From Curtobacterium caseinilyticum (GTDB lineage Bacteria; Actinomycetota; Actinomycetes; Actinomycetales; Microbacteriaceae): a stretch of 64,000 nt of DNA. Shown here piece after piece: positions 1 through 64,000 of the stretch (position 1 is the first letter of the stretch; the number at the start of each line of letters is the position of its first letter). A model generated the notes under the pieces. That model did no database searches, was not told the DNA's origin, and saw nothing but the letters and a program-made list of their open reading frames with translations. Location of the stretch: contig NZ_JAUCMN010000005.1 in assembly GCF_030363035.1 (NCBI RefSeq), positions 124,001 to 188,000 of the forward strand. Reading direction: 5' to 3'. Made by a program: the position numbers and the translations under genes.

Positions 1-1106
1 GCATCACCGCCGACACCCCGGAAGAGGCGAGGGCCGCGGCCGAGCGGATCGGCGGCGTGGTCGTCGTCAAGGCGCAGGTGAAGGTCGGCGGTCGCGGCAA
101 GGCCGGCGGCGTCAAGGTCGCGAAGACCCCGGACGAGGCGTACGAGCACGCGGAGGCGATCCTCGGTCTCGACATCAAGGGCCACACGGTCCAACGGGTG
201 ATGGTCGCCCAGGGGGCCGACATCGCCGAGGAGTTCTACTTCTCGGTGCTGCTCGACCGGGCGAACCGCTCCTACCTGTCGCTCGTCAGCGTCGAGGGCG
301 GCATGGAGATCGAGCAGCTCGCGGTCGAGAAGCCCGAGGCGCTCGCCCGCGTCGAGGTGAACCCGCTCACCGGCATCAACGACGCGGCGGCGCAGGACAT
401 CGCCCGCCAGGCCGGCTTCCCGGACGAGCTCGTCGACCAGGTCGCCGCCGTGTTCGTGAAGCTCTACGACGTGTTCGCGGGCGAGGACGCCACCCTGGTC
501 GAGGTGAACCCGCTCGTCCGCACGGGCGACGGGCAGATCCTGGCCCTCGACGGCAAGGTCTCGCTCGACGACAACGCCGACTTCCGCCACGAGCAGCACA
601 AGGACCTCGAGGACACCGCGAGCGAGGACCCGCTCGAGGCCAAGGCGAAGCAGCACGGCCTCAACTACGTGAAGCTCGACGGCGAGGTCGGCGTCATCGG
701 CAACGGCGCCGGGCTCGTCATGTCGACGCTCGACGTCGTCGCCTACGCCGGTGAGCGCCACGGCGGCGTGAAGCCCGCCAACTTCCTCGACATCGGCGGT
801 GGCGCCTCGGCCGAGGTCATGGCCAACGGCCTCGACGTCATCCTCGGCGACCCGCAGGTGAAGAGCGTCTTCGTGAACGTCTTCGGCGGCATCACCGCCT
901 GCGACGCGGTCGCGAACGGCATCGTCGCCGCGCTCGGCATCCTCGGCGACGCGGCGACCAAGCCCCTCGTCGTCCGCCTCGACGGCAACAACGTGGACGA
1001 GGGTCGTCGGATCCTGGCGGAGGCGGCGCACCCGCTCGTCACCGTCGCCGAGACCATGGACGATGCGGCCGAGCAGGCCGCCGAGCTCGCCGCGGCCGCG
1101 GCGTAA
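1..1106 (+). CDS. sucC: Succinyl-CoA synthetase (ADP-forming) beta subunit, 5' partial
   Basis: With SucD this cytoplasmic TCA enzyme converts succinyl-CoA, ADP and phosphate into succinate, CoA and ATP. The window cuts the 5' end: the frame is open from base 3 and shows 367 sense codons of the roughly 388 usual, so about 20 N-terminal residues are missing and the first in-frame GTG at 57 is not the true start. The ATP-grasp half contains the stretch [13 protein letters not shown] and the metal-site motif EVNPL; the ligase half has [12 protein letters not shown] and FLDIGGGAS, both typical of SucC. sucD follows after 14 nt with an AAGGAG ribosome site, so the two subunits are co-transcribed. 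Identification is firm. Confidence 0.97.
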
Positions 1107-1120
1107 GGAGCACCAGAGCA

Positions 1121-2014
1121 ATGTCGATCTTCCTCAACAAGGACTCCAAGGTCATCGTCCAGGGCATCACCGGCGGCGAGGGCACCAAGCACACCGCGCT
1201 CATGCTCAAGGCGGGCACGAACGTCGTCGGCGGCGTGAACGCCCGCAAGGCCGGCACCACCGTCACGCACGGCGACGTCGAGCTCCCCGTGTTCGGCTCG
1301 GTGCGCGAGGCCATCGACACCACCGGTGCCGACGTCTCGATCGTCTTCGTCCCGCCGGCGTTCGCGAAGGACGCCGTGATGGAGGCCATCGACGCCGAGA
1401 TCCCCCTCGTCGTCGTCATCACCGAGGGCATCCCGGTGCAGGACTCCGCGGCGTTCTGGGCGCACGCGAAGGCCCTCGGCGGCAAGACGCGCATCATCGG
1501 CCCGAACTGCCCCGGCATCATCACCCCCGGGGAGTCGCTCGTCGGCATCACCCCGGCGACGATCACCGGCAAGGGCCCGATCGGCCTCGTGTCGAAGTCC
1601 GGCACGCTGACCTACCAGATGATGTACGAGCTCCGCGACCTGGGCTTCTCGACCGCCATCGGCATCGGCGGCGACCCGGTCATCGGCACGACGCACATCG
1701 ACGCGCTCGCCGCGTTCGAGGCCGACCCCGAGACGACGGCGATCGTCATGATCGGCGAGATCGGCGGCGACGCCGAGGAGCGCGCGGCCGACTACATCAA
1801 GGCGCACGTCACGAAGCCCGTCGTCGGCTACGTCGCCGGCTTCACCGCACCCGAGGGCAAGACGATGGGTCACGCGGGCGCGATCGTGTCCGGCTCGGCC
1901 GGCACCGCCGAGGCCAAGAAGCAGGCGCTCGAGGCCGCGGGCGTCAAGGTCGGCAAGACGCCGTCCGAGACGGCCGCGCTGCTGCGCGAGGTGGTCGCCG
2001 CCGCGACGGCGTAG
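1121..2014 (+). CDS. sucD: Succinyl-CoA synthetase alpha subunit
   Basis: 297 residues, the normal SucD length. The N-terminal CoA-binding Rossmann domain carries [28 protein letters not shown] follows near residue 125; the phosphorylated histidine lies in GHAGAIVSG near residue 250. The alpha subunit binds CoA and carries the phosphohistidine intermediate that passes phosphate to ADP on SucC. It is the last gene of the sucCD pair: a perfect 18-bp hairpin begins 19 nt after the stop codon. Confidence 0.98.
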
Positions 2015-2032
2015 CGGTCCGCACCGCTCGAC

Positions 2033-2074
2033 GGACGGGAGGCACGGTGCCGGTGAGCACCGTGCCTCCCGTCC
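2033..2074 (+). terminator. 18-bp hairpin after sucD
   Basis: Perfect inverted repeat: left arm 2033-2050, six-base loop 2051-2056, right arm 2057-2074. The arm core GACGGGAGGCACGG recurs elsewhere in the window. There is no T-tract, as is usual for actinobacterial terminators, so the call rests on stem strength and position. Confidence 0.8.
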
Positions 2075-2154
2075 TGCTGTGGACGGTCGGTCAGTCTCCA
2101 CAGGTGCCGCGCGGCTCGCCCGACGACCGCCGGGCGGCACGTACCCTGGCTGCG

Positions 2155-4275
2155 ATGAACCGCCTGGGAACCGCACTGCTGGCCGCCGTCGAGGCGATCG
2201 TGACGGTCGGCGTGGGCCTCGGCATCGCGCTCGTGCCGCTCACGCTGCTGTGGGGCTTCGAGTACGGGTTGCAGATCGACTGGGACGTCTTCTGGAAGGC
2301 CGCGGGCAGCGTCTGGCTCGTCGGTCACGGTGTCGACGTGACCTTCCGGCTCGGATCGGACGTCGCCGGTGCGTCCGGTGTCGCCGGCGCAGCGGACCCC
2401 ATCCACGTGACGCTCGCGGCCCTCGGCTTCGCGGTCGTGACGGCCTGGCTCGGTGGACGTGCGGGGCGACGGTTCGCCGAGACGGAGCACCGGACGACGG
2501 GCCTGCTCGTCGGGACCGCTGCCGTCGCGCTGCTCGGGCTCGCGGTCGCGCTCTCGTCGACCTCCGCCGCGACCGACCCCGTGGTGTGGCAGGCCGTGGT
2601 GCTGCCCGCGCTCTGGTTCGCGGTCCCCGCCCTCGTGACGAGCGAGGTGTGCCGGGTGCGCCGGGGACTCCCGGCGGACCGACTCACGCAACTGGTCCTC
2701 GACCAGGCCGACCGGGTCCCCGTGCTCTGGCGGGTGGTCGTCGGCTTCGCGTTCCGCGCCGGGACCGCCGTGACGGCCGTCGTCGTCGCCGCTGCCGGGG
2801 TCGTCGTCGCCCTCCTGCTCCTGACCTCGTTCGCCGAGGTCATCGCCCTGTACGAACGGTCGCACGCCGGCGTCATCGGCGGCATCGCGCTCACGGTCGG
2901 CCAGCTCGCGTTCCTGCCGGACCTGGTCGGGTGGGCCGTCGCGTGGCTCGTCGGACCCGGGTTCGCGATCGGCGCCGGCTCGAGCGTCTCGCCGATCGGG
3001 ACGACCCTCGGCCCGATCCCCGGCATCCCGGTCTTCGGCGCGCTGCCCGCGTCCGGGCACACCTTCGGGCTGCTCGGGGTCCTCGTGCCCGTCGTCGCCG
3101 GGTTCGTCGTCGCCGGACTCATGCGGCCCGCGCTCGTCCGTGCACTCGGGACGGACGACTCGCCGCTCCGTCGGGCTGCTGCGGGTGTCGCGACCGGTGT
3201 CGTCGCCGGTGTCCTGACCGGCGTCGCGACCGCGCTGACCTCGGGGTCGCTCGGCCCCGGGCGCCTGGCCGAGGCCGGCCCCGACGGGTTCGCCGTCGGG
3301 CTCCTGGCGGCGCTCGAGGTCGGACTGCCGGCCGCCGTCGCACTGGCCGTCGGCAGCGACCTCGTGCGGTTGCCGGAGCGGAGCTGGGGTCGCGAGCGCT
3401 GGATCGAGGCGGATGCGGATGCGGACGCCGCCGCCGAGGACGCCCGAGCGGGTTCGCTCGTCGCTGCGCTGGACGACGCCGGTGCCGGCCGCCCGACCGC
3501 GACGCACCGGTTCACCGTGGCCGAGGCGCACGACTCGTCGACCCGCGCGACCGCCCCGACCTCGGCCGACGGCCCACCCGCCGGTGACGACCACCCGACC
3601 GAACCGATCGTCGACGCCGAGCGGCCACTCCAGCACGAGAGCGGCGCGCGCGCGGCGGACGACACTCGTACGGCGAGCGACACCCGCGCGGCGATCCCCA
3701 CCCCTGACCGCGACCACGACGGCGAGCGCGACGGCGGCCCCGACGACGCGCACGGCGGCGCGTCCGAGGGGAAGGACGACGACCGCTCCCGCGGGCCCGT
3801 CGCGGACCGCGGCGCGCCGGTCGCGGAGCCGGACGACGTCCCGCTGCCCGACTGGGCCCGCACCGACGCGGTCGCCGCCGAACGGGTCGCTCCGGTGTCC
3901 TCGCCGCCGGTCCGCGGCGGCATCAGCGGGCTGCGCGAGCGGCTCCGTGACGCTGCCGGGGACGTCCGGGCGCGCGCGGGCGACCTGCGCGACCGGGTCG
4001 GCGGTGCCGGCTCGGGTGGCACCGCGCAGGACGCGCGACGTCCGGCGGACGAGACCCTCCCGCATGCTCCGGGCACCGAGCAGCAGCCGGCGTTCCCGTG
4101 GAGCACCGAGGAGTTCGTCGCGGGGCGGGACGACGTCGACGATCCCGCCGGGAACCCGGACGAGCCGCGCACCGAGCGGACCGCGGACCGGGGACCCGGC
4201 GCCCGGTGGGACCAGACCGACCAGATCGCGGAGGACGAACTGCCGTGGTGGCGTCGTCCGAAGCACGACGCGTAG
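2155..4275 (+). CDS. DUF6350 family multi-spanning membrane protein with long disordered tail
   Basis: 706 residues of unknown biochemical role; this family typically sits between sucD and purN in actinobacteria. About the first 430 residues hold roughly ten hydrophobic helices in Leu/Val/Ala/Gly-rich stretches. The remaining 270 or so are rich in Asp, Arg, Glu, Ala and Pro without hydrophobic segments, so probably a disordered cytoplasmic tail. The ATG at 2155 is chosen because the frame becomes protein-like there and because TACCCT (2142-2147) lies 7 nt before it, the leaderless promoter pattern seen at many genes here; no ribosome site is visible. The open frame upstream overlaps sucD antisense-style and is not coding. 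Function unknown; family call fairly sure. Confidence 0.85.
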
Positions 4276-4306
4276 TGCTCGCCGCACCGCCGGTAGGGTT
4301 GTCACC

Positions 4307-4900
4307 GTGCTCGAACTGGTCGTCCTGATCTCCGGTACCGGCTCGAACCTCCGAGCCCTGCTCGAGGCGACGACCGACGCCGAGTACCCCGCCCGCGTGG
4401 TCGCGATCGGGGCCGACCGTGACGCCGAGGGCCTCGGTCTGGGCGAGGAGTTCTCGATCCCGACCTTCACGGTCCCGTTCTCCCGCTTCGCCTCGCGCGA
4501 GGAGTGGGGTGCCGAGCTCGCCGCGCAGATCCGGCCGTGGACGCCGGACCTCCTCGTGCTGTCCGGCCTGATGCGCCTGCTCCCGCACGCCGTCGTGTCC
4601 GAGTTCGCTCCCGCGATCATCAACACCCACCCGGCGTACCTGCCCGAGTTCCCGGGAGCCCACGGCGTCCGTGACGCCCTCGCCGCCGGGGTCGAGCAGA
4701 CCGGCGCCAGTGTGATCCAGGTCGACGACGGTGTGGACACCGGCCCGATCCTGGCCCAGGAGCGTGTCCCCGTGCTGCCGGGCGACACCGAGTCGACGCT
4801 GCACGACCGCATCAAGCCGGTCGAACGTCGGCTGCTCATCCAGACCATCCTCGACATCGCCAACGGCACCACCGACCTGAAGGGCACCCCGAGCGCATGA
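4307..4900 (+). CDS. purN: Phosphoribosylglycinamide formyltransferase (GART)
   Basis: 197 residues, normal for PurN. It transfers a formyl group from 10-formyl-THF to GAR in the third step of purine synthesis. The N terminus reads [18 protein letters not shown], and the catalytic region contains [17 protein letters not shown] (active-site Asn and His) followed by [14 protein letters not shown] with the conserved Asp. The GTG start at 4307 is preceded by TAGGGT at 4294-4299, seven bases away, suggesting a leaderless mRNA. The stop overlaps the purH start as ATGA (4897-4900), so the two enzymes are translationally coupled. Confidence 0.96.
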
Positions 4901-6555
4901 GCGTGCACGCCGCCGACCCCAGCCTCTACCGCCACCGCGACGTCGTCCCCGTGCGGCGTGCCCTCATCTCGGTGAGCGACAAGTCGGGCCTGCTCGAGCT
5001 CGCCGGTGCCCTCGCCGACGCCGGCGTCGAGCTGGTGTCGACCGGCAGCACCGCGCAGACGATCCGCGACGCCGGGTACGGCGTCACCGACGTGTCGAGC
5101 GTGACCGGGTTCCCGGAGTCGCTCGACGGCCGTGTGAAGACCCTGCACCCCGCCGTGCACGCGGGGCTCCTGGCCGACCTGCGGCTGGAGTCGCACGAGC
5201 AGCAGCTCGCCGACCTCGGCATCGCGCCGTTCGAGCTCGTCGTCGTCAACCTGTACCCGTTCGTCGAGACGGTCGCCTCGGGTGCCGACAGCGCCACCGT
5301 GGTCGAGAACGTCGACATCGGTGGGCCCGCGATGGTCCGCGCCTCGGCGAAGAACCACCCGAACGTCGCGATCGTCGTCTCGCCGTCGTCCTACGCCGAG
5401 GTCGTCGAGGCGGTCCGTGCGGGCGGCACCACGCTCGAGCTCCGGAAGCGCCTCGCCGCGCAGGCCTTCGCCCACACGGCGTCGTACGACGCAGCCGTCG
5501 CCTCGTACTTCGCGACCGACGTCGTCGCTCAGGACGCGGCGCACGTCGCCGGGCAGGCCGCCGCACCGACCGTCGCCGGGGACCTCGAGACGCCCGGGAC
5601 GTTCGACGAGACGCTCCGGATCGAGGCCGGTCTGACCGCGACCCTCCGCTACGGCGAGAACGCGCACCAGGCCGCGGCGCTCTACACGAGCACCGGAGGA
5701 GCGGGCATCGCGCAGGCGACGCAGCTGCACGGCAAGGAGATGTCGTACAACAACTACGTCGACGCCGACGCCGCCGTCCGTGCCGCCTACGACTTCGACA
5801 CCCCGGCCGTCGCGATCATCAAGCACGCCAACCCGTGCGGCATCGCCACCGCCCCGGCAGACGCGGTCGACCCGATCGCCTCGGCCCACGCCGCCGCGCA
5901 CGCCTGCGACCCGCTGTCGGCCTTCGGCGGCGTGATCGCCGCGAACCGTCCGGTCACGAAGCAGATGGCGGAGACCGTCCGCGACATCTTCACCGAGGTC
6001 GTCGTCGCCCCGGCCTTCGACCCCGAGGCACTCGAGATCCTGTCGCAGAAGAAGAACATCCGCCTGCTCACGCTGCCGGCGGACTTCGCGCTCGCGACGC
6101 GTGAGCTCAAGCAGGTCTCCGGCGGCTTCCTCGTGCAGGACGCCGACCGCTTCACCGCCTTCGACCAGTCCACCTGGACCCTGGTGTCGGGCGAGCCGGC
6201 CGACGAGGCGACCCTCGCCGACCTGGCGTTCGCGTGGAAGGCCAGCCGTGCGGTCAAGTCGAACGCCATCCTGCTCGCCGACCAGGGCGCGAGCGTCGGC
6301 GTCGGCATGGGCCAGGTCAACCGGGTCGACTCGTGCCACCTCGCGGTGGACCGCGCCGGTGATCGTGCCCGTGGCAGCGTCGCGGCGTCGGACGCCTTCT
6401 TCCCGTTCGCCGACGGCCTGCAGGTCCTGCTCGACGCCGGCGTCCGTGCCGTCGCCCAGCCGGGCGGCAGCGTCCGTGACGACGAGGTCATCGCGGCAGC
6501 GCAGGCCGCCGGGGTGACGATGTACTTCACGGGCGAGCGCCACTTCTTCCACTGA
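4897..6555 (+). CDS. purH: Bifunctional AICAR transformylase / IMP cyclohydrolase
   Basis: 552 residues. It catalyses the last two steps of IMP synthesis. The N-terminal cyclohydrolase (MGS-like) domain covers about residues 15-150 ([32 protein letters not shown]); the AICAR formyltransferase domain follows, with [20 protein letters not shown] (catalytic Lys-His) and SNAILLA. Coupled to purN by an ATGA overlap. Both enzymes use 10-formyl-THF, linking this pair to folD, glyA and purU further along the window. Confidence 0.98.
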
Positions 6556-6592
6556 GCCACCAGATCGACGGCGTCCAACAACGCCGGGACCA

Positions 6593-6622
6593 TTGCGCTG
6601 CACGAGCGACTGTGAATAGTCT
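6593..6622 (+). promoter_or_regulatory. Candidate promoter for the ABC exporter leader
   Basis: TTGCGC at 6593-6598 and TAGTCT at 6617-6622 with an 18-nt spacer, about 90 bases upstream of the small ORF at 6709. This would give a transcript with a leader of nearly 490 nt before the first ABC gene. Prediction from motif and spacing only. Confidence 0.4.
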
Positions 6623-6708
6623 GTAAGGCTCCGCACCGCATCGACGATCGCGACCGGATCGGCTGTGCCGCGGACACAACGGTGACGAAGACGACGACTG
6701 GAGTGACG

Positions 6709-6843
6709 ATGGACGCGACGACCGGAACAGTGGCGACGGCTGCCCGGACGGGTCTCGTGTCCCTCGTGGGGACCACTCCCGCTCCGCGACCCCGGACCCG
6801 AGCGGCCCTGCCGCTCCGGTACCCGGGCGCGGCCGCCGTCTAG
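6709..6843 (+). CDS. Possible 44-residue upstream ORF in the ABC exporter leader
   Basis: ATG at 6709 is preceded by a GGAG ribosome site (about 6700-6703) at good spacing and runs 44 codons to TAG at 6841. It starts [14 protein letters not shown] and ends in an Arg/Pro/Ala-rich tail, [10 protein letters not shown]; no homolog is recognised. It lies in a 557-base gap between purH and an ABC exporter pair, followed by a series of hairpins, which is the layout of a translation-dependent attenuator. Coding is plausible from the ribosome site and position but unproven. Confidence 0.45.
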
Positions 6844-6908
6844 CCAGGCCCTCCCACGGCCTCGCGCCCGACGACCCCGTCGGCGAGCGCGGACCACCCG
6901 CTGAGAAC

Positions 6909-6968
6909 CCGGGGACCAGTGTCCCCGGTGCCCTCCGGCCCGGTCGACGTCACACCAGTGACGGCGAC
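6909..6968 (+). promoter_or_regulatory. Two hairpins in the ABC exporter leader
   Basis: A perfect 8-bp stem with a CAGT tetraloop (6909-6916 with 6921-6928) is followed by an 11-position stem with one mismatch and an ACCA loop (6943-6953 with 6958-6968). Both lie between the small ORF stop (6843) and the ABC start (7113), so they could be terminator/antiterminator elements. A third G/C-rich stem (GGCGCG with CGCGCC) follows closely. The rest of 6556-7112 shows no other gene. Confidence 0.5.
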
Positions 6969-7112
6969 GGCGCGCGACCACGCGCCCGGCCGACGACCAC
7001 CGCACTGCCACACCGCGCCTCCCGGCCGGACCGCCACCCGCCGACGCGACCCGTCGACGGCCACGGCGACCCGACCGGGCGGACACGGCACGACGCACGA
7101 GGACGCAACCGC

Positions 7113-8936
7113 ATGTCCAGAACGCCCGACCAGGCGACCCCCTCCACCGACCGCCCCTCGACCCTGCGCGCCATCGGCCGCATCTGGCCCTACGTCGAGC
7201 CGTACCGCTGGCGGCTGCTCGGCGGCATGGCCGCGGCGATGGGCGCCTCGCTCGTCGCCCTGGCGATCCCGTACGTGCTGCAGTGGCTCGTCGACGGCCC
7301 GCTGTCGTCGCGCGACGCCGCGCTCATCTGGCCCGCCGGGCTCGGCGTGCTCGCACTGGGCGCCCTCGAGGCGTTCTTCATCGCCTCGCGCCGCCGCCTG
7401 GTGATGCGCCCCTCGACGCGCATCGAGACGAGCATGCGGAACGCGCTCTACGCGAAGCTCCAGGACCTGCCCGTCGCGTTCCACGACCGCTGGGAGTCCG
7501 GCCAGCTGCTCTCCCGCTCGGTGTCCGACCTGTCGCTGATCCGCCGTTGGCTGGCGTTCGGCGTGGTCCTCCTCGTGGTGAACATCGTCACGATCGCGGT
7601 CGGTTTCGTGGTGCTGTTCACCTTCGGCTGGCTGCTCGGCCTGATCTTCCTGGTGGCGTCGATCCCGCTGTGGATCAACGGCCTGCTGTTCGAGCGGAAG
7701 TACTCCGTCGTCGCGCGGCGCAGCCAGGACCAGGTCGGCGACCTCGCCACGAGCGTCGAGCAGTCGGTGCACGGCATCCGTGTGCTCAAGGCGTTCGGCC
7801 GCGGGCGCTCGAAGCTCGAGGAGTTCAGCGAGCAGGCCGAGGCCCTCCGCGGCACCGAGATCGAGAAGGCGAAGGCCATCGCGAGCATCTGGCTGTGGCT
7901 GCTGCTCGTGCCGGACGTCGCGTTCGCGCTGTGCCTGCTCGCCGGCATCTGGCTGGCGTCGCAGGGCGAGCTGACGGTCGGGCAGCTGTTCGCGTTCTTC
8001 GCGACGGCGACGGTGCTGCGGTTCCCGATCGAGTCGATCGGGTTCTTCCTGTCGATGACCTTCGACACCCGGACCGCGGTCGACCGGTTCTTCGAGGTCA
8101 TGGACTCCGAGAACACGATCCAGGACCCCGAGCACCCGCGGACCATCGCCGAGCCGCACGGCGCGCTGTCGTTCAACGACGTCCACTTCCGCTACCAGGA
8201 CGCGACGGACGAGTACCCCGACCTGGTCGACGGCGTCGAGCTCCAGCTGCACCCGGGCGAGACCATGGCGCTCGTCGGCCTGACCGGCAGCGGCAAGACC
8301 ACGCTGCTGTCGCTCGTGCCGCGGCTCTACGACGTCACCGGCGGCTCGATCACGATCGACGGCGTCGACGTCCGCGACCTCACGCGCGCGGAACTCCGCC
8401 GGCACGTCGGCGTCGCGTTCGAGGACGCCACGCTGTTCTCGACGAGCGTCCGGGACAACGTGCTGCTCGGCCGGCCCGACCTCGAGGGCGCCGAGGCCGA
8501 GCGGATCATGCGCGAGGCACTGGAGATCGCACAGGCGTCCTTCGTGGACGACCTGCCGGACGGGGTCCACACCCGCGTCGGCGAAGAGGGCATGTCGCTC
8601 TCCGGCGGCCAGCGGCAGCGTCTGGCGCTCGCGCGTGCGATCGCCGCCCGCCCGTCGGTCCTCGTGCTCGACGACCCGCTGTCAGCGCTCGACGTCGACA
8701 CCGAGGCGCGCGTCGAGGCGGGGCTCCGCCGTGTGCTGGCTGAGACGACCTCGCTGATCGTCGCCCACCGCCCGTCCACCGTGACGCTCGCCGACCGCGT
8801 GGCGCTCATGGAGGGCGGCCGCATCACCGCCGTCGGCACCCACTCGGAGCTGATGGCCACCAACGAGCACTACCGCTACGTCATCTCCTCGCTCGACGAG
8901 GACGACGCACCCGCCCGAGAGGAGGCGATGGCATGA
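7113..8936 (+). CDS. Heterodimeric ABC exporter, half-transporter 1 (degenerate Walker B)
   Basis: 607 residues: six-helix export membrane domain (about 30-310) then an ATPase domain (about 355-590). Walker A is GLTGSGKTT, signature [14 protein letters not shown] and Walker [13 protein letters not shown]. The residue after the Walker B Asp is Asp rather than the catalytic Glu, the mark of the non-catalytic site of an asymmetric ABC heterodimer. The partner gene overlaps by ATGA and has the complementary features. Likely exports a drug, lipid or peptide; the substrate cannot be read from sequence. The ATG at 7113 has only a weak GAGGA ribosome site, and the long structured leader suggests control after initiation. 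Confidence 0.93.
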
Positions 8937-10855
8937 GCCAGCAGGAACAGGTCCCGCCCGTGGACACGGCAGCCGGGCCGGGAGGCACGGATCCCGTCCT
9001 CGACGAGGCCGCGGCGGCGCGGGCGGCCGGCCCGGTCACCGCGGCGGTCACCACGCTCGGCGTGCGCGGCGAGGAGCGCGAGGACTTCAGCAAGGCGGAG
9101 AGCAAGCGCCTGCGGCGCCGCTCCCTCGCCCTGCTCGGGTCGCTCGCCGCACCGCTCAAGGCCCGGTTGGTGCTGCTCGGGGTCGTCGTGGTCGTGTCCA
9201 CGGCGGGCACGGTCGCCGGCCCGGCGCTCATCGCGTGGGGCATCGACAACGCCCTGCCCGCGGTGATGGACGAGGACGACTGGGTGCCGGCGTTCGGCGT
9301 GGTGGCGACGTACATCGTCGTCGCGGTGCTCGGCGCGGTCCTCACCGCCTGGTACACCGTGCTCGCGGCACGGATCAGCCAGGCGATCCTGTTCGACCTG
9401 CGCAAACGGGTGTTCCTGCACACGCAGCGACTCTCGCTCGAGTTCCACGAGACGTACACGTCGGGCCGGATCATCTCGCGCCAGACGAGCGACCTCGACT
9501 CGATCCGCGAGCTGCTCGACTCCGGGCTGAACCAGCTCATCCAGGGCGTGCTCTACATGGTGTTCACGGGCATCGCGCTCGTGCTCCTCGACCCGACGTC
9601 CGGGCTCGTGCTCGCGGTGTCGCTCGTGCCGCTCTGGTTCCTGATCCGCTGGTTCCAGACGAACTCGCAGACGCTGTTCCGGGCCACCCGCGTGACCTCG
9701 GCCAGGGTCATCGTGCACTTCGTCGAGACGATGACCGGCATCCGGGCGGTGCAGGCGTTCCGGAAGGAGTCCCGCAACCGCGACGAGTACGGCCGCTACG
9801 TCGAGGACTACCGGGTGGCGAACACGAAGGTGTTCAACCTGTTCGGGACCTTCGACCCGGTGCTCGTGCTCATCGGCAACGCCACGCTCGCGGCGGTCGT
9901 GATCGTCGGTGGCTTCCGGATCGTCGGCGGGTCGCTCGAGGTCGGCGCGCTGCTGGCGGTCGCGCTCTACGCCAAGCGGTTCTTCGACCCGGCGCAGGAA
10001 CTCGCGATGTTCTACAACGGGTACCAGTCGGCCTCGGCGGCGATGGAGAAGATCTCCGGCGTCCTCGAGGAGCGTCCGTCGGTGCCGGACCCCGCGAAGC
10101 CGGTGCGGCTGCCAGAGGCCACCGGGGCGGTGGACTTCGACGACGTCGAGTTCGCGTACAACGCCGACAAGGTCGTGCTCCCCGAGTTCGACCTGCACGT
10201 CCCGGCGGGGCAGACCATCGCGCTCGTCGGGTCGACCGGTGCCGGCAAGTCGACGCTCGCGAAGCTCATGGCGCGGTTCTACGACCCGACCAAGGGCTCC
10301 GTGCGGCTCGACGGCATCGACCTGCGGGAGATCGACCCGAAGGACATGCGCCGCGCGATCGTCATGGTCACGCAGGAGGCGTACCTGTTCTCCGGCTCGG
10401 TCGCGGACAACATCGCGCTCGGCAAGCCGGGGGCGACGCGCGACGAGATCGTCCGGGCGGCGGAGGCCGTCGGCGCGCACGCGTTCATCGAGGCCCTGCC
10501 CGACGGGTACGACACCGACGTGAACAAGCGCGGCGGCCGGGTGTCGGCCGGGCAGCGGCAGCTGCTGTCGTTCGCCCGGGCGTTCATCGCCGACCCGAAG
10601 GTGCTCATCCTCGACGAGGCGACGGCGTCGCTCGACATCCCGTCCGAGCGGCTCGTGCAGGAGGGCCTCGAGACCCTGCTCGCGGACCGCACGGCCGTGA
10701 TCATCGCGCACCGCCTGTCGACGGTCGCGATCGCCCACCGGGTGCTCGTGATGGAGTACGGCCGGATCGTCGAGGACGGCACGCCGGACGACCTGATCGC
10801 CGGGACCGGTCGCTTCGCCCAGCTGCACGCGGCCTGGCGCGACTCGCTCGTCTAG
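8933..10855 (+). CDS. Heterodimeric ABC exporter, half-transporter 2 (catalytic Walker B)
   Basis: 640 residues. A roughly 60-residue charged N-terminal extension precedes the six-helix membrane domain; the ATPase domain occupies about 395-630. Walker A is GSTGAGKST, Walker B is canonical [12 protein letters not shown], but the signature is VSAGQRQ instead of LSGGQ. With half 1 this builds one full site (this Walker A/B with the partner's LSGGQ) and one degenerate site, as in TM287/288- or LmrCD-type exporters. The start overlaps the previous stop (ATGA). A 14-bp hairpin follows 50 nt after the stop. Confidence 0.94.
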
Positions 10856-10905
10856 CCGTCCCTCGGCCGCGGACCGGACGTCCGTCGGCTCGCACCCTGC
10901 TCCGC

Positions 10906-10937
10906 ACATCGCGCCCCGTCTCCACGGGGCGCGATGT
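10906..10937 (+). terminator. 14-bp hairpin after the ABC exporter
   Basis: Perfect inverted repeat, arms 10906-10919 and 10924-10937 with a CTCC loop, G/C-rich, no T-tract. Position directly after the ABC pair supports a terminator. Confidence 0.8.
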
Positions 10938-10987
10938 CCGTCCGGGGGTGCGCCACCGGGCGCGGAGGACGTGGTTGGCTTGCTCCC

Positions 10988-11413
10988 ATGAGCAACGACA
11001 GCGTGCAGCCCGGCGGCGTCGCCCTGCGCGACCCCTGGTACGGGGCACCCTTCACCGCGGCGGTCCGCCGGTTCTGGCGGAAGTACACGGTGTTCACCGG
11101 CCGGGCGTCACGCTCCGAGTTCTGGTGGTGGTGGATCACGTCGTTCGTGATCGGGCTCGTGCTGCAGCTCGTCCCGCAGGTCTTCACGCCGGACACCCCC
11201 GTGCTCGAGAACCCCGTCGGGTCCTACCTGTTCGTGCTGTGGGGGCTCGTGACGCTCGTCGGGTCGCTCGCCCTCGGTGCCCGACGGCTGCACGACGCGA
11301 ACCTGTCCGGCTTCTGGCAGTTCCTGCACGTGCTCCCCGCGATCGGTTCGCTCGTGCTCCTCGTGCTGTTCCTGCTGCCGTCGAACCCGAGGGGCGCACG
11401 CTTCGACGCCTGA
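10988..11413 (+). CDS. DUF805 family membrane protein
   Basis: 141 residues. The family signature is clear: FTGRASRSEFWWWW near residue 35, ARRLHDANLSGFW near residue 100, and the closing LPSNPRGARFD. Three to four membrane helices. Function unknown; E. coli homologs include YhaH and YhaI. The ATG at 10988 is chosen because protein-like sequence (MSNDSVQPGG) begins there; the upstream open frame runs through the terminator hairpin. Confidence 0.88.
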   Translation: MSNDSVQPGGVALRDPWYGAPFTAAVRRFWRKYTVFTGRASRSEFWWWWITSFVIGLVLQLVPQVFTPDTPVLENPVGSYLFVLWGLVTLVGSLALGARRLHDANLSGFWQFLHVLPAIGSLVLLVLFLLPSNPRGARFDA

Positions 11414-11472
11414 GCCGTGACGGCGCCGACCGACGCGTGACGCCGCCGACCGACGCCGACGTCGGGAGCGGG

Positions 11473-11826
11473 TCAGAACGGGTCGTCGGCGTCCGTGGAC
11501 GGTGACCAGCGGGCACGACGCATGTCGATCCTCCAGGCCGTGGCGCCCTGCACGATCGGCGTCCCCTCGGCGCGGTAGTGCTCGAGCGCCCGGGCCTCGT
11601 GCCGGACGGGCGGCAGCCCGCCGGACCGGACCACGCGCCACCAGGGCAGGTCGGCGCCCTCGTGGGCCATCACCTTGCCCACCGCTCGTGACGCGCGCGA
11701 CCCGAGCACCGCGGCGACGTCGCCGTACGTCATCACGTGCCCCGGCGGGATGAGCCGGACCACCTCGGCGACGGCGGCACCGAAGTCCGGCTCGGGCCGG
11801 GTCGCGCCGGTGTCCGGATCGGTCAC
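11473..11826 (-). CDS. Alkyltransferase-like protein (ATL), MGMT family without the reactive cysteine
   Basis: 117 residues, the size of the MGMT DNA-binding domain alone. The winged-helix part is visible (VVRLIPPGHVMTYGDVAAVLGS, SRAVGKVM). Where MGMT has PCHRVV this protein has PWWRVV, so tryptophan replaces the alkyl-accepting cysteine, the hallmark of ATL proteins, which bind O6-alkylguanine and pass the lesion to nucleotide excision repair. The start is GTG at 11826; TAGCCC lies six bases upstream in the leaderless pattern. A GNAT acetyltransferase on the same strand starts just upstream. Confidence 0.9.
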   Translation of the reverse strand: MTDPDTGATRPEPDFGAAVAEVVRLIPPGHVMTYGDVAAVLGSRASRAVGKVMAHEGADLPWWRVVRSGGLPPVRHEARALEHYRAEGTPIVQGATAWRIDMRRARWSPSTDADDPF

Positions 11827-11835
11827 CCGGCGGGG

Positions 11836-12291
11836 CTAGAGGGCGAGGACGGCGTAGTGGTCGCCGTACTGGGTCTCGCGCACGACCTCGAAGCCGAGGG
11901 CGCGGAAGAACGCCTCGGGGCTGCCGTCGCCGCCGGGCTCGTACACGACGGTCAGGCGCTCGAAGCCGCGGCTCCGTGCCTCGTCCGCCAGACCGTGCAC
12001 GGCGAAGCGCCCCACGCCGCGGCCCTGGGCGTCGGCGGCTACGTTCACGCGCCAGATCGCGCTGCGCAGTTCCTCTTCGCGGTTGTCCTCGTCGAAGGTG
12101 CCGATGATCATGCCGACCACCCGGTCGCCGTCGAGCACCACGCGGGTCCATGCCGAGCTCGGCTTCACGTCGGACTCGGCGACCCCGTAGGTCGTCGGCT
12201 GCACGAACTGCTCCTGCCCGGGCTTGAGCGTCAGGGAGTTGGCCGCGGCGGCGGTCGACGCGGAGAGGGCTTCGAGGCGGAGGTCCGTCAT
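11836..12291 (-). CDS. GNAT family N-acetyltransferase
   Basis: 151 residues. The acetyl-CoA binding motif reads RVNVAADAQGRGVGRFAVHGLADEA, followed by a C-terminal FFRALGFEVV, both typical of GNAT proteins. Substrate unknown. ATG at 12291 is preferred over upstream codons because TAGCCT (complement of 12299-12304) sits 7 bases before it and no ribosome site is visible, implying a leaderless mRNA. The ATL gene begins 10 nt downstream and may be co-transcribed. Confidence 0.88.
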   Translation of the reverse strand: MTDLRLEALSASTAAAANSLTLKPGQEQFVQPTTYGVAESDVKPSSAWTRVVLDGDRVVGMIIGTFDEDNREEELRSAIWRVNVAADAQGRGVGRFAVHGLADEARSRGFERLTVVYEPGGDGSPEAFFRALGFEVVRETQYGDHYAVLAL

Positions 12292-12389
12292 GCCGCTCAG
12301 GCTAGCGGTGGACCCCGTCCGGGTGCCAGGACGGCGTGCAGAGCGTTGCAGCACCGTTGCGTGCGCGGGAGCGGCGGTAGGGTCGCGAC

Positions 12390-13646
12390 ATGGCGGAGCA
12401 TCGACGTGGGGCGAACCTGCCGTCGATCGGTGGCTTCAACCGCACGGTCGTGCTCGACGCCGTCCGTCGGTCACCCGACGGGTTGAGCCGCGTCGAGCTC
12501 GCCGCCCGCACCGGCCTGAGCGCGCAGACCGTGTCGAACGTCACCCGGTTCCTGATCGAGGCCGGCATGATCGTCGAGTCCGGCACCGTCGTGGCCGGCC
12601 GGGGGAAGCCCCGGACGATCCTGCGGCTCGAGGCCACCAGCCGGTACGCAGTGGGGGTGCACGTCGACCCCGCGGTCGTCACGTACGTGCTGCTCGACCT
12701 GGCCGGCCGCGTCGTCGCCGAGACCACCACCTCGACGCCGTCCGCCGACGACCCGTCCGAGGTCGTGCGCACCATCGCGACCGCCGTCGACGGACTCGTC
12801 ACCGGCGCCGGGGTGGCCGTCGACAGCGTGCTCGGGGTCGGGATCGCCAGCCCGGGACCGATCGACGTCGACGCCGGGGTCGTGCTCGACCCACCGTTCC
12901 TGCCGCGCTGGCGGGACGTGCCCCTGCGGGACGCGCTCGCGACGGCGACGGGCTTCCCGGTGCTGCTCGAGAAGGACGTGACGGCAGCGGTCGTCGGCGA
13001 GATGTTCCTGGCGGGGGAGTCGTCCGCGCGGAACTTCGCGTTCGTCTACTTCGGCACCGGCTTCGGGGTCGGGCTCGTCGTCGACCACGAACCCGTCCGC
13101 GGGGTGGGGTCGAACGCGGGTGACGCCGGACACATCATGGTCGACCAGGGCGGGCTCGCCGGGACGCCCGACGGAGCCGGAGCACGGGGTGAGGTGGGTG
13201 CCGCCGTGGCCCCGGACCGACTCGTGCGGGTCGCCCGTGAGCGCGGGCTCCGGCTGGCGGGAGCGACCGGCACCGACGCGGACGACGCAGCCTGCGTGCA
13301 GCGCGCCTGGGAGGCCCTCGGCGCAGCCATCGAGGGCGGCGACGAGGTCGCGGTGGGGCTCGCGGCCGAGGCGGGCGCCGCGATGGGGCGGGCGGTGGTG
13401 CTCATCGTCAACCTGCTCGACATCGACCGCGTGGTGTTCGGGGGTCCGTTCTGGTCGCAGATCGCCCCGGTCGCCCTGCCCGCCGCCCGACAGACGGTGG
13501 TCGCTTCGCCGTTGCTCGTGCCGAAGCACCCGATCGCGGTCGTCGACAGCGGCCGGGGCGCCGACGTGGCCGCCGTCGGAGCCGCCTGCCTGGTGCTCGA
13601 TGCGGCGCTGTCCCCGCGCGCGAGCACCCTGCTCATCCGGCACTGA
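12390..13646 (+). CDS. ROK family transcriptional regulator
   Basis: 418 residues. N-terminal winged helix (about 15-75: DGLSRVELAARTGLSAQTVSNVTRFLIEAG) followed by a ROK sugar-kinase-like domain (about 85-400) with GVGIASPGPID and DAGHIMV. The usual ROK zinc site, a cysteine cluster after GH, is absent: that stretch reads DQGGLAGTPDGAGARGEVG without a cysteine. Members of this class (XylR, NagC types) sense sugars or phosphosugars; the ligand here is unknown and no adjacent sugar operon is obvious. TAGGGT at 12378-12383 lies six bases before ATG, suggesting leaderless transcription. Confidence 0.9.
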   Translation: MAEHRRGANLPSIGGFNRTVVLDAVRRSPDGLSRVELAARTGLSAQTVSNVTRFLIEAGMIVESGTVVAGRGKPRTILRLEATSRYAVGVHVDPAVVTYVLLDLAGRVVAETTTSTPSADDPSEVVRTIATAVDGLVTGAGVAVDSVLGVGIASPGPIDVDAGVVLDPPFLPRWRDVPLRDALATATGFPVLLEKDVTAAVVGEMFLAGESSARNFAFVYFGTGFGVGLVVDHEPVRGVGSNAGDAGHIMVDQGGLAGTPDGAGARGEVGAAVAPDRLVRVARERGLRLAGATGTDADDAACVQRAWEALGAAIEGGDEVAVGLAAEAGAAMGRAVVLIVNLLDIDRVVFGGPFWSQIAPVALPAARQTVVASPLLVPKHPIAVVDSGRGADVAAVGAACLVLDAALSPRASTLLIRH

Positions 13647-13741
13647 CGCCGGTCCCCCGGCCGTCGGTCCCCCGGTCGCGGCACTGTCCGGCCGGTGTCC
13701 GCGCCGCTAGGGTCGAGGACACGCACGCGAGGGAGGGCCGC

Positions 13742-14866
13742 ATGACGATGACGGGCGACGCCACGGGGACCATCGACCCACGGTGGGCCAGGGTCCGGCC
13801 GCTGGTCTTCCGGACGATCATCGGCGCCGTCGTCGCGGCCGGACTGGTGGGCATCGTCGCGGTGCTCCTCGGGGACTTCGGCCGGGTCGCGGTGCAGCTC
13901 CTGCTGACGGTGGTCGTGGTCGTCGTCTTCGCGCTGCTGTCCTGGTACGACGCCGACGTGTCCTCGCGGCGGTCCGGCACGTTCGCGTTCGCGAGCATCG
14001 CGGTGTCGATGTACCTGCTGGTGACCGGCCTGGTCAAGGTCTGGGTCGTGCCGGCCGACCCGTTCGGCGGGGACGGGATCTGGCTCGTCGGCGCGCACTT
14101 CTGGCAGTGGCTCGGGGTCGTGTTCGTCGCGCGGTTCGCCCTGCTGCACGTCCACCTGTTGCTCGTCATCCACCGGCGGTACCCGACCCCGCTGCTGCAG
14201 CTCGTCGCGAAGGTGACGGTCGCGGTGATCGCGCTGCTCGCCCTGCTGCTCTCGGTGCCGCTCCTGGCCCCGGACGCCGACCTCGCGAGCGGGTACTGGC
14301 GGCTGGTGTGGGTGGTCGTCATCCTCGACCTGCTCGGCACCGTCGTCGTGCCGCTGAGCAACGCATTGTTCCGGCCACGGCACCTCGCGCCGGGCGCCGG
14401 TGCGGCTGCCGGCGGGGCGACAGCGGTGTGGCCGCGCCCCGCGTCGGACCAGTGGCCCGGAACGTCGGGCGGCGGCGGTGCGGCCGGAGCCGGGGATGCG
14501 CCCGGCGTGCAGGCCACCGCCGCGGCCCCGACCGTCGACGGCTGGTCGGGCACGCCGGAACCGGCGCCCGCTGCTTCGCCGTCCGTCGTGTCGCCGGCCG
14601 TCGTCTCGCCGTCCGTCGTGTCCTCGTCCGTCGTGTCCTCGTCCGTCGTGTCCCAGGCCGTCGTGTCCCAGGAGACCGCAGCTCCGGTCGCCTCCGCAGG
14701 GTCCGGAAGCGACGGCGGCACGACGGTCGCGGGTAGCGACGGCCTGCTCTACGAGCGACGGCCGGACGGCGCGCGGGCCCTCTCCTGGCCGCGGTACGTC
14801 GACGGGACGCCGCTGCCGGCCGCCCCGGACGGCTCCCCGGACTTCAGCGGCGTCGCCCGCCCCTGA
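13742..14866 (+). CDS. Hypothetical membrane protein with VVS tandem repeats
   Basis: 374 residues, no family recognised. Six predicted helices in the first 210 residues, then an Ala/Gly/Pro-rich linker, then six near-identical pentapeptide units of the SSVVS/SPVVS type (about residues 280-305), then a compact tail containing LLYERRPDGARALSWPRYVDG that looks like a small folded module. Promoter box TAGGGT (13708-13713) and a strong GAGGGAGG ribosome site support ATG 13742; another ATG lies two codons on. The repeat tract (14581-14671) is a 15-bp DNA tandem, so its length may vary between strains. Confidence 0.75.
   Translation: MTMTGDATGTIDPRWARVRPLVFRTIIGAVVAAGLVGIVAVLLGDFGRVAVQLLLTVVVVVVFALLSWYDADVSSRRSGTFAFASIAVSMYLLVTGLVKVWVVPADPFGGDGIWLVGAHFWQWLGVVFVARFALLHVHLLLVIHRRYPTPLLQLVAKVTVAVIALLALLLSVPLLAPDADLASGYWRLVWVVVILDLLGTVVVPLSNALFRPRHLAPGAGAAAGGATAVWPRPASDQWPGTSGGGGAAGAGDAPGVQATAAAPTVDGWSGTPEPAPAASPSVVSPAVVSPSVVSSSVVSSSVVSQAVVSQETAAPVASAGSGSDGGTTVAGSDGLLYERRPDGARALSWPRYVDGTPLPAAPDGSPDFSGVARP
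14581..14671 (+). repeat. 15-bp in-frame tandem repeat (VVS units)
   Basis: About six copies of a unit built on TCGTCCGTCGTGTCC lie inside the membrane protein gene at 13742. Some copies are exact over 15 bases, others diverge at one to three positions. The period is a multiple of three, so copy-number changes keep the frame. Confidence 0.8.
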
Positions 14867-14903
14867 GCCCGCGGCGCAGCGGCCGACCGGGCCGGTCGGC
14901 GTG

Positions 14904-15332
14904 TCAGACCTCGCCGAGCACCTTCCGCCAGGCCGACGTCAACACCGCGTACTCGTCGTCCGACACGAGGTCGCGCACGCCGGTCGCGAGGACCGCCGAG
15001 CGGACGGCTTCCTCGGCACCGGCGCGGTCACGCAGGTGGGCGTCCGAGTGCTTCACCGCGCGTCCCGCCTCCTGCGCCGCCTCGATCTCCTCGACACGAC
15101 CCGCTGCGCCGGCCGCGTCGAGCGCGTGCTGCCACGCGGCCACGAGGTCCGCGTTCGTCACCATCCGGCCGTCCGCTCCGCCCTGGATCGCGAGCGAGGC
15201 GCTCGGCTCCGGCACCACGATGTCCTCGTCGGCCTTCCAGGCGACGTCGAGCGCCTCGGCCTCGTCGGCGGTGATCCGCCCGGCCCGCTCGATCATCGCC
15301 TGCAGTGCGGTGTTGCTGGTGTCCTCCGACAC
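14904..15332 (-). CDS. Hypothetical soluble protein, 142 residues
   Basis: No family recognised. Predicted all-alpha, acidic and alanine-rich with no membrane segment (MSEDTSNTALQAMIERAG, then GRITADEAEALDVAWKADED; ends SAWRKVLGEV). The GTG at 15332 is chosen over the ATG 14 codons upstream because GGAGAGG sits at ideal spacing before it. The gene is divergent from the lamin-tail protein at 15573; a long hairpin lies between them. Confidence 0.75.
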   Translation of the reverse strand: MSEDTSNTALQAMIERAGRITADEAEALDVAWKADEDIVVPEPSASLAIQGGADGRMVTNADLVAAWQHALDAAGAAGRVEEIEAAQEAGRAVKHSDAHLRDRAGAEEAVRSAVLATGVRDLVSDDEYAVLTSAWRKVLGEV

Positions 15333-15422
15333 GATGTCCTCTCCGACCGGACGCGCTCGCGTGGTCGCGACCATCTTCTCGGTGGCTGCTGGGAGGAGGC
15401 GGATGCGGTGGTCCGGCCAGGC

Positions 15423-15470
15423 GACGGACGGGAGGCGCGGGTCGGGCCGGCCACGCGCCTCCCGTCCGTC
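15423..15470. repeat. 17-bp-arm hairpin between divergent genes
   Basis: Perfect arms 15423-15439 and 15454-15470 with a 14-nt loop. The arm core GACGGGAGGCGCG is nearly the same as in the sucD terminator. It lies upstream of both flanking genes, so a terminator role is not obvious; it may be a repetitive palindrome or a transcriptional insulator. Confidence 0.8.
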
Positions 15471-15572
15471 TCGTGGCCGGCCACGACACCGGTCGTTCAC
15501 CCCCGGGCCACCGTGCGGACGCCCGGGTGCTGAACAGTCGTGCAGGTCCTCCCCTGACCAGAAGGAACCTGC

Positions 15573-18047
<2,475 letters not shown>

Positions 18048-18056
18048 CGTCGGGGC

Positions 18057-18899
18057 ATGCCCACCGAGGTCCTCCGCTACACCGCCTTCGCCGCTGAGCC
18101 CGGGGGCGGCAACCCCGCGGGGATCGTGCTCGACGCCGAGGGGATGAGCGACGAGGAGATGCTCTCGGTCGCGCAGCAGGTGGCGTACCCGGAGACCGCG
18201 TTCGTCGTCGCACGGACCCACGACGGTGCTCGGCTGCGCTACTTCTCGCCGGCCGCCGAGGTCCCGTTCTGCGGTCACGCCACCGTCGCCACCGCCGTCG
18301 TGCTCGCCGAGCGCGAAGGAAGCGGTACCCGGGTGTTCTCCACCGCTGCCGGGGACGTCGTGGTCGACACCAGGACCGCAGCCGACGGCAGCGTGCAGGT
18401 CGCGATGACGAGCGTCGAGCCCGAGACCCGGCCGATCGACCCCGTGCGGTGGGAGCGGCTCGCCGCCGTGCTCGGGCTCGTCGTCGGCGACGTCGACGAG
18501 GGCTTCCCGGTGCTCGAGTCCTTCGCGGGCAACTGGCACCCGGTGGTCGTGCTCGCCGACGTCGAACTGTTCCACCAGTTCCGCTTCGACCCGGCCGCGC
18601 TCGCCGCACTGAAGCGGGAGTACGGGTGGGAGGGCACCGTGACGGTCCTGCACCGGACGGCACCGCTGGAGTTCGAGGCGCGCAACCTGTTCCCCGCGGG
18701 CCGCATCACCGAGGACCCGGCGACGGGTTCGGCTGCTGCCTCGACCGGCGCGTACCTGCGTGCGGTCGGTGCGGTGTCGCCCGGGAGCCGCGTCGTGATC
18801 CGGCAGGGCCGACACGTCGGACGTCCGAGCGTGCTGCTCGTCGACGTGCCCGAGGTCGGCGGCATCACGGTGACCGGCGGCGCCACCCCCATCGCCTGA
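18057..18899 (+). CDS. PhzF family isomerase/epimerase
   Basis: 280 residues, typical of the PhzF/diaminopimelate epimerase fold. The catalytic glutamate is in AYPETAFV near residue 45; PFCGHATVA and EDPATGSAA, the two hallmark motifs, follow. Phenazine genes are absent, so this is the generic family member of unknown substrate. TAGCGT (18045-18050) precedes the ATG by six bases and its TAG is also the stop codon of the previous gene, so the promoter overlaps that gene's end; leaderless transcription is likely. Confidence 0.9.
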   Translation: MPTEVLRYTAFAAEPGGGNPAGIVLDAEGMSDEEMLSVAQQVAYPETAFVVARTHDGARLRYFSPAAEVPFCGHATVATAVVLAEREGSGTRVFSTAAGDVVVDTRTAADGSVQVAMTSVEPETRPIDPVRWERLAAVLGLVVGDVDEGFPVLESFAGNWHPVVVLADVELFHQFRFDPAALAALKREYGWEGTVTVLHRTAPLEFEARNLFPAGRITEDPATGSAAASTGAYLRAVGAVSPGSRVVIRQGRHVGRPSVLLVDVPEVGGITVTGGATPIA

Positions 18900-18934
18900 T
18901 CCGGGTCCGGGCTGCCCGCACCCGCGCTGCCGGG

Positions 18935-19033
18935 CGCCCGTTCCTTCCCAGAACGCCCGCGATGCCTGATGCTCCCGGGCACACCTGGTGGTTCCGGCAG
19001 ACCATGTGTGCTCTTTCCGACCCAGTACGCCCG
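18935..19033 (+). repeat. 99-nt intergenic repeat, copy A
   Basis: Ungapped match to the copies at 25955 (reverse) and 28851: identical TTCCTTCCCAGAAC near the start and GTACGCCCG at the end, about 68-73 percent identity over 99 positions by hand alignment. The central stem is 18977-18988 with 19002-19013, eleven of twelve positions pairing, around a 13-nt loop. It lies between phzF and the promoter of the mannoside operon and fills most of the 301-base gap 18900-19200. Confidence 0.85.
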
Positions 19034-19118
19034 GAAGCACCGAGTATGCGCACGCGCACGCGCACGCCACCCACCGCCGCAACCCCGGCGACCGATGCGG
19101 AGCCGTGACGAAAAGTGC

Positions 19119-19149
19119 TTGACACGAATAAGTCCACACGCTGTACTAA
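19119..19149 (+). promoter_or_regulatory. Promoter of the mannoside operon
   Basis: Consensus TTGACA at 19119-19124 in a locally AT-rich patch. The -10 is either TACTAA at 19144-19149 (19-nt spacer) or TGTACT at 19142-19147 (17-nt spacer). The first gene starts at 19201 with ribosome site AAAGGAG. Confidence 0.6.
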
Positions 19150-19200
19150 TCCTGCGCGCGGGTGACGGAGCCCGCGGACATCCCGTGCAAAGGAGCACCG

Positions 19201-20562
19201 ATGAAACGCCGCACCCGAATCATCGCCGGACTCGCATCCGTGGCAGTCGCCGCGGTCGGACTGGCGGGCTGTTCCAGCTCTGGCTCTGCCTCGAGCGACA
19301 CGATCAAGATCGCCTACCAGAAGTTCGGCGCCTTCCAGCAGCTCGACGCACAGATGAAGGTCGTCAAGCAGGAGTACGAGAAGGCCAACCCGGGCAAGAA
19401 GGTCGAGCTCGTGCCGATCCAGGCGCAGGAGGACGACTACGCCACCAAGCTCGCCCTGATGAACCGCGCACCCGCGACCGCCCCCGACGTCATCTACGAG
19501 GACACGTTCCGCATCAAGGCCGACGCCGACGCCGGCTACCTGCTGCCGATCGACCAGTACACGGACAAGTGGGACGAGTGGGACCAGTTCTACGACAACG
19601 CGAAGCAGGCGGGTGAGGGCGAGGACGGGAAGATCTACGGCGTCCCGATGGGCACCGACACCCGGGCCCTCTGGTACAACAAGGACGTCTTCGCGAAGGT
19701 CGGCCTCCCCGTGCCGTGGCAGCCGAAGACCTGGGACGACGTGCTCTCCGCCGCGAAGACGATCAAGGAGAAGGACCCGGACGTCATCCCGTTCAACATC
19801 TACTCCGGCAAGGCCCAGGGCGAGGCGTCCACCATGCAGGGCTTCGAGATGCTCCTGTACGGCGCGGACGGTGACGGGAACACGCTCTACAAGGACAAGA
19901 AGTGGGTCGTCGGCTCGAAGCAGTTCGAGGACTCGCTGCAGTTCATCGAGGACGTCTACCAGGGTGACCTCGGGCCCACCCCGCAGCAGGCCCTCGACAC
20001 GAACATCGGCACCACGATCACCCAGACGTGGCTCCCGGAGGGCAAGCTCGCCATCGACCTCGACGGCTCGTGGCAGTCGGGCACCTGGCTCGAGACCGGT
20101 ACCGCTCCGTGGAAGGAGTGGAACGACGTGATGGGTCAGGCGCCGTTCCCGACCCAGAACGGCCAGGAGCCCGGGTACAACTCGATGTCCGGTGGATGGA
20201 CGCTCTCGGTCGGTGCGAAGTCGAAGGACCCGCAGGCTGCGTTCGACTTCATCACGATGTTCCTCGACAAGGACGGCTCCATCAAGTACGACTCCGAGAA
20301 CAGCCAGATCGCCGTCCGCAAGGACGTCGCCGAGGACCCGGAGTACACCGGCGCCAACCCGACCTTCGAGTTCTTCTCCGGGCTGGTGGAGCACACCAAC
20401 TTCCGTCCGGCGACGAGCGAGTACGCACAGGTGTCGAACGCCATCCAGGTCGCGATGGAGTCGGTGATGACCGGCCAGCAGTCGCCGTCCGAGGCCGCAG
20501 CGGTCTACGACAAGGCCGTCGAGGGCGTCGTCGGCAAGGACAACACGGTCTCCGCCGGCTAG
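19201..20562 (+). CDS. ABC sugar transporter solute-binding lipoprotein (mannoside operon)
   Basis: 453 residues. Lipoprotein signal ending in the lipobox LAGC (Cys near residue 22), then a family 1 extracellular binding protein (MalE/UgpB-like): IKIAYQKFG at the start, APDVIYEDTFR, MGTDTRALWYNKDVF and GGWTLSVGAKSKDP. It should capture an oligosaccharide outside the membrane for the two permeases that follow. The ATG at 19201 has the AAGGAG ribosome site; an in-frame start 13 codons earlier would spoil the signal peptide. No ATPase is encoded here, so a shared MsiK/MalK-type ATPase elsewhere is likely. GH38 in the same operon suggests an alpha-mannoside ligand. Confidence 0.93.
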   Translation: MKRRTRIIAGLASVAVAAVGLAGCSSSGSASSDTIKIAYQKFGAFQQLDAQMKVVKQEYEKANPGKKVELVPIQAQEDDYATKLALMNRAPATAPDVIYEDTFRIKADADAGYLLPIDQYTDKWDEWDQFYDNAKQAGEGEDGKIYGVPMGTDTRALWYNKDVFAKVGLPVPWQPKTWDDVLSAAKTIKEKDPDVIPFNIYSGKAQGEASTMQGFEMLLYGADGDGNTLYKDKKWVVGSKQFEDSLQFIEDVYQGDLGPTPQQALDTNIGTTITQTWLPEGKLAIDLDGSWQSGTWLETGTAPWKEWNDVMGQAPFPTQNGQEPGYNSMSGGWTLSVGAKSKDPQAAFDFITMFLDKDGSIKYDSENSQIAVRKDVAEDPEYTGANPTFEFFSGLVEHTNFRPATSEYAQVSNAIQVAMESVMTGQQSPSEAAAVYDKAVEGVVGKDNTVSAG

Positions 20563-20585
20563 CGGCGCGACCGTCATACGGACGG

Positions 20586-20630
20586 GCGCGGGGCGCTCGG
20601 CGATGTCGCGAAGCGACATGCGCCCCGCGC
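20586..20630 (+). terminator. Intercistronic hairpin after the binding-protein gene
   Basis: Outer arms GCGCGGGGCGC (20586-20596) and its complement (20620-20630) enclose a second 7-bp stem with a GAA loop. Such structures between a binding-protein gene and its permeases usually stabilise or partly terminate the mRNA so that more binding protein is made. Confidence 0.7.
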
Positions 20631-20730
20631 GGCCCGAGCCCGCGAGGGCCGACGGGTCGGTCCCGCCCCGCGACTCCCGTCCGTCCCTCCCCACCTTCGG
20701 AACCCTCTCCGCACCCGGAAGGCAACCCCC

Positions 20731-21681
20731 GTGTCCAGCACCCCTCTCGCGCCGACGCTGTCGGCGCCCGGTTCACCGAACCACACCGATCCACCTGCAC
20801 CCCGCAAGCGGCGCCCCCTGCGCAACGCGACGCGGGTCGTCCCGCTCCTGCCCGCCGTCGTCCTGCTCGTCATCTTCCTGCTCGGGCCGGTCATCTCGTC
20901 GTTCTACGGGTCCTTCACCAATGCGGCCCTGACCGGCGTCGACGCGGCGAACCAGCAGTTCGTCGGCTTCCAGAACTACGTCGAGCTCTTCCAGGACCCG
21001 GACTTCCCGAAGTCCGTCGTGCTCACGATCGTGTTCCTCATCGCCTCGGCGGTCGTCGGCCAGAACGTGCTCGGTCTCGGGCTCGCGCTCCTGATGCGCA
21101 GCGCCCACAAGGCCGTGCGTGCGATCGTCGGCACCTTCGTCGTCGCCGCGTGGGTGCTGCCCGAGATCGTCGCCTCGTTCGCCGCCTACGCGTTCTTCCA
21201 CGACGAGGGCACGCTCAACTCGTTCCTGGCGTCGATCGGGATCAGCGGACCGAACTGGCTCTACACGTACCCGATGATCGCGGTGATCCTGGCGAACGTC
21301 TGGCGCGGCACCGCGTTCTCGATGCTCGTCTACTCGGCCGCCGTGCAGGAGGTGCCCGAGGAGATCACCGAGTCGGCCGAGGTCGACGGCGCCGCCGGCT
21401 GGCAGCGCCTCGTCTACATCACCCTGCCGGTCATCCGACGGTCCATCTCGACGAACCTCATGCTCACGACACTGCAGACCCTGTCGGTGTTCACGCTCAT
21501 CTTCGTGATGACGGGCGGCGGCCCCGGCACGAACTCGTCGACCCTGCCGATCCTGGCGTACCAGGAGGCGTTCCAGTTCTCGCAGCTCGGCTTCGGGACG
21601 GCGATCGCGACGATCCTGCTCGTGGTCGGCGCGGTGTTCTCGATCATCTACATCAAGGCGCTCAAGCCGGAGGTGGACTGA
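20731..21681 (+). CDS. ABC sugar transporter permease 1
   Basis: 316 residues, MalF/UgpA-type inner-membrane subunit with six helices after a Pro-rich N terminus of about 35 residues. The EAA loop reads EEITESAEVDGAAGWQRLVYITLP. The GTG start at 20731 follows ribosome site GGAAGG. Only 2 nt separate its stop from the next permease start. Confidence 0.93.
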   Translation: MSSTPLAPTLSAPGSPNHTDPPAPRKRRPLRNATRVVPLLPAVVLLVIFLLGPVISSFYGSFTNAALTGVDAANQQFVGFQNYVELFQDPDFPKSVVLTIVFLIASAVVGQNVLGLGLALLMRSAHKAVRAIVGTFVVAAWVLPEIVASFAAYAFFHDEGTLNSFLASIGISGPNWLYTYPMIAVILANVWRGTAFSMLVYSAAVQEVPEEITESAEVDGAAGWQRLVYITLPVIRRSISTNLMLTTLQTLSVFTLIFVMTGGGPGTNSSTLPILAYQEAFQFSQLGFGTAIATILLVVGAVFSIIYIKALKPEVD

Positions 21682-21683
21682 CC

Positions 21684-22583
21684 ATGGCCCTGACCGCTGA
21701 CCGCCCCGTGTCGAACGTCACCCGCTCGGTGACCGCACCGGGCGTGCTCCACATGACCTCGCCGCGGGGACGCACCCTGCGGTGGGTGTCGAACGTCGTC
21801 CTGCTCGTGATCGCCGTGTGCTTCGCAGTACCGCTGCTGTGGCTCGTGCTCGCCTCGTTCGACGCGCAGGCCTCGCTCTCCGTGAAGGTCCCGTCGCAGT
21901 TCACGCTCGACAACTTCACGCAGGTGCTCACCCCCGAGCTGTCGTTCGTCCCGCTTGCGAACAGCCTGCTGCTCTCCGGCGGCACCGCGGTCGTGACGGT
22001 CGTCGCCGCGCTCCTCGCCGCGTACCCGCTGTCCCGGTACAAGATGCGCGTGAACAAGCCGTTCCTGTACAGCATCCTGTTCGGCACCGGCCTGCCGATC
22101 ACGGCGATGATGGTGCCCGTCTACGCGCTGTTCGTGTCGCTCAACCTCATCGACAACATCTACGGCTGCATCTTCTTCCTCGCCGCCACGAGCCTGCCGA
22201 TGGCGATCTGGATGGCGAAGAACTTCATGGACTCCGTGCCGATCTCGCTCGAGGAGGCCGCCTGGACCGACGGCGCCTCGATGTTCACGACGCTGACCCG
22301 GATCGTCGTCCCGCTCATGCGTCCGGGCATCGCGGTGGTCTTCATCTTCGTCTTCATCCAGGCGTGGGGGAACTTCTTCGTCCCCTTCGTGCTGCTGCTC
22401 TCGCCCGACAAGGTGCCCGCCGCGGTGAGCATCTTCAACTTCTTCGGGCAGAACGGGGCCGTCGCGTACGGGCAGCTCGCCGCGTTCTCGATCGTCTACT
22501 CGCTGCCCGTGATCGCCCTCTACGTGCTCGTGTCCCGAGGCCTCGGCGGCGGCAACGCCCTCGCCGGCGGCATCAAGGGCTGA
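21684..22583 (+). CDS. ABC sugar transporter permease 2
   Basis: 299 residues, MalG/UgpE-type. EAA motif is SLEEAAWTDGASMFTTLTRIVVP. Six predicted helices. The GAGGTGGA just before the previous stop probably serves as ribosome site, so translation is coupled to permease 1. The mannosidase gene follows after 110 nt with its own AAGGA site. Confidence 0.93.
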   Translation: MALTADRPVSNVTRSVTAPGVLHMTSPRGRTLRWVSNVVLLVIAVCFAVPLLWLVLASFDAQASLSVKVPSQFTLDNFTQVLTPELSFVPLANSLLLSGGTAVVTVVAALLAAYPLSRYKMRVNKPFLYSILFGTGLPITAMMVPVYALFVSLNLIDNIYGCIFFLAATSLPMAIWMAKNFMDSVPISLEEAAWTDGASMFTTLTRIVVPLMRPGIAVVFIFVFIQAWGNFFVPFVLLLSPDKVPAAVSIFNFFGQNGAVAYGQLAAFSIVYSLPVIALYVLVSRGLGGGNALAGGIKG

Positions 22584-22693
22584 CCGCCTGCTCGGCAGGG
22601 TCGGTGCCCCGGTACCGCCTGCCTCCGACTCCCGGTGGGCCGGTGTCCCGGCACCGCCCTGCCCGACGACCCCTGCTGGAAAGGAACCACTCC

Positions 22694-25600
22694 ATGCACC
22701 ACGACGAACCGCTCGTCGAGGCCCGGATCGCCCGCCTCGTCCGCGACCGCATCGACCCGGCCGTGCACCGTCGCTCGGCCCCGGTCACCATCGACGCCTG
22801 GCAGGTGCCTGACGAACCGGTGCCGTTCGCCGAGGCCGTCGCCGCCGACTACACGCCCTTCGCGGTCGGTGACGCCTGGGGCGCGCGTCCCTGGGGCACC
22901 ACGTGGTTCCGCGTGCGCGGGACCGTGCCCGAGGACTTCGGCGTCGCGCCCGGCACCACCGTCGAGCTCCGCGTCGACCTCGGTTTCTCGAAGCGCCAGC
23001 CCGGGTTCCAGGCCGAGGGGCTCGCCTGGCGTTCCGACGGTTCCACGATCAAGGGCATCGAGCCGCGCAACGACACCGTCCCCGTCGAGGTCGGACCCGG
23101 CGGCTCGTTCGAGGTCTACGTCGAGGCCGCAGCGAACCCGGACATCGGTGGTGACGACTTCCAGGGCGCGACGCCGCTCGGGTCGAAGGCCACCGCCGGC
23201 ACCGAGCCGATCTACCGCCTGCGCGCCCTCGAGCTCGTCGAGCGCGACGACACCGTGTGGGAGCTCCAGCAGGACTTCTGGGTGCTCCGTGGGCTGATGG
23301 CGGAGCTGCCGACCGACGGCACCCGGGGCGCGGACGTCCTGCGTGGCCTCGAACGTGCGGCGGACGCCCTCGACCCCGACGACGTCGCCGGCAGCGCTGC
23401 CGCCACCCGCGAGGTCCTCGCACCGCTGCTGGCCGTGGGTGCGTCCGGCTCGGCCGGCCGGGCGGTCGCCGTCGGGCACGCGCACATCGACTCCGCGTGG
23501 CTGTGGCCGGTGCGCGAGACGATCCGCAAGTGCGCCAGGACCTTCTCGAACGTGCTCGACCTGATGGACCAGGACCCAGACTTCACCTTCGCCTGCTCGT
23601 CCGCGCAGCAGTACGCCTGGATCCGCGACGGCTACCCGTCGATCTGGGCACGCATCAAGCAGCGCGTCGCCGAGGGGCGGTGGATCCCGGTCGGCGGCAT
23701 GTGGGTCGAGTCGGACACGAACCTGCCCGGCGGCGAGGCGCTGGCACGGCAGTTCGTCGCCGGCAAGCGCCTGTTCCTCGAGGAGTTCGGCATCGACACC
23801 CCCGAGGCCTGGCTGCCCGACTCGTTCGGCTACACCGGGGCGCTGCCGCAGATCGTCCGCGCAGCCGGGTCGAAGTGGTTCGTCACGCAGAAGCCCTCGT
23901 GGAACGAGACGAACGTCATCCCGCACACCTCGTTCCACTGGGAGGGCATCGACGGCTCGCGCGTCCTGACGCACCTGCCCCCGGCGGACACCTACAACTC
24001 GGACGTCTCGGCGGCCGACCTGCACCGCGGCGAACGCGGCAACAAGGAACGCGGTGTCGCGAACACCTCGATGCTGCTCTACGGCTTCGGGGACGGCGGC
24101 GGCGGCCCCACCCGCGAGATGGTCGCAGCGGCCCGACGCCAGCACGACCTCGACGGCTCGCCCCGGGTCGACCTCGGCACCCCGGCGGACGTCTTCGAGG
24201 AGCTCGAGCGCGTCCTGCCGGAACCCGCCGTGTGGTCGGGAGAGATGTACCTCGAGTTCCACCGCGGCACGTACACGTCGCAGATCCGCACGAAGCAGGG
24301 CAACCGGCGCTCCGAGCACCTGCTCCGCGAGGCCGAGCTCTGGGCAACGACCGCGGCCGTGCGGCTCGGCGCCGAGTACCCGTACGACGAGCTCGAGTCC
24401 GTCTGGCACACCGTGCTCCTGCAGCAGTTCCACGACATCCTGCCGGGGTCGTCGATCGCGTGGGTGTACGAGAACGCCGAGGCGGAGTACGCCCGGGTGG
24501 CCGAGGTGCTCGAGGGCCTCATCGGCGCGTCGACGACCGCGCTCGCGAGCGGCGGTGCGCCGGCGCTCGCCGGGGTCGGGGCTCCCGCAACCGCGTTCGC
24601 CGGGGACGACGGGGCGCCGGTCGACGCTCCGCGGGGCCCCGGTGCGCTCGGGGCCGGCGGCAGCGCCGAGGTCGGGACCGTCGTGCGGTTCAACGCCTCG
24701 CCCGTCACGTCGGGAGGGGTGACCGCCCTGGGTGGTTCCCCGTCCGACGAGGAGCGACCCGTGCCTCCCGTCCGGAACGGCGACCGCTTCGTGTTCGACA
24801 CCGGTGTCGTCACCGCGACCGTCGACGCGGAGGGTCACGTCGTGTCGTTCGTCGACCACGCGTCCGGACGCGACGCGATCGCGCCCGGCGCCGCGGCCGC
24901 GCAGTACACCGTGTTCCGGGACACCCCGAACCAGTGGGAGGCGTGGGACATCGACCGCGCCTACCAGCGCAGCGGGACCGTGCTGTCCGCGGCGTCCGTC
25001 GAGGTGCTCGACGACGCGCTCGTCGTGACGCGCCCCTTCGGCTCCTCGTCGGTGACGACGCGCTACACCGCCGTCGCCGGCCGCCCGGAGCTGCTCGTCG
25101 AGACCGAGGTCGAGTGGCACGAGCGGCAGAAGCTCCTCAAGCTCGCGTTCCCGCTCGACGTCCGGGCGTCCGTCGCGTCGAGCGAGATCCAGTTCGGGCA
25201 CATCGACCGGCCGACGCACCAGAACACGTCGTGGGACATGGCCCGCTTCGAGACCGCCGCGCACCGCTGGGTGCACGTCGCCGAGCCCGGCTTCGGTGTC
25301 GCGGTCGCGAACGACTCGACGTACGGGCACGACATCACCCGGTCGACGCGCCCTGACGGCGGGACGACGACGCTCGTGCGCGAGTCGCTGCTGCGGGCAC
25401 CGACCTTCCCGGACCCGCACGCCGACCAGGGGCACCACGTGTTCCGCACGGTGCTGCGCACGGGCGAGTCGGTGCTCGACGCCGCGGACTCGGGGTACCG
25501 GCTCAACCTGCCGGTGCGGTCGGTGCCCGGCTCGGCCGAGGTGTCGCCGCTGGTCGTCGTGTCCTCGCCGCAGGTGCTCGTCGAGGCCGTGAAGCTCGCC

Positions 25601-25816
25601 GAGGACCGGTCTGGCGACGTCGTCGTGCGGCTCTACGAGGCCTCGGGCGGTCGGGCGTCGGACGTCGGGGTGTCGTTCGGGTTCGACGTCGACGAGGTCG
25701 AGGCGGTCGACCTGCTCGAGCGACCGCTCGGCTCCGGGTCGTGGACGGCCGGGGATCCGGTCGTGCTGACGCTCCGGCCGTTCGAGATCGTCACGCTGCG
25801 GGTGCGGCGGGGCTGA
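22694..25816 (+). CDS. Alpha-mannosidase, glycoside hydrolase family 38
   Basis: 1040 residues, no signal peptide, so cytoplasmic. Family 38 signatures: AVGHAHIDSAWLWP (zinc-binding His and Asp) near residue 258, WLPDSFGYTGALPQ with the likely nucleophile Asp near residue 376, and QQFHDILPGSSI near residue 580. It should cleave alpha-mannosides imported by the three upstream gene products, releasing mannose. The C-terminal beta-rich domains are complete. An Ala/Gly-rich linker near residues 615-660 separates the catalytic part from the C-terminal domains. A strong hairpin after the stop closes the operon. Confidence 0.95.
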   Translation: MHHDEPLVEARIARLVRDRIDPAVHRRSAPVTIDAWQVPDEPVPFAEAVAADYTPFAVGDAWGARPWGTTWFRVRGTVPEDFGVAPGTTVELRVDLGFSKRQPGFQAEGLAWRSDGSTIKGIEPRNDTVPVEVGPGGSFEVYVEAAANPDIGGDDFQGATPLGSKATAGTEPIYRLRALELVERDDTVWELQQDFWVLRGLMAELPTDGTRGADVLRGLERAADALDPDDVAGSAAATREVLAPLLAVGASGSAGRAVAVGHAHIDSAWLWPVRETIRKCARTFSNVLDLMDQDPDFTFACSSAQQYAWIRDGYPSIWARIKQRVAEGRWIPVGGMWVESDTNLPGGEALARQFVAGKRLFLEEFGIDTPEAWLPDSFGYTGALPQIVRAAGSKWFVTQKPSWNETNVIPHTSFHWEGIDGSRVLTHLPPADTYNSDVSAADLHRGERGNKERGVANTSMLLYGFGDGGGGPTREMVAAARRQHDLDGSPRVDLGTPADVFEELERVLPEPAVWSGEMYLEFHRGTYTSQIRTKQGNRRSEHLLREAELWATTAAVRLGAEYPYDELESVWHTVLLQQFHDILPGSSIAWVYENAEAEYARVAEVLEGLIGASTTALASGGAPALAGVGAPATAFAGDDGAPVDAPRGPGALGAGGSAEVGTVVRFNASPVTSGGVTALGGSPSDEERPVPPVRNGDRFVFDTGVVTATVDAEGHVVSFVDHASGRDAIAPGAAAAQYTVFRDTPNQWEAWDIDRAYQRSGTVLSAASVEVLDDALVVTRPFGSSSVTTRYTAVAGRPELLVETEVEWHERQKLLKLAFPLDVRASVASSEIQFGHIDRPTHQNTSWDMARFETAAHRWVHVAEPGFGVAVANDSTYGHDITRSTRPDGGTTTLVRESLLRAPTFPDPHADQGHHVFRTVLRTGESVLDAADSGYRLNLPVRSVPGSAEVSPLVVVSSPQVLVEAVKLAEDRSGDVVVRLYEASGGRASDVGVSFGFDVDEVEAVDLLERPLGSGSWTAGDPVVLTLRPFEIVTLRVRRG

Positions 25817-25857
25817 GGCGCCGCTGGTCCCGAGGCAGCGGGGCCGGCGGAGAGGTT

Positions 25858-25897
25858 GCGGCGCCGGGGGAGCACGGGTGCGTTCCCCCGGCGCCGC
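25858..25897 (+). terminator. 14-bp hairpin ending the mannoside operon
   Basis: Perfect G/C arms 25858-25871 and 25884-25897 with a 12-nt loop, starting 42 nt after the mannosidase stop and followed by TTCGCG. Confidence 0.85.
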
Positions 25898-25954
25898 TTC
25901 GCGCGCCGGGCGTGACGCCGTGGTCTGTCTCGCACTCGCCGTACCCAGCGGAAT

Positions 25955-26053
25955 CGGGCGTACCAGGTCGATCCGGGCACACCTGGTCTTCCCTTTCCGC
26001 CAGGTATGCCCGGAAGTGCTTGGCATCGCACCTGTTCTGGGAAGGAACGTGCG
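25955..26053 (-). repeat. 99-nt intergenic repeat, copy B (reverse orientation)
   Basis: Read on the minus strand it aligns without gaps to copies A (18935) and C (28851), about 73-76 percent identity by hand. The stem is 25975-25986 with 26000-26011 around a 13-nt loop; all twelve positions pair, one as G-T. With the terminator it accounts for most of the 325-base gap 25817-26141; nothing else is recognisable there. Confidence 0.85.
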
Positions 26054-26141
26054 TCCTGCACAGAGCATCCGGCCTGGAGGCTCGTCCACAGTTCCCGGCT
26101 CCGGCTCACGTCGGCCGGTGGAGACCGGGCACGATCGCGGC

Positions 26142-27101
26142 ATGGAACGTCCACTCCCCATCCTCCGTGCGGGGCCAGCTCGTGAGGTCTCGTGCGACCC
26201 GACGACGCTGCGCCGTCGAGCCCGATCGAGCGGCGCTGACCGGTTGGTCCGCGTCGGCCCGAACGCCTTCGTCGAGGGGACCCGCTGGGACTCGGCGGGC
26301 CCACGGCAGCGCTACGTGACGCGCGTGTACGCCCGACTCGGGCGGATCGGTACTGCGGCCGTCGCCTCGCACGCCTCAGCGGCAGCGGTGCTCGGGCTCC
26401 CGGCGCTCGGGGGCTGGGAGGTCCCGGTGCACGCGACCGTGCCCGAGACGATGTACCGCGGACGGACGCGAGACCTCGTCCTGCACACGCGTCCCGTCCG
26501 CGCCGACGAGCGACTGCCGGCTCGCGGTGTCCGGGTGACGACCGTGCCCCGAACCGTCGTCGACATCGCGATGCGGGACGACCTGCGCTCCGCGGTCGTC
26601 GTCGCGGACGGGGCGTTGCGTGCCGGCACCGGAGCGGCGGAGCTCGCTGCGGCGGTCGATCGCCGAGCACGCGGGCACCGCCGCGCGGAGCACGTGCTCG
26701 GCCTCGCCGACGGCCGCGCCGGGTCGACCGCAGAGTCCTTCGCTCGCGTGGTGTTCCTCGAACTCGGGCTGCCGAGACCGGTCCTGCAGCAGGAGTTCGT
26801 GGTCGATGGGCGCCGGTTCTCGGTCGACTTCTGGTTCCCGGACCAGGGCGTGGTCGTCGAGATCGACGGTCGAGCGAAGTACACGCAGGAGCGGTACCTC
26901 GCAGGTCGGAGTCCCACCGAGGTGTTCCTCGACGAGAAGCGGCGGCACGAGCGGCTGCTGACCGTGCCCGGCGTGCGGACGATCATCCAGCTCGAGTGGC
27001 GCGACCTCTTCGACCCCGATGCGCTGGTCCGACGCTTCCGGGCAGCGGGACTGCCGTGCCCGGTCCGACCGGCCAGGAGCGCACGACCCGGAGCGGCCTG
27101 A
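26142..27101 (+). CDS. AbiEi-like/DUF559-type protein with a PD-(D/E)XK-like C terminus
   Basis: 319 residues. The N-terminal part resembles type IV antitoxin AbiEi-like winged-helix proteins (HASAAAVLGLPALGG, RTVVDIAM), while the C-terminal hundred residues hold FSVDFWFPDQGVVVEIDGRAKY and EKRRHERLL, matching the DUF559/Vsr-like nuclease fold with its Asp...Glu-x-Asp core. Such proteins are common singletons in Microbacteriaceae; the real role is unknown and no toxin partner gene is next to it. ATG at 26142 begins the protein-like sequence. It lies between repeat copies B and C. Confidence 0.7.
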   Translation: MERPLPILRAGPAREVSCDPTTLRRRARSSGADRLVRVGPNAFVEGTRWDSAGPRQRYVTRVYARLGRIGTAAVASHASAAAVLGLPALGGWEVPVHATVPETMYRGRTRDLVLHTRPVRADERLPARGVRVTTVPRTVVDIAMRDDLRSAVVVADGALRAGTGAAELAAAVDRRARGHRRAEHVLGLADGRAGSTAESFARVVFLELGLPRPVLQQEFVVDGRRFSVDFWFPDQGVVVEIDGRAKYTQERYLAGRSPTEVFLDEKRRHERLLTVPGVRTIIQLEWRDLFDPDALVRRFRAAGLPCPVRPARSARPGAA

Positions 27102-27235
27102 TCCAGTGGGCGCTCGCGCGGCGGTCCGAGTCAGCCGCCGGTCGTCGGGCGAGCCGCAGCTCGCCGTGTGGGCCGCAGCGCATGGGGTGACCTGACCGGG
27201 AGCCGGCCCAGGGGGACACGGTTAGCGTCGCGCGC

Positions 27236-27976
27236 ATGGCTGTCACCGAGATCTGGCTCGTCCGCCACGGGGAGTCGAGCGCGAACGTCGCCGCTGCCAG
27301 AGCCGAGGCCGCGGGCGCCGACGTCATCGAGGTCGACCATCGCGACGCCGACGTCCCGCTCAGTCCGTTGGGGGAGGAGCAGTCCCGAGCGCTCGGGCAG
27401 GAGCTCGCCGACCGCGGCGTCGACGACGTCCCGGTGGCGCTGTGGGTCTCGCCCTACCGCCGGGCGCAGCAGACGATCGGCATCGCGCTCGACGCCGGCG
27501 GACTGACCGAGCCGCCCAAGCGGGTCGACGAACGACTCCGCGACCGAGAGCTCGGCGTCCTCGACCTGCTCACCCGCGACGGCGTTCGCAACCGGTACCC
27601 GGACGAGGAACGCCGACGACAGTGGCTCGGCAAGTACTACCACCGCCCTGCTGGCGGGGAGTCCTGGGCGGACGTGATGCTCCGCCTCCGCACCGTGCTG
27701 ACGGACGTCGACCGGCTCGAGGGCCCCGGACGGTTGCTCGTCGCCGCGCACGACGCGGTCGTGATGCTCACCGTCGCCGTCTGCCTCGACCTCGACGAGC
27801 ACGCACTGATGGCCTTCGCCGAGGACCACACGGTGGCGAACGCCTCGCTCACACGACTGCACCGAGACGGACCGGGTTCTCCGTGGACCCTCGAGGAGTT
27901 CTCCGCCGTGGGGCACCTCGACGACGACGAGGTCACCGAGCACAGCGGCCGGAAGGACGACGCCCGTGTCGACTGA
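27236..27976 (+). CDS. Histidine phosphatase / phosphoglycerate mutase-like protein
   Basis: 246 residues. N-terminal LVRHGES carries the phosphorylated histidine; SPYRRAQQT, the acidic DRELGVLD and the later AHDAVVM complete the branch 1 active site. The substrate is not predictable. TAGCGT (27223-27228) is seven bases before the ATG (leaderless pattern). The end overlaps nnrD by 11 nt, so the two are co-translated. Confidence 0.88.
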   Translation: MAVTEIWLVRHGESSANVAAARAEAAGADVIEVDHRDADVPLSPLGEEQSRALGQELADRGVDDVPVALWVSPYRRAQQTIGIALDAGGLTEPPKRVDERLRDRELGVLDLLTRDGVRNRYPDEERRRQWLGKYYHRPAGGESWADVMLRLRTVLTDVDRLEGPGRLLVAAHDAVVMLTVAVCLDLDEHALMAFAEDHTVANASLTRLHRDGPGSPWTLEEFSAVGHLDDDEVTEHSGRKDDARVD

Positions 27977-28844
27977 ACCCGATGCCCCGCAGCACATCAC
28001 GCCGAACGTCCTCCGCGAGTGGGCGCTGCCGGAGCCCGGCGCCGGCAAGTACGGCCGCGGTCAGGTGCTCGTCATCGGCGGCGCCGCGTACACGCCCGGG
28101 GCGGCGATGCTCTCCGCCCTCGCCGCACTCCGGGTCGGTGCCGGGCGGCTCACCCTGGCCGTCGGCGCGAGCGTCGCGAAGCACGTGGCCGTGGCCGTGC
28201 CCGAGTCCGGCGTGGTCCCACTGGACGAGGACGACGACGGGCACGTCGTGGTGGGGGCGCTCGCCGCCGTGGCCGACACCGCCGGCACGTCCGACGCCGT
28301 GCTCATCGGGCCCGGGCTGGACGAGCCCGACGGCGCGCGTGACCTGGTCGCGGGTATCGCCGACGCGGTCGGACCGGACACCTTCGTCGTGCTCGACGCC
28401 TTCGCGCTCGGCGTCGCGGCGGACGTCGAGGACCAGCTCCGGCCGTTGCACGGTCGTCTCGTCCTCACGCCGAACAGCGGCGAGGCCGAGCGGCTCCTCG
28501 GGCGGGACTGCGGGGACGACGACGTCGCCGACGCCCGCGAGATCGCCGAGCGGTACGGCGCCGTGGTCGCGCTGTCCGACGTCATCGCGGCCCCGGACGG
28601 ACGGACGTGGATCAAGGGCACCGGCTCCGGTGGGCTCGGGACGAGCGGCAGCGGCGACGTGCTGTCCGGCGTGGTCGTCGGGCTGCTCGCGCGCGGCGCC
28701 GATCCGGCACAGGCGGTCGCCTGGGCGTCCTACGTGCACGCGGCCGCCGGGGACCGACTCGCGGTGCAGGTCGGGCCGCTGGGCTACCTGGCCAGCGAGC
28801 TCCTCACCGAGATCCCGCGCGTCCTGGTCGAGCTCGGCGGCTGA
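27966..28844 (+). CDS. nnrD: ADP-dependent NAD(P)H-hydrate dehydratase
   Basis: 292 residues. The ribokinase-like YjeF C-terminal domain is complete: GQVLVIGGAAYTPGAAMLSALAALRVGAG, LTPNSGEAERLLG and KGTGSGGLGTSGSGDVLSG (nucleotide and hydrate binding). It repairs hydrated NADH/NADPH using ADP or ATP. The YjeF N-terminal epimerase domain is not fused here. GTG start at 27966 lies inside the end of the phosphatase gene. The 99-nt repeat copy C starts 6 nt after the stop. Confidence 0.93.
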   Translation: MSTEPDAPQHITPNVLREWALPEPGAGKYGRGQVLVIGGAAYTPGAAMLSALAALRVGAGRLTLAVGASVAKHVAVAVPESGVVPLDEDDDGHVVVGALAAVADTAGTSDAVLIGPGLDEPDGARDLVAGIADAVGPDTFVVLDAFALGVAADVEDQLRPLHGRLVLTPNSGEAERLLGRDCGDDDVADAREIAERYGAVVALSDVIAAPDGRTWIKGTGSGGLGTSGSGDVLSGVVVGLLARGADPAQAVAWASYVHAAAGDRLAVQVGPLGYLASELLTEIPRVLVELGG

Positions 28845-28850
28845 CGACGT

Positions 28851-28949
28851 CGCCCGTTCCTTCCCAGAACGGCTGCGATACCTGGTCGGAACGGGCGTAC
28901 CTGGCGGAACGGAACGACCAGGTACGCCCGGAACGCAGAGGTACGCCCG
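28851..28949 (+). repeat. 99-nt intergenic repeat, copy C
   Basis: The cleanest copy: stem 28893-28904 with 28918-28929 is a perfect 12-bp pairing (GGGCGTACCTGG with its complement) around a 13-nt loop. It starts with CGCCCGTTCCTTCCCAGAAC and ends in GTACGCCCG like copy A. It lies at the convergent 3' ends of nnrD and the DUF1905 gene. Confidence 0.85.
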
Positions 28950-28968
28950 AGTTCACCTGGTCCCGTAG

Positions 28969-29061
28969 GGCCAGGGCCAGGGCCAGGGTCAGGGCCAGGG
29001 TCAGGGCCAGCGCCAGAGCCAGCGCCAGCGCCACAGCCAGCGCCAGCGCCAGCGCCAGACA
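28969..29061. repeat. Hexanucleotide repeat tract (GCCAGG/GCCAGC)
   Basis: About fifteen degenerate 6-bp units, GCCAGG grading into GCCAGC, with GTCAGG and GCCACA variants. It lies between copy C of the 99-nt repeat and the stop of the DUF1905 gene; non-coding. Confidence 0.9.
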
Positions 29062-29080
29062 GGGCCCCACCCGCACCCGC

Positions 29081-29518
29081 CTAGCCGCGCAGGGTCTCCA
29101 CGGCCTTGTCGACCCGGCGCTGCCGCGTCTCCGGGGCCTTCGCGGCGAGCACCGGGTCGACGAGCGCTCGCTGCCGTGACGCCGACAGGGTCTCGTACGC
29201 CGCGCGCACCCCGGCCTCGTCGAGCGCTGCTGCCAGGTCGGACGGCAGCTCGACCGTCCGCGGCAGGGTGTCGACCTCGAGCGTGACCTCGACGGTGTCG
29301 CCGGCGGCGATCCCCGAGGCCGTCCGGTGCTCCGCGGAGAGCGGGACCAGGAACTGCCCGCCCATCACCCCGACGGTGGAGCGGTAGGTGTAGCCGCCGT
29401 CGATCGTGACGACCACGGCCGGGCGCTTCCCGGAGCCGAGCGCCTCGATGACGGACTCCGGGACGGGCAGTCCGGTCGCCGTCTTCCTCGCCTGCAGCAC
29501 CGTCGTCGTGAACTGCAC
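29081..29518 (-). CDS. DUF1905 / YdeI-OmpD-associated family protein
   Basis: 145 residues. N-terminal DUF1905 beta-barrel-like domain (MQFTTTVLQARKTATGLPVP, VTIDGGYTYRSTVGVMGG) and a C-terminal helical segment with LVDPVLAAKAPETRQRRVDKAVETLR, typical of YdeI-like proteins. Function unknown. The GTG at 29518 is chosen because GGGAGG stands five bases upstream; further upstream the frame runs into non-coding repeats. Divergent from the binding-protein gene at 29753. Confidence 0.82.
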   Translation of the reverse strand: MQFTTTVLQARKTATGLPVPESVIEALGSGKRPAVVVTIDGGYTYRSTVGVMGGQFLVPLSAEHRTASGIAAGDTVEVTLEVDTLPRTVELPSDLAAALDEAGVRAAYETLSASRQRALVDPVLAAKAPETRQRRVDKAVETLRG

Positions 29519-29540
29519 CCGTGCCTCCCGGCTGTCGTCG

Positions 29541-29592
29541 GACGCGACCGTCGCGTCCTGGCGGACGCGGCCGTCGCGTCCTGGCGGACGCG
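29541..29592. promoter_or_regulatory. Palindromic direct repeats in a divergent promoter region
   Basis: A 21-bp unit occurs at 29549-29569 and 29572-29592 (period 23); each unit contains GCGTCC-TGGC-GGACGC. The block begins with an 8-bp inverted repeat (GACGCGAC with GTCGCGTC) at 29541-29557. Symmetric repeats between divergent genes suggest a regulator-binding region; the regulator is unknown. Confidence 0.45.
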
Positions 29593-29752
29593 ACCACCAG
29601 GGCCGCTCCCGGCAGCGAAACCGTACAGCCGCACGCGCTGTTCCGCCACCGTTCACCGCCGCAGCACGACCCGGAAACCGGGCGCGTCCACGATCGTGCC
29701 GAACCCGGACCCCGGGTACCCGAACCCCCACCGCACCCGGAAGGCACACCCC

Positions 29753-30901
29753 GTGCAGCACACCCGCACCCTGGCCGGCATCGCCCTGGCCGCAGCAGCA
29801 GTCGTCACCCTGGCCGGTTGCTCGGCCACGAGCTCGGCGAGCACGAGCACCGGCGCCGGCGACGCCGACTGGAAGACCGCCACGAGCGCCGAGTCGGCGG
29901 GCGGCATGGACGCGCTCGTCAAGGCCGCGAAGGCCGAGGGCCAGCTCAACGTCATCGCGCTGCCGCCGTCGTGGGCCAACTACGGCAAGATCATCGACGG
30001 CTTCACGAAGCAGTACGGCATCAAGGTCGCGTCGGCGAACCCGAACGGTTCGAGCGCCGACGAGGTCGCCGCGGTGAAGTCGCAGAAGGGCCAGTCCACG
30101 GCACCCGACGTCCTGGACCTCGGCAACGCGGTCCTGCAGCAGAACCTCGACCTGCTCACGGACTACAAGGTCGCGAACTGGTCGGACATCCCGGACACCC
30201 TGAAGGACGCCGACGGCAAGTGGACGCGCGACTACACGGGGCTCATGTCGATCGGGTACGACTCGTCGAAGATCTCGGACGCCCCGAAGGACCTGAACGA
30301 CCTGCTCGGCAGCGAGTACAAGGGCAAGGTCTCGATCGCCGGCGACCCCACGCAGGCCAACCAGGCCGCGTCGGCCGTCTACCTCGCCGCACTCGAGAAC
30401 GGTGGCTCCGCCGACGACATCACCCCCGGTGTCGAGTTCTTCGGCAAGCTGAAGCAGGCCGGCAACTTCCAGAACGTCCTGCCGTCGCAGGCCACCGTCG
30501 CCTCGGGGGAGACCCCGGTCGTCGTCCAGTGGTCGTACAACAACCTCGCGTGGGGGCCGGCTGCGGGTGCATCGGGCAACAAGAACTGGAAGACGGTCGT
30601 CCCCGAGGGGCAGGCCCTCGGCTCGTACTACTCGCAGGCCATCAACAAGGACGCCCCGCACCCCGCGGCGGCCCGCCTCTGGCAGGAGTACATCGCCAGC
30701 CCGGAAGCGCAGAACCTGTACCTGCAGGCCGGCGCCTTCCCGTCGACCCTCGCGGCGATGCAGCAGTCGGGCACAGTCGACCAGGACGCCCTGGAGGCCG
30801 CCGGCGGCATGCCGAAGGACTACGTCGAGCTGACCGACGCCCAGGTCACCGACGCGGCGAAGGTGCTCGCGGCGAAGTGGTCCGCCACGATGGGGTCCTG
30901 A
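29753..30901 (+). CDS. ABC importer solute-binding lipoprotein (polyamine/iron type)
   Basis: 382 residues. Lipobox VTLAGC near residue 23, then a family 1 binding protein of the PotD/AfuA kind: AKAEGQLNVIALPPSWANYGK, APDVLDLGNAVLQQ and VQWSYNNLAWGP. The solute may be a polyamine, ferric iron or an organophosphonate; the sequence alone does not settle it. GTG start at 29753 with GGAAGG upstream, in a context almost identical to that of the permease gene at 20731. First gene of a four-gene operon. Confidence 0.9.
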   Translation: MQHTRTLAGIALAAAAVVTLAGCSATSSASTSTGAGDADWKTATSAESAGGMDALVKAAKAEGQLNVIALPPSWANYGKIIDGFTKQYGIKVASANPNGSSADEVAAVKSQKGQSTAPDVLDLGNAVLQQNLDLLTDYKVANWSDIPDTLKDADGKWTRDYTGLMSIGYDSSKISDAPKDLNDLLGSEYKGKVSIAGDPTQANQAASAVYLAALENGGSADDITPGVEFFGKLKQAGNFQNVLPSQATVASGETPVVVQWSYNNLAWGPAAGASGNKNWKTVVPEGQALGSYYSQAINKDAPHPAAARLWQEYIASPEAQNLYLQAGAFPSTLAAMQQSGTVDQDALEAAGGMPKDYVELTDAQVTDAAKVLAAKWSATMGS

Positions 30902-30906
30902 CAGCC

Positions 30907-31899
30907 ATGACGACCGCATCGGCGCCGGGCGGCAGCGCGTTCGCCCCGGGCGCGGGCACGGCAGTGCCGGTCCCCGCCGTCACCAGCGCGGCAGCGGCCC
31001 CCGTCGAACCGGCCGGCGCCGATGCGGCCACCCGCAGCACCGGGGCCCGGGGCCGTCGCCCCGGCCTCGCGTGGCTCGGCCTCACCCCCTTCGCCGTCTA
31101 CGTCCTGCTGTTCCTCGCGGTCCCGGCCGTGATCGCGATCGGCAGCGGCTTCCTCACCGGTGACGGCGCGTTCACGTTCGCGAACCTCGCGGCGTTCACC
31201 GACCCGTCCGTGCTCCGGGCGTTCGGCGGTTCGTTCGGCCTCTCCGCCGCGTCCGCCGTGATCGGTGCCGTCGTCGGTGCCCTGGTCTGCTGGGCGCTCG
31301 CGGCACTCCGACCGGACGGACTGGTCCGGTCGATGATCGACGCCGCCGCGAGCGTCCTCGCCCAGTTCGGCGGCGTCATGCTCGCGTTCGCCTTCATCGC
31401 GACGATCGGCGCGCAGGGGCTCGTGACCACGTGGCTCGTGTCCGCGTTCGGCCTCGACCTCAACGCCGGCGGGACCTTCCTCTACACGGTCCCCGGGCTC
31501 GTCATCCCCTACGTGTACTTCCAGGTGCCGCTGATGGTCCTCACGTTCATGCCCGCCCTCGAGGGCGTCCGTGGCCAGTGGGGCGAGGCCGCCGCGACAC
31601 TCGGCGCCTCACGTGCGACGTACTGGCGTCGGATCGCGCTCCCCGTGCTCGCGCCGGCGTTCTGGGGCTCGCTCCTGCTCCTCTTCGCGAACGCGTTCTC
31701 GTCGTTCGCGACCGCTGCGGCGCTGATCTCGCAGGGCGGCATCGTCCCCCTCACCATCCGCGCGCAGCTCACCAGCGAGACGATCATCGGCCTGCAGAAC
31801 GTCGCCGGTGTGCTCGCCCTCGGCATGGTGGTCGTGATGGCCGTCGTGATGGCGGCGTACTCGCTGCTCCAGCGCCGCGCCGCCAGGTGGCAGCGATGA
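30907..31899 (+). CDS. ABC importer permease 1
   Basis: 330 residues, PotB/CysT-like. An Ala/Gly/Pro-rich N terminus of about 45 residues is followed by six helices; EAA motif is GQWGEAAATLGASRATYWRRIALPVLAP in two overlapping parts (GQWGEAAATLGAS, then RATYWRRIALP). The stop overlaps the next start as ATGA. Confidence 0.91.
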   Translation: MTTASAPGGSAFAPGAGTAVPVPAVTSAAAAPVEPAGADAATRSTGARGRRPGLAWLGLTPFAVYVLLFLAVPAVIAIGSGFLTGDGAFTFANLAAFTDPSVLRAFGGSFGLSAASAVIGAVVGALVCWALAALRPDGLVRSMIDAAASVLAQFGGVMLAFAFIATIGAQGLVTTWLVSAFGLDLNAGGTFLYTVPGLVIPYVYFQVPLMVLTFMPALEGVRGQWGEAAATLGASRATYWRRIALPVLAPAFWGSLLLLFANAFSSFATAAALISQGGIVPLTIRAQLTSETIIGLQNVAGVLALGMVVVMAVVMAAYSLLQRRAARWQR

Positions 31900-32762
31900 G
31901 CGCCGCCGTCCCGTCGCGTCCGCGGACCCGGCCGGGAAACGCGGCCCGCCCCCGCCGCTCCGGCGTCGCCCCGTCGCGGGTCACCGCCGTCGTGGTGCTC
32001 ACCGTGGTCGGGCTCGTCTTCGCGGTCCCGCTGGTCGCCCTGGCACAGTTCACGTTCCGCCAGGGCACCGACGGTGCACTCACCCTGGACCACTACGCCG
32101 CGATCGTCGATCCCGTGAACGCCGTCACCTACCAGCCGGTGTTCGACGGTCTCGGCGCATCACTGCTCATCGCGGTCATCACCGTCGGCATCGTGCTGCT
32201 CGTCCTCCTGCCCGCACAGATCGTCACCGCGCTCCGCTACCCCCGCCTGCGCCGCGTGCTCGAGTTCGTCTGCCTGGTCCCGATCACCGTGCCGGTCGTG
32301 GTGCTCGTCGTCGGGTTCATCCCCGTGTACCAGGTGGTGGCGCAGGTCTTCGGCTCCGGCGCCTGGACGCTCGCGTTCGCGATCGGCATCGTCTCGCTGC
32401 CCTTCGCCTTCCGCCCGATCGCGGCGGCGCTGACCGCGATCGACGTCACCGTGCTCGCCGAGGCCGCCCGGTCGCTCGGCGCATCGTGGTGGACGGTCAC
32501 CTGGCGGATCCTGCTGCCGAACCTCCGTCGCGGCATCACCGCCGCGTGCTTCCTGACCATCACGGTCGTCCTGGGCGAGTACACCCTCGCCTCGTTCCTC
32601 TCCCGCACCACGTTCCAGACCGCGCTGCTGCTCGTGCAGTCCACCGACCCGTACGTCGCGGCGGTCTTCTCGCTCGCCGCGCTGCTGTTCGGGTTCGTCC
32701 TGCTCGTCCTCATCGGCCGGGTCGGAGCGGCCCGCCAGCGCACCCCGAAGGAGCCCGCATGA
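31896..32762 (+). CDS. ABC importer permease 2
   Basis: 288 residues, PotC-like with six helices and the EAA motif LAEAARSLGASWWTVTWRILLP. Coupled by ATGA overlaps to both neighbours. Confidence 0.91.
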   Translation: MSAAVPSRPRTRPGNAARPRRSGVAPSRVTAVVVLTVVGLVFAVPLVALAQFTFRQGTDGALTLDHYAAIVDPVNAVTYQPVFDGLGASLLIAVITVGIVLLVLLPAQIVTALRYPRLRRVLEFVCLVPITVPVVVLVVGFIPVYQVVAQVFGSGAWTLAFAIGIVSLPFAFRPIAAALTAIDVTVLAEAARSLGASWWTVTWRILLPNLRRGITAACFLTITVVLGEYTLASFLSRTTFQTALLLVQSTDPYVAAVFSLAALLFGFVLLVLIGRVGAARQRTPKEPA

Positions 32763-33829
32763 CCACGACCGCCCCCGCCGCCCCCACATCGCTGATCACC
32801 ACGGGTGCGGCCGTCGAGCTCGAGGCGGTCGAGAAGCGCTACGGCTCCCACCGCGCCCTCGCCGGTCTGTCGCTCCGCGTCGAACCGGGGGAGTTCGTCT
32901 CCCTGCTCGGTCCGTCCGGCTGCGGGAAGACCACCGCGCTCCGGGCGCTCGCCGGGCTCGAGGCGATCGACGCCGGCGCGATCCGCATCGACGGCGCCGA
33001 CGTGGCCGCGGTACCCGTCGAGAAGCGGGACATCGGCATGGTGTTCCAGCAGTACTCCCTGTTCCCGCACATGACCGTGCGGCAGAACGTGGCGTTCGGG
33101 CTCGAGATGCGCAAGGTGCCAGCGGCTGCCCGCCGCGAGCGGGTCGTCGAGGCACTCGACATGGTGCACCTCGTCGACTTCGCCGACCGGTGGCCGCACC
33201 AGCTCTCCGGCGGTCAGCAGCAGCGCGTCGCCCTCGCCCGTGCCCTGGTCACCCGGCCCCGGGTGCTCCTGCTCGACGAACCGCTCTCCGCGCTCGACGC
33301 CAAGGTCCGGGTCTCCCTGCGCGACGAGATCCGCCGCATCCAGACCGACCTCGGCATCACGACCGTGTTCGTGACCCACGACCAGGAGGAGGCGCTCGCC
33401 GTCTCCGACCGCATCGCCGTGATGAACGCGGGCGACATCGAGCAGGTCGGCACGCCCGAGGAGCTGTACCGCCGCCCGGTGTCGGCCTTCGCCGCGGACT
33501 TCGTCGGGCAGTCGAACCGGCTCCCGGGCGACCTGCGCGACGGCGACGTCTTCGTCTACGGGTTCCGGGTGCCGGCCCTCGACGCGGGGACCCCCGACGG
33601 CCCGGTCACCGCGTTCGTCCGGCCCGAGGACGTCGCATTCGCCGCCGAGGGTGTCACCGGCACGGTCGTCGCCTCGAGCTTCCTCGGTTCGATCCGCCGC
33701 ACGACGGTGCGACTCGACGACGACACCGTCGTGACGGTCCAGCACGAGGTCGGGGACCGCCGCACCACGGGCGACGCGGTCGCGCTGCGGCTGCTCGGCG
33801 CGCCGGTCGCGGTCGCCCCGCTCGCGTAG
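32759..33829 (+). CDS. ABC importer ATP-binding subunit (PotA-like)
   Basis: 356 residues. Walker A LGPSGCGKTT, Q-loop FQQYSLFPHMTV, signature [14 protein letters not shown], Walker B VLLLDEPLSALD and the switch histidine in VTHDQEEAL are all intact. The last hundred residues form a TOBE-type regulatory domain (VRPEDVAF). It powers the two preceding permeases. A compound hairpin lies downstream, between this gene and the convergent NUDIX gene. Confidence 0.94.
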   Translation: MTTTAPAAPTSLITTGAAVELEAVEKRYGSHRALAGLSLRVEPGEFVSLLGPSGCGKTTALRALAGLEAIDAGAIRIDGADVAAVPVEKRDIGMVFQQYSLFPHMTVRQNVAFGLEMRKVPAAARRERVVEALDMVHLVDFADRWPHQLSGGQQQRVALARALVTRPRVLLLDEPLSALDAKVRVSLRDEIRRIQTDLGITTVFVTHDQEEALAVSDRIAVMNAGDIEQVGTPEELYRRPVSAFAADFVGQSNRLPGDLRDGDVFVYGFRVPALDAGTPDGPVTAFVRPEDVAFAAEGVTGTVVASSFLGSIRRTTVRLDDDTVVTVQHEVGDRRTTGDAVALRLLGAPVAVAPLA

Positions 33830-33859
33830 CGGTCGGGAACCCGGGGCCGTGCCGCCGAT

Positions 33860-33919
33860 TCTCGGGCTGCGCGACGGATCGCGGGCCGCACCGCCCGAGA
33901 TCCGTCGCTGGACCCGAGA
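33860..33919. terminator. Two-tier hairpin between convergent genes
   Basis: Outer arms TCTCGGG (33860-33866) and CCCGAGA (33913-33919); inner 9-bp arms 33872-33880 and 33899-33907. Bidirectional terminator for the ABC importer and the NUDIX gene. Confidence 0.75.
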
Positions 33920-33958
33920 CTCGGCCGCGGGGGAGGACGACCAGGTACCGGCGGGGGG

Positions 33959-34438
33959 TCAGCGCTCGAAGCGCGCCTCACGCTCGTCGGTCAGGCCCGC
34001 GTGGACGCGCGCCAGCATGTCCGCGGACATCTCCGGCAGGGCGTCGAGCCGCGCCCAGAACGCCTCGGTGTTCTCGCCGTCCGCCGGAGCGGGCGTGCCG
34101 GACACGTAGCGGCAGGCGAAGACCAGGTCGAGGTACTGCGCCCGGTCGCCGTTCGGGTACGTCATCTCCGGCAGGACGTGGACCCAGGTCAGGCGCTCGG
34201 CCACGGCGACGACGTCGGCCTCCTCGAGGACCTCGCGCTCGGCGGCGACCGCGGGCTCCTCGCCCGGGTCGACGATCCCCGTCACCGGTGTCAGCGCACC
34301 GTTGTCCGCTCGACGGACGACGAGCAGCTCGCAGTCGGGGCCCTCGCCGCGCGTGACGACGGCGGTGATGCCCGTCATCCAGAGCGGGTCGGTCCCGACC
34401 TTCTCGCGCAGGGACAGGACGAAGTCAGGGGTCGGCAT
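33959..34438 (-). CDS. NUDIX hydrolase
   Basis: 159 residues. The NUDIX box is present at about residues 54-76: GIVDPGEEPAVAAEREVLEE, with the usual Gly near its end replaced by Asp (EEADV). The family hydrolyses nucleoside diphosphates linked to other moieties; substrate unknown. TAGCGT (complement of 34445-34450) sits six bases before the ATG, so a leaderless mRNA is likely. Divergent from nagB with only 58 nt between starts. Confidence 0.92.
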   Translation of the reverse strand: MPTPDFVLSLREKVGTDPLWMTGITAVVTRGEGPDCELLVVRRADNGALTPVTGIVDPGEEPAVAAEREVLEEADVVAVAERLTWVHVLPEMTYPNGDRAQYLDLVFACRYVSGTPAPADGENTEAFWARLDALPEMSADMLARVHAGLTDEREARFER

Positions 34439-34469
34439 GCGTCAACGCTACCGATGACCCCTGTCGCCG

Positions 34470-34485
34470 ACTGGTCATGACCAGT
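34470..34485. promoter_or_regulatory. Perfect 16-bp dre-like operator (DasR/NagR type)
   Basis: ACTGGTCATGACCAGT is a perfect palindrome that matches the DasR-responsive element consensus (ACTGGTCTAGACCACT-like) except at its central bases. Its last T begins the presumed -10 box TAGCCT of nagB, so a bound GntR-family repressor would block RNA polymerase. No dasR/nagR gene lies in this window. Confidence 0.8.
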
Positions 34486-34496
34486 AGCCTGGGTGC

Positions 34497-35282
34497 ATGG
34501 AGATCATCATCCTGCCGACCCCGGCCGAGGTCGGCCGCGTCGCTGCCGCCAAGATCGCCTCGGTCGTCGCCGAGAAGCCGTCCGCCGTCGTGGGACTCGC
34601 CACCGGGTCCAGCCCGCAGGGCATCTACGCGGACCTGCGCCGCCGGGTCGAGGCGGGCGAGGTGTCCTTCGGGGCCGCCCGCGGGTTCGCCCTCGACGAG
34701 TACGTCGGCATCCCGCTGGAGCACCCCGAGTCCTACGCGTCGGTCATCGCCCGCGACGTCGTCGAGCCGCTCGGCTTCGACCCCTCGCGTGTGCGGGTAC
34801 CGGACGGCCGCGCCGGGGACCTGGCGTTCGCGGCGAAGGAGTACGACGCCGCGATCCGTGCCGCCGGTGGGGTCGACGTGCAGATCCTCGGCATCGGGGC
34901 GAACGGGCACATCGGGTTCAACGAGCCGACGTCGTCGTTCGCGTCCCGCACCCGCATCAAGACCCTCGCGCCGTCGACGCGGGAGGCGAACGCCCGGTTC
35001 TTCGACTCCCTCGACCAGGTGCCGACGCACTGCATGACGCAGGGGCTCGGCACGATCCTCGAGGCCCGCGAGCTCGTCCTCGTCGCGCAGGGCTCCTCGA
35101 AGGCCGACGCGGTCGCCGCGGCGGTCGAGGGGCCGCTGTCGTCCTTCGTGCCCGGGTCGGCGCTGCAGCTGCACGAGCACGCGACCGTCGTGGTGGACGA
35201 GGAAGCCGCCGCCGGCCTCCGGCTCGCCGACTACTACCGCTACACGTACGCGAACAAGCCGGAGTGGCAGCGCTTCGAGTAG
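34497..35282 (+). CDS. nagB: Glucosamine-6-phosphate deaminase
   Basis: 261 residues, full length. It converts glucosamine-6-P to fructose-6-P and ammonia, the step after NagA (42123). Motifs: GLATGSSPQGIY, FALDEYVGI with a catalytic Asp, GIGANGHIGFNEP and TLAPSTREANARFF. The mRNA looks leaderless (TAGCCT at 34485-34490, six bases before ATG) and the dre-like palindrome overlaps that box. Confidence 0.97.
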   Translation: MEIIILPTPAEVGRVAAAKIASVVAEKPSAVVGLATGSSPQGIYADLRRRVEAGEVSFGAARGFALDEYVGIPLEHPESYASVIARDVVEPLGFDPSRVRVPDGRAGDLAFAAKEYDAAIRAAGGVDVQILGIGANGHIGFNEPTSSFASRTRIKTLAPSTREANARFFDSLDQVPTHCMTQGLGTILEARELVLVAQGSSKADAVAAAVEGPLSSFVPGSALQLHEHATVVVDEEAAAGLRLADYYRYTYANKPEWQRFE

Positions 35283-35296
35283 CTCCCGCAAAACGC

Positions 35297-35342
35297 AACG
35301 TCGGCGGTTCCTCGCAGCGGGATGTCGCTGCGAGCTGACGTT
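35297..35342 (+). terminator. Hairpin after nagB
   Basis: Outer arms AACGTC/GACGTT and inner perfect 9-bp arms 35311-35319 and 35326-35334. A further small stem, CCCGTT with AACGGG, follows at 35343-35364. It separates nagB from the convergent aminotransferase gene. Confidence 0.75.
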
Positions 35343-35370
35343 CCCGTTGCGTGTTGCGAACGGGACGACG

Positions 35371-36540
35371 TCAGCGTGCTGACGCCAGGCGCGCGAGGCC
35401 CTCGCGCAGGGTCTCCTCGGAGCAGCCGAAGTTGAGCCGGGCGTGGCCGATGCCCGGTCGGCCGAAGTCCCGGCCGTTCGACAACGCCACGTTCGCCCGC
35501 TCGATCAGGACCCGCGCCGGGTCGTCGCCCCACGGCAGCGCGCGCAGGTCGAGCCAGGCGAGGTAGGACGCCTGCGGCTGCCGGTACCCGGCACCGGGCA
35601 GGGCGGTGCCGAGCTCCTCGGCGAGCACCCTGCGGTTGCCCGCGAGCTCGGCGAGCAGCGACGCGAGCCACGGCTCTCCGTCGCGGAACGCCGCCACGCT
35701 CGCGGTGTACCCGAGGATCCCGGTGCGCTCGACGACCTCGACGGGCAGCCCGTCCAACCAGCCGCGCGCCCGCTCGGACGCTCCGACCATCAGCGCGCAC
35801 TTCGTCCCCGCCAGGTTCCACGCCTTGCTCGCGCTGGTCAGGGCGACGCCGTGCTCGACCGCCTCGGGGCCGCAGGTCAGGAACGGGGTGAACACCGCGT
35901 CCGCGTGCACGAGGGGGGCGTGGATCTCGTCCGACACGACGACGGCGTCCCACTCCGCGGCGAGCCGGGCGAGCGCCACGAGGTCCTCGCGGGCGTGCAC
36001 GAGGCCGAGGGGGTTGTGCGGGTTGCAGAGCAGGACGGTCCGAGCGCCGTCGGCCATCGCACGAGCGACCCCGTCGAGGTCCATGCACCACCCGGCCGTG
36101 GTGTCGAAGGGGTCGGGGTCACCCGGCGGCGGGAGGAGCGGGACCTCGGTCACCGTGCCGCCGGCTTCGTGCACGTAGTCCCAGAACGGCGGGTAGACCG
36201 GCGGCATCACGACGACCTGGTCGCCCGGCGCGATCACGCGGCGGAGCACCTCGACCGCAGCGACCGAGACGTCCGTCGTCGTGCGCACGAGGTCGGGGTC
36301 GACGTCCCAGCCCCACCGGCGACCGGCGAAGTCGGCGAACACCTCGGGGAGCACTCGCGTGTGCCCGACGTACCCGGTGTCACCGTCGCGGACAGCGCGC
36401 TCGAGGGCCTCTCGCACGGGTTCGGCGGGCACCGAGTCCATCTCGGCGACGAACATCGGCAGCACCTCGGGTGGGTAGGCCGTGTACTTCTCGCTCGTGC
36501 GGCTGCGCTGGGCATCGAACACGCTCACCATGACGCTCAT
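35371..36540 (-). CDS. MalY/PatB family PLP-dependent C-S lyase (aminotransferase class I/II fold)
   Basis: 389 residues. PLP-binding lysine in TSASKAWNLAGTK near residue 230; CNPHNPLG and VVSDEIHAPLV are family motifs, and the N-terminal PMFVAEMD is typical of cystathionine beta-lyase PatB/MalY. Probably cleaves cystathionine or cysteine conjugates. ATG 36540 is chosen; a second in-frame ATG lies three codons on. A 56-bp fragment of this gene's sequence reappears at 39541-39596. Confidence 0.9.
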   Translation of the reverse strand: MSVMVSVFDAQRSRTSEKYTAYPPEVLPMFVAEMDSVPAEPVREALERAVRDGDTGYVGHTRVLPEVFADFAGRRWGWDVDPDLVRTTTDVSVAAVEVLRRVIAPGDQVVVMPPVYPPFWDYVHEAGGTVTEVPLLPPPGDPDPFDTTAGWCMDLDGVARAMADGARTVLLCNPHNPLGLVHAREDLVALARLAAEWDAVVVSDEIHAPLVHADAVFTPFLTCGPEAVEHGVALTSASKAWNLAGTKCALMVGASERARGWLDGLPVEVVERTGILGYTASVAAFRDGEPWLASLLAELAGNRRVLAEELGTALPGAGYRQPQASYLAWLDLRALPWGDDPARVLIERANVALSNGRDFGRPGIGHARLNFGCSEETLREGLARLASAR

Positions 36541-36643
36541 GCCGTCATCCTGACACCGCGCCGTCGTCGGTGCTCGCGCCCAGCTGCAGCTGCGGTCGCA
36601 CGTCGCGCCCCGACAGGACCGGCGTCCGGGGCAGGATGGACCC

Positions 36644-36922
36644 GTGCAGGACTTCGACCCCGTGGAGTTCCGGGCGACGGCGGCCATCGAGCGGTCCAGG
36701 TGGCTCCGCAGACCGGTCCGCCGCGTGCGCTTCGACGCGCGCTGGAACGACGGTCACGTCGAGCACGACGTCGACCTCGTCGAACTGATGTACCGGCGCG
36801 CACCGGCCGACCACCAGGTCACCCGCCAGGCGATGCTGGAGCACTGCCCCGAGGTGGGCACCGGACGCTGGGTCCTGTGGCCGTACGGCTCGGTGCTGCC
36901 CGGGGCGGCATCGCCGGCGTGA
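36644..36922 (+). CDS. Hypothetical protein, 92 residues
   Basis: No family recognised. Charged, rich in Arg and Asp, with no membrane segment; starts MQDFDPVEFRATAAIERSRW. GTG start at 36644 lacks a convincing ribosome site. It lies between the C-S lyase (divergent) and the GH92 gene. Coding is supported by length and codon pattern, not by homology. Confidence 0.6.
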   Translation: MQDFDPVEFRATAAIERSRWLRRPVRRVRFDARWNDGHVEHDVDLVELMYRRAPADHQVTRQAMLEHCPEVGTGRWVLWPYGSVLPGAASPA

Positions 36923-36968
36923 CGCCCTGACCACACGCCCCCCGTCCGAGGGGTCTACCGTCACCCTC

Positions 36969-39431
36969 GTGAACCGTTCCCGCGTGCAGCGTCGCCCGCT
37001 CCGTCAGTCCGCCTCCGTACCGGGGCGGTGGTCGGTCCCGCTCGTCGCGGTCGCCACGATCGCCGCACTCCTCGGCACCATGGCCGTCGCTGCCCCGGCC
37101 GAGGCGACCCCGCCGGGCCGCACGACGACCGGCCCTGCCCGGTACGTCGACCCGTTCATCGGCACGAGCGGCGACGGCAACACCTGGCCGGGAGCGACCG
37201 CCCCGTTCGGGATGATGCAGTGGAGCCCGACGGGCACGGCGGGCGACCAGACGTCGACCCCGGTCGCGAACGGCTACTCGTACGACGTCAACCGTCTGCG
37301 CGGCTTCAGCTTGACCCACCTCAACGGCGCCGGGTGCGCGCCGGGGGCCGCCGGTGACGTGCCGATCATGCCGGTCACGTCGCCCGTCACGACCTCGCCC
37401 TCGGCAGACACGACCGACGCCCTCTACGCCTCGGGCTACTCGCACGACCGGGAGTCCGCGAGCCCCGGCCGTTACGCGGTCGCGCTCGACAACGGCGTCC
37501 GCACCGACCTGGCGGTCACGACGCGTGCCGGCGTCGGCGAGTTCGCCTTCCCTGCCGGCTCGGCGGCGAACCTGCTCTTCCGGACGTCGAACTCGATCAA
37601 CGGCAGCGAGGCCGCGACCACCACCATCGACGCCCGCACCCGCACGGTGAGCGGCAGCGTGCTGACGGGCGGCTTCTGCAGCCGCCGCGCGAACGGCGGC
37701 GGCGCGACGAACCCCGACCGCCGCAGCTACTACCGCCTGTACTTCACGGCCACCTTCGACCGCCCGTTCACGAGCACCGGCACCTGGCAGGACGGCACGG
37801 TCCGGCCTGGAGGCACGTCCTCCTCCGGTGGGGAGGGGTACCTCACCGGCGCCGACCGTGCCGGACGCGGCTCCGGCGCGTGGGTCGGGTTCGACGCGCG
37901 TCGCGGTGCGACGGTGCACGCGCGCATCGGCATCTCGTACGTGAGTGCCGCCGGCGCGGTGGCGAACCGCGATGCCGAGGTGGGTCGCCACGCGACCGTC
38001 AGCAGCGTCGCGGCGGCGACCCGCGCCTCCTGGAACCGGGAGCTGTCCCGCATCCAGGTCAGCGGTGGCACGGCGGACCGGACCACGCAGCTGTACACGT
38101 CCGTCTACCACGCACTCATGCAGCCGAACACGCTGAACGACCGCGACGGCCGGTACCTCGGGCCGGACCTCCGCGTGCACCGGATGGACCGCGGACAACG
38201 GGCCGTGTACGGCACGTACTCCGGCTGGGACCAGTACCGGGCGCAGATCCAGCTGCTCGCCCTGCTCCGGCCGGACGTCGCCGGGGACATGGCGCAGTCG
38301 ATGCTCCGGTTCGCCGAGCAGAACGGCGGCATCTGGGACCGGTGGCTGCACCTGGGCGCGCCGACGCACGTGATGACCGGGGATCCCTCCGCCGCGACGC
38401 TCGCCACCTGGTACGCGATGGGCGTCCGCAACTTCGACGTGCAGGCGGCGTACACCTCACTGCGGAAGCAGGCGACGGTCGAGAACGCCGACGCCGAGAG
38501 CGACATCGGCTGCCCGGGTCAGTGCCTCGCGCAGCGGCCGGCCCTCGACGAGTACCTGCAGCGCCACTACGCGGCGAACGACGACTGCTCGTGCTGGGGC
38601 GGTGCGGCCGAGACGCTCGAGGACTCGATCTCGGACAGCGCCCTCGGGTACTGGGCCGCGGCGCTCGGCAAGACCCGTGACGCCCGGATGTTCGCCGAGC
38701 GCGGCACGTACTGGAAGAACACCTTCAACCCCGCCGTCGGGTACCAGGCCGCTCGACAGGCCGACGGGTCGTGGACGCCGGGCTGGTCGCCCTCGACGGG
38801 AACCGGCTTCGCACAGGGCACGAGCGCGCAGTACACCTGGCTCGTCCCGCAGGACGTCCGGGGGCTGTCGTCGGCGCTCGGCGGTGACGACCAGGCGGTC
38901 GCCCGACTCGACGCGTTCTTCCACGACGCCTCCGGCAACTGGGCGGTGACCGGCGGGGACCCGACGAAGTTCGACCCGACGAACGAACCGGACATCCACA
39001 CGCCGTGGATGTACAACGCGCTCGGCCAGCCCTGGAAGACGCAGGAGACCGTACGGCAGGTCGTCGACCAGGCGTACTCGACGGGCCCGTCGGGGCTGCC
39101 GGGCAACGACGACCTCGGCACGATGAGCGCCTGGTACGTCTTCGCGTCGATCGGGCTGTTCCCGCAGACCCCGGGCCGCGCGGACATGCTCGTCGGCAGC
39201 CCGACCTTCCGCGCCGTCGACATCCGCCGGTCGAGCGGGCAGCACATCGTCATCCGCTCCTCGGGTACGGACCCTTCCGTGCAGGACGCCCGGTTGGACG
39301 GGCGCCGGCTGGACCGCTCGTGGGTGCCGGCCTCGTTGGTGAACCGCGGGGGGACGCTGTCGTTCCGGGTCGGTCCGACGCCGGACACCTCGTGGGCGAC
39401 CGGGGAGCGAAGCCGGCCGGTCGACCGCTGA
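36969..39431 (+). CDS. Secreted GH92 family alpha-mannosidase
   Basis: 820 residues. Sec signal peptide of about 45 residues ending near PAEA, then the two-part family 92 fold: VDPFIGTSGDGNTWPGATAPFGM near residue 60, ENADAESDIGCPGQ, TPWMYNALGQPWKTQETVR and NDDLGTMSAWYVFASIGLFP near residue 715. Family 92 enzymes are calcium-dependent exo-alpha-mannosidases acting on N-glycans or fungal mannan outside the cell; released sugars could feed the importer/GH38 operon. Leaderless pattern: TACCGT at 36956-36961, seven bases before GTG. Confidence 0.93.
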   Translation: MNRSRVQRRPLRQSASVPGRWSVPLVAVATIAALLGTMAVAAPAEATPPGRTTTGPARYVDPFIGTSGDGNTWPGATAPFGMMQWSPTGTAGDQTSTPVANGYSYDVNRLRGFSLTHLNGAGCAPGAAGDVPIMPVTSPVTTSPSADTTDALYASGYSHDRESASPGRYAVALDNGVRTDLAVTTRAGVGEFAFPAGSAANLLFRTSNSINGSEAATTTIDARTRTVSGSVLTGGFCSRRANGGGATNPDRRSYYRLYFTATFDRPFTSTGTWQDGTVRPGGTSSSGGEGYLTGADRAGRGSGAWVGFDARRGATVHARIGISYVSAAGAVANRDAEVGRHATVSSVAAATRASWNRELSRIQVSGGTADRTTQLYTSVYHALMQPNTLNDRDGRYLGPDLRVHRMDRGQRAVYGTYSGWDQYRAQIQLLALLRPDVAGDMAQSMLRFAEQNGGIWDRWLHLGAPTHVMTGDPSAATLATWYAMGVRNFDVQAAYTSLRKQATVENADAESDIGCPGQCLAQRPALDEYLQRHYAANDDCSCWGGAAETLEDSISDSALGYWAAALGKTRDARMFAERGTYWKNTFNPAVGYQAARQADGSWTPGWSPSTGTGFAQGTSAQYTWLVPQDVRGLSSALGGDDQAVARLDAFFHDASGNWAVTGGDPTKFDPTNEPDIHTPWMYNALGQPWKTQETVRQVVDQAYSTGPSGLPGNDDLGTMSAWYVFASIGLFPQTPGRADMLVGSPTFRAVDIRRSSGQHIVIRSSGTDPSVQDARLDGRRLDRSWVPASLVNRGGTLSFRVGPTPDTSWATGERSRPVDR

Positions 39432-39540
39432 GTCACGGGAGTGAGCGTCGTCACTGCGACGCCGCTGCCAGACGCCCGAGCGGCACCGCTCCTCCGCTCG
39501 CGATCCACTGCGGTGTCCCGTGGCGCAGGCGCGGCTCCGC

Positions 39541-39596
39541 GACGATCTGATCGCCCGGCGCGATCACGTGGCGGAGCACCTCGACCGCAGCGACCG
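39541..39596 (-). pseudogene. Fragment of the MalY/PatB lyase gene
   Basis: 53 of 56 bases match 36211-36266 in the intact C-S lyase gene, in the same orientation. The minus-strand reading gives PVAAVEVLRHVIAPGDQIV against VAAVEVLRRVIAPGDQVV in the intact protein. Similarity ends on both sides, so this is a relic or a short duplication. The rest of the 371-base gap 39432-39802 holds no convincing gene; a stretch around 39650-39725 reads VLRADDRVLVERDVHFTWV on the plus strand and may be another gene remnant. Confidence 0.7.
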
Positions 39597-39802
39597 GCGA
39601 CGTCTGGTCCGTGCCGACGACTCCGGGGACCGATGCTCGTGGCCGCGTGGCGGTCCTCCGCGCGGACGACCGGGTGCTCGTCGAGCGGGACGTCCACTTC
39701 ACGTGGGTCCGGCACGGCGGGAGTGACCAGTGCGGCGGTCCCTCGACCGCGTAGGTCGTCTGGCTGCCCGGGCCCCAGACCCTGCGACGCTGGCGCAACC
39801 CG

Positions 39803-41947
39803 TCACGTGCGGAGCGCCTCCGCGAGCACCTCGCCCAGGCGGGCCGACATCGTTCCCGTGAGGTGCGATCCATCGGGCCGCACGAGGGTGCCGTCGATGA
39901 CCGGCGGGAACAGCCCGTCTCGGTTGCGGAGCCACTGATCCGTCGGGACGTAGCTGACCGCCGCACCAGCTCCAGCGAGTGCCGCTACGGCTCGACGCTC
40001 GACACCGTCCTTGCGAACGTGGACGTCCGAGGCCGGGTCTCCGCAGTCCCGGAAGCCGGTGAGACGAGTCGCGCAGGCGGAGGGTGACGTCACCGTCGGT
40101 GTGCCCTGCAGCAGGACGGTGCGTTCAGCAGCCCCCGCCAGTACTTCGAGCGTGTCGTGCACGGACCGTTCCCAGGTCTCGTCGCGCGTCGCACCGTCAT
40201 CGGCTCGCAGCGTTCCGAGGTACCCGTCTGCACTGGACGTCAGGACGAGTTGCGGGTGGATCGTCCTCACGTACTCGAGCATCCGCTCCTGGGCCTTGTG
40301 GCACTGCTGCGCGAATCGCGGTTGGCCCGTGGCCGGTCCGCTCTCGAACCGACCGACAGGGCACGACGCGAACCCCATCGCCTCGACGCGCCATCCCCGC
40401 CCGAGGGCCGCGCGGATCGCCGGCGTCCAGCTCAACGCGATCGAGTCGCCGACCACGACGGCCGTGTTCTCAGACTCTGCGGCGCCCCACGAACACGTGC
40501 GCGGTCTCTCGATGTCGGCGTCGCGCAGACCGTTCCGGCAGCCCCCCGCGAGCAGTGCGGGGGCGAGCGACTCGCTCCGGGCGAGGGCCATGAGTTCATC
40601 CGTGCGCACCAATGTGGGGAGCTCGATCGTGCTGGTGTCGAGCGCAGCCTGCAGGTCGGCTGGCGAGAGCACGTCCACCGGTCCGGGCAGCGGGGCGGAG
40701 GGCTGCCGACCGAGCGCGCTGGCGAGCGCGCTGCCCGAGCGGAACACCTCAGGTCCGCGCAGTTGGCCACCGCCGAGCAGGACCAGCATCGTGACCATGA
40801 CGACCCCGATCGAGACATCGGTCGCTCGACGGAGCCGTGGCCCGGAGCCTCGGCGCCCCTCCCGTCCAGGAGACGGGTGGCGGAACGGTCGCTCGATGCA
40901 GCGCTCGGAGAGCATCGCGGCTACGACCGAGACCACGACCGCCAGTGCGCCGCCCCAGGAAGCCCTGACCAACGACCCGACGATGACCAGAGCTGGTACG
41001 TGCCAGAGGTAGAGCGAGTACGAGATCCCGCCGAGCCACCGGAGCGGGCGGTTCGACAGGAGGACGGTCACGCGGCCGGCGCGTCCGCCGGCCGCCATCA
41101 CCGCAGCCGCGCCGGACACGGGGAGGATCGCCAGCGGCCACGGGAACGCCGTGTCCGGAGGGGTGCCGAACGCCGATCCCACGATGACGACGAGCCCGAC
41201 CGTGAAGACCGTGCGCACCACCCGGGGGTCCCACCTGCGGGTCACGGGCGCGGCGAGCGCCACGAGCGCGCCGACGCCGAGTTCCCATGCTCGGGACACC
41301 GAGTCGAAGTACACCGTGCCCGGGGACACCAGGGTCTCGACTGCCGCGATCACCATCGACAGCGCGGTCAGCGAGACGGCGAGGACCAGGACGGCGCGGC
41401 GACCGAGCAGGCGTCGGGCCAGCGGGGCAGCTCCGAGGACCATCATCAGGGGCCAGAGGGCGTAGAACTGCTCCTCGACGGCCAATGACCAGAAGTGCTG
41501 GAGCGGACTGGACGGCTCGGTCGCGTTCAGGTAGACGGTGTCGACGCCGATGAGGTGCCAGTTCTCGACGAACGTCGACGACGCGAGTGCATCAGCGGCG
41601 ACGGACCAGGAGCGGGCGGGGAACCACACGATGAACGCGGCTGCCAGGGTGACAGCGATGACCACGAGGGCGGCCGGCAGGATGCGCCGAGCACGGCGGA
41701 CGTAGAACCGCGCGATCGAGAGCCGCCCGTCCCGCTCGACCTCCCGCGCCAGGATGCCCGTGATGAGGAAGCCCGAGATCACGAAGAACGTGTCCACACC
41801 GACGAAGCCGCCCTGGGGCACACCGAAAGCGTGGTAGCTGACGACGAGCAGCACGGCGATCCCACGGAGTCCTTGGATGTCGGGGCGGAAGTGCTGTCCG
41901 TACTGCGCAGGTCCGGGGTCGACGCGGACTCCGCGGGCATTCTGCAT
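39803..41947 (-). CDS. Acyltransferase 3 fused to SGNH domain (OafA/YrhL-like)
   Basis: 714 residues. About residues 20-370 form the ten-helix acyltransferase 3 domain (FRPDIQGLRGIAVLLVVSYHAFG, GVDTFFVISGFLITG, HFWSLAVEEQFYALWP); residues about 475-714 are an SGNH hydrolase-type domain (VVVGDSIALSWTPA; C-terminal DGSHLT). Such proteins O-acetylate surface polysaccharides or peptidoglycan. Leaderless pattern: TAACAT six bases before ATG in a noticeably AT-rich patch. Confidence 0.93.
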   Translation of the reverse strand: MQNARGVRVDPGPAQYGQHFRPDIQGLRGIAVLLVVSYHAFGVPQGGFVGVDTFFVISGFLITGILAREVERDGRLSIARFYVRRARRILPAALVVIAVTLAAAFIVWFPARSWSVAADALASSTFVENWHLIGVDTVYLNATEPSSPLQHFWSLAVEEQFYALWPLMMVLGAAPLARRLLGRRAVLVLAVSLTALSMVIAAVETLVSPGTVYFDSVSRAWELGVGALVALAAPVTRRWDPRVVRTVFTVGLVVIVGSAFGTPPDTAFPWPLAILPVSGAAAVMAAGGRAGRVTVLLSNRPLRWLGGISYSLYLWHVPALVIVGSLVRASWGGALAVVVSVVAAMLSERCIERPFRHPSPGREGRRGSGPRLRRATDVSIGVVMVTMLVLLGGGQLRGPEVFRSGSALASALGRQPSAPLPGPVDVLSPADLQAALDTSTIELPTLVRTDELMALARSESLAPALLAGGCRNGLRDADIERPRTCSWGAAESENTAVVVGDSIALSWTPAIRAALGRGWRVEAMGFASCPVGRFESGPATGQPRFAQQCHKAQERMLEYVRTIHPQLVLTSSADGYLGTLRADDGATRDETWERSVHDTLEVLAGAAERTVLLQGTPTVTSPSACATRLTGFRDCGDPASDVHVRKDGVERRAVAALAGAGAAVSYVPTDQWLRNRDGLFPPVIDGTLVRPDGSHLTGTMSARLGEVLAEALRT

Positions 41948-42122
41948 TGCAGTATGTTACCATCACGGTTCGTCGACGGGTGAACGGTCTGCTGCTGCTC
42001 GAGGTCGGGCCGGTGGCGGCGCCACGGCGTACGACGCCGTCAGCGCCCACCTGCGCTGTCCTGTTCGGTCGACTCGGCGATGGTGGCGTACGACTGCGAT
42101 GCGGGGGCGGCACCGGCGCTGC

Positions 42123-43283
42123 TCAACGCAGCGGGACGCGACCACCCCACACGCGCTGCACCTCGAGCGCGGGGGAGAGCGCCACGAGGTCCGCTGCGTA
42201 CCCGGGCGCGATCCGACCCAGACGGTCCCCGAGCCCCAGCGCCGTGGCCGGTGTGCTCGTCAGCGCCGCGACCGCCTCGGGCAGCGTGGCCCCGGCGGCC
42301 GAGACGGCGAGCCGCAGTGCCGCGTCCTGCGTCAGCGTCGATCCCGCGATCGTGTCCGTCCCGGCGACCCGCGCGACGCCGTCGACCACGTCCACCGCGA
42401 GCGATCCGAGCGCGTAGGAGCCGTCGGGCGACCCGGCCGCGGCCATCGCGTCGGTGATCAGTGCGACGCGCCCTGGTGCCGCGCGGAGCAGTACGCGGGC
42501 GACGGCGGGGTGCACGTGCACACCGTCCAGGATGAGCTCGAGCGTCACGCGGTCGTCCTCGAGTGCCGCGGCGATCGGACCCGGCGTCCGGTGGTGCAGG
42601 CCCGGCATCGCGTTGCACGCGTGGGTGAGCAGGGTGGCGCCGGCGTCGAAGGCCGCCCGGGCCTCGTCGTACGAGCAGACGGTGTGGCCGACGGCGACCG
42701 AGACCCCGGCATCGACGAAGCGACGGACGGCGTCGAGCGCTCCCGGCAGCTCGGGCGCGATGGTGACCTGCCGCAGGACTCCGGCACCCGCGTCGAGCAG
42801 GGCGTCCACTGCGACCGGCGACGGATCGACCAGGTGTGCGGCGTTGTGCGCACCCCTGTTGTCGGGGGAGAGGAACGGGCCCTCGAGGTGCGCGCCGAGG
42901 ACGAGCGGGTCGGCCGCGGCGACGGTGCGGATCCGGTCGAGCGACGCGGCGAGCGACGGCAGCGGGTTCGCGACGAGGGACAGGACCGAGCGGGTCGTGC
43001 CGTGCGCCCGGTGGACCGCGAGGGCGGCGTCGAAGGCGTCGTCCTCGTAGGCGGCACCGCCACCACCGTGCCCGTGCAGGTCGACGAAGCCGGGCGTCAG
43101 GACGGCGTCGCCGAGGTCGACGACCTCGGCGTCCGCAGCCGCGGCGGGCAGGTCGGTGCCGGACCCGACCGCCTCGATCACGTCGCCGGAGAGCAGGACC
43201 CAGCCGTCCTCGACCACACCGCCCGCGTCGACGACGCGAGCGGCGCGCACCAGCGTTCGCCGCGCCTCCAGACCGGAGCTCAC
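42123..43283 (-). CDS. nagA: N-acetylglucosamine-6-phosphate deacetylase
   Basis: 386 residues. Amidohydrolase motifs: LTPGFVDLHGHGG, LGAHLEGPFLS (metal Glu), VAVGHTVCSYDEA, LTHACNAMPGLHHR, LILDGVHVHP and the catalytic Asp in LITDAMAAAG. It removes acetate from GlcNAc-6-P, giving the NagB substrate. The GTG at 43283 overlaps the stop of the upstream DUF2568 gene (GTGA), showing an operon purU-DUF2568-nagA. No dre-like operator is seen in front of purU. Confidence 0.95.
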   Translation of the reverse strand: MSSGLEARRTLVRAARVVDAGGVVEDGWVLLSGDVIEAVGSGTDLPAAAADAEVVDLGDAVLTPGFVDLHGHGGGGAAYEDDAFDAALAVHRAHGTTRSVLSLVANPLPSLAASLDRIRTVAAADPLVLGAHLEGPFLSPDNRGAHNAAHLVDPSPVAVDALLDAGAGVLRQVTIAPELPGALDAVRRFVDAGVSVAVGHTVCSYDEARAAFDAGATLLTHACNAMPGLHHRTPGPIAAALEDDRVTLELILDGVHVHPAVARVLLRAAPGRVALITDAMAAAGSPDGSYALGSLAVDVVDGVARVAGTDTIAGSTLTQDAALRLAVSAAGATLPEAVAALTSTPATALGLGDRLGRIAPGYAADLVALSPALEVQRVWGGRVPLR

Positions 43284-43687
43284 GCCGTCTCCCGCCGGAA
43301 CGCGACCACCCCGGACAGTGCCGCGACCAGGACGAACACGAGGCCCACCACCGGGCGGCCGATCGACAGCCACGCCGCGCCGGCTGCGATGACCAACGCG
43401 GTCTCGACGACGACCTTGCCGACGACGTCGGTCTCGATCGGTGAGCGCGGGGAACGGAAGAGGAACCAGACGACGGCCGCGAACAGCGGCGCCCCGACCG
43501 CGAACAGGTACCCGGGCCACGGCAGGATCCACGACCAGTAGCCCCAGAACGCCAGCGAGAAGAGTCCGAAGGCGCACACGACCGCGCGCAGCACGGTCCA
43601 CGCGGAGACGCGACGACGGGGTGCGGCCGGGTCGGTGGGCGGTGGGACCTCGCCCCAGTCGACCGGGCTCTGCGGTGCGTTCGTCAC
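43280..43687 (-). CDS. DUF2568 (YrdB-like) membrane protein
   Basis: 135 residues with four predicted helices after a 30-residue Pro-rich start; the pattern FWGYWSWILPWPGYLFAVGAPL matches the YrdB/DUF2568 family. Function unknown. It lies 6 nt after purU and overlaps nagA. Confidence 0.8.
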   Translation of the reverse strand: MTNAPQSPVDWGEVPPPTDPAAPRRRVSAWTVLRAVVCAFGLFSLAFWGYWSWILPWPGYLFAVGAPLFAAVVWFLFRSPRSPIETDVVGKVVVETALVIAAGAAWLSIGRPVVGLVFVLVAALSGVVAFRRETA

Positions 43688-43693
43688 GGGTGC

Positions 43694-44554
43694 CTACTTG
43701 AAGATGATCGTGCGGGCGCCGTCGAGGAGCACGCGGTCCTCGGCGATCCAGCGCACCGCCTGCGTGAGCGTGCGGGACTCCTCGTCCTGCCCGATGGAGA
43801 CGAGCTCGGAGGGGTCCTTCGTGTGGTCGACCCGGACGACGTTCTGCTCGATGATCGGCCCCTCGTCGAGGTCGCTCGTGACGAAGTGCGCCGTCGCACC
43901 GATGAGCTTCACGCCGCGCGCGTGCGCCTGCCGGTAGGGGTTCGCTCCCTTGAAGCCGGGCAGGAACGAGTGGTGGATGTTGACGGCACGGCCCTCGAGC
44001 GCGGCGCACAGCTCGGGCGACAGGATCTGCATGTACCGGGCGAGGACGACGAGCTCGATGTCGTGCTCCTCGACCGCCTCGAGTATCCGCTGCTCCATCG
44101 CCTGCTTCGATGCGGGGTCGGAGACCGGTCGGTGCTCGAACGGCACCGAGTAGAACGACGCGAGGCCGGACAGGTCGGCGTGGTTCGAGAGGACGAGCGG
44201 GACCTCGATCGGCAGCTGCCCACCGCGCTGGCGGTACAGCAGGTCGTTCAGGCAGTGCCCCGCCTTCGACACGAGCACCAGGGTCCGCATCGGACGTCCG
44301 ACCACGTCGAGCTGGACGCGCATGCCGTAGCGCTCGACGACGGGCGCGAGGGCCTGCTCGAAGGCCTCACGGTCGACCGGCGCCATGACCTGCAGGCGCA
44401 TGAAGAACGAGTTCGTGTCGGCACTCGAGAACTGCTGCGACTCGGTGATGTTGCCGTTGGCCGCCACGACGGCTCCGGAAACGGCGTGCACGATCCCGGG
44501 CTGGTCGTCGCAGACGAGCGTGAGGGTCCAGTGCGTGGGGGTCGGGTCGGTCAC
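43694..44554 (-). CDS. purU: Formyltetrahydrofolate deformylase
   Basis: 286 residues. N-terminal ACT domain (about 8-85: LTLVCDDQPGIVHAVSGAV) and a C-terminal formyltransferase-like domain with the catalytic region VNIHHSFLPGFKGANPYRQA. It hydrolyses 10-formyl-THF to formate and THF, balancing one-carbon pools used by purN and purH. Start GTG at 44554 with TACCCT seven bases upstream (leaderless pattern). Confidence 0.96.
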   Translation of the reverse strand: MTDPTPTHWTLTLVCDDQPGIVHAVSGAVVAANGNITESQQFSSADTNSFFMRLQVMAPVDREAFEQALAPVVERYGMRVQLDVVGRPMRTLVLVSKAGHCLNDLLYRQRGGQLPIEVPLVLSNHADLSGLASFYSVPFEHRPVSDPASKQAMEQRILEAVEEHDIELVVLARYMQILSPELCAALEGRAVNIHHSFLPGFKGANPYRQAHARGVKLIGATAHFVTSDLDEGPIIEQNVVRVDHTKDPSELVSIGQDEESRTLTQAVRWIAEDRVLLDGARTIIFK

Positions 44555-44653
44555 GGAGACCAGGGTACCGGGGCGCTCTGGCCGGGAGGCCCGTGGTGCG
44601 CCCGGCGTGCGGCCCGCGTGGGTGGGCAGCCCGTCAGCGCTCGTCGGCTCGCG

Positions 44654-46066
44654 TCAGCGCCGGTCCGCCCGCGCCAGCGCCCGGTCCGCGAGCGTCAGCA
44701 CGCTGAGCAGCACGCCGACGCCGAGCATCACCCACGCGAGCACGTGCAGGTCCGGTGTGGTCGGGGCCTGGCCGAACACCCCGCCGATCAACGAGGACGC
44801 TGCGATCGCGCCGATGTAGATGCTCGTGCGCGACAGTCCGGCCGCGGTGCCGATGTACTCCGAGGGCACCACCTCGTAGAGCGCTGCCTGGTTCGACACC
44901 GACGCCAGGGCCTGCGGCACCCCGAACAGCGCCGGCACGACGAGCAGCAGCACGAGCGGCGACCCGGCGTGCAGCAGGAGCAGGAGCCCGGCGCCGACCA
45001 GGGGCACCAGCGCTGCGACGACGAGCGGCCGACGGACCGCGGTCCGACGTGCGACCAGGAACGACACCACCCCGGCGACGACGGCCGCCGGCAACTGGAG
45101 GTACCCGGCGACGTCGCTCGGGTAGCCCGCGACGTCCTGCACCCACTGCGAGAACCCGTAGGTCATCGTGTACGCGAGCAGGTAGGTCAGGAACAGCCTG
45201 GCGTAGGTACGGGACAGCGCGCCGTTGTGGACGAGCAGCCGGACGTCGACGAAGGGCTTCGTCGCACGCAGCTCCCAGAGCACGAGCGCCACGAGCAGCA
45301 CCACGGCGACCGCGAGCAGCCACCAGAGCCCGGCGCCGAGGTCGAGCAGGAAGACCAGGAGCGCCGCGACCGCGCCGGTCATGAGCACCATGCCGAGCGG
45401 GTCGAGCGCGGTCCGGACCGGGAACTGCTCGGCGTCGCGGGGCCGGAGCCGGTCGGACGGCAGCCACATCGCGGCGACGACGATGCCGAACACGGCGAGC
45501 GGGACGTTGACGAGGAAGATCGCGTGCCACCCGAACGCCGCGATGAGCGCCCCGCCGAGGGGCGGTCCGGCCGCGGCGGACACGAGCGAGGTGATCGACA
45601 GCGCCCCGAGCACGAGCGGCGGGGTCGGCTTCCCGATCCGGGCGGAGTGCTGGCGGAGCGTGGTGAGGGCCGCCGGGTACGCCGACGAGGTCCCGATCCC
45701 GATCAGCACCCGCGCGGCGACCGCGCCACCGAAGCCGGTCAGCACCTCGGGCACGACCCCGGCGACACCGACGATCACGAGTCCGGTGAGGAACACCTTC
45801 TTCGGGCCGAACCGGTCGGCGAGCTTGCCCATCGTCGGCTGCGCGACCGCGCTCGCCAGGTAGAGCGCGGCGACGAGCCAGATCGCCTGCGACGCACCGA
45901 TGCCGAGGTCGCGCGAGATCGGCGCGAGGGCGACGGACACCATCGTCGTGTTGATCGGGTTGAGCAGCGGCCCGACCAGGACGGGGACGAGGAGCTTCGG
46001 GCCGAAGCCGCTGGCGCCGCCGCTGGTGTCGGTGGTGGTCGGGACGGGAGGGGTCGAGGTGGACGT
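44654..46066 (-). CDS. MFS transporter (DHA2-like) with no canonical start codon
   Basis: About 470 residues, 12-14 helices; early motifs LLNPINTTMVSVALAPISRDLG and GKLADRFGPKKVF fit drug:H+ antiporters. Lies directly downstream of a MarR gene that probably controls it. The natural N terminus (TSTSTPPVPTTTDTSG) falls nine bases after a strong GGGAG, but the codon there is ACG (46064-46066). No ATG, GTG or TTG lies between the MarR stop and the first helix; a CTG at 46087 overlaps the MarR stop as CTGA, and an ATG at 46195 would overlap MarR by 112 nt. I place the start at the ACG; the body of the gene is certain, the start is not. Confidence 0.85.
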   Translation of the reverse strand, partial: TSTSTPPVPTTTDTSGGASGFGPKLLVPVLVGPLLNPINTTMVSVALAPISRDLGIGASQAIWLVAALYLASAVAQPTMGKLADRFGPKKVFLTGLVIVGVAGVVPEVLTGFGGAVAARVLIGIGTSSAYPAALTTLRQHSARIGKPTPPLVLGALSITSLVSAAAGPPLGGALIAAFGWHAIFLVNVPLAVFGIVVAAMWLPSDRLRPRDAEQFPVRTALDPLGMVLMTGAVAALLVFLLDLGAGLWWLLAVAVVLLVALVLWELRATKPFVDVRLLVHNGALSRTYARLFLTYLLAYTMTYGFSQWVQDVAGYPSDVAGYLQLPAAVVAGVVSFLVARRTAVRRPLVVAALVPLVGAGLLLLLHAGSPLVLLLVVPALFGVPQALASVSNQAALYEVVPSEYIGTAAGLSRTSIYIGAIAASSLIGGVFGQAPTTPDLHVLAWVMLGVGVLLSVLTLADRALARADRR

Positions 46067-46083
46067 GGTGGGCTTCTCCCGGT

Positions 46084-46503
46084 TCAGTCGTCGGTGAGCG
46101 GCAGGAGGATCGCGAGGGCACGGGCGACCGTGGCGCGGTCGCCCTCGGGCAGGGCGGCCAGGCGGTCCGTGAGCACGCGGGACCGGGTGGTCCACGCGTC
46201 GGCGCGGGCCCGGGAACCCGACTCCGTGGCCCGGACGAGGGTGCGGCGACCGTCCGCCGGGTCGGGTCGACGCTCGACGAGCCCGAGGTCGACGAGCGCC
46301 TGCACGGTCGCGCCCATCGACTGCGGGCGGACACCCTCGGCACGCGCGAGGTCGGCGACGGTGCTCTCGCCGTGGCGCAGGAGTCGACCGAGCGCGGCGG
46401 TCTGGGACGCGGTGACCTCGTCGGCCTTCCCGGCGAGCAGCGTGCGCCGGATGCGACCGTGCAGGGTCAGCAGGTCGTCCGCGAGCGTGTCGATCGGTTC
46501 CAC
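46084..46503 (-). CDS. MarR family transcriptional regulator
   Basis: 139 residues. Winged helix with TASQTAALGRLLRHGESTVADLARAEGVRPQSMGATVQALVDLG and wing motif RRPDPADGRRTLV, typical of MarR. Probably represses itself and the adjoining MFS gene until a toxic ligand binds. GTG start at 46503; the mRNA appears leaderless from the promoter at 46510-46538. Confidence 0.92.
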   Translation of the reverse strand: MEPIDTLADDLLTLHGRIRRTLLAGKADEVTASQTAALGRLLRHGESTVADLARAEGVRPQSMGATVQALVDLGLVERRPDPADGRRTLVRATESGSRARADAWTTRSRVLTDRLAALPEGDRATVARALAILLPLTDD

Positions 46504-46509
46504 GGTGGA

Positions 46510-46540
46510 ACAGTACGACTCAGCAGGGCGCCTTGCAAGG
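46510..46540 (-). promoter_or_regulatory. MarR promoter with palindromic operator
   Basis: On the minus strand TTGCAA (46533-46538), a 17-nt spacer, then TACTGT (46510-46515), with the GTG start six bases further. CCTTGCAAGG (46531-46540) is a perfect palindrome within a larger imperfect one and overlaps the -35 box, as expected for autoregulation. Confidence 0.7.
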
Positions 46541-46675
46541 CCGCCTTCTGATCGGGTGACACCGCCCGCCGGTGGTGCCCCGGCGTGGCGGGCGGACCGG
46601 GCGCGCGGCCACCGTGAGCAGCTGACGGGCCGGGGCCGACGGGGCGGACGCGCGCCGTGCCTCCCGGCCGTGCCG

Positions 46676-47152
46676 TCAGTCCGTGGGGGTGAGGGTCGTG
46701 ACCAGGTGTTCCTGCACGTACCCGATCCAGTCGTAGACGTCCCGCAGGCCGAGGCCGGCGTCCCCGGCGTACGACGCCTCCTCCGTCGCAGCATCGGTGA
46801 TGCCGAGCCGTTCCGCGATCGTCAGCCGCAGGTCGGTGAGGCACCGCAGCCAGGCCTGCTCGTCCTGCGGGGTCATGGCGCCGTCCCGCGCTCCGGTGAG
46901 CCAGTCGTGCACGAGGTCGGCATTCGCGGTCTTCTGCGTGAGCAGGTCCGCCTGCGTCCAGCGGCGGAACTCGTCGCTCGCCTCGGTGTCCGACGGGTAC
47001 GCGTCCGGGAACATGCGCGCAGCGACGGGGTCCGAGGACAGGTCGCCGCCGAGCACCTGCTGCAGCTGCTCGGTGAGCGACGCGAGGACGGCGCGCTCGC
47101 CCTCGGACATCGCGAGGTGCACGCCGTCCTGCCGTCGTGCGAACGGGATCAC
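46676..47152 (-). CDS. DUF2017 family protein
   Basis: 158 residues, soluble and helical: [20 protein letters not shown] at the start, [19 protein letters not shown] near residue 47 and a C-terminal [16 protein letters not shown]. Family of unknown function that regularly follows clpS in actinobacteria. GTG start overlaps the clpS stop (GTGA), so the pair is co-translated. Confidence 0.9.
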
Positions 47153-47448
47153 GCGTCCGGTCCCGCCGCGCGGTCGACGGTGGCCTGCAGGCCGTAGCCG
47201 TGCATCGCCTCGACGTGGCGCTCCATCGCCTCGCGGGCACCCGTCGCGACGATCGCCCGGCCGTCGTCGTGCACCTGGCGCATGAGCCGCTCGGCGCGGG
47301 CGTGCGAGAAGCCGAAGTAGCTCTGGAAGACGTAGGTGACGTACGACATCAGGTTCACCGGGTCGTCCCAGACCACGGTGACCCACGGGACGTCGAACCG
47401 GGCGGCGAGGTCGGTGCGCTCCTCGACGTCGGGGCTGGTCAGTGTCAT
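47149..47448 (-). CDS. clpS: ATP-dependent Clp protease adaptor ClpS
   Basis: 99 residues. The core [23 protein letters not shown] and KVHxxG-like [19 protein letters not shown] match ClpS, which delivers N-degron substrates to ClpA/ClpC-ClpP. ATG at 47448; the open frame beyond it overlaps the ZTP riboswitch on the other strand and is not coding. Confidence 0.93.
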
Positions 47449-47528
47449 GCGTCGGCCGTCATGCGTCGACGGGGATGCTCGGGTGCATGTCCCCAAGGGT
47501 GACACGAACGTGCCCGCTCGGTACGATC

Positions 47529-47612
47529 GAGGGGTCGCGACTGGCGTTGGATGGGTCACCATCGGGGAGCGACACCTGACACGGAGCGCGGCCGTACGCC
47601 TGGGCCGCGCCC
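47529..47612 (+). ncRNA. ZTP (pfl) riboswitch upstream of glyA-folD
   Basis: The two conserved blocks of pfl RNAs are visible: GCGACTGGCG (about 47537-47546) with GGGTCACCATCGGGGAGCG (about 47553-47571), and the distal loop CCGTACGCCTGGG closed by GCGCGG/CCGCGC (47586-47591 with 47605-47610). ZTP riboswitches sense ZMP/ZTP, the AICAR-derived signal of 10-formyl-THF shortage, and turn on one-carbon genes. The downstream genes glyA and folD fit that role exactly. Confidence 0.92.
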
Positions 47613-47624
47613 ACCCGTCCACCT

Positions 47625-47643
47625 CGTCGTGCCGAGCACGACG
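47625..47643 (+). promoter_or_regulatory. Expression-platform hairpin of the ZTP riboswitch
   Basis: An 8-bp perfect stem (CGTCGTGC with GCACGACG, CGA loop) lies between the aptamer and the GAGGAG ribosome site of glyA. It could be a terminator-like or ribosome-site-controlling element. Confidence 0.5.
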
Positions 47644-47663
47644 GACAGACAACGAGGAGTCCC

Positions 47664-48953
47664 GTGTCCATCACCGATCTGCCCCCCGCTGCGACGCAGA
47701 CCACGTTCAACGCCCCGCTCAGCGAGGTCGACCCCGAGATCGCGAAGGTCCTCGAGCAGGAGCTCGGCCGCCAGCGCGACACCCTCGAGATGATCGCGTC
47801 CGAGAACTTCGTCCCGCGTGCCGTCCTCGAGTCGCAGGGCTCCGTCCTGACCAACAAGTACGCCGAGGGCTACCCGGGCAAGCGGTACTACGGCGGCTGC
47901 GAGTTCGTCGACGTCGCCGAGCAGCTCGCGATCGACCGGGCGAAGGCCCTGTTCGGTGCCGCGTACGCGAACGTCCAGCCGCACTCCGGCGCCAGCGCGA
48001 ACGCCGCGGTCCTGCACGCCATCGCCTCCGCCGGCGACACGATCCTCGGCCTCGAGCTCGCCCACGGCGGTCACCTGACCCACGGCATGAAGCTCAACTT
48101 CTCCGGCCGCATCTACAACGCCGTGTCGTACGGCGTCGACCCGGAGACGTTCGAGGTCGACTACGACGACATCCGCGCGAAGGCGATCGAGCACCAGCCG
48201 AAGGTCCTGATCGCCGGCTGGTCGGCGTACCCGCGTCAGCTCGACTTCGCGAAGTTCCGCGAGATCGCGGACGAGGTCGGCGCGACGCTCTGGGTCGACA
48301 TGGCGCACTTCGCCGGCCTCGTCGCCGCGGGCCTGCACCCGTCGCCCCTGCCGCACGCCCACGTCGTGTCGTCGACGGTGCACAAGACGCTCGCCGGTCC
48401 CCGCTCGGGCATCATCCTGTCCAACGAGGAGTCGCTCTTCAAGAAGCTGAACTCCGCGGTGTTCCCGGGCCAGCAGGGCGGTCCGCTCATGCACGTCATC
48501 GCCGCGAAGGCCACCGCGTTCCTGCTCGCCGGTCAGCCGGAGTTCAAGGACCGCCAGGAGCGCACGCTCCGCGGCGCGAAGGCGCTCGCTGAGCGGCTGA
48601 CGCAGGACGACGCCAAGGCTGCGGGCATCGACGTCCTCACCGGTGGTACCGACGTGCACCTGGTGCTCGTCGACCTGCGCGAGTCCGAGGTGGACGGCAA
48701 GCAGGCCGAGGACCTGCTGCACGAGGTCGGCATCACCGTGAACCGCAACTCCGTGCCGTTCGACCCGCGCCCGCCGATGGTCACCTCGGGTGTCCGCATC
48801 GGCACCTCGGCGCTCGCGACCCGTGGCTTCGGCGACGCTGAGTTCACCGAGGTGGCGGACATCATCGCGCTGACCCTCATGCCGGAGCCGGACATCGAGG
48901 CGCTCTCGGCCCGGGTGAAGGCCCTGACCGACGCGTTCCCGCTCTACGCGTGA
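47664..48953 (+). CDS. glyA: Serine hydroxymethyltransferase
   Basis: 429 residues. Interconverts serine plus THF and glycine plus 5,10-methylene-THF. Motifs: [35 protein letters not shown], and PLP lysine in [14 protein letters not shown] near residue 237. GTG start at 47664 with GAGGAG upstream. The stop overlaps folD (GTGA), so the pair is coupled and both are under the ZTP riboswitch. Confidence 0.98.
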
Positions 48954-49882
48954 GCGCCGCCGTGGCTGACCTGCCGCGAGCGCTCTGGGCGGGGGAGGGC
49001 AGTGCCGTCCGCATCGACGGCACCGCCCTCGCCGCCCGCACGCTCGACGACCTGAAGGTCCGCATCGACCGGCTGCACGACCACGGCTTCCGGCCGGGTC
49101 TCGGCACGATCATGGTCGGGCAGAACCCGGGCTCGGTGTCCTACGTCGCCGGCAAGCACAAGGACTCGGCGCAGATCGGGCTCGACTCGGTCCGCATCGA
49201 CCTGCCGGAGACGGCCAGTGCAGCGGACATCCGTGCGGCGATCCTGCAGATGAACGACGACCCCCGGGTCACCGCGTTCATCGTGCAGCTACCGCTGCCG
49301 CAGGGCATCGACCCGATCCCGATGCTCGAGCTGATGAACCCGGCGAAGGACGCCGACGGGCTGCACCCGACGAACCTCGGCGAGCTCGTGCTCGCCGTGC
49401 CCGGTGGTGCCGGCACGATCGACGCACCGTTGCCGTGCACCCCGCGCGGCATCGTCGCGATGCTCGAGGCGTACGACGTCCCGATCCGCGGCCAGCACGT
49501 CACGATCATCGGGCAGGGCCTGACGGTCGGTCGTCCGCTCGGTCTGCTCCTCACCCGCCTCGAGGCCACCGCCACCCTCACGCACTCCCTCACCGAGGAC
49601 GTCGCAGCCGAGTGCCGTCGCGCCGACATCGTCGTCGCCGCGGCCGGGGTCGCCGGGCTCGTGCAGCCGGACTGGATCAAGCCCGGTGCGGCGGTCATCG
49701 ACGTGGGCATCAGCCGGATCGTCGACGAGTCGACCGGCAAGGCGAAGCTCCGTGGCGACGTCGACCCGTCGGTCGCGTCGGTCGCAGGGTTCCTGTCGCC
49801 GACGCCGGGCGGCGTCGGGCCGATGACCCGGGCGATGCTCATGAAGAACGTGGTCGAGGCCGCGGAGCGCCACCTGCGCTAG
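48950..49882 (+). CDS. folD: Methylenetetrahydrofolate dehydrogenase / cyclohydrolase
   Basis: 310 residues. Oxidises methylene-THF to 10-formyl-THF for purN and purH. Catalytic Tyr/Lys in [34 protein letters not shown]-like [15 protein letters not shown] and C-terminal [13 protein letters not shown]. The NADP site reads [11 protein letters not shown] where many FolD proteins have GRSxxVGxP. An N-terminal extension of about 20 residues precedes the usual start. Confidence 0.96.
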
Positions 49883-49894
49883 CGGCCCGGCCGG

Positions 49895-49963
49895 CCGAGA
49901 CTCGGCCATGCGGACAGTTCCGTGCTCCCGGGGAACGAATCTGTCCGCTCAGCCGGGTCTCGG
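49895..49963 (+). terminator. Two-tier hairpin after folD
   Basis: Outer arms CCGAGAC (49895-49901) with GTCTCGG (49957-49963); inner CGGACAG (49911-49917) with CTGTCCG (49941-49947). The design and part of the sequence recur in the hairpin at 50576. Confidence 0.75.
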
Positions 49964-49977
49964 CGTGCGGCTGCTGA

Positions 49978-50013
49978 CGGGAGGCGCGGATCACCCCCGC
50001 CATGCGCCTCCCG
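49978..50013. repeat. GGGAGGC-arm hairpin at a gene start
   Basis: Arms CGGGAGGCGC (49978-49987) and complement (50004-50013). It shares the arm of the sucD terminator and ends six bases before the presumed -10 box of the next gene. Confidence 0.65.
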
Positions 50014-50031
50014 CGGTGCTACGGTCACCCC

Positions 50032-50538
50032 ATGGGGGAGACAACGGCAGTCCTGACCGCTCCGGTGATGGCGCCCGAGGGGCGCCGATTGCGCCCACGC
50101 GCGTCGGGGCTCGCGCTGATCGGGGCCGTCGCGGTCCTGAGCGCGGGGAACACGATGTGGAGTGCGTCGATCGAGTACGGCGGGGTCGACGCGGACAACC
50201 GCTGGATCGACACCGCCGGGCACCGGGTGGCGACCGCGCCCCCGACCGTGGACGTGCAGGCGCACACCGCGCCCGCGGCACTCGCGGCGCTGCTGCTCGT
50301 CGTCGTCGCCGGGATCGTCGTGCCGCCGACGCTGGCCCGGATCGGACGCCCGGCGTCCGGTGAGGTCGTTCGGTGGGCGGCGTACGCCGGGGTCATCGTG
50401 GTGGTCCTCGTCGGGACGCTGGTCTACTCGGTGTGGCAGAGCGACGTCGTCGTGGACCAGCTGAACCGGCAGGTCCTCGAGCCGCACGGCTTCCCGTGGG
50501 GCGGCGTGACCGTCACCGTGGGGCACATGACGCGCTGA
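50032..50538 (+). CDS. Hypothetical membrane protein, 168 residues
   Basis: No family recognised. Three hydrophobic segments (about 25-45, 83-103, 115-137) with an extracytoplasmic loop (MWSASIEYGGVDADNRWID). Leaderless pattern: TACGGT at 50020-50025, six bases before ATG, no ribosome site. Confidence 0.72.
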   Translation: MGETTAVLTAPVMAPEGRRLRPRASGLALIGAVAVLSAGNTMWSASIEYGGVDADNRWIDTAGHRVATAPPTVDVQAHTAPAALAALLLVVVAGIVVPPTLARIGRPASGEVVRWAAYAGVIVVVLVGTLVYSVWQSDVVVDQLNRQVLEPHGFPWGGVTVTVGHMTR

Positions 50539-50575
50539 CCGTCCCGGCGGCCCGGACGGGCGGCGAGCCGCTCAC

Positions 50576-50643
50576 CGAGTCTCGCGCTGGCGGACGGGTT
50601 CGCGTGCCGCGCGACGCGAACGTGTCCGCCGAGCCGAGCCTCG
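50576..50643. terminator. Two-tier hairpin between convergent genes
   Basis: Inner stem GGCGGAC (50589-50595) with GTCCGCC (50624-50630), continued by GTTCGCGT with ACGCGAAC (50598-50605, 50614-50621); outer CGAGTCTCG with CGAGCCTCG, one mismatch. Serves the 50032 gene and galK. Confidence 0.75.
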
Positions 50644-50660
50644 CGCGGCGCCCCCCCGGG

Positions 50661-51797
50661 TCAGTCGCGCCGGGCGCCCTGCGCGGCGTGCACCGTGAAC
50701 ACGGTGGGTTCGCGGTACCCGGCGGACGCGAAGGCGGACGTGACGGCGTCCGCGATCGCACCACGGGCCTCCCGGTCGACCAGCGCGATCGCCGCACCAC
50801 CGAAGCCGCCACCCGTCATGCGCGCGCCGACGGCGCCGTGCGCCATCGCCGTCTCGACCGCCAGGTCGAGCTCCGGCACGGAGATCTCGAAGTCGTCGCG
50901 CATCGACGCGTGCGACGCGACCAGCAGGTCGCCGATCGCCCGCGGCCCCTGCTCACGCAGCGTCCGGACGGTGTCGAGGACCCGCTGGTCCTCGGTCACC
51001 ACGTGCCGGACACGGCGGAAGGTCTCGTCGTCGAGCAGCTCCTGCGCGCGGGGCAGGTCGTCGACCGACAGGTCGCGCAGCGCCTCGACACCCATCGCCG
51101 CGGCTCCGCGTTCGCACGAATCACGACGGGCCTTGTACCCGCCGGTGGCGTGGGCGTGCTCGACGCGGGTGTCGATGACCAGGACCTCGAGGCCGTTCGC
51201 CTCGAGCGCGAGGTCGACCACGGCGGTGTCGAGCGTGCGGCAGTCGAGGAAGACGACCGCGTCCTGCTCGCCGAGGAGTGACGCGGACTGGTCCATGATC
51301 CCGGTCGGGGCGCCGACGGCGTGGTTCTCGGAGTACTGCCCGACGCGGGCGAGGGCCTTGCGGTCGAGGCCGAGCTCCCACAGGTCGGTGAACGCCAGCG
51401 CGACGCCGCACTCGATCGCGGCGCTCGAGGACAGTCCCGCACCGACCGGGACGTCCGAGTCGATGAACACGTCGAACCCGGTCTTGTCGGACAGGTCCGC
51501 GCCGGCCTGCTCGCGCAGCGCCCAGGCGATGCCGAAGACGTAGGCGGACCAGCCCTGCATGCGCGACGGGTCGAGTTCGTCGAGGGAGAGCTCGTGCACG
51601 GCGTCCGGCTCGAACGCCGAGGCGACCCGGATCAGCCGGTCCTCCCGCTGCCCGATCGAGGCGACCGTGCGACGGTCGATGGCGAAGGGCAGGACGTACC
51701 CGTCGTTGTAGTCGGTGTGCTCCCCGATCAGGTTGACCCGCCCCGGCGCGGAGTACTGCACCGTGGGCTCGTACCCGTAGACCTGCTGGAACGTCAT
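50661..51797 (-). CDS. galK: Galactokinase
   Basis: 378 residues, GHMP kinase fold. APGRVNLIGEHTDYNDGYVLP (galactose site), VPVGAGLSSSAAIE (ATP loop) and RMTGGGFGGAAIALV are intact. Phosphorylates galactose at C1. ATGA overlap with galT upstream. Confidence 0.97.
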   Translation of the reverse strand: MTFQQVYGYEPTVQYSAPGRVNLIGEHTDYNDGYVLPFAIDRRTVASIGQREDRLIRVASAFEPDAVHELSLDELDPSRMQGWSAYVFGIAWALREQAGADLSDKTGFDVFIDSDVPVGAGLSSSAAIECGVALAFTDLWELGLDRKALARVGQYSENHAVGAPTGIMDQSASLLGEQDAVVFLDCRTLDTAVVDLALEANGLEVLVIDTRVEHAHATGGYKARRDSCERGAAAMGVEALRDLSVDDLPRAQELLDDETFRRVRHVVTEDQRVLDTVRTLREQGPRAIGDLLVASHASMRDDFEISVPELDLAVETAMAHGAVGARMTGGGFGGAAIALVDREARGAIADAVTSAFASAGYREPTVFTVHAAQGARRD

Positions 51798-52891
51798 GCG
51801 CGTTCGATCCCTCCTCGGATGAACTCGGCCGCCTTCTCGGGCACGAGGTCCCCGATCCAGGCGCCCATGGCGGCCTCGCTGCCGGCCAGGAACTTGAGCT
51901 TGTCCGCCGCACGACGCGGGGACGTGATCTGCAGCATGAGCCGCACGGTGTCGCGCGCGGTGTGCACCGGCGCCTGGTGCCACGCCGCGATGTACGGCGT
52001 CGGGCTGTCGTAGAGTGCGTCGAGCCCGCGGGTGAGGCGCAGGTGCATGTGCGCGAGCTCGTCCTTCTCGGCGTCGGTCAGCCCCGCGAAGTCCGGCACG
52101 TGGCGGTGCGGCAGCATGTGGATCTCGATCGGCCAGCGCGCGGCGAACGGCACGAAGGCCGTGAAGTGCTCGCCCTGCAGGACGACACGCTCCGAGGCCC
52201 GCTCGTTCGCGAGGTGCTGCTCGAACAGGTCCGGTCCGAAACGCTCGATCGAGGCGAGCAGTCGCTGCGTGCGGGGCGTGACGTACGGGTACGAGTAGAT
52301 CTGCCCGTGCGGGTGGTGCAGCGTGACGCCGATCGCCTCGCCGCGGTTCTCGAACGGGAACACCTGCTGGATGCCCGGCAGCGCCGACAGTGCCGCGGTG
52401 CGGTCGGCCCACGCCTCGACCACGGTGCGGGCCCGTGACTCGCTGATCGACGCGAACGAACCGCTTGTCTCGGGGGAGAAGCACACCACCTCGCAGCGGC
52501 CGACGGAGCGGAGCTGGCGGTTCAGACCGACGTCGGACAGCGAGTCGAGGGACTCCGGGGCGTCGTCCGCCTCGAGCAGCGGACCGAACGAGGGCGACCG
52601 GTTCTCGAAGACCGCGACGTCGTAGCGGCTCGGGATCTCGGACGGGTTCGCCGCGGTCTGCGGTGCGAGCGGGTCCTGGTCGGCGGGCGGCAGGAACACG
52701 CGGTTCTGCCGGGAGGACGCGATGGACACCCACTCGCCGGTCAGGACGTCCTGCCGCATCCGTGCCGTCTCCGGCCGGGGGTCGAGGACGCGCTGGTCGA
52801 TGCTGCGCTCAGCGGGCAGCTGCGTGTCGGCGTCGTCGAAGTAGATGAGCTCGCGGCCGTCGGCGAGCGTCGTCACGCGCTTGGTGATCAC
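51794..52891 (-). CDS. galT: Galactose-1-phosphate uridylyltransferase
   Basis: 365 residues. Nucleophile histidine in VTLHHPHGQIYSYPY near residue 172; HMLPHRHVPDFAGL and a C-terminal YIAAWHQAP complete the HIT-like site. With GalK forms the Leloir pathway; galE is not in the window. GTG start at 52891, TAGGCT six bases upstream (leaderless). Divergent from the DeoR regulator. Confidence 0.97.
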   Translation of the reverse strand: MITKRVTTLADGRELIYFDDADTQLPAERSIDQRVLDPRPETARMRQDVLTGEWVSIASSRQNRVFLPPADQDPLAPQTAANPSEIPSRYDVAVFENRSPSFGPLLEADDAPESLDSLSDVGLNRQLRSVGRCEVVCFSPETSGSFASISESRARTVVEAWADRTAALSALPGIQQVFPFENRGEAIGVTLHHPHGQIYSYPYVTPRTQRLLASIERFGPDLFEQHLANERASERVVLQGEHFTAFVPFAARWPIEIHMLPHRHVPDFAGLTDAEKDELAHMHLRLTRGLDALYDSPTPYIAAWHQAPVHTARDTVRLMLQITSPRRAADKLKFLAGSEAAMGAWIGDLVPEKAAEFIRGGIERA

Positions 52892-52919
52892 CGGACGAGC
52901 CTAGCGCCTCCTCGAAGCG

Positions 52920-52937
52920 TTGCGAAAGCCTCCGCAA
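52920..52937. promoter_or_regulatory. Candidate operator in the galT/deoR intergenic region
   Basis: Inverted repeat TTGCG (52920-52924) with CGCAA (52933-52937); GCGAAA also occurs twice (52922, 52942), a direct-repeat pattern common for DeoR regulators. Only 64 nt separate the two starts, so one site could control both sides. Confidence 0.45.
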
Positions 52938-52955
52938 GTACGCGAAACTGCGTGG

Positions 52956-53807
52956 ATGCGCGACGATGACCTCTTCCTCGCCGGGTCGCTGCCCGCGCCG
53001 CTGCGGCAGGACCGCATCGTCTCCATCGTCGAGGGCGCCCCGGGACTCGTCCGCACCGCTGCGCTCGCCGCCGCGCTGGGAACGAGCGAGGTGACGGTCC
53101 GACAGGACCTCACGGTGCTCGGACAGGAGGCCCGGATCCGGCGGGTGCGCGGCGGCGCGGTCCGCCTCGGGGCCGGTTCCGGCGAACGGCCGCTCGAGGA
53201 GACCGCGGTCGAGCACCAGGTGGCCAAGGCCGCGATCGGCCGGGCCGCCGCCGACCTCGTCCGTCCCGGGCAGTGCGTCGTCCTCGACGTCGGCACCACG
53301 CCGGCCGCCGTGGCCTCGGCCCTGGTGGCGCGCGAGGACCTGACCGACGTGACCGTCGTCACGAACTCGCTCACGACCGCGCTCGCGCTCGAACCGGCCG
53401 TCCCACGGTTCACCGTCGTCGTGACCGGTGGCACGCTCCGGCCGCTCCAGCACTCGCTCGTCGCGCCGTTCATGGGTGCCGTGCTGCCCGCGATCGCCGC
53501 CGACGTGGCCTTCATCAGCGGGACCGGTCTCGACGTCGAGCACGGGCTGACCAACGTCAACCTGCCCGAGACCGAGGCGAAGCGGATGCTCGCCGCCACC
53601 GCCGGGCGTACGGTCGTGGTGGCGGACGGCTCGAAGTTCGGTCGAGCCCACCTCGGCGTCGTCCGCCCGCTCGAGGACATCGACGTCGTCGTCACCGCCG
53701 GTGCCACGGCGGACGCGGTCGCCCTGATCCGGGCGGCCGGCGTCGAGGTGGTCGTGGCGGACGAGGACGGCCGTGCAGCACCAGACGGAAGGAAGTCGCA
53801 GCCATGA
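52956..53807 (+). CDS. DeoR family transcriptional regulator of galactose genes
   Basis: 283 residues. N-terminal helix-turn-helix (RQDRIVSIVEGAPGLVRTAALAAALGTSEVTVRQDL) and C-terminal phosphosugar-sensing domain with DVGTTPAAV, TNSL, TGGTLRP and VADGSKFG. By position it should regulate galTK and itself with galM, with galactose-1-P or another sugar phosphate as effector (inference). ATG 52956 is chosen over the TTG at 52920, which lies in the operator. ATGA overlap with galM. Confidence 0.9.
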   Translation: MRDDDLFLAGSLPAPLRQDRIVSIVEGAPGLVRTAALAAALGTSEVTVRQDLTVLGQEARIRRVRGGAVRLGAGSGERPLEETAVEHQVAKAAIGRAAADLVRPGQCVVLDVGTTPAAVASALVAREDLTDVTVVTNSLTTALALEPAVPRFTVVVTGGTLRPLQHSLVAPFMGAVLPAIAADVAFISGTGLDVEHGLTNVNLPETEAKRMLAATAGRTVVVADGSKFGRAHLGVVRPLEDIDVVVTAGATADAVALIRAAGVEVVVADEDGRAAPDGRKSQP

Positions 53808-54739
53808 CCGCAGCAGCACCCACCGGAGGGCAGTACCACCTCCGTCACGCCGGACCCGACGGGGTCGTCGAGGCCGTCGTCACCGAGGTCGCCGCGGGGA
53901 TCCGGGAGCTCCGGGTCGCCGGCTTCGACCTCACCGAACCGTTCCCCGTCACGTCGCTGCCGCCCGGTGCCGACGGCATCGTGCTCGTGCCGTGGCCGAA
54001 CCGCGTCGCCGGCGCCGCCTGGGAGCTGGACGGGAAGCGACAGCAGCTGGACGTCTCCGAGCCCAAGTACGGGAACGCCTCGCACGGACTGCTCCGCTTC
54101 TCGCCCTACCGCGTGGTGGCGCAGTCCGAGTCCGCGGTCGAGCAGCAGGCGACGATCCACCCGCAGCACGGCTGGCCCTTCACCCTCGAGACGCGGGTGC
54201 ACCACGAGCTCGTCGACGACGGCATCCGCGTGACGCACACGATCGTGAACCGCTCGGGCGTCCGTGCCCCGTTCGCCGTCGGGGCGCACCCGTACCTGCG
54301 TGCGGGCGACACCCCCGCCGAGGACCTCGTCGTCACCCTCGATGCCGCCACCGCGTTCACGGTCGACGAGCACAAGATCCCGGACGGCACGGTGTCCGTC
54401 GAGGGCACGCCCTACGACCTGCGCTCCGGTCAGCGCGCCGGTGACGCCGACCTCGACACCGCGTACCGTGACGTGACGCCCGATGCCGAGGGGGTGCGGC
54501 GCACGACGTTGCACGGGCCGGAGGGCGACGGCGTCGAGCTCTGGCAGGACGAGTCGTTCCCGTACGTGCAGGTGTTCACCTCCCGGGAGTTCCCCCGCGG
54601 CGACGGCACCGGGCTCGCGGTCGCGGTCGAGCCGATGACCGCGCCGGCGAACGCCCTGAACTCCGGCGAGGGGCTCCGCTGGCTCGAGCCGGACGAGTCG
54701 TGGACGGGCACCTGGGGCATCCGCCGCGTCTGGTCGTGA
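53804..54739 (+). CDS. galM: Aldose 1-epimerase (galactose mutarotase)
   Basis: 311 residues. The fold is recognised by VLVPWPNRVAGAAWELDGK, NASHGLLRF (catalytic His), PFAVGAHPYLRAGD and the C-terminal VAVEPMTAPANALNSGEGL with the catalytic Glu. It supplies alpha-galactose to GalK. Co-translated with the DeoR gene. Confidence 0.94.
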   Translation: MTAAAPTGGQYHLRHAGPDGVVEAVVTEVAAGIRELRVAGFDLTEPFPVTSLPPGADGIVLVPWPNRVAGAAWELDGKRQQLDVSEPKYGNASHGLLRFSPYRVVAQSESAVEQQATIHPQHGWPFTLETRVHHELVDDGIRVTHTIVNRSGVRAPFAVGAHPYLRAGDTPAEDLVVTLDAATAFTVDEHKIPDGTVSVEGTPYDLRSGQRAGDADLDTAYRDVTPDAEGVRRTTLHGPEGDGVELWQDESFPYVQVFTSREFPRGDGTGLAVAVEPMTAPANALNSGEGLRWLEPDESWTGTWGIRRVWS

Positions 54740-54874
54740 CGACCGCGGCGCCGGCGTCGCGTCACGGGGAGAGCGTGCGGGTGTCCCTGGCCGGCGGAGC
54801 GTGGCCGGAGGATCGTGACCGGACCGTGCTGGGCGGAGCCGACAAGGGGTCGTCCTGCCGCCGTAGCATCAGGC

Positions 54875-55099
54875 ATGCGCGTACAGGTGGTGGGGTGGAT
54901 CGTCGTGGCAGTCGGCACCGTGGCCTTCGTGCTGTTCTGGGTACTCACGACCTCGACGACCTGTCACGACGCGGTCGACCCGGCGCGGAGCACCTGCGTC
55001 ACCGAGCCGGCGCTGGGAGTCGACGGGTCGGTGCTGCTCGGAGTGCTGATCGTCGGGTTCGCGGTCTTCCGCGCGGTGCGGGCCGCGCACCGGGCCTGA
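54875..55099 (+). CDS. Small membrane protein, 74 residues
   Basis: Two hydrophobic helices (about 4-25 and 50-68) separated by a loop with two cysteines (TTCHDAVDPARSTC) that may form a disulfide outside the membrane. No family recognised. TAGCAT lies five bases before the ATG. Confidence 0.68.
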   Translation: MRVQVVGWIVVAVGTVAFVLFWVLTTSTTCHDAVDPARSTCVTEPALGVDGSVLLGVLIVGFAVFRAVRAAHRA

Positions 55100-55221
55100 T
55101 GGCACTGCCCGTGACGACCCCCGGACGTGAACGGAGGGCTCCACCCTCGGGGCGGCGTCCTCCGTCCTTCGTCGGTCCCGTAGCGCCTTCCGCCCGTGCG
55201 GACGGGGCCGGTCCATCAAGC

Positions 55222-55481
55222 CCGGAACCGACCCGTCAGGTGCGGAACGGACCCGTCGGGTGCGGAACGGACCCGTCAGGTGCGGAACGGACCCGTCAGG
55301 TGCGGAATCGACCCGTCAGATGCGGAACGGACCCGTCAGGTCCGGAACCGACCCGTCAGGTCCGGAACCGACCCGTCAGGTCCGGAACCGACCCGTCAGG
55401 ACCGGAACCGACCCGTCAGGACCGGAACCGATCCGTCAGGTCCGGGATGGACCCGTCAGGTCCGGAACCGACCCGTCAGGC
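55222..55481. repeat. Thirteen 20-bp tandem repeats
   Basis: Strict 20-bp period, consensus GACCCGTCAGGTSCGGAACS, copies differing at one to three positions; units drift from TGCGGAAC to TCCGGAAC to ACCGGAAC along the array. The last unit supplies the stop codon of the minus-strand gene at 55476. Nothing else is recognisable between 55100 and 55475. The lack of unique spacers excludes CRISPR. Confidence 0.95.
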
Positions 55482-55796
55482 GCGCCGCATGCGCAGGGCC
55501 TCGACCGCCAGGGCCTCGGTGCCGTAGCGCCCGACCTCCTGCGCCCAGGCCGGGTCGTCGCCGCGGAGGGCGACGTACTCCTTGCGCTGCCGGCACACGT
55601 AGCCGAGGACGGTGGTGGCGGTCGCGACCTCGACGAAGTCGGTGCGGATGTGCCGCGTGGTGACCTGCGCGTTGCGCCGCAGGGTGTCGAGGAGGAGCTG
55701 GTTGCTCATCGTGGTGTTCGTCGCTGCGGCGAGCTCGACGATGCGGCGCGCATCACCGGTGGTGCTGGCCTGCGTGGCGTCGATGGGCTCGGTCAC
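55476..55796 (-). CDS. Hypothetical protein, 106 residues
   Basis: No family recognised. Soluble and helical; MTEPIDATQASTTGD start, a central TTRHIRTDFVEVATATTVLGY, and an Arg-rich end (EALRMRRA). GTG start at 55796. Its 3' end runs into the 20-bp repeat array. Confidence 0.65.
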   Translation of the reverse strand: MTEPIDATQASTTGDARRIVELAAATNTTMSNQLLLDTLRRNAQVTTRHIRTDFVEVATATTVLGYVCRQRKEYVALRGDDPAWAQEVGRYGTEALAVEALRMRRA

Positions 55797-55961
55797 GGTG
55801 TACCCCGTTCGTTCTGCAATGGTGCGTTGTTGCTGGACCCGTTGATCGGATCCGGGAACGACACTATCGGCGCAGGACCGGCAAACCGCTGAACAGGACC
55901 TGGACTGTGCAAAGGGCGCACCATGAACATCCTGAACCGGGCATGTACCCCGGTTCTGGTG

Positions 55962-56786
55962 TCAGTGGCACTGCTCGTCAGGTGTGGGCGTGGCGAGTGC
56001 CCGGAGTGCGCCGGTGATGCGATCGGCGAGGTACGCGTACCCGGCGTCGTTCAGGTGCTGCCCGTCCGGGGTGGCGAACGAGGGGCTGTTGGCGTCGGTG
56101 AACCACTGCCCGGCGAGCGGGTCGACGTAGGGGACGCCTGCGGAGCGTGCTCCCGCGGCGACGGCCGCCGCGATGTCCGTGGTGGCTTCGGCCCGAGGCC
56201 GCGGTGCCGAGGGGCCGATGGCGACCACGACCGCGTCGGGCCACTGCTGCCGTGCCTCACGGAGGGTCCGTTCGACCGTGCGCTGCAGGACGTCCTGGGT
56301 GGCGCCCTGCACCCAGTCGTTCTGGCTGCCCTGGACGAGCACGAGGTCGGGGTCGAGGAAGCGGTGTCCGTGCAGTCGCGCTCCGAAGGTGAAGGACGAC
56401 GCACGAGCCGCAGCGCCGGAGACGTAGCCGGACCCGCCGACGCCGTCGATCGTGGCGTCCCACCGGAGGCCGCTCGTGATGTCCTGCGCCCAGCCGTGCA
56501 GGCCGTCGTACGACCCGCTGCCCCGCGTGTACGAGTCACCGACGATCAGGACGTCGGAGCCGGGAGCGATCGCGGCGCGGACCCGCTCGGGTTGCACGGT
56601 GACGGCCTCCGGGACGTCGGTGCACGCATCCGCGACGGTGGGGAGCAGGGCCATCAGTCCGGCGACGCCGACGGCCATGGCGCTGAGCGCGATGGTCGGC
56701 AGGAGCGGGCGACGCCGACGACGACCGCGGTCGACCGGAGCCGAACGCGGGGCGTTCGTCCAGTCGTGCTTCGTTCGTCGGGTCAC
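55962..56786 (-). CDS. Secreted SGNH/GDSL hydrolase
   Basis: 274 residues. An Arg-rich start and hydrophobic helix (LLPTIALSAMAVGVAGLMALLP) form a signal or anchor, followed by the SGNH blocks: VLIVGDSYTRGSGSY (catalytic Ser), GGSGYVSG, QGSQNDW and DGQHLNDAGY (catalytic Asp-His). Probably removes acetyl groups from wall or plant polysaccharides. Start GTG at 56786 with TACCAT seven bases upstream; no ribosome site. Confidence 0.85.
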   Translation of the reverse strand: MTRRTKHDWTNAPRSAPVDRGRRRRRPLLPTIALSAMAVGVAGLMALLPTVADACTDVPEAVTVQPERVRAAIAPGSDVLIVGDSYTRGSGSYDGLHGWAQDITSGLRWDATIDGVGGSGYVSGAAARASSFTFGARLHGHRFLDPDLVLVQGSQNDWVQGATQDVLQRTVERTLREARQQWPDAVVVAIGPSAPRPRAEATTDIAAAVAAGARSAGVPYVDPLAGQWFTDANSPSFATPDGQHLNDAGYAYLADRITGALRALATPTPDEQCH

Positions 56787-56872
56787 CCCATGGATGGTAC
56801 GAGAGACCCCGCCGAGGTTCTGCAGGGTGCGCGCCCGGCGGGGTACGGGACGGACACGCGGTGAGGAGGCTG

Positions 56873-56945
56873 TGGGCCCCGTGGGGCTCGAACCCACGAC
56901 CCTCGGATTAAAAGTCCGGTGCTCTACCAACTGAGCTAGAGGCCC
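56873..56945 (-). tRNA. tRNA-Lys (anticodon TTT)
   Basis: Minus-strand cloverleaf: acceptor GGGCCTC with GGGGCCC (one T-G pair), D-arm GCTC...GAGC, anticodon loop CTTTTAA, T-arm GTGGG-TTCGAGC-CCCAC, discriminator A. CCA is not encoded. The 5' acceptor strand is also the end of a 15-bp hairpin (56939-56975). Confidence 0.96.
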
Positions 56946-56975
56946 TCACCCGCAAGGCTAGCGGGTGAGGGCCTC
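56939..56975 (-). terminator. 15-bp hairpin overlapping the 5' end of tRNA-Lys
   Basis: Perfect arms 56939-56953 and 56961-56975 with a 7-nt loop. On the minus strand it stands 24 nt after the stop of the small membrane protein (56999) and its second arm contains the first seven bases of the tRNA. Confidence 0.7.
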
Positions 56976-56998
56976 CAGACGAGAACCAGTGCGGTCGG

Positions 56999-57160
56999 TC
57001 AGCTGCGACGCCCGGTCAGGGTACGCAGGAGCCATGCGATCACCGCGATGACGAGCAGCACGATGCCCACCCACAGCAGGAACTTCAGGCTCGCGGTGAA
57101 ACCACCGACGAACAGCAGGATGACCGCGATCACGGCCAGGATGACGAGCAGGGCGTTCAT
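56999..57160 (-). CDS. Small hydrophobic protein, 53 residues
   Basis: Begins MNALLVILAVIAVILLF, has a short GGFTAS turn and a second helix (FLLWVGIVLLVIAVIAWLL), ends RTLTGRRS. Two transmembrane helices with a basic tail, like the small stress-type hydrophobic proteins of actinobacteria (DUF-type). AGGAG stands five bases before the ATG. Too short for usual ORF cut-offs but convincing by ribosome site and composition. Confidence 0.8.
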   Translation of the reverse strand: MNALLVILAVIAVILLFVGGFTASLKFLLWVGIVLLVIAVIAWLLRTLTGRRS

Positions 57161-57286
57161 GGAGTCTCCTCTTTCGGACGTCCGGGAGGGGTGCCTCCCT
57201 GCCGGGTCACGGTACGCCGGAGCACCCGGTTGCGTTCACGGCGAACGGGGGCCGCGCGCGTCGGAGGCCGCGTCTACACTCGCCGG

Positions 57287-57916
57287 GTGCCTCGCGATCA
57301 CCACCGTCCCGTCCACTTCACCGACCAGGAGTTCGCCGCGATCCAGGGCGGCGACGACCCGGCCCTGGTGAACCGCGTCGCGCACGAGACGGCGAACGCG
57401 CTCCTGCACCGGGTGCGGCAGGACCCGGACCCGGCGGTCGTCGAACGCCTGGTGACCTACACGGACGTGCACGGCATCGACGCGATCGCCGAGCTGTGGG
57501 CGCGCGTGGGGGCGCACACGCTCCCTGGCGCCCTCTGGCGCATCTACCTCGTGCGGGTCGTCATCCGGCAGAACCCGGAAGAGGTGTCGTACTTCTTCGA
57601 GCGCGGCACGGAACGCATCGGCACGATCGACGAGGCCGTGGCCGGTGCCGAGCAGCCGACGGGTCCGGCGGAGATCCTGGCGCTGGCGGACAACATCCTG
57701 CACGGCCTGTACACGGGTGACCTCGCGGTGGCGCTCGACCGCGGGGCGGCGTTCTGCCGACTGACCGCTGCGGGTGCCACCTCGGTGGCGGACGACGCGG
57801 ACCTGACGGCGGGGGAGCGCGCGAGCGAGCTGACGCGACGGGCACTGCGGCTCACGGAACTGGCGGCCGACCTGACCGAGGCGGCGGCGCTCTGGCGTCG
57901 CGACAGCCTGGACTAG
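57287..57916 (+). CDS. Conserved hypothetical actinobacterial protein, 209 residues
   Basis: Soluble, helical, acidic: HFTDQEFAAIQGGDDPALV near residue 10, LPGALWRIYLVRVVIRQNPEEV near residue 75 and a C-terminal helical stretch ending TEAAALWRRDSLD. Function unknown. GTG start at 57287 with TACACT at 57275-57280 (six bases away), i.e. leaderless; the longer open frame upstream is unlikely to be coding. Confidence 0.75.
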   Translation: MPRDHHRPVHFTDQEFAAIQGGDDPALVNRVAHETANALLHRVRQDPDPAVVERLVTYTDVHGIDAIAELWARVGAHTLPGALWRIYLVRVVIRQNPEEVSYFFERGTERIGTIDEAVAGAEQPTGPAEILALADNILHGLYTGDLAVALDRGAAFCRLTAAGATSVADDADLTAGERASELTRRALRLTELAADLTEAAALWRRDSLD

Positions 57917-57960
57917 GCGAGCGGCGGGGCGGACCGCCACCGCGCCTCCCGGCCGGCCCA

Positions 57961-58010
57961 GCACCCGCGCAGACGACGCCGTGCGGCACCCGCGCGGACG
58001 ACGCCGTGCG
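57961..58010. repeat. 25-bp tandem duplication
   Basis: Two copies of a 25-bp unit starting GCACCCGCGC (57961-57985, 57986-58010) differing at one base, followed by a partial third. Non-coding, in the gap before sigK. Confidence 0.8.
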
Positions 58011-58129
58011 GCAGCCGCGCAGGGACGACCGAGTGCCACCCTCGCCGGCGTTGCGGAGCAACCCGGCGACACGGAGGACCCCGCCCGGGTACGAGAAGAC
58101 CGGGCCGCAGAAGCGCCTCTCGGCGCGAG

Positions 58130-58151
58130 GCCGCTCGAAGCGGCGAATTTT
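58130..58151 (+). terminator. Hairpin with T-tract before sigK
   Basis: GCCGCT-CGA-AGCGGC (58130-58144) followed by GAATTTT, one of the few classical rho-independent layouts in this window. It may end transcription from the 57287 gene. The remainder of the 608-base gap 57917-58524 shows no recognisable gene. Confidence 0.55.
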
Positions 58152-58524
58152 GGAGCCCGGGGCTTGCTGCGGCCCGGCTCGTACGAGTCTACGAGACACG
58201 TGCTGTGCGAGCGACCGTGTTCACTCTCGGTGGACACGACCCGCGCCCGGGCGTGCCACGGACACGTCCGGAGCGTGCCCCCAGGGGAAGTCGAGACTCC
58301 TTCCCAATCCGCTCGTGCGTCGGTGCCGAACAGAGGGTGTGACGCTCCTCGCGGACGTCACAGTGAGGGCCCGCGTGACCCGGTCCGGTACCCACCGGTC
58401 AATTCCCTGCGGGTCGCGCGGCCCTCGCCCACGAACCCGCCGCGAGGATCCACACCGCCCGCCCCGACCTGCGAAGTGCACGCACATGTCGGCCCTGATG
58501 CCACCGAGAGGGGGGAAACCTGCA

Positions 58525-59121
58525 ATGCTTGCGATCGTGGAACGTGACACCGAGGCCTGGAGCTCCGAGCCGGCACCCGTGTCGCCCGACGACCTGTTGG
58601 CGCGCGTCGCCACCGGCGACCAGTCCGCCTTCGCCGAACTGTACGACGCCCTCTCCGGCCGTGTGCTCGGGCTCGTGACGCGGCTCCTGAAGGACCGCGC
58701 CCAGTCCGAGGAGGTCACGCAGGAGGTCTTCCTCGAGGTGTGGCAGCAGGCCACCCGCTTCGACCGCTCGCGCGGCACCGCCGCGAGCTGGGTGCTCACC
58801 ATGGCCCACCGCCGGGCGGTGGACCGGATCCGGGCCTCGCAGGCGTCGCACGACCGGGACACCAAGATCGGCATCCGCGACCTCGAGGCCGGTTTCGACC
58901 AGGTCTCCGAGTCGGTCGAGATCCGGATCGAACACGAACGCGTCAGCCGGGCGCTCGGCAGGCTCACCGAGTTCCAGCGCCAGGCGGTGCAGCTCGCGTA
59001 CTACGGCGGCTACTCGCACAGCGAGATGGCCGAACGGCTCGGTGTCCCGATCGGCACCGTCAAGACCCGTCTCCGTGACGGGATGATCCGACTCCGAGAC
59101 GAGATGGGGGTGACGTCATGA
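58525..59121 (+). CDS. sigK: ECF RNA polymerase sigma factor SigK
   Basis: 198 residues. Region 2 spans about 25-100 (FAELYDALSGRVLGLVTRLL, EEVTQEVFLEVWQQATRFD, HRRAVDRIR); region 4 about 135-190 (LTEFQRQAVQLAYYGGYSHSEMAERLGVPIGTVKTRLRDG). ATG 58525 has a GGGGGG ribosome site 8-10 bases upstream; the much longer open frame upstream lacks protein character. ATGA overlap with the anti-sigma gene is the standard SigK-RskA pairing. Confidence 0.92.
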   Translation: MLAIVERDTEAWSSEPAPVSPDDLLARVATGDQSAFAELYDALSGRVLGLVTRLLKDRAQSEEVTQEVFLEVWQQATRFDRSRGTAASWVLTMAHRRAVDRIRASQASHDRDTKIGIRDLEAGFDQVSESVEIRIEHERVSRALGRLTEFQRQAVQLAYYGGYSHSEMAERLGVPIGTVKTRLRDGMIRLRDEMGVTS

Positions 59122-60014
59122 CCGAACGCCACGACGACCCTGCCCTGCTCACCGGGTCGCACGCCCTGGACGCCCTGTCGGACGACGAGCGCGCGCTGCT
59201 CGAGCACGCCCTGACGACGTCGCCGGCGCTGCAGGCCGAGACGGACTCGCTCCGCGAGACCGCGCTGCAGCTGGCCTACGCCGTCGAACCGATCGAGCCG
59301 CCGGCGTCGATGAAGTCGTCGCTGCTGGCCCAGATCGCACGGACGCCGCAGGCGGCGCCGGTCGCATCGGTTCCGGCGTCCTCGGCGCCTGGGTCCGAGT
59401 CGGCGCCAGCTGCTCCCGCGCCGGTCGTCGGCCTGGAGGCTCCGCGCACCGCCGCCTCGACGCCCGCGTCCGCCTCGTCCTCCGCTCCCGCCCGGGGTCG
59501 GGCCGCCGAGACCGCTCGCCGCCGCTGGTTCCAGCGTCCGGCAGCTGCACTGTCCGCCGCAGCTGCGGTCGCGGTGGTGTTCCTCGGCGTCGGACTCGGC
59601 GTGGGCACGAACTTCGGTCAGTCCGAGGGCACCGGCCCGGGCACCACGCAGGCCTCGGGTGCGCTCGACTCGATCTACGCCGCGTCCGACTTCCAGCGCA
59701 CGACCGCGAAGGTCCAGGGCGGTGGATCGGCCACGGTGGTCTGGTCCCACGACGTCGGCAAGTCCGCGGTGATCCTCGACGGCGTGCAGCAGGCACCGGA
59801 GGGCAAGACCTACGAGCTCTGGTACATCGGCTCCGAGGGCGGCAAGATCGTCCCGGCCGGGCTGGTCGACGGTGCGCGCAACGGCGTGCACACGGCGGTC
59901 CTCGACGGGGAGTTGAGCGAGGGTGACGCCATCGGCATGACGGTCGAGCCCGAGGGCGGGTCGGAGCAGCCGACCTCGACGCCGCTCATGGCGGTCCCGA
60001 CCACCCAGGCCTAG
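59118..60014 (+). CDS. rskA: Anti-sigma-K factor RskA
   Basis: 298 residues. Cytoplasmic N-terminal helical anti-sigma domain (about 10-80: LLTGSHALDALSDDERALLEHAL) without the zinc His-Cys-Cys motif, a Pro/Ala-rich linker, one membrane helix (about 137-160) and the extracytoplasmic RskA domain with YELWYIGSEGGKIVPAGL. It should hold SigK at the membrane until cleaved by site-1/site-2 proteolysis. Confidence 0.93.
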   Translation: MTERHDDPALLTGSHALDALSDDERALLEHALTTSPALQAETDSLRETALQLAYAVEPIEPPASMKSSLLAQIARTPQAAPVASVPASSAPGSESAPAAPAPVVGLEAPRTAASTPASASSSAPARGRAAETARRRWFQRPAAALSAAAAVAVVFLGVGLGVGTNFGQSEGTGPGTTQASGALDSIYAASDFQRTTAKVQGGGSATVVWSHDVGKSAVILDGVQQAPEGKTYELWYIGSEGGKIVPAGLVDGARNGVHTAVLDGELSEGDAIGMTVEPEGGSEQPTSTPLMAVPTTQA

Positions 60015-60023
60015 TTCCCCCAC

Positions 60024-60065
60024 ACGGACGGCGGGCAGCGGAGCGATCCGTTGCCCGCCGTCCGT
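60024..60065 (+). terminator. 14-bp hairpin after rskA
   Basis: Perfect arms 60024-60037 and 60052-60065 with a small inner stem (CGGA/TCCG), 10 nt after the stop. Confidence 0.85.
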
Positions 60066-60224
60066 CGTTCCGTCGTCGCCCGCCCCGCCCTCGCCCGTCC
60101 CGCCCTCCCCGCGTTCGCTCGTCCCGCGCCCCCGCCAGCGCCTGCGCGCCCCGCGTTCGCTCGCCCCGCGCCCACTCGCCCCGCGCCCGCCCGCCCCGCG
60201 CCCGCCCGCCCGCCCGCCCCATTC

Positions 60225-60277
60225 GTGGAGCAGAAAGCGTCGGGTCGGGCTTGGCGACTCGACGTCTTCTGCTCCAC
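60225..60277. repeat. Palindromic repeat, copy 1
   Basis: 18-nt arms 60225-60242 and 60260-60277 (two mismatches) with a 17-nt loop. Arms contain GTGGAGCAGAAA and TTCTGCTCCAC. Flanks TTC and CGAAGG also match copy 2. Preceded by about 150 bases of C-rich low-complexity sequence. Confidence 0.9.
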
Positions 60278-60366
60278 CGAAGGTGCCGGTTGGAGGGTGT
60301 GTCGGCGCTCGCCGCGCGGGCGCCAGCCCGGCTTCCCGCACTCGGTCTGCCGTCCGCTCCCCGTTC

Positions 60367-60419
60367 GTGGAGCAGGAAACGTCGGGTCGGGGTAGCTGAC
60401 TCGACGTTTTCTGCTCCAC
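60367..60419. repeat. Palindromic repeat, copy 2
   Basis: Arms 60367-60384 and 60402-60419, 17 of 18 Watson-Crick and one G-T, again with a 17-nt loop of nearly the same sequence (GGTCGGG...GACT). Same orientation as copy 1, 142 bp apart. Followed by about 100 bases of G-rich low-complexity sequence. No gene lies in 60015-60601. Confidence 0.9.
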
Positions 60420-60526
60420 CGAAGGCGGGCGGTTGGGCGTGCGGACGGGCGTGCGGGCGGGCGGGCGGACGGGCGTGCGCGCGTGGGGCGTGCGAGGCGG
60501 GCGTGCGGGCGTGCCGGGCGGACGAC

Positions 60527-60568
60527 GGAGGCCCGGCGACGTCCGTGGCGGACGTGCACCGGGCCTCC
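60527..60568 (-). terminator. Two-tier hairpin after pstB
   Basis: Outer GGAGGCCCGG (60527-60536) with CCGGGCCTCC (60559-60568), inner ACGTCCG with CGGACGT around TGG; located 34 nt beyond the pstB stop. Confidence 0.8.
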
Positions 60569-60601
60569 AGGCCGTCCGTCAGGAAACGGACCGGCGGCCG
60601 A

Positions 60602-61381
60602 TCACCCGAAGCGACCCGAGACGTAGTCCTCGGTGGCCTGGACGGACGGGTTCGAGAAGATCGTGGCGGTGTCGTCGAACTCGATGAGCTTGCCCGGCGC
60701 ACCGGTGCCCGCGATGTTGAAGAACGCGGTCTTGTCGCTGACGCGCGACGCCTGCTGCATGTTGTGCGTGACGATCACGATCGTGAAGTCCTTCTTGAGC
60801 TCCTCGATCAGGTCCTCGATGGCGAGGGTCGAGATCGGGTCGAGCGCCGAGCAGGGCTCGTCCATGAGCAGCACGTCCGGCTGCACCGCGATCGCACGGG
60901 CGATGCAGAGACGCTGCTGCTGCCCGCCGGACAGGCCCATGCCGGGCTTCTCGAGGCGGTCCTTGACCTCGTTCCACAGGTTCGCACCCTGCAGCGAGCG
61001 CTCGACGATGTCGTCGGCCTCGGACTTCGAGACGCGCTTGTTGTTGAGCTTGACGCCCGCCAGGACGTTGTCGCGGATCGACATCGTCGGGAACGGGTTC
61101 GGACGCTGGAACACCATCCCGACCTGGCGGCGGACGAGCACCGGGTCGACGCCCTGGCCGTACAGGTCGTCGCCGTCGATCTTCACGGAGCCCTCGACGT
61201 AGGCGCCGGGGATGACCTCGTGCATGCGGTTGAGCGTGCGGAGGAAGGTGGACTTGCCGCAACCCGACGGGCCGATGAAGGCGGTGACGGTGCGGGGCTC
61301 GATCGTCATGTCGACGCCCTCGACGGCCTTGAACTTCGAGTAGTAGACGTTGAGGCCGTCGACCTCGATGCGCTTGGACAC
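60602..61381 (-). CDS. pstB: Phosphate ABC transporter ATP-binding protein
   Basis: 259 residues. Walker [19 protein letters not shown], signature [14 protein letters not shown], Walker [14 protein letters not shown] and switch His in VTHNMQQA. Drives high-affinity phosphate uptake with PstA and PstC. Last gene of the operon. Confidence 0.98.
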
Positions 61382-61463
61382 GTGGTTTCCTTCGGGGTGG
61401 GTGGTCGTTGCCGTTGTGAGCGCTGGGCAGGTGCGGGACGCCGTCGCCGGCGTCGCTGCCGCG

Positions 61464-62549
61464 CTAGCGGGGGAGCTTGGGGGCGAACAGGCGGGTGATG
61501 AAGCGGGCCAGCAGGTTGAGCAGCATCACGATGAGGATGAGCACGAGGGCCGCGGTCCAGGCCCGGTCGACGAACGGCACCGGGTTGGCGCCCTGCTGCG
61601 AGTACTGCGTGTAGGCGAAGACCGGCAGGGTCATCATCGGGTTCTTGAACAGGTCGTAGTTCATGCTCGCGGTGAAGCCGGCGGTGACGAGCAGCGGGGC
61701 GGTCTCTCCGATGACACGGGCGATCGAGAGCATGACACCCGTCGTGATGCCCGCGAGGCTCGTCGGCAGCACGACCTTGAGGATCGTCAGGTACTTCGGC
61801 ACGCCCAGGGCGTAGGAGGCCTCGCGGAGCTCCATCGGGACGATCTTCAGGACCTCCTCGGTGGAGCGGACGACCACCGGGATCATGAGCACGCTCAGCG
61901 CGATCGAGCCGACCAGACCGAAGCGGGCGCCCGGGCCGAGGAAGAGCGCGAACAGCGAGTAGGCGAAGAGACCGGCGACGATGGACGGGATGCCGGTCAT
62001 GACGTCGACGAAGAACGTGATGCCCTTGGCCAGCGCGCCCTTGCCGTACTCGACCAGGTAGATCGAGGTGAGCAGGCCGATCGGCACCGAGATGAGCGCC
62101 GCGAACAGCGTGATCTCGAGCGTGCCGATCAGGGCGTGCAGGGCGCCGCCGCCCTCGGAGATGACCCCCCGCATCGAGGAGCTGAAGTACGTCGCGTCGA
62201 ACCGGGCGACGCCGTCCGCGATGACGGTCCAGAGCAGCGACACCAGCGGCAGGACGGCGATGACGAACGCGGTGACGACCAGTGAGGTGATGAGGCGGTC
62301 GACGGCCTTGCGGCCGCCCTCCACGATCCGGGACACGACGACGATGAGGACGTCGAACAGGACGGTGCCGAGGAACAGGGCCGCGACGACGTTGAAGTCC
62401 TTCACGGCGCCGCCCGCGTTCAGCAGGGCGAAGACCGCGATCAGGGCGACCCAGGAGCCGACGAGGAGGAGCCACGGCACGGACTTGTGCAGCTTGCCGT
62501 TGGCGTAGACGTTGCCGGCCATGCCGGTCTGACGGAGGGCGAGGGACAT
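61464..62549 (-). CDS. pstA: Phosphate ABC transporter permease PstA
   Basis: 361 residues with six core helices plus an N-terminal extension bearing further helices. Motifs [31 protein letters not shown] and the EAA loop [25 protein letters not shown]. 13 nt after pstC. Confidence 0.96.
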
Positions 62550-62562
62550 CGGGCGTGACCTC

Positions 62563-63513
62563 TCAGGCGACCCGCTTGCGCACGATGTAGCGCGCCAGCA
62601 TGTTGATGACCAGGGTGATGACGAAGAGGATCAGACCCGACGCGACGAGCGCATTGAGGGCCGTACCCGACGCCTCGGCGAACTGCAGGGCGATGTTCGC
62701 CGCGATCGTCGAGGGGTTGAGCGACGTCAGCATCTGGAAGGTGACGTTCGTCGAGACCGACAGCACGAGGGCGATCGCCATCGTCTCACCGAGGGCACGA
62801 CCGAGGCCGAGCATGATCGCGGAGACGATGCCGGACTTCGCGAACGGCAGGACCGACAGACGGATCATCTCCCAGCGCGTCGCGCCGAGCGCGAGCGCAG
62901 CCTCCTCGTTGAGGGTCGGTGCCTGCAGGAAGATCTCGCGCATGACCGCGGTCATGATCGGGATGGCCATCACCGCGAGGACGATCGACGCCGTCAGGAT
63001 CGTGCGACCCGTGCCGGAGACCTGACCGGAGAACAGCGGGAACCAACCGAGGTACTCGTTGAGGAAGCCGTAGAAGGGCTTGAGCAGCGGCGCGAGCACC
63101 ACGATGCCCCAGAGGCCGTAGACGACCGACGGCACCGCGGCCAGCAGGTCGATGACGTAGCCGAGCAGCGGCGCGATGCGGCGGGGCGCGTAGTGCGAGA
63201 TGAAGAGGGCGATGCCGAGCGAGAGCGGCACGGCGATGACGAGCGCGATCAGCGCCGAGTAGACGGTGCCGAAGACGAGCGGACCGACGTAGTCCCAGAA
63301 GCTCGTGGCGTTGTTCGGCAGCTCGCCGACCTTCGCCGTGAAGGCGGGGATGCTCTGCCACACGAGGAACGCGGCGACGAGCACGAGCACGAAGAGGATC
63401 AGGCTGCCCGCGACCACCGAGGCGGTCGAGAACACCCGGTCGCCGATGCGGACGACGGCCTTCGGCTTGGTGGGGGAGACGGTGGCCCCTGGCTGGGCCG
63501 GTGCGGTCGTCAT
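62563..63513 (-). CDS. pstC: Phosphate ABC transporter permease PstC
   Basis: 316 residues, six helices. AAVPSVVYGLWGIVVLAP, PTLNEEAALALGATRWEMIRLSVLP (EAA loop) and GRALGETMAIAL are diagnostic of PstC. Starts 180 nt after pstS, with an intervening hairpin. Confidence 0.96.
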   Translation of the reverse strand: MTTAPAQPGATVSPTKPKAVVRIGDRVFSTASVVAGSLILFVLVLVAAFLVWQSIPAFTAKVGELPNNATSFWDYVGPLVFGTVYSALIALVIAVPLSLGIALFISHYAPRRIAPLLGYVIDLLAAVPSVVYGLWGIVVLAPLLKPFYGFLNEYLGWFPLFSGQVSGTGRTILTASIVLAVMAIPIMTAVMREIFLQAPTLNEEAALALGATRWEMIRLSVLPFAKSGIVSAIMLGLGRALGETMAIALVLSVSTNVTFQMLTSLNPSTIAANIALQFAEASGTALNALVASGLILFVITLVINMLARYIVRKRVA

Positions 63514-63639
63514 GGGACTCCTGTCGGAGGGGAGGCCGGGCTCCGTGGGAGCGGCCGGGGGAGGCGACGGGGTGGTGCGGTGCTGCTGCTGGACGGCGTC
63601 AGCGCCGTGCTGTGCGTCCGGGTGGCCGGACGGGCGAGA

Positions 63640-63680
63640 ACCCGGACGCCGGTCAGGGTGGGTGGGACCGGCGTCCGGGT
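63640..63680 (-). terminator. 15-bp hairpin between pstS and pstC
   Basis: Perfect arms 63640-63654 and 63666-63680, 11-nt loop, 12 nt after the pstS stop. Likely stabilises pstS mRNA or attenuates read-through so that more binding protein than permease is made. Confidence 0.8.
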
Positions 63681-63692
63681 GCTCAGCGGGGC

Positions 63693-64000
63693 TTACTTGA
63701 TGGAGGCGACGGCCTTCGCGGCCTTCTCCGACAGGTCGGACGAGAGGGCGGCCGACTTGGCCTCCTTCGCGGCGGACTCCTGCGCGTCCTGCGAGACGAC
63801 GTAGTCGAGGTAGCCCTTCACGAGCTCACCCTTCGCGGCGTCCTTGTACTCCTGGCAAGCGATCGCGTAGGAGACGAGGACCAGCGGCCACGCACCCTCG
63901 GCGGTGTCCTTGCGGTTGATGTCGATCGCGAGGTCGTTCTCCTCGCGGCCGGAGACCGTCTCGGAGTCCGCGACGACCTTGGCAGCGCCCTCGGCCGAGA
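63693..64000 (-). CDS. pstS: Phosphate-binding protein PstS, C-terminal part
   Basis: Only the last 102 codons lie in the window; the gene continues past base 64000. The visible end contains the PstS-typical GAWPLVLVSYAIACQEY followed by YLDYVVS and a Lys/Ala-rich tail ending VASIK. It is the extracytoplasmic phosphate receptor of the Pst system. Confidence 0.93.
   Translation of the reverse strand, partial: SAEGAAKVVADSETVSGREENDLAIDINRKDTAEGAWPLVLVSYAIACQEYKDAAKGELVKGYLDYVVSQDAQESAAKEAKSAALSSDLSEKAAKAVASIK

What the first reader, a model, noticed from the sequence alone, without database searches (positions are those of the whole stretch)
18935..28949. A 99-nt intergenic element in three copies with a covarying stem
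18935-19033, 25955-26053 (minus strand) and 28851-28949 align without a gap over exactly 99 positions, about 68-76 percent identity by hand. TTCCTTCCCAGAAC near the start and GTACGCCCG at the end are invariant. A 12-bp stem with a 13-nt loop is kept in all three although stem bases differ: position 5 of the stem is A-T in A and B but G-C in C, and position 6 is C-G, T-G and T-A. Equal length, equal spacing and paired changes point to selection on structure: a small RNA, an RNA-binding site, or a miniature mobile element. I recognise no described family.
Basis: seen in the sequence. Interest (0 to 1): 0.75.

Follow-up and report, generated by a model that had tools for sequence, protein, structure and literature searches.

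The report
Gene-end hairpin repeats of Curtobacterium
The three 99-base stretches belong to a repeat family with about thirty strong copies in this bacterium's genome and relatives in most Curtobacterium genomes searched, usually lying where genes end; the layout stays fixed while the core word differs between species, and what the repeats do is not yet proven.

Summary
In detail: three gap-free 99-nt copies, 68-76 of 99 positions identical, far above anything else in the window. It is the short form of a larger element: a leader (GTTCCTTCCCAGAAC), 21 nt, an inverted 13-nt unit (CGGGCGTACCTGG), a 13-nt near-palindromic loop, then the direct unit (CCAGGTACGCCCG) repeated 2 to 11 times at 19-nt pitch. 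The window's Curtobacterium genome has 31 strong copies; 44 of 60 Curtobacterium genomes match and 16 do not; outside the genus matches are rare and weak. Copies avoid divergent gaps, favour convergent gene ends and show no significant strand preference; 21 of 27 copies analysed in a second genome lie at orthologous sites. A second type has the same layout but another unit (CCTCCTACGCGCG) and occupies the same sites in some species. Best reading: a REP/BIME-like dispersed repeat, without REP tag and with no RAYT transposase in this genome, acting as a strand-symmetric gene-end hairpin. Covariation within a type is weak; between types four stem pairs change on both sides. Termination is inferred only: no T-tract, and just 2 of 6 tested sites without the element carry a substitute hairpin.

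The parts
18935..19033 (+). Element A (decayed dyad), 35 nt after the PhzF-like gene stop and before a gene for an ABC-type solute-binding protein
   Evidence: (84.9 bits)
18940..18954 (+). Leader of A, GTTCCTTCCCAGAAC
18976..18988 (+). Inverted unit of A
19002..19014 (+). First direct unit of A (degenerate; 11 of 13 pairs with the inverted unit)
19021..19033 (+). Second direct unit of A (19-nt pitch)
25955..26053 (-). Element B, between the GH38 alpha-mannosidase gene and a hypothetical gene; site occupied in 19 of 21 genomes compared
   Evidence: (102.4 bits)
26034..26048 (-). Leader of B
26000..26012 (-). Inverted unit of B
25974..25986 (-). First direct unit of B
25955..25967 (-). Second direct unit of B
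28851..28949 (+). Element C, 6 nt after the stop of the NAD(P)H-hydrate dehydratase gene, convergent with a DUF1905 gene
   Evidence: (102.4 bits)
28856..28870 (+). Leader of C
28892..28904 (+). Inverted unit of C (13 of 13 pairs)
28918..28930 (+). First direct unit of C
28937..28949 (+). Second direct unit of C

Best explanation
The three copies belong to a family of dispersed, extragenic, REP/BIME-like repeats that is almost confined to Curtobacterium. Layout: leader 15 nt, 21 nt, inverted 13-nt unit, 13-nt near-palindromic loop, direct 13-nt unit, then more direct units at 19-nt pitch (2 to 11 counted). Shown: copies lie mostly in gaps that hold at least one gene end, have no significant strand preference, are largely inherited in place between the two genomes compared, differ in direct-unit number between orthologues, and exist in two unit types that occupy the same sites in different species. 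Inferred: when transcribed from either side the dyad folds into a strong hairpin at or near the mRNA 3' end, where it limits read-through and/or protects the 3' end. The extra direct units look like products of tandem duplication that only a sequence-reading factor would need. How the family first spread is unknown.
For: 31 R1 matches of 70 bits or more in the own genome; unit within 1 mismatch 161 times against 23 for the reversed control; 44 of 60 genus genomes hit. Of 56 classified copies in two genomes 29 lie in convergent, 23 in codirectional and 4 in divergent gaps, against 27, 80 and 42 of 149 element-free gaps of 120 nt or more in the longer loci held (Fisher P 6e-6 for convergent, 0.001 for divergent; with copies sharing a gap counted once, 25 of 52 convergent, P 7e-5, and 4 of 52 divergent, P 0.002). 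No significant strand preference in codirectional gaps: 7 against 16 (P 0.09). 21 of 27 copies analysed in G055 lie at sites orthologous to copies in G000. Sites A, B, C are occupied in 15 of 19, 19 of 21 and 18 of 21 genomes. Strong predicted hairpins at B and C. At site A two genomes without the element there have an unrelated strong hairpin after the stop (G003 -34.9 kcal/mol, z -6.8; G046 -46.2, z -8.0).
Against: No T-tract: the one terminator-like match in the region is at chance level (1 found, 1.8 expected). Of six sites A and C without the element that could be folded, only two have a substitute hairpin. Copy A itself is not predicted to fold through its dyad. Elements are more conserved than their flanks in only 10 of 19 orthologue pairs. 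Within types covariation is weak. Hairpin function alone explains neither the conserved leader nor the extra direct units. 16 of 60 genomes have no match to the family. No expression data were available.
Confidence: 0.42

Rival explanations
1. Non-autonomous mobile DNA (MITE- or REPIN-like) copied by an unidentified transposase; the gene-end bias only reflects selection against insertions in genes and promoters.
For: Dispersed copies beside unrelated genes (20 flanking proteins scanned); patchy presence in the genus (16 of 60 without); one site occupied in 9 and empty in 6 of 15 genomes; site C of G054 (L144) holds a type I element followed by leftover type II units, while its near relative G022 (L147) has a type II element there, and L070 has a type I and a type II dyad side by side, as if a new element had arrived beside an old one; an inverted dyad is what REPINs look like (PMC3116915, abstract).
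Against: 21 of 27 G055 copies are orthologous in place with G000; dispersed copies within a genome share at most 83% (G000) or 87% (G055), so no recent transposition is visible in these two genomes; empty sites at the one locus read have differing remnants and no visible target duplication; no Y1_Tnp in the own genome; no match in viral contigs (exact two-unit type I pattern), plasmid or phage records (blastn of element C).
Confidence: 0.33
2. An array of binding sites for a sequence-specific DNA-binding protein: a boundary, nucleoid or supercoiling factor that reads the 13-bp unit at 19-bp pitch, with its specificity switched between type I and type II lineages.
For: The unpaired direct units keep the unit as the dyad does, also in type II arrays; fixed 19-nt pitch; mostly one type per genome (20 type I, 13 type II, 3 both of 60); no significant strand preference.
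Against: No candidate protein identified; array homogeneity can also come from tandem duplication; unit number drifts between orthologues (11 against 3, 9 against 6); mixed sites and chimeric units exist.
Confidence: 0.18
3. A strand-specific small RNA or cis-acting 3'-UTR RNA that starts with the leader.
For: Conserved leader (collected partly through the leader itself); architecture shared between types.
Against: No strand preference of the expected kind relative to flanking genes; no promoter-like match in the region; no Rfam match on the elements at E 5; leader missing at intact dyads in G006 and G012 site A and G056 site C.
Confidence: 0.05

Closest known systems
REP / BIME elements (GTAG and CGTC families; PMC3733652, passages and section 15 read; BIME recalled)
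   Same: Short palindromic extragenic repeats, many copies, mostly between convergent or codirectional genes near 3' ends; CGTC families also lack a dedicated transposase.
   Different: No GTAG or CGTC tag next to the dyad, no Y1_Tnp/RAYT gene in the own genome, an extra 15-nt leader, a one-directional 19-nt array; the passages seen list other phyla for its families, and the word Actinobacteria does not occur in its main text.
REPINs with RAYT-specific groups GI-GIII (PMC3116915, abstract and section 12 read)
   Same: Two units in inverted orientation forming a hairpin; several sequence groups; tandem arrays exist.
   Different: No RAYT found in the own genome; copies mostly inherited in place between the two genomes compared; different types at the same orthologous sites.
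Intrinsic transcription terminators (recalled)
   Same: Strong hairpin, often close after stop codons; no strand preference, as a palindrome would allow.
   Different: No T-tract; extra conserved leader and extra units; long dispersed-repeat similarity.
Minisatellites / satellites (PMC6749651, seen only in a search listing)
   Same: Direct 19-nt units vary in number between orthologous loci.
   Different: Anchored to an inverted dyad and usually a leader, and dispersed over the chromosome.

Membership tests
REP/BIME | Extragenic palindromic repeat in many copies per genome | tested here: met
REP/BIME | Preference for gene 3' ends, avoidance of divergent gaps | tested here: met
REP/BIME | Unpaired GTAG or CGTC tetranucleotide at one end of the stem | tested here: not met
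   by eye on the consensus of 82 type I copies; no such tag beside the dyad
REP/BIME | Associated RAYT (Y1 transposase) gene | tested here: not met
   PF01797: 0 matches in the own genome, positive in 5 of 14 control genomes; other genomes of the genus not searched
MITE | Target-site duplication at filled against empty sites | tested here: inconclusive
   one site, 9 filled and 6 empty, no duplication seen but element ends are not sharply defined
MITE | Recent dispersed near-identical copies | tested here: not met
   highest dispersed identity 0.83 (G000) and 0.87 (G055); two genomes only
Intrinsic terminator | Stable GC-rich hairpin | tested here: met
   B and C yes, A no; sites A and C in other species mixed
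Intrinsic terminator | T-tract after the stem | tested here: not met
Intrinsic terminator | Transcripts end at the element | not testable with these tools
   no expression data
Described RNA family (Rfam 15) | Score above gathering threshold | tested here: not met

The most novel reading that the evidence does not exclude
The 13-nt unit is the recognition word of an unknown, lineage-specific DNA- or RNA-binding factor. Several times in the genus the factor changed its specificity (type I CCAGGTACGCCCG, type II CCTCCTACGCGCG) and dozens of dispersed sites followed, by conversion or replacement, while site positions and the 15+21+13+13+13+6+13 layout stayed fixed: a REP/RAYT-like co-evolving system built on a different protein.
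Probability: 0.2. Interest if true: 0.78.

Novelty: new variant of a known kind. Interest (0 to 1): 0.5.

Why it matters
Dispersed palindromic repeats with RAYT transposases are, as far as I recall, best known from Gram-negative bacteria. Here a Gram-positive genus carries a comparable family with a different anatomy and no RAYT in the genome searched. The genus offers a natural experiment: type I, type II, mixed and element-free species, with many orthologous sites whose occupant can be compared. That makes it testable what keeps such families alive: terminator-like use, a binding protein, or selfish copying.

Tried and rejected
Rfam at gathering and permissive thresholds gave nothing on the elements. 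RAYT hypothesis: no PF01797 match in the own genome. Phage or plasmid carriage: no match. Function by neighbourhood: 27 proteins scanned (7 in the window, 20 of the 60 flanking genes of 30 G000 copies); 24 have a Pfam family, ordinary enzymes, transport proteins or uncharacterised domains; none is a transposase and there is no common theme. Stronger conservation of the elements than of their flanks: not shown, 10 of 19. Strong within-type covariation: not shown (the sums mix related copies). Clean terminator replacement: only 2 of 6.

Corrections made on the way: the G000 rows and the pair identities assumed oriented loci and are wrong; one search replaces them. In one search two neighbouring G000 copies (C2:434632 and C2:434763, one gap) were measured as the same copy twice, hence the identity of 1.0; their class (convergent) is not affected, and recounts by gap. 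Rows dropped: of 85 leader-anchored candidates one chance match (L071 minus strand) was dropped before counting (84), and two out-of-register copies (L019:1422-1520, L069) before the alignment (82). The 84 copies were collected through the leader, so their leader conservation is biased; a scan anchored on the dyad found the leader at 10 or more of 15 positions in 147 of the 175 dyads in its tally, but in loci partly fetched by the leader. Type II candidates: 28 found, 21 with a leader kept. In one search two of the 19 alignments (L114, L122) look misplaced, with aligned element identity below the ungapped value. One of 30 G000 copies overlapped a called gene near a contig end and was left out of the context counts. 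The full check of the report led, which showed mixed sites and chimeric units; I therefore lowered the best explanation from 0.45 to 0.42, the protein-site rival from 0.20 to 0.18 and the novel case from 0.22 to 0.20, and raised the mobile rival from 0.30 to 0.33.

Papers: PMC3733652 (passages and section 15), PMC3116915 (abstract, outline, section 12); PMC6749651 only in a search listing. Eight paper searches gave no listed title or abstract that described such repeats in Curtobacterium or Microbacteriaceae; most papers of subscription journals are not held.
Full report
WHAT IS THERE. Copies B and C carry a 13-bp dyad with all 13 positions paired and a 13-nt spacer; copy A has 11 of 13 pairs and is not predicted to fold through it. 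The window lies in a 3.45-Mb genome of 23 contigs. A leader-plus-GCGAT pattern scanned over genome contigs found 45 stretches, all titled Curtobacterium, and some of these hold copies that look orthologous to the window's (L058, L069), so I take the host to be Curtobacterium.

THE FULL ELEMENT IS LONGER THAN 99 NT. Other copies in the same genome show the leader (GTTCCTTCCCAGAAC, usually after CGCCC), 21 nt, the inverted unit CGGGCGTACCTGG, a 13-nt near-palindromic spacer, the direct unit CCAGGTACGCCCG, and then further direct units with 6-nt linkers, so at a 19-nt pitch. In 19 orthologue pairs the counted direct units run from 2 to 11. The window's copies are short forms with two direct units. 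The unit occurs within one mismatch 161 times in the genome against 23 for the reversed pattern. Some copies are locally duplicated (C1:8466-8968, three in a row, 91-95% identical).

HOW COMMON. A covariance model from 82 gap-free copies gives 65 matches at E <= 0.001 in the own genome, counting both strands of the palindrome; 31 of them reach 70 bits. In 60 Curtobacterium genomes 44 have matches and 16 have none. In 199 family genomes 5 match: three of the four same-genus genomes shown in that listing, and two genomes of other genera with at most 35 bits. No match was found in the viral, plasmid and phage collections at the sensitivity used.

WHERE IT SITS. I called genes with a codon model of my own. 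In G000 (29 classifiable of 30 copies) and G055 (27 of 27 analysed), 29 copies lie between convergent genes, 23 between codirectional and 4 between divergent genes; counting copies in one gap once, 25, 23 and 4. Element-free gaps of at least 120 nt split 27/80/42. In an overlapping, partly leader-selected set of longer loci the split with elements is 33/62/1 of 96. In codirectional gaps the leader lies towards a neighbour's stop in 7 and towards a neighbour's start in 16; in the leader-selected loci of other species it is 13 and 13. So no significant strand preference is seen, which speaks against a strand-specific RNA and for something symmetric, like a palindromic hairpin or a duplex-DNA site. 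Flanking genes are unrelated: glutamine synthetase, G6PD, glycerate kinase, a carbamoyltransferase, alpha-amylase and others.

HOW OLD AND HOW MOBILE. 21 of 27 copies of G055 have flanks that match the flanks of a G000 copy over at least 1.2 kb; one of these pairs was recovered in opposite orientation with low element identity (0.61). Orthologues otherwise share 75-91% of the element; the median pair of copies within a genome shares 71-72%. Sites A, B and C were read in 21 genomes (20 fetched): B is occupied in 19 of 21, starting at the same place next to a conserved TGTGNAGG block; C in 18 of 21; A in 15 of the 19 with the PhzF gene in the stretch. At another site the element is present in 9 and absent in 6 of 15 genomes, the own genome among the empty ones, with different short remnants and no visible target duplication. 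G044 at site C may be a deletion between CGCCCG repeats. The picture is old elements, local duplication and loss, and no visible recent jumping in the two genomes compared in full.

TWO TYPES, ONE LAYOUT. At sites A, B and C some species carry a sister element with a leader like GTTCnnnCCCATCGC and unit CCTCCTACGCGCG (inverted CGCGCGTAGGAGG), in the same 15+21+13+13+13+6+13 layout. Type II occupies A in 2, B in 3 and C in 3 of the genomes above. Pattern counts, judged against the 16 element-free genomes, put the 60 genomes at 20 type I, 13 type II, 3 both, 8 low or other and 16 none. On a tree of 47 NAD(P)H-hydrate dehydratase genes these labels need 15 changes against a shuffled mean of 24.7, so they are clustered but have switched repeatedly; G042 (I) and G016 (II) are sisters (one gene, quick tree). 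Comparing the consensus of the types, 4 of the 13 stem pairs change on both sides and none on one side; over all 19 pairs of the extended dyad 5 change on both and 2 on one. The extra direct units, which have no partner in the dyad, carry the type too, and dyad pairing alone would not require that. The types are not perfectly separate: site C of G054 holds a type I element followed by a type II unit, where its near relative G022 has a type II element; L070 has both dyads side by side; these are 2 loci (3 type II units) in all loci held. Chimeric units such as CCAGGTACGCGCG and CCGGGTACGCGCG occur. So at least some changes of type look like a new element arriving beside, or recombining with, an old one.

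IS THE STRUCTURE SELECTED? Mixed. RNAalifold finds only 7 consensus pairs, one with a double change. In one search the named dyad exceeds slid controls (covariation 0.113 against at most 0.053) and shuffles, but copies are related. Within type I pairing is 91.0% against a shuffled mean of 89.1% and maximum of 90.0%; within type II it does not exceed the shuffles. Between orthologues 38 of 247 stem pairs changed, and 12 of those are standard pairs in both. I read this as a dyad of like units that is kept roughly, not as a finely tuned RNA.

HOW IT MOST LIKELY WORKS. Shown: location at gene ends, symmetry, strong predicted hairpins in B, C and many of the orthologous sites folded. Inferred: a gene-end hairpin that limits read-through or shields 3' ends, as hypothesised for REPs (PMC3733652, abstract). 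For: site A in G003 and G046 has a different, strong hairpin where the element is missing. Against: G033 at A and G008, G003 and G044 at C have none (2 of 6 have one; G010 at A was too short to fold), and there is no T-tract. The leader and the array remain unexplained by this and are the best argument for a unit-reading protein.

COMPARISON AND NOVELTY. In location, copy number and palindromic nature it works like REP/BIME elements; it fails two defining features tested here (GTAG/CGTC tag; RAYT in the own genome), so I do not file it as a REP. I found no description of it in the searches listed under Tried and rejected. I rate it a new variant of a known kind.

Noticed in passing
window 47527-47612 (+): ZMP/ZTP riboswitch above its Rfam gathering score (60.4 bits).
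   Followed up: no
window 28960-29070 (+): Degenerate run of GCCAGG/GCCAGC-like hexamers directly after element C, before the convergent DUF1905 gene; a similar run follows the orthologous copy in G055.
   Followed up: no
about L160 1297-1455 (-), L330 768-926 (-), L331 736-894 (-), L323 1195-1353 (+), L328 1170-1328 (+): In five Curtobacterium genomes without an element at site C (four element-free, one type II) a conserved tRNA-like RNA (T-arm-like stem, then GTAGCTCAACGAG-AGAGCCCCGTTTTG) follows the NAD(P)H-hydrate dehydratase gene. ARAGORN finds no tRNA in the four of these loci scanned; the only Rfam hint there is a sub-threshold YrlA match in L160 (23 bits). The next called gene in L160 has no Pfam match.
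   Followed up: partly
window 26054-26105: A block (CTGTGGACG-GCCTCCAGGC-CTGTGNAGGA) conserved across species directly 5' of element B, kept also in G006 and G044 where no match to the neighbouring hypothetical gene was found.
   Followed up: partly
L172 and L184 after the NNR gene; 5' flanks of copies L003, L007, L011: A second recurring motif, GACGGGAGGCGCGG paired with CCGCGCCTCCCGTC, looks by eye like another gene-end hairpin of the genus.
   Followed up: no
G055 chromosome, loci L191-L217: 21 of 27 copies lie on the minus strand, spread over the whole chromosome, so replication direction does not easily explain it; possibly chance.
   Followed up: no
window 26244-27101 (+): Hypothetical protein without a Pfam match that reads like a DUF559-type nuclease (recalled, not tested); no match to it was found in G003, G006, G008 and G044 at this locus.
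   Followed up: no
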